Positions 1 to 64,000 of a stretch of DNA of 64,000 nucleotides are shown piece by piece. The translations under genes and the position numbers were made by a program. A model generated the notes under the pieces. That model had not been told where the DNA came from and did not search any database. It saw only the letters and a list, made by a program, of their open reading frames with translations. Origin of the DNA: Naganishia liquefaciens (Eukaryota; Basidiomycota; Tremellomycetes; Filobasidiales; Filobasidiaceae); NCBI GenBank assembly GCA_013423385.1, contig BLZA01000040.1, positions 1 through 64,000 on the forward strand. Reading direction: 5' to 3'. How positions within the stretch are numbered: the first letter of the stretch is position 1; each line of letters begins with the position of its first letter.

Positions 1-2204
1 TTTTAGGTGAGTTCTTCATTAACTAGGAGTGACCTTTAATATTCATAAGACATTTCTACTCTGATTCTTTTAAGTTTACATTCAAAGGGATCAAGGGCTC
101 CTTTGTGCAAACTTCAGTTTGCCACCAATCCCGACGTCTATATGATGAAGCTCAAATCACTTGTACTGTAGAAACCCATTCTATTGAATCACGCTTTGCC
201 ACCCAAACTAGAAGCGCCACTGGCTCAGCATTGCTTTGCCTTTACAACTCGTCTCGCCAGTCTCGCTAGTCGTAGTTAACATTACCGCACGATCACTGTT
301 CCCTTGTCTTCAGCCCCGCTATTGTGAACCCTTCAGTAGCTCCACTCTAGCACTTGTCATTGTCTCAGTTCTGACACCGAAGTAGAAGTTCGTTGAACGT
401 GCCAGTTTCTCCGGATATTCCGGGAGTAGCCGGACTCCTCCGATCTCATAATCGGTCACTGCTTAGTCATACAAGGCCGCTAGTTGGCGCCCCGTACTAA
501 GGAGCTTTACACAAACTATGCTGTCGATGAAGAGGCGCCATCCACATTGGTGGTATATGTAGTCGAGTGGATGCCACAGGCGTCCTTTGGGTGGATAGTC
601 AAGAGTAGCCAAACAATCCTGCCCGAGGATGTTTCGCGTCTTTCCAGGTCTACCTCAATTTGTACATACCATATATCGAGAGTCTGGCGAGCGAATTTAA
701 CGCTGACGCCAAGAGCTTACTAGCTAGGAGAACTTGCTTCGTGAAACAGGAAAATATGAAAAGCAGGATTTGCCAGTTAATGCCTCTGTGAGAAACATCA
801 GGCAGCATGAGTTCTAAAAGGATTTCTAAGACGAAAACCGAGATTTAAGGGGATTCTTGGGATAAATGATGCCAAGTCGTGCTCAAGATTAGGTAAATTG
901 TGAAACAAAAGTTAAGTCTCATGGCACTCTCGCTTTGGCACTCACCCATATCTTTCTTTCTCAACACTCGTACAGTATCTGTTCCCACTCGCTCTTGATT
1001 TCATATGTCATCTACAGCCGTCTCCATGACAATTCACAAGATTGCTCACCACAATCTCGCCAAGAAACCTGTGTCCTACGTTCGACTCTCTTGACGCCTC
1101 GGTACGAACTTGTTGTTCCTTGCCCGGCGTCCGGACTCCTCGTTGCGCGAACGGCAACCGCACAGCTCGGGAAAATTGATCTGATGCTCGGGTCGGAAGC
1201 GGCGACCACAACAGCCTGAAACTCGACGGCAAGCTAAGCTTTTTTGCTCGGTTTCTGAGGCCCAGACGATCACTGAACATGATGACCTGCTCTTCGTTTC
1301 TATTCACGAAGCCTAGTCCGCTTCTGATGTGGGGCTCGAAAATGTAGTTGAGTTGTGATCCACAGTGCTGCCGATTAGAACGGCCAAGATTAGATTCGCT
1401 ATTGAGCACTCGCGGGGCTCGGCTCTGCTAGAAGGAGACTTGAAGTGTGAAAGTTTCGAAAGATCTTCGGCACTGGAATGTATCGGCTGTGAAATATATC
1501 GTCTGCTATCCGTTCTACACGTGGCATGGTCAGTTTCTTCCAGTCCTGAATAGCTCCGAACTCTTGAACTCGTTCTAGGTTCGCCAAAAGACGCTTTGAA
1601 TCAACGGTGCCAGTCCACTTGACTAGATCGGGTGCCGGCCGCCATTTTCCACTTGATATTCTGCAGCTAACAGTGGGCATCAATCAGGACGTCTCAATTT
1701 CGTATGCAAAGAAGAGTTGGATCTCGAAACCCACGAATTCCTACTTGCTCACATGAAGGACAGAGGGAAGATGCCGATCAGATATCACATCAGCCACAAA
1801 GTTCCGTCAGATCCGTCGAAGGACTTGTGACAATGTGCGATACATTCAACTTTGTACCGTACAAGTTTTTCGAATGGCCTAATAAACGCTGAGGCGATAG
1901 AAGCGAATAACGCCGTGCCTAAGCCCGCAAGCGGATGGGAGAAGGCAATATATGCCTCAAGTTCTCGAGCACGGTGTCTGGCCACACCAAGTGGCAATTT
2001 GAGTGGCCTTGAAACGCAAGCTTCAGAGCAGAGTCAGCCGAGGGTACAACTCCGGCCTCGAAGAAGACTCACATATTTTGTCATTTTCTGAACCTATACC
2101 TGAATCCTATCCTTCTATTCTTCGGGCCAAATACAATCGGCGCAAAACGTCTTGGGGCGGAAACAAATCCCCTCAGCGGATATCGGCTTATGGCGAGCGC
2201 CTTT
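1..2204. other. Region without a secure gene
   Basis: No spliced gene could be built here. The best open stretch is on the minus strand, about 1399-1680: 93 codons from an ATG (MPTVSCRISSGKWRP...), with plausible composition but no family I recognise. A second minus-strand stretch at about 1840-1997 encodes a hydrophobic, alanine-rich segment in another frame. The two could be exons of one unknown or decaying gene, or chance. The rest (1-1000) has only short frames and is somewhat AT-richer than the gene-dense part of the window. Confidence 0.4.
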
Positions 2205-3291
2205 TTAAGAACCGTTGCCCGAGCCGACACCGGTAGGTACTACCACGGATCCCCACGCATCTCCGACACCATGCTTTTCCATCCAACTTCGAACCTGACT
2301 CATGTCCCCTCGATTGTTCCGCTGGCCGTGCTGGTCGATCAAATGCGTGATTTCCTGCATGTCGGTAAACGCGCGGCTACTGATGGGTTGTCGAAACCGC
2401 TCGGTCACTACCAACAACGTAGTAGAAAGGGGTCACTCATGAAGCAGCTATCGGCTACCTACCCTTCTTCTGATACGATGGAATGTCTCCCCACGATTCG
2501 GACTTGATCGCCGACATATACTCCTCGGCCTGTCTTGAGGTTCCCTCCAGGCAGAGTAAACCCGGCTTCCCTGCCGATATAACGGAGTGAGACAGGGCAA
2601 GTCAATTGACATCGGAAAGGGGGCACGTACCTGCCAATACGAACCCCGTCAATCTCCACCTGGATGCGTAATTCACCAAGTCTTTCCGCTTCTCCCTCGT
2701 GCTCAACGACGGGAACCAAAACCACACCCTTTGTAGCTCTCCATCGTCTGCAATAACCTCTTCCTTGACCAAATGCGATAACCGCACGTCCTCCGCCGCC
2801 TGCCACAGCGCCGAAGCGAGCGCTGTCAAGCGATCTGCAACGTCCATGATGTATCCGGCATTATCTACCGCTGTAAGGCCGTCCGCGAGTGCTTGAACCG
2901 CTGCCTCTTCCACTTCCTGCCCCAGTCTTTCGCTATCCGCCCGTGAAAGGTATTCCGGGCTTTGAACGGCGATCTTGGCTAATCCATTCGTCGAATCCCC
3001 GATGAGTAATGGCAGCTGAACCGAGATGCGCAAAGGGCTATCCGGATGATCCACAATTCTCAGCTGGATGAACAGCTTGAGCGTCTTGACTTTGTGCAGT
3101 CTGCGTACGAGGTCATCGTTGAGTGCCGGCGCATCCGTCACCGAATCGAGCTGGTTCTTCCGGCTTTCCAGAATAGATTGCGTCTCCGGCTCGAACACGA
3201 GTTCTCCCGGATTTGGATAGACGGATTCGCAGACGGTGCATGTGTCGAACTGGGCCTGCAGAGTTACATCGTCCGCCAGAGACGGGGACAT
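2205..3291 (-). CDS. RWD-domain protein with C-terminal DUF1115 (RWDD2-like)
   Basis: Three exons join cleanly. Exon 1 starts at the ATG at 3291 (MSPSLADDV) and carries an RWD-type N-terminal part with the CESVYPNPGEL motif and a Pro/Leu-rich core (LRISVQLPLLIG). It ends in RVWFWFPSLSTREKRKDLV, the signature of the RWDD2 C-terminal domain. The intron at about 2575-2630 restores GKPGLLCLEGTSR, the conserved DUF1115 continuation. A second intron joins IPSYQKK to VTERFRQPI, and the final exon ends WMEKHGVGDAWGSVV before a stop at 2205. RWD folds bind protein partners; RWDD2 proteins have no settled function and are usually cytosolic. The splice joins restore family motifs exactly, so the structure is well supported even though the role is not. 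Confidence 0.85.
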
Positions 3292-3563
3292 GGCTGAGGA
3301 TCCCTCGGGAAGACACTGACGGGGGCAGGAACGCGCTTTGGCAACCATGCTCTCGTCTCATTTCAGGCGTCAACAGGTTGCTCATTACTCGGGACATGCC
3401 GACTCTTTGCATCCGCGGTCGCCCTATAGCTAGAATCGCTCAATCCGAGCCGCTGTCCGACAGCTTGTCCGACAGTCCGCATGCATCGGCCGAAAGACAG
3501 GGTATACTGAATATTACACACAACAGCCTGAGATCGAGATGCTAAAATCCAACGCGCTATACC

Positions 3564-5167
3564 TCAAACCCTGGCTCCACCTTGACGTGCCAAATCAATG
3601 TCTCCAGTCAGATGAGCAGTCACACCCCCTTCCCGTGCCCTTGCCCAAGCGTCCTCCTCCTCTTGATTATGTCCAACATCATAGCCTTCACTAGCACGAC
3701 GCTGATGACCAGGTGGAGGACCAGCAGGAGGAATATGACCGGCATTTACCGTGGGTCCATTCTCCGTGGCATCGCGCCATGCCCTTTCCTGTGCTTCGTG
3801 CGAGAATTCGCCCATAGACGCCTTTGTTGCGTCGTCGTTTCTTGGCGCAAATGGTGAGTTGGCGTCCGGAGGTCCAGGATAAGGGGGAACATAGCCACCT
3901 GGCGGGGGTGGAGGACCATCTGGTGCGGAATAATGGAAAGGAGGCTGTCCGTAAGGTTGCCCGTAGCCGGTTTGAGGACCGGCATGTGGACCTTGCGGTT
4001 GTAGCTGAAAGGCGCCTTCTGTATATCGAGCTACTCTTTGGCGTACCGAAGACGGATCGAGGAGCTGGCGATAGTACGACATGGCGATAGACAGGAACAA
4101 TATCTGCGGAACCATCATTAGTAGCCTATATTGACCCGAATACATGTGTGGAAGGCAACGCTTACAGAAAAGCAAATCACCGCAATCAGCCAGATGATGG
4201 TGGCCCAGCTTCTTCGGTTATACGCGCTCCGACAGACTGATAAGAAGGTGGTGTGACGTCAATGATCAATCGCTTTGTCGGGCCTCTCATTGACGCACCA
4301 TCTTGAGCTTGCGCAGCTGACATGCTGATAACGTTACCGGATGACTGTGAGAACATTCTTTTCTTTTAGATCATGATGATCGTGTCAAGCTGAAGAGCAA
4401 CGTACATCGTAGGCTGATTCACCGGTCTCATCGATGACGCAATCATCGATGAGCTTGCCCTTTCGAATGAGGAAAGGAAAGAAATCAGCCGTTGAACAGG
4501 CATGACACGAAAAAGGATGTATACCTTCATGGCGAAATGCACCGCAACCACGACGAGTTCTCGCGCACAAGCGACGAGCAGACCAGCAGGTGCAAGCCAG
4601 ACAAGGAATTTGGCAAGACTCAATTTGTTCTGAATTCACAAATGATGTCAGACTTTGCAACCAGATATTCAAAGCTGCCGACCCGACCGACTCACGGAGC
4701 ACCCGATGATGAACGCTGATAACTCCACTGCCGCAATCACAAAGGCCAAGATAGCCAGTACCAGCTCAATTACCTTCAAGGTGCCGTCTTTCCGGGAGAC
4801 GTATCAGCTGGATGGCTCTGCGCAGGCTGAAAGACAAGATGCACTTACTGTGCCAGTCATCGAGATCCTGTACACCTTGCACTCCCACTACCATCGCCCA
4901 AATAAAACCGATCAGAGACGTTGTCAAAAAAACCGGCCTGTGACCGACGAAGGGTGATTAGCGAAAACGACCGTATGTGTCTCCGTTCTGACAGCACAGT
5001 AGGTTTAGCGAGGGAAAGGAGACTGACCGAAGATTATATGGATACACCTTCTTGACGATTCGAGCATATGGCGGCGGTGCCCCTGTTGAGGGATCCGGCC
5101 TTAGTTGAGGTTAATGCACAAGGCGAGCAGACTGACCTGACGGCGGAGGAGGTCTTAGAGTGTCCAT
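3564..5167 (-). CDS. Predicted four-helix membrane protein, unknown function
   Basis: At least seven small exons join in phase from the ATG at 5167 (MDTLRPPPPSGAPPPYARIV) to the stop at 3564. Four hydrophobic segments are visible: FLTTSLIGFIWAMVVGV, VIELVLAILAFVIAAVEL, FLVWLAPAGLLVACARELVV and WATIIWLIAILFLSIAM. The last runs into YYRQLLDPSSVRQR and a long cytosol-like tail rich in Pro, Gly, Tyr and Gln (GYGQPYGQPPFHY, then PDGPPPPPGGY). A polar, acidic loop (GKLIDDCVIDETGES) lies between helices 3 and 4. The layout resembles MARVEL-like or other tetraspan fungal membrane proteins, but I recognise no family signature and infer no function. One junction (about 4160-4185) needs the donor inside the last hydrophobic exon to keep phase. 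The gene is tail-to-head with the MFS carrier upstream. Confidence 0.7.
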
Positions 5168-5467
5168 TCTGAAGTAATGTGGCAGGTCAAAATCGTGAGC
5201 GAGACCACAGACGGTTGGTGATCTGCAGAGGTTGACGAAACGGAAATGAGAGGAAGCACAGCTGTCGATTTTGAGTCAAATGACACGCGACGGGAAGTGG
5301 AGGCTGCGCGACAAACTCGCTCAAAGGAGCGCTCCCTTCTGCCAGCAATCGTCCCTTAGGCCTGCCTCCTGGAATACCAAAGGTAGGAGCGCAGTTTCAT
5401 GTCTTCATGAAGCTTATACATAGACGAAACACTATACAGAACAACGAGTACTCCTTTGTCCTTGTTA

Positions 5468-7759
5468 TTAGGCCTTTACAAAGAGCTTTTTGCTGTACGA
5501 AATGCGAATCCATATGGCGAGAACTACGGAGACAAACGTCGTACCGCCAACCAGATACTGTAGCAAGACTGTCAGCGGTTTTCGACTACAGTTAAATTGG
5601 AATTGGATAATCACCATAGCGGGCTTGTAAGCCTTTGCACCTGCATCCGGACCCCCAAAGGCATCGAGTAACGCTCCACCGCTCACCGGACCCGCCAGAA
5701 AACCTAGATTGGGCATTTTGCCTGTTCAGCGCTGATCAATCGCTCAGGCCGGAAAACAATGGCGCACCTATACTCGAGACTAGCTCAATCGCACCGATAG
5801 CAGGTCCAACACGATGAGAACCGACAATCTGAGCTACGATAGAGGATTGTAGAGAGAAGTATCCGCCCGAACCCATCCCGGCAAGAACGACGAAGCTGGA
5901 AGACAAGCTCAGCATTGTCGCGCTGGCAATGAAGGACATTTGGCAGACGTGACGCACATGGCAATCACCCCCTTCGCGTATGCGAAAGGCCATACACAAA
6001 GCGAGCTAATAGCCACCGCAAATAACGCGACTGTCCAGGATGTCAGATTCTATCGATTCCGAAAAGAATCCTAATCAGCAACTGCCAAGGATACTACAAC
6101 CATTGCGACTCACCCCCACCAATACATCCGCAAATACCCCGAAGCCGATCCTTCCCACGCCAGAGGCTACATTGTATATTGCCCCGAAAAGAGCGCCGGT
6201 GGAAGAGCTGTAGCCCAAAGAGATGGCTTCAAAGCAGGTTGGTTTTGTCAACTGTTACTGGGTTGATGAATTCTAGGTCGCACTGACTGTATTGAGGTAT
6301 AAACTACCGAACGAAGGTAAGCCTGCTGCACTTTCAGGAAAGGAATATCGACTTACAAAGGCTGGGATGAAGAATGGATATGACACGATAAAGCAAGCTA
6401 TCAGAAGTCGGACAAAATTTGCAGATTTATAGATGCTGGGTTCCTTTGTTGCCGGGATCCCTTGAATCGGTGGACGAGGTCGAACGCCTTGCTTCAAGAC
6501 AAGGGCCGCCGGCTGCAAGATTGAGTGTATTTGAGTTCCAAGATCATGATCGTGAGAACCTCGAGATACTCGCGATACCAAAGACCATAAGAGACAAAGC
6601 TTGTCGAATATAGAGATCAATGACGCGATTCCACAGACAGATCACTAGAAAAACAAAGACTCACCCATGAAGCGGTATGCCCAGGGCAGACCAAATCGGT
6701 CAATGAGCTTTTGAATGATCTACATCGCAGAGATGGTCGTAATCAATCCGCATGATGGTCATATCCGTGAGGCACTGAGACTTACCAGCGACCAAGCAGC
6801 TCCACCGATACCTCCGCCGCATGCTATCCAAATTTTTGAAATTGGTGTCGTAAAATCGGAGAAGACAGAGTCACGTACAAGTGATACCCGTTGCGATACC
6901 GCGCTTGCGCAAGAACCACTGTGCGGGCAGCGGATAGACGACCTAGGCATTGCTGTCAGAGGCAGCCGGAACGTCGACTGGAATTGCAGCGACTCACCAT
7001 GAACAAAATCGCACATGCTATCCCCGCGACGATTCCCTGCAGGAAGATAAGACCTCCAAGAGAATGGGTGCAAAAGCTGGCAAGAAGCACGGCGAGCGAG
7101 TTGAGGGTCACCCCGAGCACCGCAGTTTTCCGCAGGCCTATTTTCCGAACAAGCCATTCCGCCTGCGGGAGAATCGATAATGAGCCAGACACACTTCTCA
7201 GACTTGAGCTCAAAAACGAACCGGCATGCATCCAGCAGCATTAAAGAATGCCTGGAGACCTCCTATCACGCTAAGTAACTGCGAAGTCGCCAAACCCTTG
7301 CCAAGGAGATGCGCTTGAATTACGCCCCATCCATAGAGGTAACCCAAAAAATGGAATGCGATAACAAAAGTGCCTTTCGTCAGGCAAACATCAGCTGTTT
7401 TTTTCGATATCACACTACCTACACTGAGACTGACTCGCTACGATGACCCATCCAAACCCACCATCGAGGTATTCGGGTGGCTCAGCGTCTTCGACATCGA
7501 ATGGAACGAATGACAGCGTGCTTGGTTCTTGTTCGTCTGTAGGCCGAGCAGCGGACGTGGAAGAGAACCTTCTCGCACGAATTTCCTCGCCCGAATACTT
7601 GTGGTCTTTGACTTCCGCGGCATCGCTTGCTTTATCTTCGGAAACGCGAGAAGCCGTCGACAAAGCGGCCCTCGAGTTTTCGGCGTCACGGTGTACGGAT
7701 TTACGGCGAGAGGCACGGCGGGGTATACCGTTGGTCTGGTTGCAGTCGAGGTAGGCCAT
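5468..7759 (-). CDS. Monocarboxylate-transporter-like MFS permease
   Basis: The ATG at 7759 (MAYLDCNQ) begins a Ser/Arg-rich cytosolic N-terminus of about 100 residues. It leads into PPEYLDGGFGWVIVASQ, the MCT-family signature at helix 1 (D-G-G-W/F-G-W-V). Later exons give LTKGTFVIAFHFLGYLYGWG, IGLRKTAVLGVTLNSLAVLL, GGLIFLQGIVAGIACAILF and further helices. The last exons read GFLAGPVSGGALLDAFGG and, after an intron, YLVGGTTFVSVVLAIWIRI, ending at 5468. About twelve helices are expected for the family; I could pick out most of them across roughly eight exons. Fungal MCT homologues move carboxylates, riboflavin or other organic acids across plasma or vacuolar membranes; the substrate cannot be read here. 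The gene is head-to-head with COA3. Confidence 0.85.
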
Positions 7760-8138
7760 CTCCAATTATAAGGGGTATACAATCGGACTGAAAAGAGAGA
7801 TGAGCTGTCAGGGAGATGCCACAAGCAGATATCGAGCGTCGTATCTCGTCAAACAGTCACAAGAAATCCTCCAAAAGTAGTATGACACGGACCCGGATTA
7901 TCGGGCCGAATGGAGCTCCGAACCGATTGTAGCAAAAGTGGGCGGCTCTTTGCGCGCGTATAAACACGTCATTCCTCCCTGGAGCCATGCCGCGTCATGT
8001 CATGTGCGATTGCGAGATTTCCAAGTCGAACACCGTTGCCTCTGCGTATTCGTCAACCAGCGGAGAGACAAGATCTTGATATCGCTCCTCTCGTACTTCG
8101 TCTCTGTCATCCGCCAAACATCGCCTAACAGCATCGCC
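7760..8138. promoter_or_regulatory. Divergent promoter, MCT-like carrier / COA3
   Basis: The 379-bp gap between two divergently transcribed start codons. A TATA-like TATAAA sits near 7960 in plus orientation, about 180 bp before the COA3 ATG. No other element was recognised. Confidence 0.45.
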
Positions 8139-8948
8139 ATGTCAGCTTCCCAGACAAAGGCTCAGGCTTCGTATCATCCTTCCGGTTACGTGAGTCGGAT
8201 CTACTGTATTTCAATTCTCGCTGTCCGCTCACCCTCATCTTCCTTCTTCAGGGCATGTCGCCCTCCCTCAAGCGCGCTCGAAAGCCTTTCCTGACCCGTA
8301 ATCTCTTGACCGGGGGTATCATTGCGGCATTCGCAGCGGGAACATTTTGGTACTCTATTGCTGCAGTTCAGCAGGATGACTTTGTGAGTATTGAATTCCT
8401 GATTCCATGCTTAAATGTGCTCACTCCCTTTCCGTATTTAGGCTGACGTGCAAGATCTATTGCCACCGCCTTCTGAGCGTTCGAAAATGCAAACGATAGA
8501 GGAAGAGCTCGAGGAGAAACGTCGCAATAACCCGTTCGCCCAAAATCTGAGTAACAACGACCTCACGGTATCAACGCCCGTACCCAACAATGCACCCGGG
8601 CTCTCATCCAATCTCCAAGCAGCAGGATCAGCCGTGGCAGCCGCTGCCGATGGACTGAAGAGCGCATCGCCCGTCTCGCCGATGGCTCCTCAACAGCAGA
8701 GCGTGCGCACGCAGTCACAATCGCCATTCATGATCAGCGGAGGAAACGCAAGTGCAGATACTACAAGAGCAAAGCTGCAAGAGGAAGAACAATTCGCCAT
8801 GTTCCGTTTACCATTCTTCCGTGGACGGACACCACACAACGCTGGTGGCAAGGCGGTACCTATCGTGAATGGCGAAGTTGACGTCGACAATATCGGCAGC
8901 ATCTGGGACGACGGTGTCAAGACTGCCGGGGACAAGCGTTGGGTCTAA
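8139..8948 (+). CDS. COA3: Cytochrome c oxidase assembly factor COA3 with long C-terminal tail
   Basis: Three exons (8139-8189, 8252-8383, 8442-8948) encode 229 residues. The core NLLTGGIIAAFAAGTFWYS-IAAVQQDDFADVQ is the COA3/CCDC56 signature: one transmembrane helix followed by an invariant QDDF-D motif. Family members sit in the mitochondrial inner membrane and promote Cox1 translation and assembly with Cox14. Most COA3 proteins are about 85-110 residues. This one carries some 150 extra residues after the helix: a charged coiled segment (TIEEELEEKRRNNPF), an Ala/Ser/Gln-rich linker and a conserved-looking end (FRLPFFRGRTPHN ... IWDDGVKTAGDKRWV). The tail is part of the last, uninterrupted exon, so it is not a mis-splice. 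Confidence 0.9.
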
Positions 8949-9512
8949 ATATCGCAATAGCGGAAGAATCATCGTTAATCTTGACGACAATTGTATCCCC
9001 CTCCACTCATTTTCATAATCCGTGTATCTGGTGGCCGCTCGACCACTTCCGATCATCAGGTGCACAGACGACTCGCCGACAAAGCGTATGTCGTCTTGAA
9101 CAGACCTTCTGAGACTCTGTACAGCAAGCAGGCATTGCTCGCTCAGAACCGCAAGCTGTGCTTGCTTCGTTTCGCGAAATATCACAAGGTTACCGACAGT
9201 GTTGTAAAGCAGAAAGCTTTCACCTTGCAAACGAAGTCACTGCATACAACACTCAATGTATACAACACAGCGTTCGCGGAGCGTAGTGGGCGTGCGGTTC
9301 CGGCTCGAGAACCCGACATCGTTCATGCATACATGGCAATCTACGACTTTACATCGTATGACATGTCTCGCTCTGCAAGATCGCCGGCGTTTGGTAGTAC
9401 CTATTGCCTGAAGTGCTGGTCATGGGCGACATCGAAATGTCTTGTCATCGCATACAGGCGACATAGAGATACCGTCCGTGGATGCGTTTGTCGTTAAGAG
9501 GTCTGCTCGTTT
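8949..9512. other. Tail-to-tail intergenic, COA3 / RDI1
   Basis: Space between the stop codons of two convergent genes. A long plus-strand frame (8991-9497) starts without an ATG context, has no recognisable motif and is treated as chance. I see nothing else. Confidence 0.5.
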
Positions 9513-10633
9513 TCACCAGTCTTTCGCGATTTTGAAACCTATCCGCAAGGATAATGTCAGCGCGCGCTCATGACTGGCGACTGAACATGAAAAGACGTAC
9601 TCCACTCCAAGTCTAGGTGGACAGTCGCATCGTCATCCACAATTTTGCTACGCACAGTGTACGTGCCTCGGGCTATCATGCCACTAGGGGCCTCATCTGC
9701 CGCGAACTGGCGGTAGGATTTCTGATCAGGGACACGTCTACAGGACGAGCGGCGGCGGAGGAATACTCACAATCTTGACGTGTGCTTCCTGCTGCGGGCC
9801 ATACGATCCGATCATCTCTTCCATTTTGTCGACTACCCAGGGCGGATCCGGGTTGAGCATCAGGATGTCGGATGATTGGACTTTTTGACTCACCAGTCAT
9901 GCCCGCACGCTTCACGACTTGCAGGTACTTCATCCCGGACACGATCTGGTTCTCGACTCTGGACATCCATATATTTGCGTGAATACCAAGCCGTCCTTAT
10001 GGTCGACGTGGCCGCGGGGCTCACCTGAATTTGATGCCGACGCTGAATTCGGCTCCTTCCTTGATGGTGACTATTTTGCAGATCAAGGCATGTTAGCGCT
10101 CCGAAGACGCTTCTCATCTTCTATCTCCAGCGACATACCTGGTTCCTTCTTGTATTTGGCAAGGCCTTCAGGTCCCAAGGTGAGATCAAGACTGACGGGT
10201 TTGTTGAGCGTCTTTGCCTCGAGGAACAAGGAGATTGGCACCACCTGGACTGCAAATCAGAGCGGTTCTTGTTCAGCTTGTCGTAAGTCGTGACCTATTC
10301 ACCTTCTTGGGTCCAAAGGTGCCGGCAGTGTCCGCATTCAGGCCCAAACTGGCTTTCCACCTTTGCAAGCTTTCATCTTCCTGTCGGATCATCAACATTC
10401 GATAGCGGTAATCAAGCGACGCAGAAGGAGCCGTGAGCCCTGAGCTTTTCCTGGAGGTGGCTCTTGAGAACATACCTTGTCAAGCTGGCTGAGCTCCGCA
10501 AGGGACCTCTCTTGTCCGACCTTGTATCCCTCGGTCTGGCTGGGCACGAGTTCGTCGTCCTGTTCAACTGGAGCTTGAGTGGTAGATTGCGGACTTGCGC
10601 CAGCGGACTCACGTTCGGGCGTGGGGCGGCCAT
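9513..10633 (-). CDS. RDI1: Rho GDP-dissociation inhibitor
   Basis: A short first exon (ATG at 10633, MAAPRPN) is spliced to DDELVPSQTEGYKVGQERS, the classic RhoGDI opening. The next exon gives EDESLQRWKASLGLNADTA and FGPKKV, then VPISLFLEAKTLNKPVSLDL, GPEGLAKYKKEPG, IKEGAEFSVGIKF, VENQIVSGMKYLQVVKRAG, GSYGPQQEAHVKI and FAADEAPSGMIARGTYTVRS. A final intron restores the invariant C-terminus HLDLEWSFKIAKDW at 9513. All parts of the family are present: the regulatory N-terminal arm and the immunoglobulin-like domain that holds the prenyl group. The protein extracts prenylated Rho/Cdc42/Rac GTPases from membranes and keeps them cytosolic. At least six introns; length about 200 residues, usual for the family. 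Confidence 0.93.
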
Positions 10634-10963
10634 TCTTCTGTGAGGTACTTTGGGCAATGTTTGGCGCTGGAGAAGGGTGGCTGTCCTGTACTCGTCGTGC
10701 AGCAAGGTTAAGGAGGTGTGGCACGAACGAGGGAGATGGATGATGCCATCAGCAGCTGCTCACATTCTCATCTTACGTAATCCAGTCGCGTGGGCTCGGC
10801 GCGTAATGGAGACTCGACTGGTCTCGCCCGACGCGAGGCTCCGCTCTAGCTGCAGTACACGGATGGCTAGTATCCAATCCTCAGCAGGCCGCTGTCAGAT
10901 AGACCCCACAACAATCGTTGGCTATGCATCACCACATGTACAACTGAAAGAACTCGGCAGAAC
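10634..10963. other. Intergenic, RDI1 promoter side
   Basis: 330 bp between the RDI1 start and the RPA43 stop, both on the minus strand. It should hold the RDI1 promoter and the RPA43 3' region. No element stands out. Confidence 0.4.
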
Positions 10964-12415
10964 CTAGTCCTTCTTCCGCTTTTTCTTGGAACCTCCGTCC
11001 TCGCCATGATCCGCATCGGTTGCTGATCGCTTCTTCTCCTTCTTCTCCTTCCGGCTGGAGGTCTCCTCCTTCTTGACATCCCCGCCGACGCTCTTGCGTG
11101 CCTTCTTGTCCTCTTTGCGACGTTTTGAGACACGCTCCGCTTCTTCGGCCTTTGTCGAGTCTACCTTGACTTCTGCATGTATCGGCTCTCGTGTCTTGGC
11201 CTCGTATTCTGCCTGGTCGACCTGCATCTGCGAGGCAGCATCCACACCGATGCTTGCTTTGTGCTTGGAGCGTTTCTTCGAGCTGGAAGCCGAAGCAGAT
11301 GTCGCAGGATTACTTGACGAAGCCTGAACAATGCTTGACTTGTTCGGGTTTGAGGGCGGATTCGTGATAGCATTCGGGGCAGCCAGACGCTCGCTCGCAG
11401 AGTCTTTTGGTGCAAGGGCTCCCGTCGCTCTCTCTCGCGCCAGCTGGGATCCTGGTGCAATGGGGACCGGCCGCGTTGCTGAGCCAAAGGTCCGTGATGT
11501 GGGCTGTGCATCTTCTTTCAATGACCCAGTCAAGGAGAGCATTTGGTTCGAGACTTGCAGTCTACGTGCCCGTCATTTTAAGTATTCCGCCTGAAAGCTG
11601 CAAGAGGGAAATGGAACTTACCCGGTAACCGTGAAAACAATTTCTTCCCCGCCCGCACCGAGCAGCTTGCCTGTCTTCTTATTCCTCCATCTTCCCGTCT
11701 CGATAACCTCTGCCTTGGCTGCCGCGACCGCCTCCTCATCATCCTCATCATCGTCTTCCTCATCCGAGCTCTCTTCCTCGTCACTATCCAGCTGCTGCCC
11801 ATCGACCTCTCGGATCTCCGATGCCGGAACTTCTTCGTCAAATTCGTAGTCTTCCAGAGGGATGTTTTCGATCGGAATCGACACGTTGAATGTCTTGTAC
11901 AGGATGAGAGATATATGCGATGCGGATGAGAGGGAGTGCGTTCCCGCTGCGACAAGGATCAGGGTGTGAACTGATGCATATAATCAAGTCCCGTAGGGGT
12001 ATCACATACCTAAACGGTGACCGATTTTAGGAGACCAGACCACGGCATTGAATGATACGTCGGTTATAGCAAAAGGACAATCGAAGAGGATGTTTGCGGT
12101 AGTGTCAGCGAATTTAATGTTTGAGTAAGCAAGCAACACGGCCTGCAGTGCAGGTGTATATCTTTCGTCTGGCAGCTTTAGAATCCGCTCGAGCACATCC
12201 GGAGGGCAGGCTCATGCTCACCGCATCACTAGGCTATCCAGCATCTCCATTGCTCCACGCTGTAGATCCGTTGCAAACACCGGCGGAATGCTCAATCGGA
12301 TATCGGTATTGACGTGCAAGAACGGGGAATCCAGTTGGCCTTCTGTCGTTGGCGGCGCGCCTTTCCCGCTCGAACTTTTCGGGTTCGTCTTCTTGGACGA
12401 TTTTGTTTGTGCCAT
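10964..12415 (-). CDS. RPA43: DNA-directed RNA polymerase I subunit RPA43
   Basis: The ATG at 12415 opens MAQTKSSKKTNPKSSSGKG. Later exons read RILKLPDERYTPALQAVLLA, YSNIKFADTTANILFDCPFA and VVWSPKIGHRLGM, the RPA43 N-terminal domain. The next exon, ending in MSIPIENIPLEDYEFD, begins the OB-fold part; a Glu/Asp run and TGRWRNKKTGKLLG follow, and then ANQMLSLTGSL. The tail is Lys-rich with repeated KKE/KKRKKD clusters, typical of nucleolar proteins. RPA43 forms the stalk of Pol I with RPA14 in yeasts and contacts the initiation factor Rrn3/TIF-IA. Four or five exons. The gene is head-to-head with the Pol II subunit gene RPB3 across 275 bp. Confidence 0.88.
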
Positions 12416-12690
12416 TGCTGTCGGGATGGGAAACGTATGCGATCTGCAATACTGGCGATGTTGACAGACCGTCTTACACGACCTTGCAAGACGCTGAAAC
12501 CAGTCGCTAAGGGAATAAAATCACGCGCACGTGACCGAACGCGGCTCGATCGCTCACGACCTCGACCTCCCTCACCTTGGACTGGACTGGCATGGGGTGA
12601 CAAGAGGGAGTGGTTCGTGGTATCGCGATCGCTCACGTCTCCGCCAGACGTCGCTTGGTCTCGGTTGCATCGGAAACACGAACGTTCAAA
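12416..12690. promoter_or_regulatory. Divergent promoter, RPA43 / RPB3
   Basis: The 275-bp space separates the start codons of a Pol I stalk subunit and a Pol II core subunit. It contains several CGATCG/GATCGC-type words (about 12547-12634) but no TATA box. Co-regulation is an inference from the arrangement. Confidence 0.5.
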
Positions 12691-14345
12691 ATGACCGCCT
12701 CCCGACGCCCCGCGATCACGCTCCGGAACCTGAACAAGCACTTGGCGGAGTTTGATCTTTCTGGAGTGGAGATGGCGTGAGTCGAGCTTCACACTGTCCT
12801 GGCAAATGTCCATTCTGACCGTGATGACGGACAATCAGGTACGCCAATAGTCTTCGGAGATCAATGATGGCAGATGTGGCGACTGTCGGTAAGCAGAGCG
12901 AGTACCTATCTGGCAACATCTCTTGATGTCAATCCCTCACACGCAGCTATCGATCAAGTATCATTCAATCAAAACAGCAGTCCGCTTCCGGACGAGTTCA
13001 TCGCCCATCGACTCGGTCTGATACCCCTGATAAGTAAAAGTGTCCGCAACAGTATGAGGGATACCAGGGTAAGTGAGCTGCGGTACTTTTGTGTGACGTT
13101 AGCTCATCAACGCCTCTTCGTGTGTCTCAACAGGACTGCACATGTGACGAGGGATGCGAGTATTGTATGGTTCTGCTCTCACTCAATGTCACCTGTACGG
13201 AGAACAACACGGGTCCACTGAACGTAACAACAGCCCATCTATCGAGAATGGACTCGCCGCGGGTAAGTTGCGGCTTTTCTTTTCCACCTTTTCTATGCCG
13301 TCCGGTTCGATCTGACAGTTTACCGCGATTCTTCAGGGCGATCCAGACGACATCGAAGGACAAGAACTACTGAAAAAGCGAGACCCTAACGTGGGCTTCC
13401 CGGCAGATCGCGGTATGTTTGGATCCAGCGAGAGCAAGATTTGACCGTCTGATCAGTATTCCGATACTTTCCTGCTTCTAGGCGAGGAGAACAGAATCCT
13501 TATCGTCAAGCTGTCGAAAGGGCAACAGCTGGATATCGTATGCAAAGCCTATCGGGTGAGTGCTCATGCATGACATTCTGTAATGATATTGATAAGCGCC
13601 ATTTCAGGGTATCTCAAAACACCACGCAAAATGGTCACCCTTAGCTGCTGTAGCGTACGAATACGATCCGCATAATAAGCTTCGCCACTCGTCATACTGG
13701 TATGAAGTAGACGGTAAGTCTGTCGTGCCGCTTCTTCCGTTCTCACAAGCATTGAACAACCTTGCCTTTCTAGAGAAAGCCGAATGGCCGCCAATGAAGA
13801 GTGCTAGTAGAGAGGAAGAAGCGGTGCCGGGTTCGGAGCTAGAAAAGATTACGGCAAAACCGCATACGTATTACTTGGAGGCAGAAGGAACGGGCGCAAT
13901 TCCCGTTAACGATGTCGTAGTACACGTGAGTGACCTTTATCAGAGCACACTTTCGACAACTCACGCTCATCCGATCCATCAGGGCTTTGAAGCACTGGAA
14001 GACAAGCTTGGCCCGATGATTCTCCAGCTATCTCGGGAAGTCAAGAGGGAGGAAGGTGTTGTCGAGGAGGATGAGCAGATCGGTGGCGGTGATCCTGCCG
14101 CGGACAACGCCTTTGCGGCACCCGCACCAGCTGACAACCCGTACGCTGTCAACACAGCATGGAACTATGGCGGTAGTGGTACGCAAAATAACGGGGCGTC
14201 CGCTACTTCGCCAGCAGGCGGAAATGGATGGGGCGGTTCCGCTGCAACTAGTGGGACTGCTTGGGGAAATTCAGGGGCAGGAGTGGGTGGTGGTGGTGCC
14301 GCATCGCCTTGGGCGAACGGCGCTCCAGCCAACGGAGGCTGGTAA
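12691..14345 (+). CDS. RPB3: DNA-directed RNA polymerase II subunit RPB3
   Basis: Nine or so exons from the ATG at 12691 (MTASRRPAITLRNLNKHLAE). Recognisable blocks: FDLSGVEMA, then the next exons restoring YANSLRR and MMADVATVAIDQVSFNQNSS, PLPDEFIAHRLGLIPLIS, and the zinc-binding cluster CTCDEGCEYC (four Cys in the RPB3 pattern). Further exons give VGFPADRGEENRILIVKLSK, ISKHHAKWSPLAAVAYEYDP, and FEALEDKLGPMILQLSREVK, the C-terminal dimerisation helix. A Gly/Asn/Ala-rich tail of about 90 residues follows, ending at 14345 (ANGGW). RPB3 dimerises with RPB11 and nucleates Pol II assembly. The low-complexity tail is longer than in most homologues. Confidence 0.93.
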
Positions 14346-14848
14346 AACTGCCGTCGGATCATTGGCTATGCCTGAGTCATGTTGTATTATCGCGGGTAAA
14401 GAGTCGTCTTCCGAATTGCATTATAAGCCTGCAATTCTGCGCAATCAGGATCTTTGCCACTGTGTTGATTTGCGGAGAGATTGCTCGCGGATCAGCGTCT
14501 CGGAACAATGACACGCAGTGTATCGAGAGAGCTCAAATACCTCGACCTTTCGACCTTTCGATAGCTACCTCGACGCTAAAACACCACAAGCTGCTACATC
14601 GACGTCGACGCTGATTCCCGGCGGCCGAGCGGAAATGCGCCGATATCGACGATATGACGCGGACGCGGGCTGAACAGTCGAATCGATGGTCTATCACTGC
14701 TCCCTGTTGAGTGCACGCTCGCTTTCTTGCACAATCTGGTTACAACGGCAGGAGACCGCCATCTCAGTCTTGGATCTCCATAGCCGCTCATCGAGACCCG
14801 AGCCATACCGAAAAAAGTCCGCCTCCTCGCAAGTCAACTTTCTGCAAC
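14346..14848. other. Intergenic, RPB3 3' side and VMA8 promoter
   Basis: 503 bp between two genes on the same strand. Short frames only; no TATA box or other recognised element. Confidence 0.45.
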
Positions 14849-16005
14849 ATGTCAGGTCAAGGTGCCCGGGAAGCCGTCTTGTAAGTCAGGACAGCAAACA
14901 GCCCTGCCAGAGGTCCGGTAACTAATCTTCGACTGGGCTACAGCCCGACACGGATGAATCTGACGTTGACAAAGCAGCGTTTGAAAGGAGCCCAAACAGG
15001 TCACTCCTTGTTGGCCAAGAAACGCGATGCCTTGATGATGAAGTTTAGAGCAATTTTGCGGAAGGTCGACGAGGTAAGGAATTGTGCCTTTGCCTGCCTC
15101 TACCTCGGATGGTGATACTTACTTCATGTGCTTTTCCGTTCAGGCAAAACGGCTCATGGGGCGGGTGCTCCAGCTTGCATCGTTTTCGCTGGCAGAGGTC
15201 ACGTATGCTACAGGAGGGGAGATCGGCTTTCAAGTGCAAGAATCTGTCCGACAAGCCAGCTATACCGTGCGAGCCAAGTCAGAGAACGTCAGTGGTGTCA
15301 TGCTGCCGGCTTTTGAGGGCGTGAGAAGTAAAGAAGGCAACGGTATGTTTTGCGAAAGGATCCGCCGATTAGTTGACTGATTTGGGATGGACATAAGACT
15401 TTAACTTGACGGGTCTCAGTCGAGGTGGACAACAGGTGCAGAGATGCAGAGAGACATATGTCAAGGCTGTTGGCACGCTGGTAGAGCTTGCTTCACTACA
15501 GGTATGTCCCCATTCGAGGTCGGCGATGAAGGTTCCGTATTAAATGCTCAAGCATGATTCTCTCCTGTGCAGACAGCATTCATGATCTTGGATGAAGTTA
15601 TCAAAGCCACAAATCGTCGAGTGAATGCCATCGAGCATGTCATCATTCCTCGTCTGGATAATACGGTTGCGTATATCAACTCGGAGCTGGATGAAATGGA
15701 CAGGTCAGTACCGCAAGAGACGCTTGACGGTATATGGTATTGAAGCAATCTTTTCCCGATTGGCGAGCAGAGAGGAATTCTTCCGTCTCAAGAAGATCCA
15801 AGGAAAGAAGAAGAGAGATACCGAAGAAGCGGATGCGTTGGCCGACGCAGCTGCAGGGGGAGCAGCTTCGAGCGACGCAGATGGAAAGGCATCTGGTGCA
15901 GAGAGCGGTGAACAACGGGAGAATCCGGATGACGGTATCGGAGGAGGAGCTGCCGGAGGAGGGGACATGCTGGATCAAGACAAAGATGAGGACGTTATTT
16001 TCTAA
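14849..16005 (+). CDS. VMA8: V-type proton ATPase subunit D
   Basis: Six exons or so. The ATG at 14849 gives [11 protein letters not shown], and the first intron restores [17 protein letters not shown] and [17 protein letters not shown], the subunit D signature. Later blocks are [53 protein letters not shown], and [35 protein letters not shown], then [20 protein letters not shown]. Subunit D is the long coiled-coil central stalk that couples ATP hydrolysis in V1 to rotation of the V0 ring at vacuole and Golgi membranes. The final 75 residues are Ala/Gly/Glu/Asp-rich and end DKDEDVIF at 16005, a common fungal extension. Confidence 0.94.
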
Positions 16006-16714
16006 TTTGACCAGTGTCAGTCGGAAATACCGGTTGTAGAATTAGCTGTTATGACTCTTCGTCCTAGCTTGGTGTCGGACCGAGAAATCATTACAAAGAT
16101 TTGATCCTCCAAACTTTCCCTTCTCCGCAAGTCCCAATTGTGTAGGACGGTATGTGCTCCTGCTCACTTTGAACTTCGTAGCGGCAGCTGCGGCCGCGCG
16201 CTTCGTCAAGCCTTGCTGTCAAGATGGAATGATTGTCGAAGGATAAGAATACGGCAAGGCATGAGGCAAGGCAAAGCGTACACAGCGTTCACGGTGTGGC
16301 TAAGCGTATTGGGGCTGATGATTCTGTGCAAATGTACAGTTTCCTGTATAATAGTGATACAAAATAGCTTACTAGTACAGCAAGAATTGATCGACCGGGT
16401 TTGGCCGATTGATGAAATCCACACTTCCAGACGCAACGCTCATCACGGTTAGAGTGCACCTTCCGATAGAGATTTGGCTACCAGGCCGTGCCATTCGAGT
16501 CGAAGCTTTCGCACTGGAGCTCCGGCATATGATGCCGATGAAAGGCGCACCACAGTATTTCGAGCACTCCGCAGAGTACTGCCCACAGCTCCCCGCCTTT
16601 TGCTGAAAGCCTCAGCACCTCATTCCATTTCACACAACTAGGCCGGCATCTTGGCTCATAGTAGGCGGACCATATACTCATTGCAAGCCGGAAAACTGAA
16701 TCTCATGTGAACAG
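16006..16714. other. Intergenic, VMA8 / ERF4
   Basis: About 700 bp with only short frames. A short repeated word (GCAAGGC, about 16253-16272) and a NotI-like GC-rich patch near 16190 are visible; neither has an evident function. It should contain the ERF4 promoter. Confidence 0.45.
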
Positions 16715-17635
16715 ATGCTGCCCCCATTGGCGGGAAACTCGTCAGATATCGAGGCGAGTCGGAATGCAGAAGAGGACTTGCAGCAAGGAGTCACGGCCGG
16801 CACAAAGTCGGAAGGTGGGTTTGTCCATGTCGCCCGCGCCGGTCATGTTACGAACGATGGGCAGCGACTGGAGGAAAAAGCTCAGACTGGGGCAAACGGG
16901 ACTGAGGGCACAACTCGCGGCTTTGTGTACGTTCTGAATATCTAGGATAAAGCAGAGACACTGAGAAGGCTTCTTTGACAGCCCGCCACATTCTTCATAC
17001 ACTCTTTCAGCGGTTCCCCACTCCACTCAGAATTATGGAACCGAGCCATCCGGAGTCATCGGTCAACATCATCCGAAAGAAATCATCCGAATCGAAAGAG
17101 ACTGGAGTGATGGTGAAATTTGTCAATTTCACGCCAATTTTCCTATGGAGCTCGAAGGAAGGGTGCGCGCCGTCGGAGTACTCCAACGACAGTTAAGGCT
17201 GATACAGCCGTAATAGATCAGTGCAGTCGACTTTACGACATTGATTGCAGAAGTAAATCAACATCTCCTGCGTGCATATTCGCAGAAAGCCGCAATGGCG
17301 GAGAATATCCTTGCGATTTTGAGTTGGCATACCAGCTTGTTCTGGTGGACCAGCAGATTCGAAAAGGTATAGACCTGACATTCAGAGATGCTGTCGTAGG
17401 CCTGATCTGGGGTCTCTTTAGGAACTCCGCAAGGTGGAGGACATTCTTGAAAGGGCAAATAAAGAATTGTGGAATCAACGTGGCTTGAATCTGCTTAGTC
17501 CACGGAATGTGGCCTTGCAATACGTATGTTCCCTCCACTGATATAGATCCGGTCAGAAAGGCTCACAATGCCACCGTTTAGTTGGAAATAGAGTACGACC
17601 GATTCTTCTCCACAAACGAGGAAACTGATCATTGA
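16715..17635 (+). CDS. ERF4: ERF4/Golga7-type palmitoyltransferase cofactor
   Basis: Reconstructed from exons 16715-16926, 16982-17191, 17251-17366, 17422-17523 and 17582-17635. The N-terminus (MLPPLAGNSSDIEASRNAEE) is polar and disordered. The ERF4 domain follows: HPKEIIRIERDWSDGEICQF and HANFPMELEGRV match the Golga7/Erf4 motif R-D-Y-S-E-G-x-x-C-Q-F ... P-x-E-L. Then come VNQHLLRAYSQKAAMAENIL, the hydrophobic AILSWHTSLFWWTSRFEKEL, and RGLNLLSPRNVALQYLEIEY. Erf4 partners the DHHC enzyme Erf2 at the ER or Golgi to palmitoylate Ras. One point is unresolved: the reading frame before the third exon is out by one base (near 17160-17192), so a single-base discrepancy or an unseen splice is present. 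Convergent with TMA46. Confidence 0.8.
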
Positions 17636-17758
17636 TTTCCGCAGATATTATTGATTCCTTGCTAAGCGACTCCGGAATGTCATGACCTTGCAGGAAATAT
17701 ACATGCAGATACAACCCACTGCCCCATGCTATGAACATTCGAAGCACGCACCGCCATC

Positions 17759-19449
17759 TCAAGCCGTGACACTAGTCTCTTCCAGTCTCTCGGCGACTCC
17801 GTGTACGTCTGTATTGTCGTCATCCTTGTCCTCTTGACTGGCAGCCTCCTCGTCGTCATCATCATCATCGCCATTGCCGCGAAGATCATTTTCAGCCACA
17901 GCCTCATCCTCCTGGCGCGTTGTTTGACGATTTGCCATGTATTGCTGCAGATCCCAGTCATCGTCGTCATCCTCCTGTAAAGATTATAAAGAACTCAATC
18001 AATTTATGCCAGGGGAATATGCGAGAAACCACCTACGTCTTCCTGTCCCAGAAAGTCTGTTCCGTAGGCGAACATATCCTTTCCACTCATGCCTGTCAAC
18101 TTTCCTGCTGCTCGCTGAGCCTGCTTGGCCTTCTCCTTGGCTTCCTCCTCGGCCTTCTTCTTATCCATTCGAGTCTTTTTCCATGTAGCGAAGGTCTCTG
18201 GTGTAACCGGAGTGAGCGGTGCTTTCAGTTTATGACGCTGGAGTGCGAGGTCAAGGCAGTCAGTTCCCCATTTCTGACATTGTCGAACTTCTGCGACTCA
18301 CCTCAGTCTCCAGGAAATCTTCCAGCGAGATGACCTCCTTCTTTGCAGCTTCCTCGGCGGCCTTCTTCTCAGACTTGAGAACGAAACCAGGTGGCAGCGC
18401 GTGACGATATTTGCAATCCCGACCTATTGAAGATTAGGCATGAGTCTGGGCTACCAAAGATGGCGGTGGACTTGGACTTACCGTTCGGCTATCGAAAACA
18501 GAAAATATCAGATGCGCTGTCAGCTAATCCCTACATGTAGCGTCGTAGGCGACATACGCATTCCCAGCTGTGACAGCACGCGCATTAGAATCTGATCGAC
18601 AGCGAAAGAATAGGTCTACTCACAACCAACCGTACTTCTGATCTTCGATCGCTTGAATGAAGTACTTGCAGACAATCTGAGAGTTGTCGGTCCGCTTAGA
18701 CTAGGCACATGGGATGCCACAAGCCTGCAGTCCTAACTCACATCTGTTGTCGTACGGGGATTGCCGCCCTTACTGGTCACGACACTGCGCAGCTTTTCCT
18801 CGTCCCACTTATCCATCGTATCTATCAGAAAGGACTTGCCGTCAGATCGACTCTTGACGCTAATGTCGACAGCACAAAACTCACCCTGACGCTTCTCATC
18901 CTCCTTGCTCTCACGCTGATCTTGGTAGATATTCGCCTTCTCGGCCTTTCGCTCGACGTTCTTGTCGTGGGAGAATTTACACTTGCTCCCTGTCGAGCAT
19001 GGTCATTGAGTGTAAAGCCAAGCGCGCGAGTAACGAAGGCGCCGGTATGAACTCACCCTTTTCACAGACACCAGCCTTGAAGAAGGCGCACATGATAGTC
19101 TTCGGATCCACACCGAATGGCACTTTCGGTTGCGTGATTGCTGTCTGGAATAAAGCGGCTTCCTCCTTTTTCCTCTTCAGCTCAGCTTCCTTCTGCTTCG
19201 CCTTCAATTCCTTCTCCTTCTCCTTTGCCAGAGCATCTGGGTTTTTCCCCGTCTGCGCTCGAGACAATTGCTGCTGTTGTGCTACTTGCTTGGCCTTCTT
19301 TCCTCCCTTGTTCGCCATACCGAAGGTCTGTTATCGAGCAAGTGATCACATGAGGCCTTGCAGCTTACTGCGGTTTCGGACCAAGCACATACCTTATCGA
19401 CAACGACCTTGTTCTTCGGGGCATTCTGCTGCTGTTTCTTCGGCGGCAT
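17759..19449 (-). CDS. TMA46: TMA46/ZC3H15 (DFRP1-type) CCCH zinc-finger protein
   Basis: The ATG at 19449 ([19 protein letters not shown]) is spliced to [20 protein letters not shown], the DFRP1 N-terminus. A Lys/Glu helix ([20 protein letters not shown]) leads to [20 protein letters not shown] with SH, the first CCCH finger, then [20 protein letters not shown]. Several small exons give the second finger ([15 protein letters not shown] ... [12 protein letters not shown]) and [44 protein letters not shown]. The tail is Asp/Glu-rich and ends LEETSVTA at 17759. The yeast and human homologues bind and stabilise the GTPase Rbg1/DRG1 on translating ribosomes. About nine exons; conservation across them makes the call firm. 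Confidence 0.93.
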
Positions 19450-20024
19450 TTTCAGGTGACGGTCTTCGGGGCGGGATGCGCGGCGTGAATGCAATCAAAA
19501 AGTCCTTCGTAAATTCTTCCTGACGAAGTCTTCACTATTGAAATGGATAAGACGAGCTATCAGTGAACAGCACCTACTCAGTGAAGCAGTAAGTCACTTC
19601 AACTTCTTGTCAAACGACCACGAATACCGGCCGCCGGCAAAATCCCACAAAGCGCGCTCAGTTCCAGATAGAAGCGCGAGTCGCAGTGGTGGCGAACTCA
19701 CAAAGACTCATGACTTGATAGTTGCAGACTTCTGCCGACATGCTCATTTTTTTGTCAAGACAGGCGCAGCAGGTCATCAAGATGCGCATTTGCTTGGTTG
19801 CATCAACCTCGTGGGGATCCGGCGAGCTTGCGGTCGAGCGATATCGAAATTGGGCAATTCACGTTTTCTCTGCATTCTTGAGCACAAACTACATCACTTT
19901 CCCCGACCGCTACATTCTGGTCCCAAATCTCTGAGTACTCTCCTTCCCTCTCCTCACCGGAATGTTAGATGAAAGCTTTGGGAGTGCGATCCGGCTCGAT
20001 CTCGACAAAGTCCGCTGGATTCCT
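19450..20024. other. Intergenic, TMA46 promoter / HOP2 3' side
   Basis: 575 bp. A plus-strand open frame at about 19722-19934 reads SADMLIFLSRQAQQVIK and ERYRNWAIHVFSAFLSTNY with gene-like codon use and a stop at 19934. I could not find an in-phase upstream exon with an ATG, so I do not call a gene. Confidence 0.35.
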
Positions 20025-21570
20025 TCATTCCCGCTTGCGCTTGGTGGCGACTCGAGGTGTGCTGATAGCACTGTCAGTCTGTCCGTTGAAAGCGTTTGGC
20101 TTGGAACCTTGAATCGTTGCAGATTTGACACCGCCGAATCGTACGGCAGATTGCGGTTTGCACAGGTCACTTGCCTCCAGTGCCTTAAGTTCATCCGGAT
20201 CTTGATCCACCCCGATTTCTTCCTCGAAGCTCAAGCGACTAGCACCGGCGAGATCTGGCTGTACCACATCCAGAAGACTAAGAGCGTATGGAGACAAAGG
20301 TCAAAAGAGCGGGAACCATGTCAGAAATGATTGATACTGCACTCGCCACACGTACGCTTGATACACCTTTCGGCGCGAGATCCATTCTTTCCTCCATTTG
20401 CTCCATTCGGCATTGAGCGCATCCAGCTGTTCCTTCCCGATTGGCCATTCGCCATTCTCACCAGGTGTTTTCCCATCTGATGCATTTCTGAGGGGGATGA
20501 GATGCTTCAGAGCAATGGCATTCTGTACCAAGATGCGGGAAAACTTCAGACCGCATACATTGAATAAGCAGGCACAGTGGGAATCTTACCTGAGCTTCCA
20601 CTTGTTCAATCTCGCCCTCGATCTCTTCGGTTTTCGGTTCTGCGATTCTGATACTGATTTCTGTCGAGTCCCATACGGTCGCCACATTCAGCGATCGTCC
20701 CTTTCTGGCGCATTCTAAGTATGCTTGCCATTCGTTAGAGCCTTGAGACTCTTTCTCGACCCTTCCAAATCTTCTTTCACGAATTTCAGCTCGGCTTCCA
20801 AAGCAGCGATAGCCCCGGCAGGCATCGTCTCCAAATATTCCTGAGATCGAGGTCAAGATTATCGATGGTTGTGGGAATCGACATTCGCCACCGATGCCTG
20901 TCGCGCCCTACCTGATTGTACACAAAGATTGATTGTTTGCCGTACATCTTCATCGTGAGACTACCTTTGTCTGCTCGTATAGGCTATCATCAATCCGAGC
21001 TGAACTGGCTGAAGGCGCTTTGCCTCGGGCTTACCGGCGAGACTTTGTAGAACCTTTTGCGCATTCGCCTTCGTGACTTTATTTTTCAGGTTTGCCGAAA
21101 CGTCAGCTTGATCGTTGCAAAGAATGTTGATCAGGTATCGCTGCCTCCTTTTCGAGAAGCGGAGCTTACTTGATGCATAAGGGCGATTGACCTATTCCTT
21201 GGGGAACACACATTAGCGACATGTCTCATTTCAGGCGTGGCGGACCTAGGAAAACTTGCCGATTTCATGTATTGCAGGACAATCTAAGATCACATCATGC
21301 GTGGCCAAATTGCACTCCTGTCAAAGATTCCCTGCAAAGCAGACGTGACTTTCAACTTACGTCTTCCGCTGCAGATCCCAAGAGCCCCATCCCGAGTTGG
21401 TTTCAGTCATGCGGCGAGATCATACACGCGATGTTTGGAAGCGTATGAGGTTGATACATTCGTGTCAAGGAGTCCTAGTAAGTCTTGTGTACCCCACATG
21501 AGAAACAGAGAAACCGTCACCCACCTTCGTCTCCTTTCACGGCCTTCTCCTTGACAGCTTTTGGCGGCAT
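20025..21570 (-). CDS. HOP2: Homologous-pairing protein 2 (meiotic HOP2/PSMC3IP)
   Basis: Start ATG at 21570 (MPPKAVKEKAVKGDE), then a chain of small exons. Winged-helix pieces are ANLKNKVTKANAQKVLQSLA and MKMYGKQSIFVYNQE, matching the HOP2 'YGKQKIYF' block. The coiled coil follows (MPAGAIAALEAELKFVKEDL), then NEWQAYLE and EIEGEIEQVEAQ. The C-terminal part reads LDALNAEWSKWRKEWISRRK and SLLDVVQPDLAGASRLSFEE-EIGVDQD, equivalent to the 'W-R-K-R...FFEEVGIETDED' end of HOP2. The protein ends TPRVATKRKRE at 20025. HOP2 works with MND1 to stimulate Dmc1/Rad51 strand invasion in meiosis. Its apparent intactness suggests an active or recent sexual cycle. Exon borders are approximate at the 5' end. 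Confidence 0.85.
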
Positions 21571-21902
21571 CGCGATAAGAACAGGCGTTTTGGAACCTTG
21601 CAGAAGAGTACCGATCGAGACCTTGTGGTTTGATGAAGGGGAGGGGCTAGCGAGATGAGCAACTGTTCTCACCAAGGTATACTCAACTCGATGCGACAGG
21701 TACAACCTCGTCAGTCGGTCATCAAGTGAACATAGCTGGAAATGCGCTTCCCACAATGGGCGATAGGGGCGATCACTTTCCCGCTAGTAGATCAGTTTCA
21801 ACCAAAACCATGAGTATATATGTATGACAACCTATGCGAGCATATCTATCTAACCCTTAACAAGATACAAAGCACAACGCATGTCCAAACTTGGCCTTTA
21901 CT

Positions 21903-24000
21903 CTATAGCCATTCGACACTATTCGAAGGAGGAAATTTAGTCTTCGCCGGGCTTCCCTTGACGGGCTGTACTTACGTTCCGGGAGGCTTGCTAGTGACAT
22001 CGTATACCACTCGGTTGACACCCTTGACCTCGTTGGTGATCCTCGACGAAATCTTTCGCAAGACCGCTGGCGGGTAGACGAACCAGTCGGCGGTCATGAA
22101 GTCTTCCGTTTGAACGGCTCGAAGGGCGACAACCTGTAACCATGTCCAATGAGCGCGCTATCGCTGCAAACGGAACGCAGCGCTACTCACCTGGTCGTAC
22201 GTCCTCTTGTCACCCTGAACACCAACGGCCTGGATAGGCAACAAGGCAACGAAAGCCTGAGAGATCTGATCGTACAGACCAGCAGCCCCAATCTCCTCAA
22301 TGTAGATCTTGTCGGCGTGCTGCAAGATCTGAACCTGTTCACGCGTGACTTCGCCAAGGATTCGAATAGCGAGACCGGGACCAGGGAAGGGGTGTCGGCC
22401 GACCAAGTGAGCCGGAATGTCGAGCAGTCGACCGAGAGCTCGGACCTCGTCTGATGGAGCGTTGGGTCAGCTTCATTTTTGCCTTCCAAGACTGTAGCTG
22501 CAGACTTACCCTTGAACAATTCACGCAACGGCTCAATGAGCTTCAGCTTCATGTTCTCCAGCAGACCACCGACGTTGTGATGAGTCTTGATGGTCGCGCT
22601 AGGACCCTTGAAGCTGATACTCTCGATGACATCCGGGTAAAGAGTACCCTGCAAGAGCCACTCAATCTTGCCCTTGGCCTCTCCGCCCTTTGTTGCGAGT
22701 TCCTCCTCCGCCTGCTTTTCAATCTTGGCGGCTTCCTCCTCGAAAACCTCGATGAAAGTGTTTCCGATAATCTTTCGCTTTCGTTCCGGATCCAACACGC
22801 CCTTCAATCGACCCAAGAAGAGGTCCGAAGCGTCGACAACAGTCAAGTTGACGCCCAAGTCCTCGACCAGCATCTTGTGCACCTGCTTGGCCTCGTCCAT
22901 TCGCAAAACACCGTTGTCAACCATGATAGCGTGGAATCGGTCTCCAATGGCCTCGTGCATGATCTTGGCGGCCACAGTCGAGTCGACTCCTCCGGAAACA
23001 GCGCCAATGACCTGTCCCTTTTCACCACAGATCTCTCGAATTCGTGCAATTTCTCGGGGAATGAAGCTTTCCATGGACCATCCGCCCTTGATGCCGCAAA
23101 CTTCGGTAACAAACTTGCCGATAACTTCCTTGCCCTTGACCGAGTGAGAGACTTCCGGGTGGAATTGGACACCGAAGATGGGTCGAGATTCGTGGGCGAT
23201 GGCCGTGTAGGGCGATGTCGGAGTGTCGGCAACGACGAGGAAACCGGGCGGGCAAGACGTCAGCTGATCGCCGTGCGACATCCAAACCTGATTGATTCCA
23301 AGCAATTAGCCTTTGATGCCTGGTTTGAACAAGCTAATCCTTACCTGCATGCCGTCTGCTCCGGCGTCAATACCGTCAAACAACCTGTCAGCCAAGTCGT
23401 TTCCAGTCTTCTTGACCTGGATCTTGGCAGGTCCGTATTCTCGGTGAGTGTGGGCATCGACCTTTCCACCGAAGGTGATGGCGATTTCCTGATTGATAGA
23501 CAAGGAGATATGAGCAGATGATCTGTCTCGATGATTCTCGGCGGTACCTGAAGACCGTAACAGATACCCATGACCGGTACACCGAAAGTGAAGACGTCCG
23601 GGTCGACTCGGGGCGCGTCCTCGTCGTAAACAGAGTAAGGAGATCCGGATAGGATGATACCTGCGCATAAGATGTAATGTATGAGCTCGAGTCGTACCGT
23701 GGCCGGCTAGACTTACCCTTGGGCTTCCACTTGAGATCCTTCATCTTCTGGGTGCACGGCAGCATCTCACAGTAGACCTAGAATCGCATCGTGATGCGTT
23801 TTAGCTGAGCTTTGCGCAAAAAAGTGACCAGTCATACATCGAGTTCACGGCATCTTCGAGTGATCAAGTGCGAGTACTGCCATCAACCGAATCTCATGAG
23901 CAACTCTTCCCCAGACTCTTTTGTTCCGTCCTCCACTCACCTGCGATCCGAAATCCAGGATAAGGATCGAGTCGTACAAGTCATGAATTTCCGCGGGCAT
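21903..24000 (-). CDS. GUA1: GMP synthase (glutamine-hydrolysing)
   Basis: ATG at 24000 gives [20 protein letters not shown], the GATase start. Small exons follow: [39 protein letters not shown] and [10 protein letters not shown] with the catalytic Cys. A large exon holds [12 protein letters not shown] (catalytic His-Glu), the PP-loop [29 protein letters not shown] and [13 protein letters not shown]. Later exons read [32 protein letters not shown] and the dimerisation domain. The last intron restores SKPPGTVEWL at 21903; family members end SKPPGTIEWE. The enzyme converts XMP to GMP in the cytosol using glutamine and ATP. Length and motif order are normal. It is head-to-head with acetate kinase. 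Confidence 0.97.
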
Positions 24001-24348
24001 GTTTTTTGTGAAGTCTGTGTGGTAGGTGGGATGGGTATGCTCTAATGCGATAACCAGAACCAGATTTCCAGCATCTTCACTGCTTTGGGTCGTTGACGAA
24101 TTGACATGAACGGACGGGACCCGCGCGCGCGCGCAGAGTCGAACCGGGCGTGAAATTATTAGCATCCGCGCGCGGAGATACAAATCTTTCACTCCGTGCA
24201 TACGTGGCTTGATGACGCAAGCAAGCGGTCCTGTCAGCATCGTTGGGTTCGTCGGAACGCAGGTTGCAATCTATTTAGGTCGGATGAATCGTTCCACATG
24301 TTTTTCCCCACCAGGGTCTTCCTAGTTTACATCACAACGTCGTCCACA
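24001..24348. promoter_or_regulatory. Divergent promoter, GUA1 / ACK1
   Basis: 348 bp between two start codons. It contains an alternating CG run at 24122-24132 and the perfect palindrome CCGCGCGCGG at 24164-24173. Both could be binding sites or Z-DNA-prone tracts; function is inference. Confidence 0.45.
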
Positions 24349-26063
24349 ATGTCATCTTCGACGTACATCCTCGCCATCAATTGTGGCTCCTCCTCGATCA
24401 AATCCAAGCTATACAGGATTTCCGAAACCAAAGGTCAGCCCCTGACGCCCGTCGCCGAAGCTTCCGTCAAGGGAATAGCAGCCAAGGGGCAAAAGATCAA
24501 GATCAAGGTGGAATGGCTGAACAAGAGCGGTAATGATGTATCCGAGGAAGGCGAAGAGGGCGATGTCGTAGACTGTAAGACAATGATCTTTCGAATGATT
24601 GCATACTTACCTCTTTGATCACGGGCAGATCAGACCTTGGTCCCGCTACTTTTAGACACGATCAAGAAATCCTCCCAGGATGTCGAAGATGATCAAATCA
24701 AGTATATTTCACATCGCATGTAAGGATGCCGAATGATCGCCTCTATCCCGGTATCGCTGACGTACAGTCTTGCAGTGTGCACGGAGGGCCGCATAAAGAA
24801 CCGATACTTATCGACCGTGACCATGAAGATGGCTTGTCAGAGATGGACATCTTGAGCGAGTTTGCTCCCCTTCATGTGAGCTGACTATAACCTTGCATAC
24901 CTACCGGACTGACTTCATTCTTTTGCAGAACCACTCTGCTGTCCTTGCTATCCGGTGTAAGCTTCACGTCTCCAAGCTCCAGCTTCCTGTTTCTCAATCT
25001 CTGCGTCATCTCTAGCATGCCTTAAAGCTCTGCCAAATCACGAATCTCTCCTCGCCTTTGATACACTGTTCCATCAGACATTGCCGGAAGAGGTATACAC
25101 TTATGCCATCCCCCCGGCAGATCAAGAAACGCCAATCCCGTTACGCAAGGTGAATTGGCAGTCTATCCATTCTCTTTCACTTTTCTGACTCGCCCATTGA
25201 TTGCAGTACGGCTTCCATGGACTTTCCTATCGGTCCATTCTAGAATCCATCGCAAAGAAGACCGGCAAGCCAAAGGAAGAGGTCAGTATCGTTGTCGCGC
25301 ATCTTGGATCCGGCGGATCTTGCTGTATGATCCGGAACGGCGAAAGCCAAGATACCAGTATGTCCGATATGTCGTTCTTGACCAAATGACGAAAGATGCT
25401 CATACTTCTGTTTAGCCATGGGCTTGACTCCGTTGGAAGGTCTGGTTGGAGGCACAAGGTCTGGTACAATCGATCCAACTTTGGTGTTTCATCTCGTGGA
25501 GAACTGTTCCGAGGATGCAGGATTGGACGGCATCAAAGTCACTAAAGCAGAAGCCACTTTGAACAAGTGCGTTAGTCCCTCTTCGTCTCCGCGCCAAGTT
25601 GACCTTTCTTTTTCATTCGCCCACCAGGAACTCCGGATTTACTGCTCTTGCAGGAACGAACGATTTTGGGCTCATTACCAAGAAAATGCTCGACCCGTCT
25701 TCCTGCTCCAAAGAGGACTCCAAAGCAGCCACTCTTGCATATAAAGTCTACACGGATCGTCTTTTGTGCTACCTCACGTTCTACCTCAGCAAACTGTTTG
25801 AAACCGAAGGAATTGACGGTGTGGATGGTCTCGTTTTCTCGGGCGGTATCGGTGAGAAGAGCGTATTTTTGCGGAAAGACGTCAGCCAAAGGCTCGGCTG
25901 GATTGGCTTGAGTGTCGACGACAACTTGAATGAACAAGCTAGTGCAGGGAAGGAAGTTGCGTTCAAAATCAGCAGTGAATCCAGTAAGTTGCCTATTTGG
26001 GTTGTCCAGACCGACGAGGAAGAAGTCTGCGCAAAAATGGTACAAGAGTTTTTCAACTTGTAA
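24349..26063 (+). CDS. ACK1: Acetate kinase
   Basis: ATG at 24349: [20 protein letters not shown] carries the phosphate-binding motif N-C-G-S-S-S-x-K. Exons then give the [18 protein letters not shown] segment, [51 protein letters not shown] and [18 protein letters not shown] (catalytic His). Next are [51 protein letters not shown] and [17 protein letters not shown], ending at 26063. All acetokinase signatures are present. The enzyme interconverts acetyl phosphate and acetate with ADP/ATP. In fungi it is known to work with phosphoketolase (Xfp), which makes acetyl phosphate from pentose phosphates. Acetate kinase is sparse in eukaryotes but expected in basidiomycete yeasts. About eight exons. 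Confidence 0.96.
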
Positions 26064-26318
26064 TCGCGTGTAGATAACGGATATGATGATGGAAAGGTTT
26101 GCCGCTGCTCTTGCTGTGACGGCGATTATGGATGCCCAGGCGCCACAGCCTCGAGGATGACGCGTGGCCGCAGGTAGCCAAACAGATCCAAGCTGAAGAC
26201 ACGAAAACGGCATCTCCTGAACCTCACTGCATCTGTCTCGGTTGATTGCTCATTATATCGGAACCGTGACTCTATGAATGGGAAGAATACATGTGCGTTT
26301 TTCGTCCATGTGGTCGTT

Positions 26319-26653
26319 CTAGAACAGATTGCGGAGCGCCTCGAAAACCGCTGATCACGGCGAATGAGCTTTGCTTTCATATTTAATCGGAATTCCCCAA
26401 CTTACTGCTACCCAGTAACAGGAAAAGCAAGACACCCAACACCCAACCCGCTACTGCCGTCTTGTTGTTTCCCCGCGCGTCTCGTGGTGGTTTGACTGGA
26501 TTACGCCCGGATATAGCCTTGTTCATGAACTGTGCATTCTTGCGACGAATATCGGCTTGCGATGGCTGATAGGGCAAGAGACAGCGGCACACCAGAAGAT
26601 AACTTTGTTGATCAGCGCCGGAAATGCAATGGACCTCTCGTGAGACGCACCAT
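26319..26653 (-). CDS. RAMP4/SERP1-type stress-associated ER membrane protein
   Basis: A 64-residue protein built from three exons: 26651-26653 (the ATG alone), 26406-26565 and 26319-26350, with introns of 85 and 55 nt. The spliced start MPSQADIRRKNAQFMNKAIS is typical of fungal RAMP4 proteins. Then NKTAVAGWVLGVLLFLLLG forms the C-terminal membrane anchor, and the second intron restores STVFEALRNLF before the stop. RAMP4/YSY6 is a tail-anchored ER protein associated with the Sec61 translocon and with stress protection of newly made membrane proteins. Without splicing, the downstream frame ends in an unrelated peptide, so both introns matter. The first intron removes everything between the initiator codon and codon 2. 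Confidence 0.88.
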
Positions 26654-27028
26654 TTTGGCGGGACTTGCGGGAAACCTCTTTCAAGACTCTACGATGGGCT
26701 GCTCAAGGCCTTGAAAGAGCTTGATAGCTTTTGGCAGAGCAGAGCACAGGAAGCAAGCCCCAACACCGCCAATGCACCGCTTCATTCCACCTCATCATGC
26801 ACCTCACCTTGTCCTCGCTACCCCGCATTCCGATCGGCTGCAACTGCAGAGGTGCGTCCGATGCACGGTGACGCCCAGACGGGAAGGAGCGGAGGTGGTC
26901 GCCCATTACGACAACCCGCTCGGCGGTGATGTCGATGCTGATGGCGATAACGCTTCGTGGCTTGTGTCAACTCGGAAACGCCCTCAAGTTACTTGCTCCC
27001 GAATACTTGCTCCCAATCGCGCGACAAT
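26654..27028. promoter_or_regulatory. Divergent promoter, RAMP4 / YPT7
   Basis: 375 bp between two divergent start codons of membrane-traffic genes. No TATA box or clear element seen. Confidence 0.4.
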
Positions 27029-28190
<1,162 letters not shown>

Positions 28191-28496
28191 GCCATGAGTA
28201 GCTTTTGACGTCGCCTCGGTTTAGCAGGAATTCATCGGTTGCTGTAACTTATACATGTCCACTCTTTGTATAATAATATCTCGTGTGTCTGCCAGGTCAG
28301 CTTTTGACTGGGGTAGGTATCCGAAGACGTGCTCGAGCCCTGGCCGACTGCCAAAGCGAAGAGGCTATGCCGGTCATTAGATGCTCGTTGAGTAGATTGA
28401 TAGTCCATGCATAAATGGTGTACAACGGCATGTTCGGGTCTGCGATTTCATAGATGCCTCGTTGTGATTCGCAAATGCAATGAGCTGATTGCCGAC
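28191..28496. other. Tail-to-tail intergenic, YPT7 / ISA1
   Basis: 306 bp between convergent stop codons. Nothing beyond presumed 3' UTRs was seen. Confidence 0.45.
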
Positions 28497-29421
28497 TCAG
28501 ATGTTGACTGGTAAAGTCGACATCGTCAGCTTCGCATGCAGTGAGGTCGGGAGGAATACACATACAAGATTCTCCACAACCACAGGCGTCCTTGACATTC
28601 GGATTGTTAAAAACGAATTTGGCACTGACATGACCGGGTGTCAATCAGCGAGGGGGAAGGTCGAAACGGCCTTGAAGACTCACCTCAGTCTATCCTCCTT
28701 CCAGTCCATTTCACTGCCAATGATTGAGAAAAGCGCCTTGCTGTCGATAAGCACGCGCACGCCATCCTGCTCTACGACTTCATCGAATTTGCCGCCTGGC
28801 GGTGTTACATATTCAAGATGGTACGACATGCCCGCGCATCCCTTATTCTTGACTGATATCCTGATCAATTTCGGATCTGACGGATCTGTCATAAGATCTT
28901 TGAGACGTTCAACGGCCAAAGGCGTCTACTCGAGAAGCGAGAGATAAGCCGCCGTGTGGGACCAGTCATGCGATGAGAAGATCACTCACCAAGGAGATAG
29001 CGGCCTTCTTCGCTTTGAGACCGATTGAGCGCCTTCTTGGTGGAGCGGCTCTTGTCGACGCCGAAGCGCTCGATGCCGGAACATCATGGCCAATGATATC
29101 ACCACTCAAGCCATCTACGGCTTTCGCTTTCCCCTTGGCGTTGTTGTTCGATGATGGCAAGACCACTGGTACCTCGTCCGCAACCGTCCTCGACGGCTGC
29201 GAAGTCGTCTGCGTTGACAGCTGTCGCATACGAGGATATCGTTGAGCGATGCGCAGTGGCGAAGCTGTTATTGGTTCGACTGATAGATGTCCAGCGTAGT
29301 ATATTGGCGGGGTATGCAGCTGACGGATAGCGCAGAGTGATGAGCTGCTCCGAGCGGCAGTCATGTAGACTGGGAGTAACGACGGTACTGCTCGCATGGA
29401 CGAAGGCGTGATGAAAGACAT
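28497..29421 (-). CDS. ISA1: Mitochondrial A-type iron-sulfur assembly protein ISA1
   Basis: ATG at 29421 opens a long Ser/Ala/Arg-rich presequence (MSFITPSSMRAVPSLLPVYM), fitting mitochondrial import. The ISCA domain follows: AVERLKDLMTDPSDPKLIRI, VKNKGCAGMSYHLEYV (first Cys) and VEQDGVRVLIDSKALFSIIG-SEMDWKEDRL. Then FVFNNPNVKDACGCGES, where a last intron restores the end CGCGESFNI (second and third Cys). The three cysteines are the iron or cluster ligands of the family. ISA1 acts late in the mitochondrial ISC pathway with ISA2 and IBA57 to make [4Fe-4S] clusters for aconitase, lipoate synthase and others. The N-terminal region before the domain is about 140 residues, long for the family. 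Confidence 0.94.
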
Positions 29422-30037
29422 GGTGTTGCAGATTTGTCAGGAAAGTCGACTTGATCGGTGTGAAGAGGGCGCTCAAGCTTTGCGAAACGACGCTGTGGAT
29501 CGTGACCGGTGTGATGAGCGTCCTATCCCTGCAGGACGTCGACGCGAGCGGGGGTATGGCAATGTGTCCCAACGCCCAAATACGCTTGACACTCGATAGG
29601 ATGGATCCCAGTCATCCGATCGCCCCAGGGTTCACCAAAAGTTACCGCACACCGCCGCAACTCGGATGATGACAAATACAACTCGGGACCCGCGGCTTGC
29701 GAATGCGCCGGGTTCGATTGGCTCGCAGTCGCGCCACTCTAGATAATCGCCTCGACCGGAATGCAGGCTCGCTATTCGGCTTGTCGATAGTCTCACCCAG
29801 AGCGTACTTGCAGCCCTGCAGCTATTTTGCACAAGAGTCATGATCTCTGATCAGACAAATATTGTCCATCAAGCTCGTCGGAGCCTTACAACTTCTGGAG
29901 AGAAGGTCTAGTATTTACAAAACCCCCGCCCTGATCAACGGGGCCAGTGGGTGAGACGTGGTAACGGACCGCCTTCTCGCAAGATATACATCTCATCTTT
30001 TCACCCTGAATGTCCTTTGCTGGAAAGCGTAGTGTTT
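29422..30037. other. Intergenic, ISA1 promoter side
   Basis: 616 bp between the ISA1 start and the end of the next minus-strand gene. Short frames only, no recognised motif. Confidence 0.45.
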
Positions 30038-33000
30038 TCAAATTTCGCCAGTCGGAAAGCATCCCACTTCCAAACCGATATCGAAAGAATGATTGGGCCC
30101 GTCATCTTGCCCGTCCTGTGCCTCACTCGCGGCATTCGTGAAGACATCAAAGATGGCGTCCAGTTCGTTATCAGATTTTTCGTTGTGATATTCCTGGTTT
30201 TTGCAAGCTAGCCCATCGAGAGGACAACTACTGTAATTGGCGTTGTTCGCGAAAAAGTCATTTGGCGACTTCACCGTCTCCACGATGGGTTCAGGACGAA
30301 GAGCGGCCTCGAGATGTTCGATATGCGACTGCTGGTCGCCCTTTGGCTGGTCTTCGACAGACACCGCAAGCGCTAAAGCCTGTTGCAACGCGTTAGGGCT
30401 GGGTGGATGCAAATGAAACGCCTCGGAAGGCGGTTCTTCCCAGGGCTCGTCGCCGCCTTCGAGAATGTGCCGAGCCATCTGTCCGGAACGAGCATCCTCC
30501 TCGAACAGCTTCTGTAATGCTGGATCCAATTGGAAATCAGGAAACGCGCCTGGATTCTCTTTTTGTCGTCGGTGCTTGTCAAGCTGTTGCTGAATGTACT
30601 CGACTGTCTGCTGCAGAGTATCCGCGAATAGATCCTGTTCCTTCAGAGTTGAGTCATCATTCTCTGCTCCTGGCCAGGATTCGAGCAAAGGGTCCACCTC
30701 CTCCCTAAAGGTCACCTGCTTCTTGTTGTTCCGTCTTGTCGATGCCTTCTTTCCATATGGTATTGCGTTCGGTGACACAATGGAATTAATAATCGGGTCT
30801 CCGTTGTGATCCAACTGAATTTCGCCACCAGGACCAAACTGGAATTCGAAGGGACCCGCCGGAAGTGACATCTGTGGCGAATTGTCGGAATGCGTTTTCT
30901 TCTTGTGCGATTTTGCTTTCTTCCTTTCTCGTTTCTCGCGTTCACCGAAGTCGGATTCGGATTCAGAATCGTCCGCTAGACCATCAAAGTCACCCTCTGC
31001 GAACCTATCAATTTGTCGATGTTTACGCTTCTTCGAAGACTTTGACTTTTTTGGGTATGCTGCTGCGTTGACTTTGTTGAGTCTCAGCATTGATGAATAG
31101 GTACCCCACATATGTATCATTCGTGGCGGCTTCATCAGCCCGTGATAAACTTCTTGCGGGATCGGCGCTGACTGCTTGTCTTCGGTCTTCCGGATGATGC
31201 GGGCCATGTGTATGATCGTACGGGGTACGGGTGGCGCTGGATACGCACCCATGGCTTCAAGAAATTTCTGTACATTCTTGTACTTTCTGAGGATCCGATG
31301 CCCTTCTTCTGGACCTCCGTCCATGACTTCGTCCAAACGTAATTTCTTGGATACGTCCGCCTCCGTGAGGCAGTCGTAACAATTACAGTACCCTTGGCAG
31401 ACGGGGCATATGAAAAGTCGAGACTCGACATCGAACTGGAAGTCATATCTGACATCGAGAATGAAAAAGATCAGCGATCTGTAGCATTGTCCTCTACATT
31501 CCGACATACCGGACGTCAACGCAGTTCTCGCAGAATCGTAGACTACATTCCACCTCGGTGTTACGGCAAGACATTTTAGGTTTCTTGCTTGCAACGCGAC
31601 ATTGATGACAGGTATCCTGCTCAGCATGCTGCGACAAAAATAAGGAGGCGTCGAGACAATCTTCAGGAACGTGTAAGGATCAAGCTTACCTCATCATCGT
31701 CATTGGTTAAAAATCTGTCTCCCGCGATGACCACCTCCTCCTCTTCACTTTCATGCCCACTTTCAACTTGTTGTTCAGTCTCCTCCGCGCTCTCAAATCT
31801 AGTATTCGCAGAGCTCTCAATAGCTTCTATAACGATTTGTCGGGCGGCAATCGCCGCTCTGCGTCGAGACTTGTTTGGCAAGGGCGGCAAATCGCAGAAG
31901 ACAAAGGCCCTCTTGGAAATCGGGTGATTTCGAGGGTAAGGTGGGATTTCGACGTAGGCCAGACGCTGTCGTTCTCCTGCTTTGCAAGGCTCGTCCGTGA
32001 CACCATCAGAACCATAGTCGACTGAATTGGAGTTTCCTGATTTTGGCCGTTGCAAATGTTCCACGGATGACTCTGGTTGAAATGGTGGACGTTCGATCAA
32101 ACGACTTTTTCGTGTCGGTCTTCCCTGCGAGATTTAGCATGCATCAGCTTTGCGTTTGGGTCGAGGAAATTTACTTACCGCCCGAGAAGACACGTCCTGC
32201 GAGGTCTCTGTCAACGCTGACTGAGGTGCAGGCGAGCCAAGGATATTACTTGACCTGAACTTTCTATTTTCATTGGCATTGATAGGCTCGCAATCTGCCC
32301 AGCCATTTAGATGCCTGGGTCAGTCTCCGAAATTCAGAGTATCGGAGGTTCTACTCACTGCGCATATATCCATCCTGAGCTTCACCGCCATCCATATAGA
32401 CTTCTGATTCACTCTCGTCCTCTGATCCATGTTGACGATGCGATATTCCGTTGCGAGAAGTATCCACCTCCTTTTCCTTTCCCTTTCCAAGTGTCTGAAA
32501 GTGCCGGACAAAAGGCTTGGCAAAGCGGTCGCGATTCTGCATATCGCTCGCCCTCGCAGGATAGTTCCAAATATCGCCGTTACGCCCTACTGTCAGGGTT
32601 CGAGTGCTTGGAAGATCGCTGAATTGCTTTCCATCGATGATTTCTCCTTCTTCGATACCGAAAATGCTATGAGGATTGAATGTTGGTGGTAAAGCTCCGT
32701 CGCGAGTGATGTGTGCATCAGATGAGGAAGGTTGCATGAAAGGTCTTCTGAAATTGTCTTGGGCTGGCAACGTAGAAAACGTGCTCGTCCCGCTCAAGCT
32801 TTGTTCTGATATCTGCTTCATGGCACTTGGCAATGGATGCACCTTTGTCGGAGAGATCTGTTCGAACGAAGTCCGCCCAAGGTCGTTGTGTGGCGGGTTT
32901 GCGTAGCTCGACGTCGAGGTAAATCCACTCCGATAGGAGTTACTTGGTTTTGCTAATGGCGGGTCCTTCACGTCTGGCAGCATCCAGCTGGTCAGCGGGA

Positions 33001-33373
33001 TATCTGGGACGGTATTGGCGGCCGGATATGCCGACGATGAAGAAGAGCTGATGGTCGAGTATGGCGTACCTAAGGTGTAGTCTGTGTTTCTCGTGCTATT
33101 CGACAGGACCGAATAAGTTGAGTCGTTTAGACGCGTTTCCGCGTGTTCATTGTTGCGGATTGCATTTCGAGGAAAAAGCGGGAGAGGGTCATCACTGCCA
33201 CTCATCTGCATTAGGCCTCTCAAAAGCTCGATCCCGGCATCAGGATTGACTTCAAGGTGCTGTTGGCTCCAGTGCGAATACATGCTGCTTGTCGTGGTTC
33301 GGCGTTCACTCGTGTTGGTGGATCTGCTGGGACCTGCCGCAGCATTGGTGTGCGGGTAGTTCCAGGCAGACAT
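30038..33373 (-). CDS. CDCA7-type zf-4CXXC_R1 zinc-finger protein
   Basis: ATG at 33373 (MSAWNYPHTNAAAGPSR) begins about 340 residues of Ser/Thr/Pro-rich sequence. Three short exons follow, including PRKSRRRAAIAARQIVIEAI-like basic and acidic stretches. Splicing then gives the zinc domain: DTCHQCRVASKKPKMSCRN, CSLRFCENCVDVRYDFQFD and FICPVCQGYCNCYDCL, followed by ILRKYKNVQKFLEAMG, which aligns with the 'YHGFGNVHAYL' segment after the CDCA7 zinc domain. About 380 further residues (GSEF-rich, RKKAKSHKKK, several acidic runs) end at 30038. CDCA7 recruits the remodeller HELLS and senses hemimethylated DNA. Here several positions mutated in ICF syndrome differ (the Gly of 'RYGE' is Asp; the Arg of 'CPPCRG' is Gln), so it may belong to the divergent zf-4CXXC_R1 class with another role. 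Confidence 0.8.
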
Positions 33374-33700
33374 GATGAGAGTCGAATCCTGAGTCTGCTG
33401 TCAAGGTATCTTGTGGTATTGCACATTCCGTCTTTATCAGAGGGTCGGAGGAGGTGACGATCCGAAAAGGAGGTGACGATCAAGAAGTCGGTAAAGCTGA
33501 TGATGAATAGTACCTCGGCACACGCGCGGAAGCTGATAATCGCGCAGGCGTCCTACGCGACCGCCGGGATCACGCGGTCAAGCCTGAACAATCCCTTCGG
33601 AGGCCATGCAAGAACTCATGCTCTACAGCCTGGGCGAGCATACTTTTTACAACTCTATATAGCCGGACCATGCATCATTTCAAACATTCCCCATCCTGCC
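33374..33700. other. Intergenic, upstream of the CDCA7-type gene
   Basis: 327 bp between two minus-strand genes. A TATATA word lies near 33655; at 285 bp before the start codon it could be a promoter element but is not convincing. Confidence 0.35.
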
Positions 33701-36700
33701 CTAATCGTCCTCGTCCCCGCCCAACTCGAACTCCTCACCGCGCGGCTCGTTCGAATCTCGGCCTCTCGTTTCCGCGTATGCGTAGCCCCTTGGCGATGAC
33801 TGTCTGTTACCGCCAGTAAACCCGGAAACACCGCCAAATCTTCCCAAAATATGCCCTAGAAGGCTATTGACCCGTTCACCGACACCCTTCACCACTTTGA
33901 GCACTTCCTCTAATACTACTTCCAATCCTGCTGCGTTTTCTTCCATGTTAAATACGGTGTCTCGCCAATCCTGGAAAGACGAGGTATTCGCAGCCACCGA
34001 AACCTGCTGCTGTCGGTGGAGATGTTCCACTGCTGCTTCGTGTTTTAACACATCCTTAACCGTGACGAGGCCAAGGAGTTTGCCTTCTTTTGCGACGAGA
34101 ATAACACGTGGTCTGATAGCGAACATGCGTCAGTTTGACGTGGTGCGATCCTGTAAAGAACACCTACCCCATTCTCCGGAACATCTGCATAACGATCTCT
34201 AACGGCAATTGAGGGGAAACTGAAAGCAGAGTCTACGCAAGGCACGAGTGAGCGGGAATTCGGGTCTTTGCCAGCGTCCGTAACATTACCTGGTCGACAT
34301 ATTGCCCTAGATCGATTTGATCCGAGGAATTCGAAGCGGGCATGGGCGGCCCGCCGATATATGGCGAGTTATCAAAGACAGTTTGTGATCGGTCTCCTCG
34401 ATTGAGTTGTTCGTCACCGTCCAGATCCTGAAACGTGCAACTCAGCGACGACGCGTCTTCGCGACGTCTCCGTATTCTGTCTGAGATATGGTGAGACATT
34501 GTCAGGAGCAGGCTCGGGAGCACGATAAAGGGGTCTTACCTAGCGAGTAACGCAATTCCGTCTTGCGAATGAAGCCCAACACCGTTGGATCCGTTTGACT
34601 TTTCACAACGGGGAAACCCCGGTAGTCTGTACTCTGCAAGATTTCCTCCAGTTGAGGAACAGGCATGCCGTCTGCGTAGACGACTATGAGATCCCGCTTC
34701 ATTACATTCACGACTGTCATCGATGTCAGGAAAAAGGCGCAATTCGCTCAGGATCCACATACTGGGCTCAAAGTATGCGTGATCATCATCTTCCTTGTCC
34801 TCCTTTTCCAGGAAGGGATATCCATTGAACAGAATCATTTGGTCTGACATGCCGCCTCCACCAAAGAAGTCGCTGACAGCTTTCGTGACAAGTAATGTGA
34901 TCTAGATGGCAGATTAGCGCAGACCTCTTCGGTCAGAACGCGGTGTGCGTACCATCAACGGCAAGATATAGGTCAAGGCACCCGTGAGCTCGAACATGAT
35001 GACCACCACGGTCACCGTGATTCTGGTCACACCCCTGTTGAACCCATGGCATTAGCGTCATCTCTCGGATCATCGTCGTACGACATACCCAAGCGCAGCA
35101 GCAGCGCCTAAGAATGCATATGTCCCTGGCGTGATGCATGGCTGATCCGGAACACAGACAGCAAACCAGGCCGAGGTTGGGTGGGCTCTAGCTCTATTGT
35201 TAGTCATGTTTTTCAGAAGGATGTAAGGTGTGCTCACGCTTGAGTGGCTTTGGCAAGAATGCCCATCATTCGTCCAAATACGGCTCCAACAGCCATAGAA
35301 GGCACAAAAATTCCTGCTGGCACTTTGCACCCATACGACAGGATCACCAGGCCCGTGCGAATAATTGTCGCAAGCAATAGCGAGTTGACCATTCGCCATT
35401 GTGTCGAAGTTCTGGGAAATACGAATCAGCTCAATCGCGTATAGAGCGACCTTAACACCCACTGGCAGAGACCATTGTAATTACCTCCGCCTTCGCATTC
35501 CTTAAAGAGGTATTCGAGACTTTCCGTCATGTCGATCCGCAGGAATCGATTGAAGTAGCCGATCATCGCTGACAGGACGGCTAGCGTCACAGCTTCGTAG
35601 ATGCCATGGGCAGCTAAATGCTTTCTGCGGAAAGCCGCCACCTGCAAGTTGAACTTGATGACGAAAGCGCCGTACAGACCCTATGTGAGATGAAGTCAGT
35701 GCCGTTAAAGTAGCAGATCGCGGACTCGGAACTCACTCCGAAAATTCCTATCAGTACATATGCCGGAATCTCAAAGTAATGCCAATCTCGGTCATACGAC
35801 ACTTGGAAAAGTACGAGCTTCCCGGTCCGGAAGGGATTCATAGCCTAGACATACCGGCGTTAGCGATAATAGCCGAAAAGGCGATTGCACTTACAGATAG
35901 AGTGAAGGTGGCTACGAGAGCACATACGAAACTCCTCCACATCGTCTTATTCGTGAAGTTATGACTCATTTCCTGGCGACGCAATGTGAAGTGAAGAACC
36001 GGCACGAGCCAATCAAAAGCATACCTCAATAGCGAAAAGCACACCGCCAATAGGCGATCCGAAAGCCACAGCAACTCCAGCAGCACTTGCGGCAGTCAAG
36101 AGTTCCCGCATCTTGACTGATATTATGACCATATCGTGACCATGATCAGGAAAAGGGGGTTGGCATGCGTTCGGCACTCACTCTGAGATCCACGGTATTT
36201 TCTGAACATTTGTCCAATCACGTTTCCTACACAACAAGCGACGTGCACGGATGGTCCCTCTTTGCCGACAGAAAGTCCTGAACCGATCGCCAGCGGCTGA
36301 AGCAGCGATCAGCAGGATCCGAAGCTTATCGAGATGAAACCTACAAGCGTCAAGCTTTTGATTGCCAGTGTCCAAAAGCTCAGGTAGCCGTTGATGATGA
36401 AACCGCCAATGATACACTTGATTTCCGAGATACCAGATCCTGCTGCATATGGGGCGAACGATTTGACGAGTTTGGCTGCGGAAAAGGAGAACAGAGCCTG
36501 GTAACACTATCAGCGTAAATCTCATTGTGGTCGCCGAGCGGGAGCTTACAGCAAAAAAGATATATGCCATGTATCGGAACGGCTCGATTCCGCCCCAATT
36601 CCGCCACTCGGCGCACGCTTCGCCCTCTTCGGATACTTCTGCACAGCAGAACTTTTGTGACAACCACCAGCCAGTAGTACAGTATCCCATTTTGAGATCC

Positions 36701-37234
36701 GACAACCAAACCGTGATTATGGAAATCAAAGCCGCGTTCAAGCCGATTCCGATTCCTGCAGAATGTGTCAATTACCGGGGCGTATTGCCCAACAATTGCA
36801 CTTACCAACAAGTCCAAACACCACCCACGTCTGGCCTTCCTCAAGCATTCGAGCAAAGAAGCGATAGACCATGCCGATAATTCCGCTCACATTATGCATA
36901 CGGCTTGCAAAGTCACCACCGGTACCTGCGCCAGGATGTGAGTAGTCGCCGTGGACTTTTTTGAGACGAATGTTTCGTTCATGCAAAGAGTCTTGGATCC
37001 AGTCTATGGATATCTCGAGTCAATATGGCAGCGCGCTCAACAGTGCAGCTGACTTGCCGACTGTGCTGAAATCTTCATATCGTCTGAGCCGGACACTTGT
37101 ATTAGCTACATCGTGCCAACGCGAATGGGTATACCAGCTAACCTGATTTGCTCTAGATTGACCTCTTCATCTTTTGCGGACAACAGCGGCGAACCAGGCC
37201 CGTGCGTTAATCCATTGACGGCAGGGACTGACAT
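33701..37234 (-). CDS. CLC-family chloride channel or Cl-/H+ exchanger
   Basis: ATG at 37234 ([20 protein letters not shown]). The cytosolic start reads [18 protein letters not shown] after a GC-AG intron. Membrane blocks follow: [72 protein letters not shown] and [20 protein letters not shown]. The G-K-E-G-P motif keeps the gating glutamate. Two CBS domains lie at the C-terminus ([19 protein letters not shown] ... [39 protein letters not shown]), and the tail ends [11 protein letters not shown] at 33701. Fungal homologues (Gef1) act in Golgi, endosome or vacuole acidification and metal loading. About fourteen exons. Direction of transport cannot be decided from these motifs alone. Confidence 0.93.
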
Positions 37235-38034
37235 GCTGAACTTCGGTTACCGAACTCGGCACCCCGCGAGTTGTCTGTCGATCCTGAAGTCCGTTCTGGT
37301 CGGATAGATTGCAGCACGGCACTTCCAAGGTCAAAGGAATGATCGTTTAGCATGCAGGGTCTGGTCAGGACGCCAAATACTGTCAACTAGGAACGCGATT
37401 CCGACAGCAAGTACGGCAACTGACGTGGACATGACTTTACGACAGGAGGGACACGAGCTGGTGTTGTGTTTTCATAGTCGATAGCAATAATAATACCACG
37501 TCATAAAAGGTACGCGACAGCTCCAGGCATAATGTCCTGGAGGTTTAACCGAGCTGCTGACGGACAACGCCGCTTCATGTAGTATATAACCAGCGTCTCC
37601 CGCCCGCGCGCGACCGGCTGCCCCCGGCGTCGTCCTATCTCGTTCGTTGTGTCTGCTGTCTGCTTTCTGTTTTTTGCGTTGATCTTCGTTTTCCGTTCAC
37701 AGCAAGTTTTTCGTTTTCGGATCCTGTGAGTGACATCCCGTAAAACGCTCAGTCTGGTCGGGTGTCGAAATTGAGCGTCCGAACGTGATGCTGATCACGC
37801 CTTTTTTCTAGATATACGTTTGTGGAAAGACGAATTTGCCTGCCTGGAACGCTCGTGTTGCGTGTTTTATGACCGGTCTGCCGGCGAGCGCCCGCCAGAA
37901 AGTCATACGTTCTCAAGATCTTGTCTGAACAGTTGGGAAACTGGGGGTTCTTTGAATTGTGAGGGAGTTGGGACCTCGCAAGGATCCGACTCTCGCACGT
38001 TTTCAGCGCTCGCAAAAAGGTTTCCGTCTCAGAC
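37235..38034. promoter_or_regulatory. Divergent promoter, CLC / PNUTS-like gene
   Basis: 800 bp. A TATATAA box at 37583-37589 (plus orientation) is followed by a C/G-rich patch and a long pyrimidine-rich stretch (about 37620-37710) of the kind found around fungal transcription starts. It would serve the plus-strand gene with a 5' UTR of over 350 bp, possibly containing an intron. Confidence 0.5.
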
Positions 38035-41000
38035 ATGGCGGTGCGCCCAGCATCCGCTTACGTCAGCGGTATGGCTTCTGGAACCCCGGCGACCGAAGAA
38101 GAGTTTGAACTAGCGTTGGATCGCGCTAACATGTAGGCCCATTTTCCCTCCCCCCCAATGCGAGTCGTCCTGCCACCGTCTTTACCGGTGGCTTGTATTA
38201 TGCCAATATGGATGTGACATGATCAAATGCGTTTCTTGTGGCGCCGGCGGCTCGTATTCCCTCTTGCTTTTCTGGTTCCCAGAGCTGATTAGGCTCTTCT
38301 CTTGTGCAGAAACGCCCACGACCAGAACGGCCAGCTCCGAATCCGACTCCGGAATCATCATCGAACGACGCCGTGGTGTCGTGGGACCGACTTTACCAAA
38401 TGGATCATGGATCGATACGAGGAGATCCATCAGCAACGGATGCGCGCGAGATCAGCATCAGCGGCGCCGGCTTCGTCGCCCACCCCTACCCAAGAGTCTC
38501 GCGCGGTGCCGATCCAGCAAGCCCAACCGACCGCTATCAACGCTGCTCAAAATCAAAATGCGATCGGGAGACCTCCACATTGTAAGTAGCCCTATATTAC
38601 GTCATCTTTTTCTTGGTTTGCATGGATTCAGCTTCCGCGTTTCGCGTTTCAAAGTGAGACCTGCGGCTTTTGTTCATGTTTCATGTGCATGCTTCCGTGT
38701 TTGCCTCATGTCCATTTACATCTTGTATTACCCTGAGCGCCAGGCATATAGTTGACCGTCATACCGCAACGTGTCCTACTACTCCCATCGTCTTTCTTTT
38801 TCCTATACGCACATATGTGCTCAGGGAGTTTTTGTTGATCTGCTCTATCCCCTTCCCCTTCCTCTGCTCTTCATGCAACCGCTCTTACACTCATAGCTAC
38901 TGTCCAATCGCCTACGTCAACAACACATCAGGTGGCCGCACAATCATCGCATCAAGCACAGGCCCGTGCGAACGTTATTCAGCTCGACCTCAAGCCTCCT
39001 GCAGTCAAGGTTGAATCAAGGGATGACCAGTAAGTCTCTCCGACCTGCCCTTTGCCCGATGTACATGATCTCACCTTGTTCGTTTGTAGCTCCCCCAGTC
39101 TAGCCGGATCATCGACTCTGTCTTCGCTCCCCTCGTCAAGCTCGTATCCCATCTATGCAAGCGGGATCGCCATTGACAAGGTGGAAGACGAGGGACACGA
39201 TGCCCGTCAGAAATCGTCATCGTCCCCCGGACCTCTGGCGGCAGCCGTTGTACCTACTGACATCAAGCCTCGAGTGCAAGAAGATACCAAACCACAAGTC
39301 GTGGGCACCGTCGATCCTCAAGAGAGGATGGTTGAGCGACTTGTACCCAGCATTCATGCTGACTTGAAACGTCCCTCCCCGGTGCCCATTCGCGAATGTA
39401 CTCGCTCCGTCTCGGTCTCGAGCTTAGGCAGTTCGGCGATACGTCCCAGTCCAACTCCATCCGCCATGCAGACCGAGCCCGAGCGAGAACGTAGCTTGAA
39501 GGAATCGGAGCAGGTCAACTTCCCGTCTCCACCTCCATCCGACAGCGAGTTCGAAGTGCCTATCCGACAACCATTCGAGAAGTCCGGGCGCGAAATCAAT
39601 CTCCAACCACGCAAGACAATCAAGCCACTCGAAAAACAAGTGCCTCGTATGGAATGGACCCAGCTGCTGCCTAGACCAGTCCCCACTCCGCCAGGCTCAT
39701 CGACGCGCTCTTCATCGCCTTCCGACAGTGTGGACGTCGATAGCTATTCTGATAACGCCGATGGGGACGATGTTCTTCGACTTACGTCCGGATCGACAAG
39801 CGCACACGCCAAGCAGTCTGGCAAGCGCGTCAATGTAGCCACAGCATCACAGGCTTCAACCAAGAAACGAGTCGGCGAGAACTCGGCAGGAAATCTGAGG
39901 CAGAATGACGCATCGAAAGGTCGCGCTGAGAAACGTCTCGTCTCTGTCTCTGAGAAAGCGCCGACGTCGAAGGCCAAGGTCGTTCCGCTGAAGGAGTGGG
40001 AGCGTCGAGAATTTATAGCACCGCGTGAGAATGAGTTAAAGGAGGAGACTTCAGACAGGCTTGGCAAACCGATCAAATTCGAGCAAGTTCTGCGCCTTTT
40101 GCCGCCTATCATTAACGGTAGTACTCCTGCCGATTATCAAGCAAAGCTCGACGCGTTCAAGCGAATGCTCTATCCTGACGGCACGGCAAAGCCTACGGTC
40201 GAGCTATATTTGAACCAACTGGCGTGGGTGGTTCATCAGATGATCGTTGCGCCTCAGGACTATCGCAAGGTCCTTGCTCGGCCCAGCAATCTGCCCTTGT
40301 TAGAACGATTCTTGCGTGATGCCTATGAGAGAAGTGAAATGAAGAGTAGCTCGGATAAGGACAAGAAGAAAGCCAACATCACCATCTGGCGGAGCACAAA
40401 GGTTGCTTACCTGGTCAACGAAGTATGTCCTGTGGTTCAATACGGAGAATGATATTGACATTCCCCTGCAGCTCGTGCGTAAACTCAATCCCAGCGACGA
40501 GGTACTCGAGAGTACGAAAATCGCTCGACGTTTGCGAGAATGGAGTCGCAAAGACGATGGTGAGGGTTACTGCTTCCCGCGCGTCGATTACGCTAATCGC
40601 CTACACTTGCAGACATCAGGAAGGCAGTTGAGGGCTGGATGTTGAAGGACATGCGCACACAGTCCGCTCCCGGTGCGACAAGTGCAGCTGCAAAACGTAA
40701 GGCTGACAACGACGCTGTGTCAACGAGTATGTTAGCTAGATTATCCCGACATGAAGTCGTGCTAATCACTTGACACCTTTCAGACAAGAAATCCCGTCTC
40801 AGTGGCGAGAATGGGCGACGAGACAGTACCAGCGCCATCTCGACCAGCGCATCAAAATCGGGCAATGCTACGGTTTCGGCATCGGCGATGAACAGAAAGA
40901 GTGCAGGCGGCGATCTCATGGACTCTTTCTTGGCGCCTACTGCTTCTAGTCGACCGACTCGGCCAGTCCCGTCCAAGAAGCCTTCCTCGAATGATCCATT

Positions 41001-42149
41001 GGCACAAGCTTTCGCCAGCATTGCGGCAGCCCAGACACCTGTTGCTGAACCTGAAACAACCCGAAAGACTCCGGATCCCACTCGTGCGCCCAGGACAGGC
41101 CGAGACGGCAAGCCCCGCCCACACATGACGGTCAGATGGAAGGAAGGACCCAGCCTGGTTAGCATTCGCAAAATTGAGGCTCGAGACCCGACAGAGGTAT
41201 GTTCTGCTTCTCTCCACACACGTGGCAAGCGCTGATACGTTGTTGTATAATACAGAGTCACGAAGGCAGTGCAAGAGAAATGGAAATGGAGGAAGGTGCT
41301 CTTCTGAGAAGGCAGCCGATATGGCATACTCCTCGAGGTGAGTGTCTCATGTATGTGGTACATTCAGCAACTGACGCTTTCCCATCAGAAATGGAATACA
41401 GGGGCTCTCCCGACGTGACTGCTGTCGCACTCGACGAGACTATGGAACAATCAAGAAGAGAGCAGGGAATCCCTGCTGTTCTTTACGCGGACGAGGATCA
41501 GATACCTGTCTCAGCTGATGAAAGTAACGTCCAAGTCGCGCGACTGGACGACGACTTCGTGCGAATCATTCCACTGTATAAGGAGGAAGCTCAGGCGGCT
41601 ATTCCCAGTCACCAGTATCTGCAGCATCAACAGCAAGAAGCGCAGGGGAACAACAGTCAGACTCGCATTTCCAATCCCAGTACTCCAGTCGTTGTGCCAG
41701 CGCTACCTGTCAATGGTAATCTCAGTTATGGGTTCGGCGGCCAGAACGCTGCGTCCAACAATGTCTTCGCCGGGGCGAACCCCCTGGCTGGCGGTCTCAA
41801 CTTCAATGTGAGCGCTTTGGCTCAAAACTTGCAAAACTTGCAGAACCTTGTGCCTGGTGGCGGATTCAGCAATCAGGGCGGTTTCAACCCTCAAACTCCA
41901 TTCAATCAGTTTGGCTACAATGCAACACAAGCATACAACTCTCAGTCTGCTTACGGACAACAAGCCTACAATTCGGCCGGCTACAACGCTCAACAAGGAT
42001 TCCAACCCGAATCGGCATACAATACGCAGCCAGTATACAGCCCTCCCGGAGGTCAACGTCGCGTCCCACCTATTCATCCCGACCGCCTGAACCCGGATCG
42101 TCGGGATGCGGATAGACAGGGAGGAAATTTCCGAAGGCGGGCCGCCTAG
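38035..42149 (+). CDS. PNUTS-like nuclear protein with TFIIS-N (LW) domain and prion-like tail
   Basis: Exon 1 (ATG at 38035) gives MAVRPASAYVSGMASGTPAT. The next exons read FTKWIMDRYEEIHQQRMRAR and a Ser/Pro/Gln-rich stretch, joined by a 300-nt intron to STVQSPTSTTHQVAAQSSHQ. A large exon holds about 440 mostly disordered residues, then ELYLNQLAWVVHQMIVAPQD. The TFIIS N-terminal domain follows across introns: LVRKLNPSDEVLESTKIARR, LREWSRKDDDIRKAVEGWM. Further on, KPRPHMTVRWKEGPSLV sits where PNUTS (PPP1R10) has its PP1-docking TVTWPEE motif. The last 130 residues are Gln/Asn/Gly/Tyr-rich (NATQAYNSQSAYGQQAYNSA). PNUTS brings PP1 to RNA polymerase II at termination. No CCCH finger is seen at the end, unlike animal PNUTS. 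Function is inferred by domain order. Confidence 0.72.
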
Positions 42150-42436
42150 AGCGCATCTTCGATAAGAAGATCGATTTCGGTATCAATGCCCAAGATGCAG
42201 CGAGTGCAATGGGTAATGCTTTACGATATCATACATAGTTCGGTTCGACTTTGTAGATCTTTGTTAAGACAGCGCCAAATGGCGAACAAAGCTCCAGCGT
42301 CACCCTATTGTACTGTCCATTCAATGAAACATAGAAGTATTACAAGGCAATCACCAGCATTGTCAATATTGCTGTCTTATGCACGTCTGCTCATGATTAC
42401 TGCGTTTTCTTCTACGAGTAACATGCAAAACGCCTT

Positions 42437-45400
42437 TCAACGTGCATGCTGTGAAGCAACGCTCGACATGCGCGATTGCCGAGACATGGCATTTTGTTGC
42501 TCATGGGCGAGATCCGCGTACCTGGGAGTATGATCAGCTGTCATTGTAGTTTGAATGATCATGCGACTCACATGAGCTTGTAACGAACGAGTTCAGCTTC
42601 AACAGACTCCCTTTCGATTCGCGATTGCACTAGCTCTTTGACTATTTGGACGTGTTCCGCATTCCTGAGATCGATCACGATCAGCAGTCCGACAACGAGA
42701 TCCTCTCCTCACAACATACATTGTTGCCACTGCGCTTTCGAGTTGTTTCCTGCAGATGTGGTCAACGACATATAGCAGGCATTCGATTAGCGCTCACTTA
42801 CACCTGGTTGCTGAGGTTGCGGTTGGCATTTCGTAAGGTATCCAGCTCCAAGGCATGTGCATTTTGCACTTTGAGTTGTCCTTCCCACTCATTGGCAAAC
42901 GAGTCAAGCATGAATGGGGTGCTTGGGAGAGGTATGAGTCTCGGCAAGACGAGTATGCTTTGAACTCACATCTGCACGGCATAAGCGTCATAGACAAAGT
43001 CGTTGGTCATCCACTGAGAGTCTGCTGGAGGATCTATTTCCTCATCCGGCTCCTGCGTATTCTGAGGTATGGCAGGTTAGCATTTGTCATGAACGCCGCA
43101 TCTCGACATACCTTGTAACACTCGAATATGGTGTCTGACATGAATTTGAGAATACCCTCGAAATCCAGTTTGAGCAGTTCGTCTTCGTTTTTGCGCATCA
43201 GAGCCATAGAAAACCGGAAGATGGCCTCTACGCCTTCCGCGAATACGATGTCGAAAATACGATATACCAGACAAAGAGGGAATCTGATATGGCGTTCTAG
43301 CTGTCGTCACGTCGCGATCGAGAGACACTTACCGATATGAGAACATGGTCATGAACCACTGACTAGCATACATCGAGCTTTTTACTCCGGCCCTGACCAT
43401 ATGTAGATGCAAAGCCGGCAACAACTCTTCCAGTAATCGATCGAACTGATACATACGCAGCTGCAATCCAGGCATATCCGGTAGGAAATGTGACCGGAGA
43501 TCATATGAGTACATCAGGCGGATAAAGACGCAGAATGCCTCCTCTTCAGGCATGTTGAGCAAGAGAGCGGCGACGATGAACGCTAGGCCTTGCGTGTAAC
43601 CGACATCCTGGTCGTAGCTACGCCATGTCAATTCGAGAAGGATGCAGTAGGATCCTACTCACATGCTATACGCTTTAACGACATTGAAAAGGCTTTCCTG
43701 GCCACCAGCAGTGCCTTTGAAATAAGCATGTTGCGGAAATGTTCTGGCCAGATCCTTCTGTATTGCCTTTTCGTGAGGAGATGTCAACTTCAAGAGTGCC
43801 GAGTATGTGGCTTCGAGCGCAATGGATTTGGATGATGACATGAGTTGCCACTGGGGAGCAGAAGATTGAACACCCGATACTGGCATATCAAAAGGCACTC
43901 ACGATTGTACCGCGAACTACAGCGGGAATTCCTTGCTGAATCGCTCTCGATAGATCCTTGGGCCGGGTCCGAGCGACCTCTTCGTAATCGCTCATCACAG
44001 CGCCCCAGAACTCTGCACAAAGATCAGCAAACCCCTCAATACTTTGGATATCGAACTCACGCCAGTCCACGCTATCGACGCCATCGCATGCATTAGGCGC
44101 CAGTGACCCGTTGGCATACTCCGGATCACCGCCGAGTTCGCTCGTTTCACTCAGTGGCGATAAAGCGTCGGGCCCGATTATGCCGCTATCCCGCTTGCGC
44201 TGGGCATCCTTGTCCCTTAACTCTTTCGCAGCACCCACCATCTCTGCTTTGACTCTTTCGAATCCCTCGCGCAACTGCTGTGGCCCCCCAAGTTCCAAGG
44301 ATCGACGACGATCAGCGGTGGCAGATGGAGACGTTATGTGATGAAGAAGAAAGGATGTAGAGGGTGTCTCCGTGTCGTGATGATGCCCGTTTTCCGCATG
44401 TGTTGAGATACCGGGTTTTGTATTGGATGCCGTTTCGTGAACCGGAGCGGCCGGGCCTCGCCCGAGTAAGCTTGTCAAAGATCGCCATGAGGTGCCAGGC
44501 GGTGGAACCGTAGCCTCGTCCTTGATATTGACTGGTGGAGCCGTTGCCGAATGAAGGGATGACAAGTCGGATTTTGCGGACAGTCGTGTGGCTCCCTCAT
44601 AGTGAGGACCCAAAAGCTCGCTCTTGATCTCGCTATCCGCCAGCGATGGCGACTTTGGGCTCGAAAGCGCATCAGCGTTCGTTGTCCATGTTGTTTTTCC
44701 AACGGGGAGCAGACCAGCTGCATACCCGATCGCGGACGGGATCAAGCTCAACTTGTTCCTCAGAGGTGAAGAGCTAGGTGAGGTTGGCTGTACATCGATC
44801 ACATTGGCCGATGGACTCTTCGGTTCCAGCAGGGTCGTTCGTTTGGGAGATGTGGCAGATGTCTTGGTGTCCAACGGACAAATTTCGTCATCGTCCATGA
44901 TTCCCGTTGCACTGATTACGGGCGGACGGCCGATGGAGAGAGTCTTTTCTTCCGCGATCGGCAGCTGGTGAAATCCATCACCATCGTCAGCCAAATCCCT
45001 CTTTGACTCCCGACTCTCATGTGGCTCGAAGTGATCCGATATGGGCTGATGCGGTGTCGCGAGAAGGCTTGAGGAAGAGCTGTCATTCGGAGATGGGTCT
45101 CTTACGTGCTCCTGATTGTCACCGCTGTTAAGCGATGACCTCCGATTGGACGTGACTTCTCGAGGAGACGTGGGAGATGCGGTATGGGGATCAAGGTCCA
45201 CAGTCTCCGATTCAGAAGCAGTAGCTGATGAGCTTGGTAACGTGTCGTTTGAGGTCACGACTTGTCCGCCTACTTCTGCGAAATGAATTCAGTATGAGAG
45301 CGTAACGAATTCGTGGATCGATGTCCCCGCTCAACGCTTACCCGTTGGCAATTTTTCTTCCATTTGACCTTGAGATGGAGACGTCTCCTTGGGCTCGTCG

Positions 45401-45474
45401 TCGAGGTCTTCGCTAACGAAGCTGTTGCGCCTCTCATCATAGGATGAAGCTTCGGATTTGGGAGACGACGTCAT
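42437..45474 (-). CDS. TBC-domain Rab GTPase-activating protein (GYP5/GYL1-like)
   Basis: ATG at 45474 (MTSSPKSEASSYDERRNSF). The first 440 residues are disordered, Ser/Pro/Asp-rich. The TBC domain begins at DLSRAIQQGIPAVVRGTIWQ and gives IQKDLARTFPQHAYF, which carries the arginine finger (D-x-x-R), and YDQDVGYTQGLAFIVAALLL with the glutamine finger (Y-x-Q). FCVFIRLMYSYDLRSHFLPD, LELLPALHLHMVRAGV-type and YASQWFMTMFSYRFPLCLVY and RIFDIVFAEGVEAIFRFSMA complete it. A C-terminal coiled coil is assembled from short exons (LKVQNAHALELDTLRNANRN, IERESVEAELVRYKLMYADL) and ends at 42437. The domain order, disordered N-terminus plus TBC plus coiled coil, matches yeast GYP5/GYL1, which act on Ypt1/Sec4 in exocytosis. 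Confidence 0.88.
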
Positions 45475-46347
45475 TCGGATGCTAGCTGCTCAGCACCTGA
45501 GAATAAGAACGGTATGAGGAGACTGGTCCGAGAAGGAACCTTTCTAAACGACAATCAGAGATTCGCTATATAGCTTTGGGCGATTCACTCACGAAGCAAC
45601 TACGTCAGTATGAATCGCGCCGCATACGCTGAGTCCTCCAAGCAAATCCGTCGAACGAGGGAGCTGACCAGCCGACGTGACCTGGGTTTGATAGCTCTGG
45701 CGGATGTTGGAGGTGACAGTTACCATAATACCATCGCTCGTTGTCTCTTGTCTCGAGTGTCTCACTTGCATTCTTTGCTTCCGTCCGAACGCTCTTTAAG
45801 TCTTTCGTTGAAGTCAGCTCCGGGGAACAGCAGTAGCAGTCTCTGCAGTACTTGAGCAGTCAAGTTCAGCCGCTCCGGTTGAGAGATCATTCATCTTTCC
45901 CACTCTCCAAGTCAGGTGCCCTGATAGTCAACAAGGCACGGCCAGGCTTTCACAAGCGACACCCAGATACCGAGGCCTGGACAGGAGCCAGTAAGAGGAC
46001 GAGCAGTTAGAGCAAGAAATAGACTCGCGTGACAAACGCCCATCGAGACCGATTACGGCAACCCTGACTATAAGTTGATGCGTGTGTGATCTGGACAACC
46101 AAGCAAGGATTGTGAATCGATTCCAAGGCATGCGGCTAATTTACAACGGAAATGATGCGGTGGTGGCTGTTACATGTACAGTTGGGGAAGCGATGGATCG
46201 TCCGCGCCTACAATTGTTAGAAGGGTTGTTGCAATGCAAGGTGACTGATGCGTTAGAAATATGCTGTGAGACTGATATCTGTGCTCTGGTCGTAAGATGC
46301 TGATATGCTCAATTGGTATCCCTGGCCTTCCTCGGTGCACAATGAAC
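45475..46347. other. Intergenic, TBC gene promoter side
   Basis: 873 bp between two minus-strand genes. Only short frames with no family likeness; expected to hold the TBC gene promoter and the 3' UTR of the next gene. Confidence 0.45.
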
Positions 46348-48360
46348 TTATGACATGAAGAAGCTCTCGGCACGGTCTCTCTCCTCCTGATCGCAAATCT
46401 CGTCGGCCTGTCGTCTGATAGTATCCATCGTATGCATAGTTGGGGAAGCTGATATTCTCTTTTGCTGCGGGGTCGTCTCCTTTCGGTGTAAAACCTGAAG
46501 CAGAAGAACGTGAGATTGTAGTTCTCGACGTCGAGATAGCACTCACATCGGCCAGTCCATACACGGATGTTCGTATCTTGCTCCCACTTCTCGTCAACCC
46601 GCCACCAACTCCCTTGATGGTAGTCTTTCTGCCGAATCGATCCTGACCGCTCGCCATTGCAAGGTTGGTCGACAGCCTGTCTCCGGATGGAGCTGAAGTG
46701 CTTCTGCCGTATTTCGGAATGGCGTTGGGCGTCGGGGATACTTTTCTGGCCAAAGCGCGAGGAGGCAGTCCCACATCATACCCAAAAGAGTCCTTGGCTT
46801 CCTCTGCCTCATCATCGACATGTGTGCCCCAGTCTGCAATGCTGGCGGCAAGCTTCTTGCTCGCTTCCTGGAGGGCCAACTGCTTCTCGCCCATGATTTC
46901 CTCTGCTTCCTGCATGCCTTCCGCGGTGACACTTCGACTCATCGTCACCCCTCCCAACAGCTGAGTCACGCCAATGGACGTTTTCCCTGCATTTATGTGT
47001 GAGGAGTCGAACGGAGACGTGCTGAATGGATTAGCCTGCTGCGGCTCGATGGCGGACATGGTCTTGACGGGGCTTGCGCAGAGTCCGGCACGACCAGGTG
47101 ACGTTCGGGGCTCTGGCATACGTTTGACATCTTCGTCACTATCGGAACCTCGACCGGCGAGGTTGACACGAGTCGCCTCACTCGAGCTACGCTCCACGGC
47201 GGACGCGCTCCTTGCGACTCTCCGGAAAGTCTCGTGGATTTTGTCGATTCGACGGACTGCCCAGCCGAGAAAACGGCGGGTGCTGGAATCTGTGGGCTAT
47301 CTTGTAGAACCAACGGCGAAGGCGGGAGTGGAATTTGAGAAGGGTCTTCTGGACGAGGCGCAGCGAGGCTAGAAGGACTTGGCTGAGCGGGTCCGTTAGC
47401 TGATGGTGTTGAAGGTGATGATGGAGTGAAAACTGGTGTCGCAAGTGCTGGCAACGGCGGGGCAGATGACCGCGTAGCCGGGACCTTGGCAAACGGCATC
47501 GGATCGGCGGACTGTGTCGGAGTTGCCGGTGACCCGGACCGAGGCAAAGGTGACCGTGGATTCTGAGTTCGCGCAGCAGGCGATACTGAAGGTGACTTGT
47601 CCTTTTTCTGCTTGTCGCTCGGGCTCTTCCCGATGCCGAATGTCTTTCGCAGGAAAGCTTTGAAGCCTGACGGCTTTGGTGAGGAGGTCTTTGGTGAAGA
47701 CACCGGCGAGGCTGCGGGCCCACTGGTGTTTGCCTGAGCTAGTGGTGATCTGCCTCGAGGAACTAGAGCGGATAATGAGTAAGAGCGTGGATCATAGGGG
47801 GAGACTTACCTTGTGCCTGTTTCTGCTGAGATGCAGCATCCTTCAGTGATGGCAGACTTCTCGTAGCTTCCCCTTTGGCATTCGGAAACCTCCCCGTCGT
47901 ACCGGTCGCACTGGTGGGAGACCGCGAAGCAGACCTTGACCTCGATCTCGCGGCGGAAAGATCACGCAGTGTCTCTTCATCCGGTATCGGTGGAAGTTTC
48001 AAACCCACAGGAACGGATTCTGAGGTCGAAATGCTAGATGACCATGCTTTGACTTTCCCTTCTTCGGTCAATTCGTCTGCAATCGGCACGTGATGTTGTG
48101 GACCTGCAGGCGTCCCGACAACCTCGCCCGTCTGGGGGGATCCTGGCTCGCGAAGCAGACTATGTGCAGAATTCTCTTGAGCACACCGAAGCGAACCTGA
48201 ACAAGAAGATGCGTCGGTCGTAATCAAGTGCAAAAATCTTGCACTTACTGGTTCTGCCTGCATCATCGTTGGTGGGAGATTCGGAATGAGCTGGCGTGGG
48301 TGGCTGAGTGGCCGGGGCACTCGCCGGTGTGGTGATGATGGTCAATGCAGGCTTGCTCAT
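46348..48360 (-). CDS. Ser/Pro-rich low-complexity protein, unknown function
   Basis: ATG at 48360 (MSKPALTIITTPASAPATQ). Exon 2 starts GSLRCAQENSAHSLLREPGS and contains DLSAARSRSRSASRSPTSAT. The next exon is basic and Pro-rich: PKPSGFKAFLRKTFGIGKSP then a long Ser/Pro/Ala stretch. A conserved-looking C-terminal half follows: RRIDKIHETFRRVARSASAV, GVTQLLGGVTMSRSVTAEGM, EEIMGEKQLALQEASKKLAA, SFGYDVGLPPRALARKV and GQDRFGRKTTIKGVGGGLTR. After a final intron it ends IRRQADEICDQEERDRAESF at 46348. I recognise no family. The FKAFLRKTFG patch is amphipathic and basic and might bind membrane. The junction around 47230-47330 is not settled: the frame must change there and no strong donor was found. 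Confidence 0.6.
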
Positions 48361-49301
48361 TGCGACACCGAAGATGGCTACAGTTCCACCTGTCGACCTC
48401 AACAGTACTTCGCCTATTTCCCCAACGATGGCTCGACAGCCTGTATACCAGAATCAATTCTTGCGAATGAGATTGCTTGTCGGCTCTCCTTGATCCTTGA
48501 AGGATGAGCGGTTGCGACGGCTTTCTGAAACTGGAAGGATTGCTTCTCGTTTCGGCCCCACGCGATGCCAAGCGCGGCGTGGTCGTCGATCTTTCCTTGA
48601 GATTTGGGTCTCTTAGCAGACGATCTTGGCGTTCCAATAACAGTGCCAAAGGAGCTCGAAGATGAAGGTCGTTGTGAGACGAGATGTAGAACAAGAAGTG
48701 CAAAACACCGGTTCCTTGAAGCAGTCTTGAAGTTACGGGATGGACTACGATGATAGGCGGATTGGGCGTCCAAGGCAGCTGGTGATGTTTTGCGGGATCA
48801 GCGATATGAATTGGCGTCTCTCTTGCAACCTGTCAGGTCTCGATCAAGCGCAAAGTAATCATGGAATGATTGTTTATTGATGTCTACGGACAATTCGCAA
48901 TGCATCCGTTGTTGACAACCGATATCACTGCACCAGATCTTCCTCCGGCAAGCGTCTTCTAGACTTGACAACTGCCTCCTCCTCGAGATCCTCCGTTGTG
49001 GTCTTCCCTCGATTGTTTTCTTAGCCGGACCTGCGACCTGCGTACGCAACAGAAATACAAAGAGGTCACGCGCTGCGCGACATCATATCTTGCGGGCGCT
49101 CGCGGAGCTTGGCGGGTGCTTTTCGGCAAATAGTATTCAGGCAGAAGAGCTGGAGCAACCGGAATCGAGGAACACGGTCGATGGCACGCCCGGATTAGCG
49201 CTCGGACTAGGGCGTATCCTTCCCCGGTTCTTGTGCCTAGATCGCTTACCTAATAGCTACCTTGATAGCTTCTGCAATGCGTGATGGCTTCTACAATGTG
49301 G

Positions 49302-49333
49302 CCAGCTGAGCTGCTAGCTAGCTTGCTAGCTAT
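49302..49333. repeat. TAGC-rich imperfect palindrome
   Basis: A run of overlapping GCTAGC/TAGCTA words (ctgctagctagcttgctagc) forms an imperfect inverted repeat. Just upstream, two similar 20-bp phrases (GATAGCTTCTGCAATG and GATGGCTTCTACAATG) occur 16 bp apart. It may be a hairpin or a protein-binding cluster. Confidence 0.5.
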
Positions 49334-49995
49334 AGGAATTTACGATGTGGCTGCTTCTGTGGCTGCTCACCTCATTCAATCAAGCCTGGAGCGGGAAAAT
49401 CATCTGGCAGGACTCCATAGCAGTCCATAGCTCACTCCAGCCGGTTCATTGCCGGTCCCATCTTGTAAACACGCCATGGGTAGATTGATCACAAAGGCCA
49501 TTGCAGAGCTCATATGATTCCCTCGAAGTAGGAAGACCATGCTCAATCTTCGGCGACCCCCCGGATCATACATGGCTGATCCTTAAGATACATCAGTTGT
49601 CATCTCAGAATTGTGACAACTACAAGCGCAGCAAGAGCTGATGCAAGCTTGATCGCAAAGTTTTATACAGCTTTTTGGACCGGATTTGCTGCGGAATTCC
49701 GGCAAAAGGCACCGCGAAACACATCACCAGCCACCCGAGATCCGCCTGAGTGCTATTCGCGCCCGTCAGAAGTTTTGTTTCTAGACAGCTTTCTAGTATA
49801 ACATCTTCTCGATCGAGGATATAGGGGCTGAGTAGTGTCGCTAATTATTGGACACTTCCCCTATCGCGACAACTCGTTTTACGGTGCGTGATGACGTTGT
49901 TCTGCTACGCGAACGAAGCAATCACAATGGCCGATGGCATGACCCCAACATTAGGGGATGCTTGTATGCACAATTGAACACCGATGGTTGTGATT

Positions 49996-50065
49996 AGACA
50001 AATGACATCTTCTTCACAAGTGATGCAAATAGACAAATGGCATCTTCTTCACAAGTGATGCAAAC
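49996..50065. repeat. Tandem duplication, two 35-bp units
   Basis: Units at 49996-50030 and 50031-50065 differ at only two positions (GACATC/GGCATC and the last base). Each contains CATCTTCTTCACAAGTGATG. The near identity suggests a recent duplication or a short minisatellite. Confidence 0.9.
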
Positions 50066-50514
50066 AGCGATGGTATGAAAGGCATTGTGACATTAGGTCG
50101 CATCGGTCCTGGTAGCGATGCGCGGCGAGTCGTAGACCGCGAAAGACTCTAACTTGCGATGTCGAGCGTCCCTTCAAGACCTGAGCCGGCTGCTGTTGAG
50201 CACGTGGTCACAGATCTCGCCATCATAAGGGTTGCGACGAAGGCTGAAACCTTGAGGAAAAGCCGCTCGCTTGATGCTGCTATATAGCGAGCGATATTGA
50301 TGCGGATATCGATGGTTGGAAGTTGCCTCCCCTGATCGTTGGTGGTTCTTAGAGGGGTCTCGCATGGTCTGAAGGACGCAGAGCCCGATCCTCGGTTTGC
50401 CAAGAGTGTTATTGAGAAAGGTATCTCGTTTGCTGTTATCCGACGATCTTGCTGTGGCCGTCATGTCCGTCTGGGTTTCGTGACGCTATATGATCCAGCG
50501 TGGTGCCTGTGCCC

Positions 50515-52744
50515 CTACTTCTCCGCACTCCCCGCCTTTCCGTTCAATGATACGGCCTTGCTGGCGCCTTTCTCCGCATTCTTCTTCGGCTCCTTTGGCT
50601 CCTTGTCGTGTATCTTGGCATGCTGCAGCAGATTATCTCCCCTACTGAACCGCTTGCCGCACTGATCACAGAGATACGGCTTTTCTTCCGTATGCGTGCG
50701 CACGTGTCGCTTGAGATGCTCGAGCCGCTTGAAGCCCTTGCCGCACGACTCGAGCGGACAATGAAAGACCTTGTACCCGGCTCCAGGGCTTCCCGTGTCT
50801 GAGAGCGAGCCCGTCGAGTCCGCCGCGCCCTCAGCATCGGTATTTGTTTGGGAAAATGTACGTTTCTTGGCGATGGCGGGTATCCTTCCCGGGAGATTCC
50901 CAGCGGAACGGTACGTAAGCGGCTGTCCGCTGGCGGTCTGCGGCGGCGGCAGTCTCGGATACATGATCCGTGGATTCGTCACCGGTCGTGAACTGTTTCC
51001 CTCGTGTCGAATGATATACCGCGTGCTCGGATCCGGAATCAATGCGGGCGTCTTGCCCTTGTCGTGCAATACCGTCGTAATGAGATGCTTTCGTTGCTCC
51101 TGAATTGGTTGCTGCGGTGGAACCGATGACGACGAAGACGCTGGCGCCGGTGGCGGCTGCGAACCTCCGGCTGCCGATTCCTCCTCCTCGGATGCACTCC
51201 CTTCCTCATCCGCATCTGCCTCGAGCTCATCATTCCCCTCGCCCCCCTTGGGTCCGCTTCGACGCTGGCCCTTCTTCTTTCGCTGCTTATACTGCAGTGA
51301 TCCCTCAAATATTGACACGCTCGCGAGATCACCGGACGGCGTCGCGGGAACCGGTGGGGCTTGCAGTGTCCTTGGCTGGCCATTCTCAGGTGGCGCGGGT
51401 CGAGACTTGTCTGCTGGTAGTTCTGTGTGGGGTGCAGGCTGCAGGATCGTCAGCCGAGGCAATCGAAGGCTACTTGAAGCACTCACAATAGGCACAATCG
51501 GGTTTCCAATACTTCCCGGCTCTGAAACAGCGTACTGCTCAAACAGCGTCCTCGATGGGTCCCACTTGAAACTCCTCGCCGGCTCGCCAATCACCTCGGT
51601 CGTGGTGTCCTGTCCGTCCTTTTCCCGCTTCAAATCCCGCTCAAGCGCATCGAGAAAAAGCCGGTCGTGCGGGACCGAGAACCTGTCGTGCCCTCGACGT
51701 CAGCTGTGCCCGGCAAACCCATTCGCTCAAGGGACCCACCAGTAAAAGACTTTTTGCTTCTTCTGCGTCCTGATACACCCGTACTTGAACAACAGATCTA
51801 AAAACTCGCTCTAAGCATCATCAGCTTCGCATCACCGGAGTCTTGGGCAACAGCTCACCTTTGGCTTCTCCAACGACGCATCCTCGCCCGGCTTCAAGTT
51901 TCGCAGATCCGAAAACACGCCTTCCTCAAACTTTTTCACCATTGCCGTCTTGACCGGCCTCCCAAACGCCTCAAACCTAAACGCCAACGCCCTCACTACA
52001 TCTCGCACCATCAGCCTTGCTTCCTCACAATCCGCACCGGGAGGAGAGGGGCACTCACCGATATCCGTCCCCGTGATCTGAAACAGGCCGTTCCAATACG
52101 CACACGTGACGTGTTCCCCGTTCGGAAGGAGGAACCGGTTGAGCGCTGGATGGGGGGAGGAGACGAAGGAGATGGCGTCGGTGGATTGACTGCCGGGAAA
52201 AGTCGCCCAGGGGTTGTGCATCGGGTACATTTCCTATGGACGAGGCGTGGCGTTAGAGAATGCAGTCGGCAGGAGGGAGATAGGGTGAGGAGGAAAGCGT
52301 ACGGTGCCGCTTGGAATTGTGCCGTGCTGCTGCCATGACCCCGGAGCAATCGCAAGGAACTGCAGATCGAAGTGTGAGCACCTTGAACGGGAGCACAGCA
52401 TAAGGTACGCACAAGTTGTAGCCTGACCAAATGATCCACCAACTGCGCCTCCCGCATCGTCAACGGCCTCGGCTCTCCTCCAGCCGTCAGCGGTCTCTTC
52501 GCCACCGGATGCACCGCCGTTTCACTGTCTCTATATCAGCGAGAAAACCCGGGAAAAACGGAAAAGGGGGGGAAGATATGACTCACGCTTCCCGTGCCTG
52601 TGCGCGTTTGTGCATCGCCTGAAGGAGCTCGGCGTCTTCCCGTGTATGTACGCCGTGAACTTTGGGCACGGTGGAACCCGTGAAAGGGCGGTCGTTGGCG
52701 TATGAGGACGAGTTCATAATATTCCTTGCTGTTGATGATGTCAT
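50515..52744 (-). CDS. STE12: STE12-like transcription factor (STE domain plus two C2H2 fingers)
   Basis: ATG at 52744 ([19 protein letters not shown]) was chosen as the first in-frame start after upstream stops. Small exons build the STE domain: [106 protein letters not shown] and [20 protein letters not shown]. These match Ste12 homeodomain-like regions closely. The last exon has about 270 disordered residues and then two C2H2 fingers: [25 protein letters not shown] and [23 protein letters not shown]. The tail is Lys/Glu-rich, ending at 50515. Ste12 is the target of the pheromone/filamentation MAP-kinase cascade. In Cryptococcus the gene lies in the mating-type locus and controls mating and filament growth. 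Confidence 0.93.
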
Positions 52745-53898
52745 GTGTCGAAATCTATGATGCGTGATTAGATGCCCGCAGTAATAGACGTCGAGGAGCT
52801 CACAATGTAGCGCCCCGCAGCGCTGCCCTTCCACTCTCGATTCGTGCTTCCTTTCTACTCCGTCGCTGTCCACTCGCGAATCTCCAAAAATTGTGCCCGA
52901 AAGCGGCAAGAAAGATAAGACCGTCCCGCAAGAACAAGGTGTCGTTTGTCCTGAAACAGCGTTCCCGTCCCTCCGTCCGCCAGATTCTGGGCAAGGGCAG
53001 AAGCCGCCAATTATGCGTTACGTCGAAGGCGACCTGTCAAGAGACTCGAGCTGAAGGCAACAACAAAGCGCCATCCATCCGACTCTCCTGCCGCGAGAAA
53101 GAACAATGGCCTCCCGTCGCGCGGCCCCTCGCGGCGTCGATCGCTCGCCCGGTGTTTCATCGCGCGCCCGTCTGAAACGCCCCTAGCGCGCGGCAGCGCC
53201 CCTGCGACTCGTTTTGGTCGCACGCTGCAGACGCACACGCAGGCGGTGACGACCTGTCACTCGCAGGGATCAAGGCAATCTGTCGGAATCAGCTTGGCCT
53301 CACCAAGTCGATGATTCGGGGATGGTGGGGTGAGCCGACTCGAGAGGGAGGTAGGACGGAAGCAAACATTTCTCAGGGGCAGACTGATACGCCAGCGTGA
53401 TGGGGCCCTTCGTCATTTCCATCACTGACATGGATTGTACACGATACGTGGGCCTGGCTCTTGCATTCTCACTGACATAGATTCATCTCAGAGTGCAGGC
53501 AGTGATGGACTTTCCGCTCCGCATCCCATATGTGGGTATACGCTTCCTTCGGCAGGCCCTACAAAATCTCCTATCGCCCCCGTTGAGACTCCCGGCCATT
53601 CGAGGCAAGTCTCGTCTTCCTGTATTACTTACAACTGTTTCGTGTTGAACGTTTGATATGGTGAGATGCTCCGATGCTTCAGATGACTCGAGATATCCTC
53701 CCTTATCTCTGGACCCCATTTCCCCATCCGCCATCCCACCTACCCCTTACACACGCGTCTCACCCTCCACACGCGGTCCAACCTACCGACAGAGACACCT
53801 CGCCCACACTCCGTCTGTCCTTTTCCCGCCGCCCTGTTTGCCGCAGACCGGACCAAAAGATCGCCAGCCAAGACACTCGCAAAAGAGCTGGAAGAAAG
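52745..53898. other. Intergenic, STE12 promoter side
   Basis: 1.15 kb. The part nearest STE12 (about 53100-53220) is strongly GC-rich with CGCGCG-type words; the part from 53700 to 53890 is C-rich on the plus strand, like a fungal 5' UTR leading to an ATG at 53899. No pheromone-like peptide ending in a CaaX box was noticed here. Confidence 0.4.
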
Positions 53899-54406
53899 AT
53901 GGCTACCCCGCATGACCCTCCTTCCGTCAGTCTTCGGCACAACGCACTACCACCAGACAAGCCATCCCAGCCCGCCCCGGCTCCTCTAGATGCGAAGTAG
54001 CGGTGTTAGAATGGCCCGTCTCGTCACGTCCGGGATGCCAAGTGTACGAGCGCATATTAGTGACCGTCTTCGGCTTGCGGACCACGCAAGTCTCACGTGA
54101 CTCGTAGCGACGCATCAGGTAGTGTAGAGCGTTGAACGTCTGGCCCGCGTTCAGCAGAAGAGCCTTGTATGCCAACCAAGTGTCGGTCTTTCGACCAAGC
54201 TTGCGATTCCCAACAGGCCTATTCCATCGCAGGCTTTCCTGATCAAGCTAACCCAAGATCTTTCCGCTCGACACCTTGCCTCGAGCCACCCTTCAACCGA
54301 TTCTTCCCCGTACTTGCATTCGCTCCCATTATCTAACATCACTCCTCGCGGCGATCCTTCAACCCCAAGCAGCACGATCATCGATTCTCAACGCCCGACA
54401 CTGTAA
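53899..54406 (+). CDS. Candidate small gene, structure unresolved
   Basis: The ATG at 53899 follows a C-rich, UTR-like leader and opens MATPHDPPSVSLRHNALPPD. The far end of the locus has a gene-like frame: LAIPNRPIPSQAFLIKLTQD, then a Ser/Pro-rich end with stop at 54404-54406. A consistent set of introns joining the two could not be found. The middle has good-looking frames on both strands (plus: VYERILVTVFGLRTTQVSRD; minus, about 53930-54170: ALLLNAGQTFNALHYLMRRY), which cannot both be coding. I name no function. If the minus frame is real, the gene runs the other way. Confidence 0.3.
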
Positions 54407-54690
54407 CACATTTACCACATACCTCGCGACGTGCCCATCATGTTCCTATACAGATCGAGAGAGGCGGCTAGTCCACGCTCCGCATGCTTCATGCTCAGTT
54501 TGGTCAAGACGATGCGCCGCGAATTGACTTGTTGGGTAAACGAGGCTTTCTTTCTAGGCAAACCCGTCTGAGCCACTTGGCCGCAAGATATGGGTGAGAT
54601 CGTTACTCTCGTCTTTGAGAATGTATAAGCCAATGAACCTCACAGGCAGTGTATAGGATGATATGTATGCAATGTGCCATGATGTGTTTA

Positions 54691-58401
<3,711 letters not shown>

Positions 58402-58720
58402 GGTGGGGATGAGCGGCGATGTGGATGTGGTCTGCCCTCTTGATCTGTCCCTCCCGCTCTCGACTCTTCTCTTCCCCCTCCTCCGGCTTTCATTCGCGAC
58501 GTTTGGCCCGGCGGGGGACTGGCGGCCAAGGCCGAGCATTACGTAATTCACACGTCGAGGGTAGCCATGGTACAGCCGGAACGCGCGCTCATTCAGATGC
58601 ACATTCCACTCACTATTCTTGACATTATCACTACAACACAATACAACTGGCATCTCTCCCTCTCACTCTCCTACATCCCTCATCCCACATCCCACATCCC
58701 TCATCTCATATCCCTGCAGC
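58402..58720. other. PEX1 promoter with CATCCC microsatellite
   Basis: 319 bp between PEX1 and the cysteine-rich gene. From about 58673 to 58713 the plus strand repeats CATCCC/CATCTC-type hexamers (five or six imperfect copies), immediately after the stop of the cysteine-rich gene. No other element seen. Confidence 0.5.
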
Positions 58721-59343
58721 TTATGCTCGTGCAGGCTCCACGCCAAATGACGCATCCGACGGCTTCAGGCATGAGCCCTGGCAGACCTTGCACTTGGTCG
58801 GGTCACTGTTCATTCGGAGAGGGAATCAATCAGTCTTTGTTCTCTGGCTACTTGGGTGGGAGGACACGAGATTCTAGAGCGGTGAATGGAGACTAGGCGA
58901 GACCTCGGACCGAAGGATCACTACGCCCTACGGCGCCACTGCACTCCACCACATGCCGTCGATGCGAATGCATTCGTGAAAGCCAGACTCCTGATTCCTC
59001 GTATGCCCTCCTCAAATCCCAATCACGCACAACCTTCTCTCCCCTCACCCCCAAAACCAGAGTCTTCCAGCCAACAACAACAGAAGCAAAAAGCATAAAT
59101 ACTCACCCTGCGCAATCCTTTGCACATCCATTCCCACTCTTGCAAACCTCACAACTGCCCGGCGCCGACGTACATCCCGGAATGCCCTGGACGGCACAAG
59201 CGCCCGAGTTGGCGGCCGGGTTACAGAATTCGCACGAGGAAGGGTTGCCGGTGCATGCGGGGGCGGTGGTGGGGGTCTGTACAGAGAGGGGGAATGATGA
59301 GCGAGACGTCTGATCGTGAGCAGGAGGAGAGACGTACAGCCAT
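58721..59343 (-). CDS. Small cysteine-rich protein, metallothionein-like, with three CX6CX2C repeats
   Basis: Three exons, 59338-59343 (just ATG GCT), 59107-59276 and 58721-58805, with introns of 61 and 301 nt, encode 86 residues. Twelve are Cys. Three repeats follow one pattern: ACTGNPSSCEFC (Cys 10, 17, 20), GCTSAPGSCEVC (37, 44, 47) and DCAGDPTKCKVC (57, 64, 67); other Cys lie at 29, 53, 71. There are no aromatic residues except Phe19 and Phe79 and no His, which fits a metal-thiolate protein. There is no signal peptide. It lies between PEX1 and an arrestin gene. The long second intron could hide another exon, but joining the exons in phase gives an unbroken repeat array. Metallothioneins sequester copper or zinc in fungal cytosol; this function is inferred from composition. 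It could also be a redox or structural Cys protein. Confidence 0.75.
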
Positions 59344-59805
59344 TGTAGCTATTGTATAATCCAGTCGATTGTAGGTTGTGGAAACTCTCCTCGACGATAC
59401 GCCCGAGAGAAAAGGTCGAGGCTATATAACCGTTTCCCGAGCGTCGTGTCTGGTCGCAACATTCATCGGAGAAGGCCTGGTGATGACGCGGCAGACAAAT
59501 GCGACGCCTGTGATTGGCTGGCGACTGAGTTGTATGGGCAGGGATATGTGGTGCTGCTTGCCTGCTCAGTAGTTGACTATCATGGCCGCCACTCAGCCTG
59601 TGCAAGACTGGCTGTTGTGTAGGAGCCTCTGTTCCACATTCAGCACCGATCACACCTCTCCGCCGGCAATTCTCGAGGGTCTATTCGCAGTCAGTTTCTC
59701 GGGCAATATATACAGCGTGAACCCGTCAAAAGCGCTTGCTGGCTCTTACAATCTACCAATGGCCCTATCATCCAACGGGATGTCATTTTCGCCAGGCGCT
59801 ACTCG
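59344..59805 (-). promoter_or_regulatory. Promoter of the cysteine-rich gene
   Basis: 462 bp upstream of the ATG at 59343. A TATATA box lies at 59423-59428, about 80 bp before the start, and a CCAAT box in minus orientation at 59513-59517 (read ATTGG on plus). A TGACGCG word near 59484 and several TGCTG/TGCTC-like words near 59551-59568 recall stress or copper-regulated sites, though none matches a known motif closely enough to name. The far end overlaps the 3' UTR of the arrestin gene. Confidence 0.5.
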
Positions 59806-61706
59806 TCAAACGCCCGCATACGCCGGTCCCGTCGTCACAGCCCGACTCTTCTGCGCCGTCGCCACCCCCGCCACTCCGCCCTCGCCTCTATCCCAGGCAC
59901 GCGCGGGGGCGCCAGCCGTTACCGATTCGAGCGGCAGCGTCGGAACGGGAAAGTCCTCGGTCTTGAAACAGCACGCGCACATTGGTACGGAAGTTGCGTC
60001 TGTGACTGATGGGTCTTCTGAATCTAACGAGCGGAGACAGCGCAAGGTGAGGGTTACAGTCGAATTACATTGAGTCTTCCACGTACATGACGGAAGCTTT
60101 ACTCTTTGCTCGATGCAGCAACACTGCTCGTGCCGCATGAGTGACCGAATTGTAACACCACACGACTCGACTTGTTACTCACAGAAGCTATCACCACAGG
60201 AACACTGATCACCAGCATTCTGACCTCGCCTTGCTGCTTCGTATCGGCCATCGCCTCGCCTTGCCTCGTCTCACCCTGCACCGAGAAGAAAATTTTGATG
60301 GCGATCTCATGCTCTACACGCAGCGGAGTTGATGTTCTGCGAGCCATCAACAAGGAGTCAGCGAGCTGAAAACAATATAGGTTATATACTCACCCTGGCA
60401 AACTCGTCGGGCGCAGCTTCGTCTCATCGGGCAATCGCAGCTTGTCCTGTTGCCACACAAACATCAATTCTTCGTCCATTGATGCATCTGCACTCTTTCC
60501 CAGCGTAGACCACAGCGCCGGAGGATGCGGTCCTCCTTTGACGGGAACCTTGCCGTCGGTGATGACGGGTAACACTTCGACCGGACACCGAACCTGCGCT
60601 GGGCCTTCCTCCAACTCATTGTATCCATACAAGTTGAATTGAAACTTTTCTGGTGGAATCGAAATGAATGTCTGGTGGACGTGAATGTGAACGGCATGGA
60701 CGCTCAGGCCGAGCGATGATTGACTGATTTCCAGCCGAGGTATCAGGTATCCTCCAACTGCAAACTGTCAAAACCGCGTCAACCGCGAATTCGGGTCCGT
60801 TCAAGCGCTCGGCTTACCGTATCACTCAGCATGAATAGACGCCATTCACCGAGGCCTGGAATGAATCCCTTTTTTTGCATACGCAACGGATGGAGACCTC
60901 CTGTCGGGTCGGGATTCGCAATGACGGCGACTGTTTTCGTCCAGGATTGGTGCACCTGATCCAAAGGTGACTTGTGGCCATTTGTTTGTGATGAAGCCGT
61001 ACACGTGCATAACTCTGTATGCGGCGCACTGTCAGAGGCGGGACCCGGATATAGATTGATCCAACTCACGATCAGGAAAGACGACCTTGCCTCCGCCTTG
61101 CCAAAGATCCAAGATCATGGGTCGACCTAGAACCATTGGCGGACTCTCTGGCTCATCCTTCATCTGCACTGGAGGATTTGAACGGATATAATCCAACGTT
61201 TCCGTGCTGATCAGACCGGCCGGCGTCGTTGCGTATCCAAAGTCCACATCGAGCCGTACTTGTGCGAGCACGATGCCATACTTTGAATGTTCATAGGTGG
61301 GGAGACTGGCAGGAACCAAGATATCAAATTCGATCCTTCTGTTGATCAAGTGCTTCGTTGTTGATGGCTGAACGATTGAAGTGTACTGTATTTCCTCCAG
61401 GTCAAAGGACTTGTACCGCTCAAAGATGATGGTCTCCCGAGTCTTTGAATCCGTGTCCGCCTTGGTCCTGCTCAAGACGACCAAGCCGACACGGATAGAG
61501 TGAAGATTTAGATATGGCTGAGCGATAATATTGACGTGTCCCGAGAGCAAAGTCTCATCTTGTATGTGCAATGCATCGTCGTCGAGGGAGGGTCCGGACG
61601 TCGCTCGAGGGCGGACGATGACGATATCATTTTGAACGTGGATTTGCGCGGTTAAGCGAGGGGGCGGGAGGCTCGAAGGCTTGAGGATGCGCTTCAGCTT
61701 GTCCAT
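59806..61706 (-). CDS. Arrestin-like protein (alpha-arrestin family)
   Basis: ATG at 61706 (MDKLKRILKPSSLPPPRLTA). The arrestin N-domain reads DETLLSGHVNIIAQPYLNLH, IRVGLVVLSRTKADTD and RRIEFDILVPASLPTYEHSK, YGIVLAQVRLDVDFGYA. A central exon has HQSWTKTVAVIANPDPTGGL. The C-domain reads VHVHVHQTFISIPPEKFQFN, LYGYNELEEGPAQVRCPVEV, LRVEHEIAIKIFFSVQGET and VRMLVISVPVVIAS, then CCCIEQRVKLPSYSEDPS. The end has a Cys patch (MCACCFKTEDF) and an Ala/Gly/Arg tail, stop at 59806. Alpha-arrestins act as ubiquitin-ligase adaptors for nutrient transporters. I see no PPxY motif, so ligase binding must use another route, or the protein has lost it. Six exons. Confidence 0.82.
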
Positions 61707-62701
61707 GGTGGGACTGCTTTACGACGGCCCCGGGCCTTGCCTTGTGACTGGCAGAGAGCTTCAGCGAATCTACTCTTTCTGCCATATTTGCGTCATGAAT
61801 GTCGAGCGCCGATCGTTCGGAGCGGGATTCGGGCCGAGTGCTGCGTCTCGTTGCAGGAATTTGCTCAATCTGCCCGGCTGCTGTCTGCCCTGAGCCGCCA
61901 TAAATTCGACAGCCTGGTATGCACTCGACTCCTTGGTTTGAGCTAGAGCCTCGATGTGTCACGGGATCTGCGACCTCTATCATTACCATGCAGGGAAGGC
62001 AATGGCAGCCGATGGCCATAGGCTAGACGGGCTTCAGCGAAAAGCTGCAGTCGCCAAAGTGTAAACATCCTCTAATCGTTTAAGGCTTCTCTTCACGCAT
62101 GCCTGTGCACCAACCCCTTCAATATAACGTTCCTCAATTGATGCGGTCTACCTGGACTAGCGGCAGGAAGGCCTCGGGTCACAAGCTCTCAGGCGACAGA
62201 GGCTGGCTGCAACTGCTGGGAGAGCTCCAGGTCGCCGGTACAGCGTGGAGCAGAGCGCACTGTCCCGGCAAGCGGCTTGTTGCCTGAACGATCGTAGGTA
62301 AAACACTCTGCTCAAGCGACGTTGTTATTGGCGAATGCTCCGCTCAGATTTTCCTATTTCTTATTACTGCGCGTATTCTGATCCGACTATCGCATGTTCG
62401 CGATTGGTTTCCACGAATTTCAGGCAGCGCTTCGGGAAGATGAAGGGCATCCTTGATAGACATGACACTAGGTATATATGAGGAACCGATCCGCCAGAGA
62501 CTTTCACTAACGACGTTGAAGAGCTTTATCTTTGCCACCCTACAGATAACTGCTTGCCTCACAAATCGCAAGCGCAAGCGGAAGCAACAACTAGCGCAGC
62601 TGAGACACAACTTTTGGCTGTCCACGCTCATTTCCTTCTTTTCCACGTCAACCCGGTCGATATCGCTCGCCAGATTTCCCATCACCGCCATCTTCTACAC
62701 C
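61707..62701. promoter_or_regulatory. Divergent promoter, arrestin / UTP18
   Basis: 995 bp between divergent start codons. A plus-strand frame of 62 codons (62099-62287) starts with ATG but has no family likeness and no conserved context; it is GC-rich and might be chance or a small RNA. No TATA box near either start. Confidence 0.4.
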
Positions 62702-64000
62702 ATGTCCGCATCTCGCAATGCACACGCAGGACCATCGACGTACGGCACGCGCAGGATAGAGGATGTTGCGCAGGAGGAAAAGGGGGAGGAAGAGTTGGAA
62801 TTGGAGGAAGTGTTGTTTGGGCGTAAGCGACGGAGGACAACGACGACGGCGGTAGCGCAGGACATGGACGATGAGGATGAGGCGCCGGCGTTCTTCTATG
62901 ATGGAATGGGAGGCCTTGGTGGAATGGGCGACGCTGGAGCTGAAGATGTAGAGGAAGGCTCAGAGAAGCAGGTAGGTTCTACCTCTTTCGCTGTAGCGTC
63001 TCTAATTTTTGGCAGCTCTTTTACATGGACAGTGCCGTGCCAAACCTTGCAGCAGACGCAGAGTCATCTTCAGAATCGGAAAGCGAAGCTGAGGACGGTG
63101 TACGCAGGCAGAAATCAAGCCGTCGTCAATCGGAAACATCCGATTCGGATTCAGAATCATCAGCATCGAGCCACGAGTCGAGAGATTCGGTATCAGATCG
63201 AAAAGATGAAGACGAAGATGCCTCGCCTTTCCAGGGTGGTGCGACGAAACGTACGGCCTTGTGGCACGATCCTGCGGACGATGCGATTCGCGTTGACCTG
63301 GCGGCAGATACCCGTTTGCGGAAGCTCGCGCGCGGGAAGACGGGCAGAGAGGCGGTTGTCGGTGGAAAGAGCCTAGAGAACAAGCTTCGTGAGCAGTAAG
63401 TGCAGAACCTTGTCCGACCTCGACTCTTGGCACTGAAGCTCGCAGATTTCAAAAAATGCATCCATCACCCGAATGGGCGGCCGATCGGAAACCAACCTCG
63501 ACTGCTTCTGCCCCGCAGAGCACCCTCGATTCCCTGCTCGGCAGCACCGGCTCCTTCATTGCGCCTGCTGTCTCCCGGGGAGTTCTGCCCAAGTCGTCGA
63601 TCGATGTGGAACGTCTCCGTGATGCCAACTATCAAGCGCGTACAGCCGAAGGTGAGCGGGTCAAAAAGATCGCCGGCAAGCAACAAGTTACGGGCAAGGG
63701 CGGCGTCACGGGCGGAGGTGTCGCGGATGTCAAGTTCCATCCGACGGTCGAAGTGCTCAGCGTCATTGGCGGAGATAGGCGGCTACGACTTTTCACCATC
63801 GACGGTCACACGAATCCATCGTTGCTCAATCTGCATATTGCGTCGCTTCCTTTGACGAATGCGCAGTTTCATCCGAGCGGAACGGCATTGCTCATGACGG
63901 GTCCGCGACCGTACTACTACACCTTCGATCTGCGCTCTCAACGGTGTCTCCGCTCGCCGGAAACCCTGTTTGGCGGTACGAAAAACCGCAAGGGTCTCCT
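62702..64000 (+). CDS. UTP18: U3 snoRNP protein UTP18 (cut by window end)
   Basis: ATG at 62702 (MSASRNAHAGPSTYGTRRIE). The first 200 residues are acidic, with Ser/Asp/Glu runs and a basic patch (GRKRRRTTTTAVAQDMDD). After the first intron come LFYMDSAVPNLAADAESSSE and TALWHDPADDAIRVDLAADT, RLRKLARGKTGREAVVGGKS. The next exon gives FQKMHPSPEWADRKP, VERLRDANYQARTAEGERVK and the first WD40 repeats: VADVKFHPTVEVLSVIGGDR, RLRLFTIDGHTNPSLLNLHI and AQFHPSGTALLMTGPRPYYY. UTP18 belongs to the SSU processome UtpB module and helps recruit the exosome helicase Mtr4 in yeast. The open frame runs off the window; the remaining WD40 repeats lie outside. Confidence 0.92.

Follow-up and report, generated by a model that had tools for sequence, protein, structure and literature searches.

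A spliced gene of Naganishia liquefaciens encoding a small cysteine-rich, putatively metallothionein-like protein with a three-fold repeat

Gene structure and genomic context

The window, i.e. the whole stretch of 64,000 nucleotides of Naganishia liquefaciens DNA that was analysed, carries on its minus strand a cysteine-rich gene with three exons, encoding 86 residues of which 12 (14%) are cysteine. The parts of the gene are the following:

Exon 1, 59338..59343, minus strand: encodes Met-Ala, start codon at 59343-59341
Intron 1, 59277..59337, minus strand: 61 nt, GTACGT...CAG
Exon 2, 59107..59276, minus strand: encodes modules 1 and 2 in full and begins module 3 with its first Cys; matched in the whole-genome protein search
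Intron 2, 58806..59106, minus strand: 301 nt, GTGAGT...CAG; CTGAT at 58833 resembles a branch site
Exon 3, 58721..58805, minus strand: completes module 3 and adds the C-terminal tail and the TAA; matched in the whole-genome protein search

Splicing from the ATG at 59343 to the TAA ending at 58721 gives the product MATPTTAPACTGNPSSCEFCNPAANSGACAVQGIPGCTSAPGSCEVCKSGNGCAKDCAGDPTKCKVCQGSCLKPSDASFGVEPARA. The CTGAT at 58833 is located 27 nt ahead of the last base of intron 2. Left unspliced, the ATG frame runs for 40 codons before it meets a stop, and within exon 2 no start codon yields at least 40 aa. This agrees with the remark in the preliminary description of this DNA that none of the exons forms a long frame by itself.

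A deposited twin was found in the protein search, namely the hypothetical protein NliqN6_5570 of N. liquefaciens, identical in 86/86 residues and with the same start; its contig measures 714,613 bases. Strain N6 is a heavy-metal-tolerant deep-sea yeast from the Japan Trench, and the annotation of its genome drew on RNA-seq of cells grown in YPAD with and without 10 mM CuSO4, in two replicates each (PMC7679087). The predicted splice model of the preliminary description (58721-59343 from TAA to ATG, 86 aa, 14% Cys) had been reached independently and proved correct in its coordinates, length and composition, in agreement with the RNA-seq-aided annotation; the protein had, however, already been deposited. 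As far as the sequence can tell, the gene can be taken as real with high confidence.

The presence of a known RNA in intron 2 was also considered. No Rfam match was found within the intron (58806-59106, minus strand) at E 1, and the best match nearby (E 0.14, 21.2 bits vs a gathering score of 50) lies at 58578-58798, outside the intron, so this candidate was discarded.

Downstream of the cysteine-rich gene, and on the same strand, PEX1 N-terminal sequence was identified:

PEX1 N-terminal domain (PF09262), 57211-58124, minus strand: best match at 57211-57960, weaker piece at 57903-58124

The minus-strand neighbour upstream resembled an arrestin-type protein by eye, and the three frames tested were unmatched in Pfam. 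No metal-metabolism genes were found among the neighbours. Elsewhere in the window, exons at 28297-28919 (minus strand) encode GCAGMSYHLEY...ACGCGESC, which we take to read like an Isa1/IscA-type Fe-S carrier. The CGCGESC at 28584, part of a CGCGESCMC stretch, was consequently rejected as a metallothionein motif. A frame of 529 codons at 30038-31627 (minus strand), with no Pfam match at E 0.001, contains the zinc-finger-like stretch CPVCQGYCNCYDC.

Three-fold repeat

The repeat unit of NliqN6_5570 is C-x3-P-x2-C-x-[FV]-C, which is present three times and is followed in each case by a fourth Cys. The pattern C-x6-C-x2-C begins at residues 10, 37 and 57:

Module 1, 59223..59255, minus strand: CTGNPSSCEFC, residues 10-20
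Module 2, 59142..59174, minus strand: CTSAPGSCEVC, residues 37-47
Module 3, 58780..59114, minus strand: CAGDPTKCKVC, residues 57-67, interrupted by intron 2

The successive Cys gaps are 6,2,8,7,6,2,5,3,6,2,3. When 12 Cys were placed at random, three consecutive (6,2) gap pairs were obtained in 1e-5 of 200,000 trials, while some gap pair appeared three times in 0.8%. Permutation of the observed gaps gave 1.2% for any pair occurring three times and 0.6% for (6,2). The pattern was chosen post hoc, and the any-pair value of 0.8% and the permuted-gap value of 1.2% are moderate.

The repeat is real, and the likeness of its units extends past the cysteines. A Pro at position 5 is common to all three 11-residue units, and their summed non-Cys similarity was equalled by 2/20,000 Cys-fixed shuffles, so the strict three-fold CX6CX2C repeat that had been described earlier was corroborated. 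In addition, a single splice pair across intron 2 (GTGAGT/CAG, 1 of 796 donor/acceptor pairs) recreates the third C-x6-C-x2-C. Two modules in tandem within one open frame occur once in the window, and such a pair was seen in one of 100 first-order Markov versions; single modules amount to 8, compared with a mean of 2.4 in the Markov versions. The Cys density alone is not unusual, as six-frame noise elsewhere in the window reaches 9 Cys in 40 codons.

Composition and search for relatives

NliqN6_5570 has a mass of 8.3 kDa and contains no CXC, His, Tyr or Trp. Hydrophobic residues are few (2 Phe, 1 Leu, 1 Ile and 4 Val of 86). It is thus a small protein with high Cys content and few aromatic residues, as is expected for a metallothionein in the broad sense. 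The spacing had been described as different from the CXC and CXXC clusters of classical metallothioneins. The absence of CXC was confirmed, but the contrast in CXXC was wrong, since every module has one.

No match to NliqN6_5570 was obtained in Pfam, NCBIfam or PDB sequences at E 10, the metallothionein families PF12749 and PF12809 (Metallothio_Euk and Metallothi_Euk2) included. Neither of these two families was found in the N6 genome, in a scan whose controls were weak (1/14 and 0/14 genomes). The absent Pfam match carries little weight because Pfam also misses, at E 0.01, the ordinary 7-Cys proteins P0002 and P0003 of Cryptococcus (C. amylolentus and C. decagattii, respectively), both of which read as 7-Cys metallothioneins.

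When NliqN6_5570 alone was used as query in the protein search (E up to 1), the sole candidate was itself. An artificial 7-Cys query (E up to 0.001) yielded 1 match among 1311 candidates, P0002. With an alignment as query (E up to 10), 3 matches were found among 3236 candidates, namely NliqN6_5570, P0002 and P0003. The rows of this alignment were P0001, P0002 and two artificial ones, and the high scores of P0001 and P0002 are meaningless there; P0003 scored E 0.14. The search requires shared exact 5-residue words and is roughly estimated to miss relatives that share less than about 50% identity. Prokaryote contigs gave 307 pattern-matching stretches and viral contigs 23, with 0 confirmed relatives in both sets. 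In its own genome, DNA and protein searches returned only the NliqN6_5570 gene among the best candidates scored, and the artificial query and P0002 were both unmatched there in searches for a 7-Cys gene, which were run without a positive control. No paper on the gene was found among the matches listed in the literature; PMC12942351, found for metallothionein and Naganishia, does not mention N. liquefaciens.

NliqN6_5570 is therefore an orphan at this search sensitivity, in a database that may not include other Naganishia proteomes. As no homologue was found, it gains no support from conservation. An unlisted family had been suggested for this protein, and the lack of a Pfam or NCBIfam model and of any homologue found is in line with it; the protein itself, on the other hand, is already listed as NliqN6_5570.

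Comparison with metallothioneins and zinc clusters

According to the available part of PMC4755600, the copper-binding TmMT of Tremella mesenterica is composed of CXCX3CSCPPGXCXCAXCP units with 7 Cys, and its authors regard the modules of the C. neoformans metallothioneins (CnMT1 and CnMT2) as homologous 7-Cys modules. NliqN6_5570 resembles these tremellomycete copper metallothioneins in belonging to the same fungal class, in its tandem Cys-rich modules, in its richness in small residues and, for part of the unit, in a Pro placed between Cys seven positions apart. In contrast, the known proteins have 7 Cys per unit with CXC in the text cited, whereas NliqN6_5570 has 4 Cys per unit and no CXC. 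Its Cys gaps include no one-residue gap, and the TmMT unit, as given in that source, is absent from it.

The alignment of NliqN6_5570 with P0002 did not rise above shuffled sequences. Cys-fixed shuffles scored as high in 725/2000 cases (gap cost 11/1) and 1551/2000 cases (gap cost 7/1), full shuffles in 333/2000 and 1021/2000 for the same two gap costs, and the BLASTP E value was 0.29. Descent from 7-Cys metallothioneins was rejected as main reading on these grounds. A short core of module 2 (CTSAPGSC vs CTCAPGQC in P0002), chosen by eye, was equalled in 233/20,000 Cys-fixed shuffles, and the sum over the three modules in 572/20,000, which may be a weak lead toward the 7-Cys metallothioneins.

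The Fungi-I metallothioneins of Neurospora and Agaricus show the heptacysteine motif C-x4-C-x-C-x2,3-C-x-C-x4-C-x-C and internally duplicated Cys motifs in the available part of PMC12508003. NliqN6_5570 shares their low mass and high Cys content as described there; with 86 aa it is longer than the Agaricus crocodilinus pair AcMT1 and AcMT2, which have 49 and 32 aa (PMC12508003). The heptacysteine motif with its CXC pairs, in the form given in the accessible text of PMC12508003 and PMC4755600, does not occur in its Cys gaps.

In the literature on strings such as CX6CX2C, some of the titles name the Zn(II)2Cys6 family or zinc clusters. The Zn(II)2Cys6 binuclear cluster of fungal transcription factors has the order C-x2-C-x6-C twice. 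The same two Cys gaps, 6 and 2, are found in NliqN6_5570, but in reversed order and three times, as C-x6-C-x2-C. With this order and without a Pfam family at E 10, the protein was not assigned to the Zn(II)2Cys6 class. Taken together, the comparisons suggest that NliqN6_5570 may work like a metallothionein, while membership of any named metallothionein family is not supported.

Promoter and regulation

Two promoter boxes were found upstream of the ATG:

TATATA box, 59423..59428, minus strand: 85 nt upstream of the ATG
CCAAT box, 59513..59517, minus strand: 174 nt upstream of the ATG

Both had been taken earlier as a hint to an inducible gene. The boxes are present, but neither of them means inducibility, and in the accessible part of the TmMT study a TATA box is described, yet its authors inferred a rather constitutive expression (PMC4755600). 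A response of expression to metal is common among metallothioneins without being obligatory. The published Cuf1 element of the C. neoformans SOD genes is (A/T)AA(T/G)G(G/C)C(T/G)C(A/G), as given in the available text of PMC7961099. No complete copy of this element was found in the 657 nt upstream of NliqN6_5570, and its six-base core was observed 3 times there, below the 5.1 expected. An argument for copper from promoter elements was discarded on this basis. Besides the Cuf1 element, consensus strings of Ace1-like, MRE, STRE and other promoter motifs were scanned. One Ace1-like site was detected upstream (0.57 expected) and one in the 317 nt downstream (0.21 expected).

A Cuf1-type regulator is likely to be encoded in the N6 genome, because one copper-fist match with KGRP was detected (G000:C9:127711-127824, minus strand, locus L004); the domain at this locus probably belongs to such a regulator.

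Proposed function and alternative explanations

NliqN6_5570 is proposed to be a small, probably cytosolic, metallothionein-like protein that arose by module triplication and whose 12 thiolates would bind soft metals. We estimate the probability of this reading at about 0.55. The protein would have been generated when a module with four Cys, C-x3-P-x2-C-x-[FV]-C-x(3-8)-C, was triplicated, and binding of soft metal ions by its thiolates would serve buffering or detoxification. In each module, the four Cys would match the needs of a single tetrahedral Zn(II) or Cd(II) ion; equally possible, all 12 Cys could wrap Cu(I) in thiolate clusters. The gene may be induced by the copper-fist factor of the N6 genome. 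A cytosolic metal-thiolate buffer is suggested because the chain offers 12 thiolates, is free of His and nearly free of aromatic residues, and has no recognisable signal peptide. Metal binding by the thiolates can be proposed with moderate confidence and copper as the specific metal with low confidence; together with the metal, we infer the cytosolic location and the induction by the copper-fist factor.

The metal-buffer reading is favoured by the identical deposited protein, the use of RNA-seq with and without copper in the N6 annotation, the heavy-metal tolerance of the strain, the 12 Cys in the absence of Tyr, Trp and His, the repeat, the splice that restores module 3, the TATA box, the copper-fist match in the genome and the fact that the enumeration of upstream starts gave no exon that could add a signal peptide. 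Against it stand the absence of CXC, a hallmark of fungal metallothioneins according to the available parts of PMC12508003 and PMC4755600, and the fact that no homologue, no complete Cuf1 element upstream and no sign of metal metabolism around the gene were found.

There are exactly four Cys in each module and a single CXXC, which encloses a hydrophobic residue, and a Pro is conserved; such an arrangement would also suit a small folded unit. The protein could then use zinc structurally, in zinc-stabilised partner-binding folds, or be a thiol-redox protein acting through CXXC, and would not be a metal buffer. The scarcity of hydrophobic residues and the lack of any Pfam, NCBIfam or PDB sequence match make this unlikely. 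Small Cys-rich fungal proteins are often secreted, and the even Cys count would be compatible with a secreted or wall-bound disulfide-rich protein whose signal peptide is encoded in a missed exon. However, the N-terminus MATPTTAPAC has no hydrophobic stretch, and no alternative upstream start adding a signal peptide was found when starts were enumerated as far as position 60400, with GTA or GTG as donor, intron lengths of 45-400 nt and an in-frame join to acceptor 59277. The Met-Ala exon itself was the sole candidate, with 0 other ATG-plus-donor exons joining this acceptor in frame. The position of the TATA box, 85 nt ahead of the ATG, and the identical start of the deposited model also argue against a missed exon. 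Judged by the N-terminus and the enumerated starts, the earlier statement that a secretion signal is missing could be upheld, and secretion appears quite unlikely.

The protein could also be a diverged tremellomycete 7-Cys metallothionein which has lost the middle Cys of the CXC pairs. The common fungal class, the tandem architecture and the shuffle values for the module 2 core and the module sum point in this direction, but that core was picked after being seen, the whole-protein alignment with P0002 behaved like shuffled sequence, and no CXC is left; such an origin is improbable. An artefact of gene prediction or a non-functional transcript would be consistent with the orphan status, the two-residue exon 1, the 301-nt second intron and the chance Cys-rich stretches that occur in the window. 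The same model was nevertheless obtained in the RNA-seq-aided annotation (PMC7679087), splice signals are present at both introns, only the one pair recreates module 3, and the likeness among the repeats is matched in just 2/20,000 shuffles, which leaves an artefact highly improbable.

The preferred reading, a metallothionein-like metal buffer, allows a bolder version that is conceivable but doubtful: a lineage-specific metallothionein in which each copy of the triplicated CXC-free 4-Cys module would hold one metal site, like beads on a string, and which would aid the metal resistance of this deep-sea yeast, either alongside the 7-Cys copper-thioneins of its class or as their substitute. If true, CXC-free 4-Cys blocks would be a second way to build a modular metal buffer, compared with the tandem 7-Cys blocks described in the available literature. 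NliqN6_5570 would then be a further candidate for metal tolerance in N6 besides superoxide dismutase, whose activity in this strain was reported as Cu2+-induced in a paper cited in the accessible text of PMC7679087. Both the splicing and the expression of NliqN6_5570 can be checked in the public RNA-seq reads DRR237068-71, obtained with and without 10 mM CuSO4 (PMC7679087).
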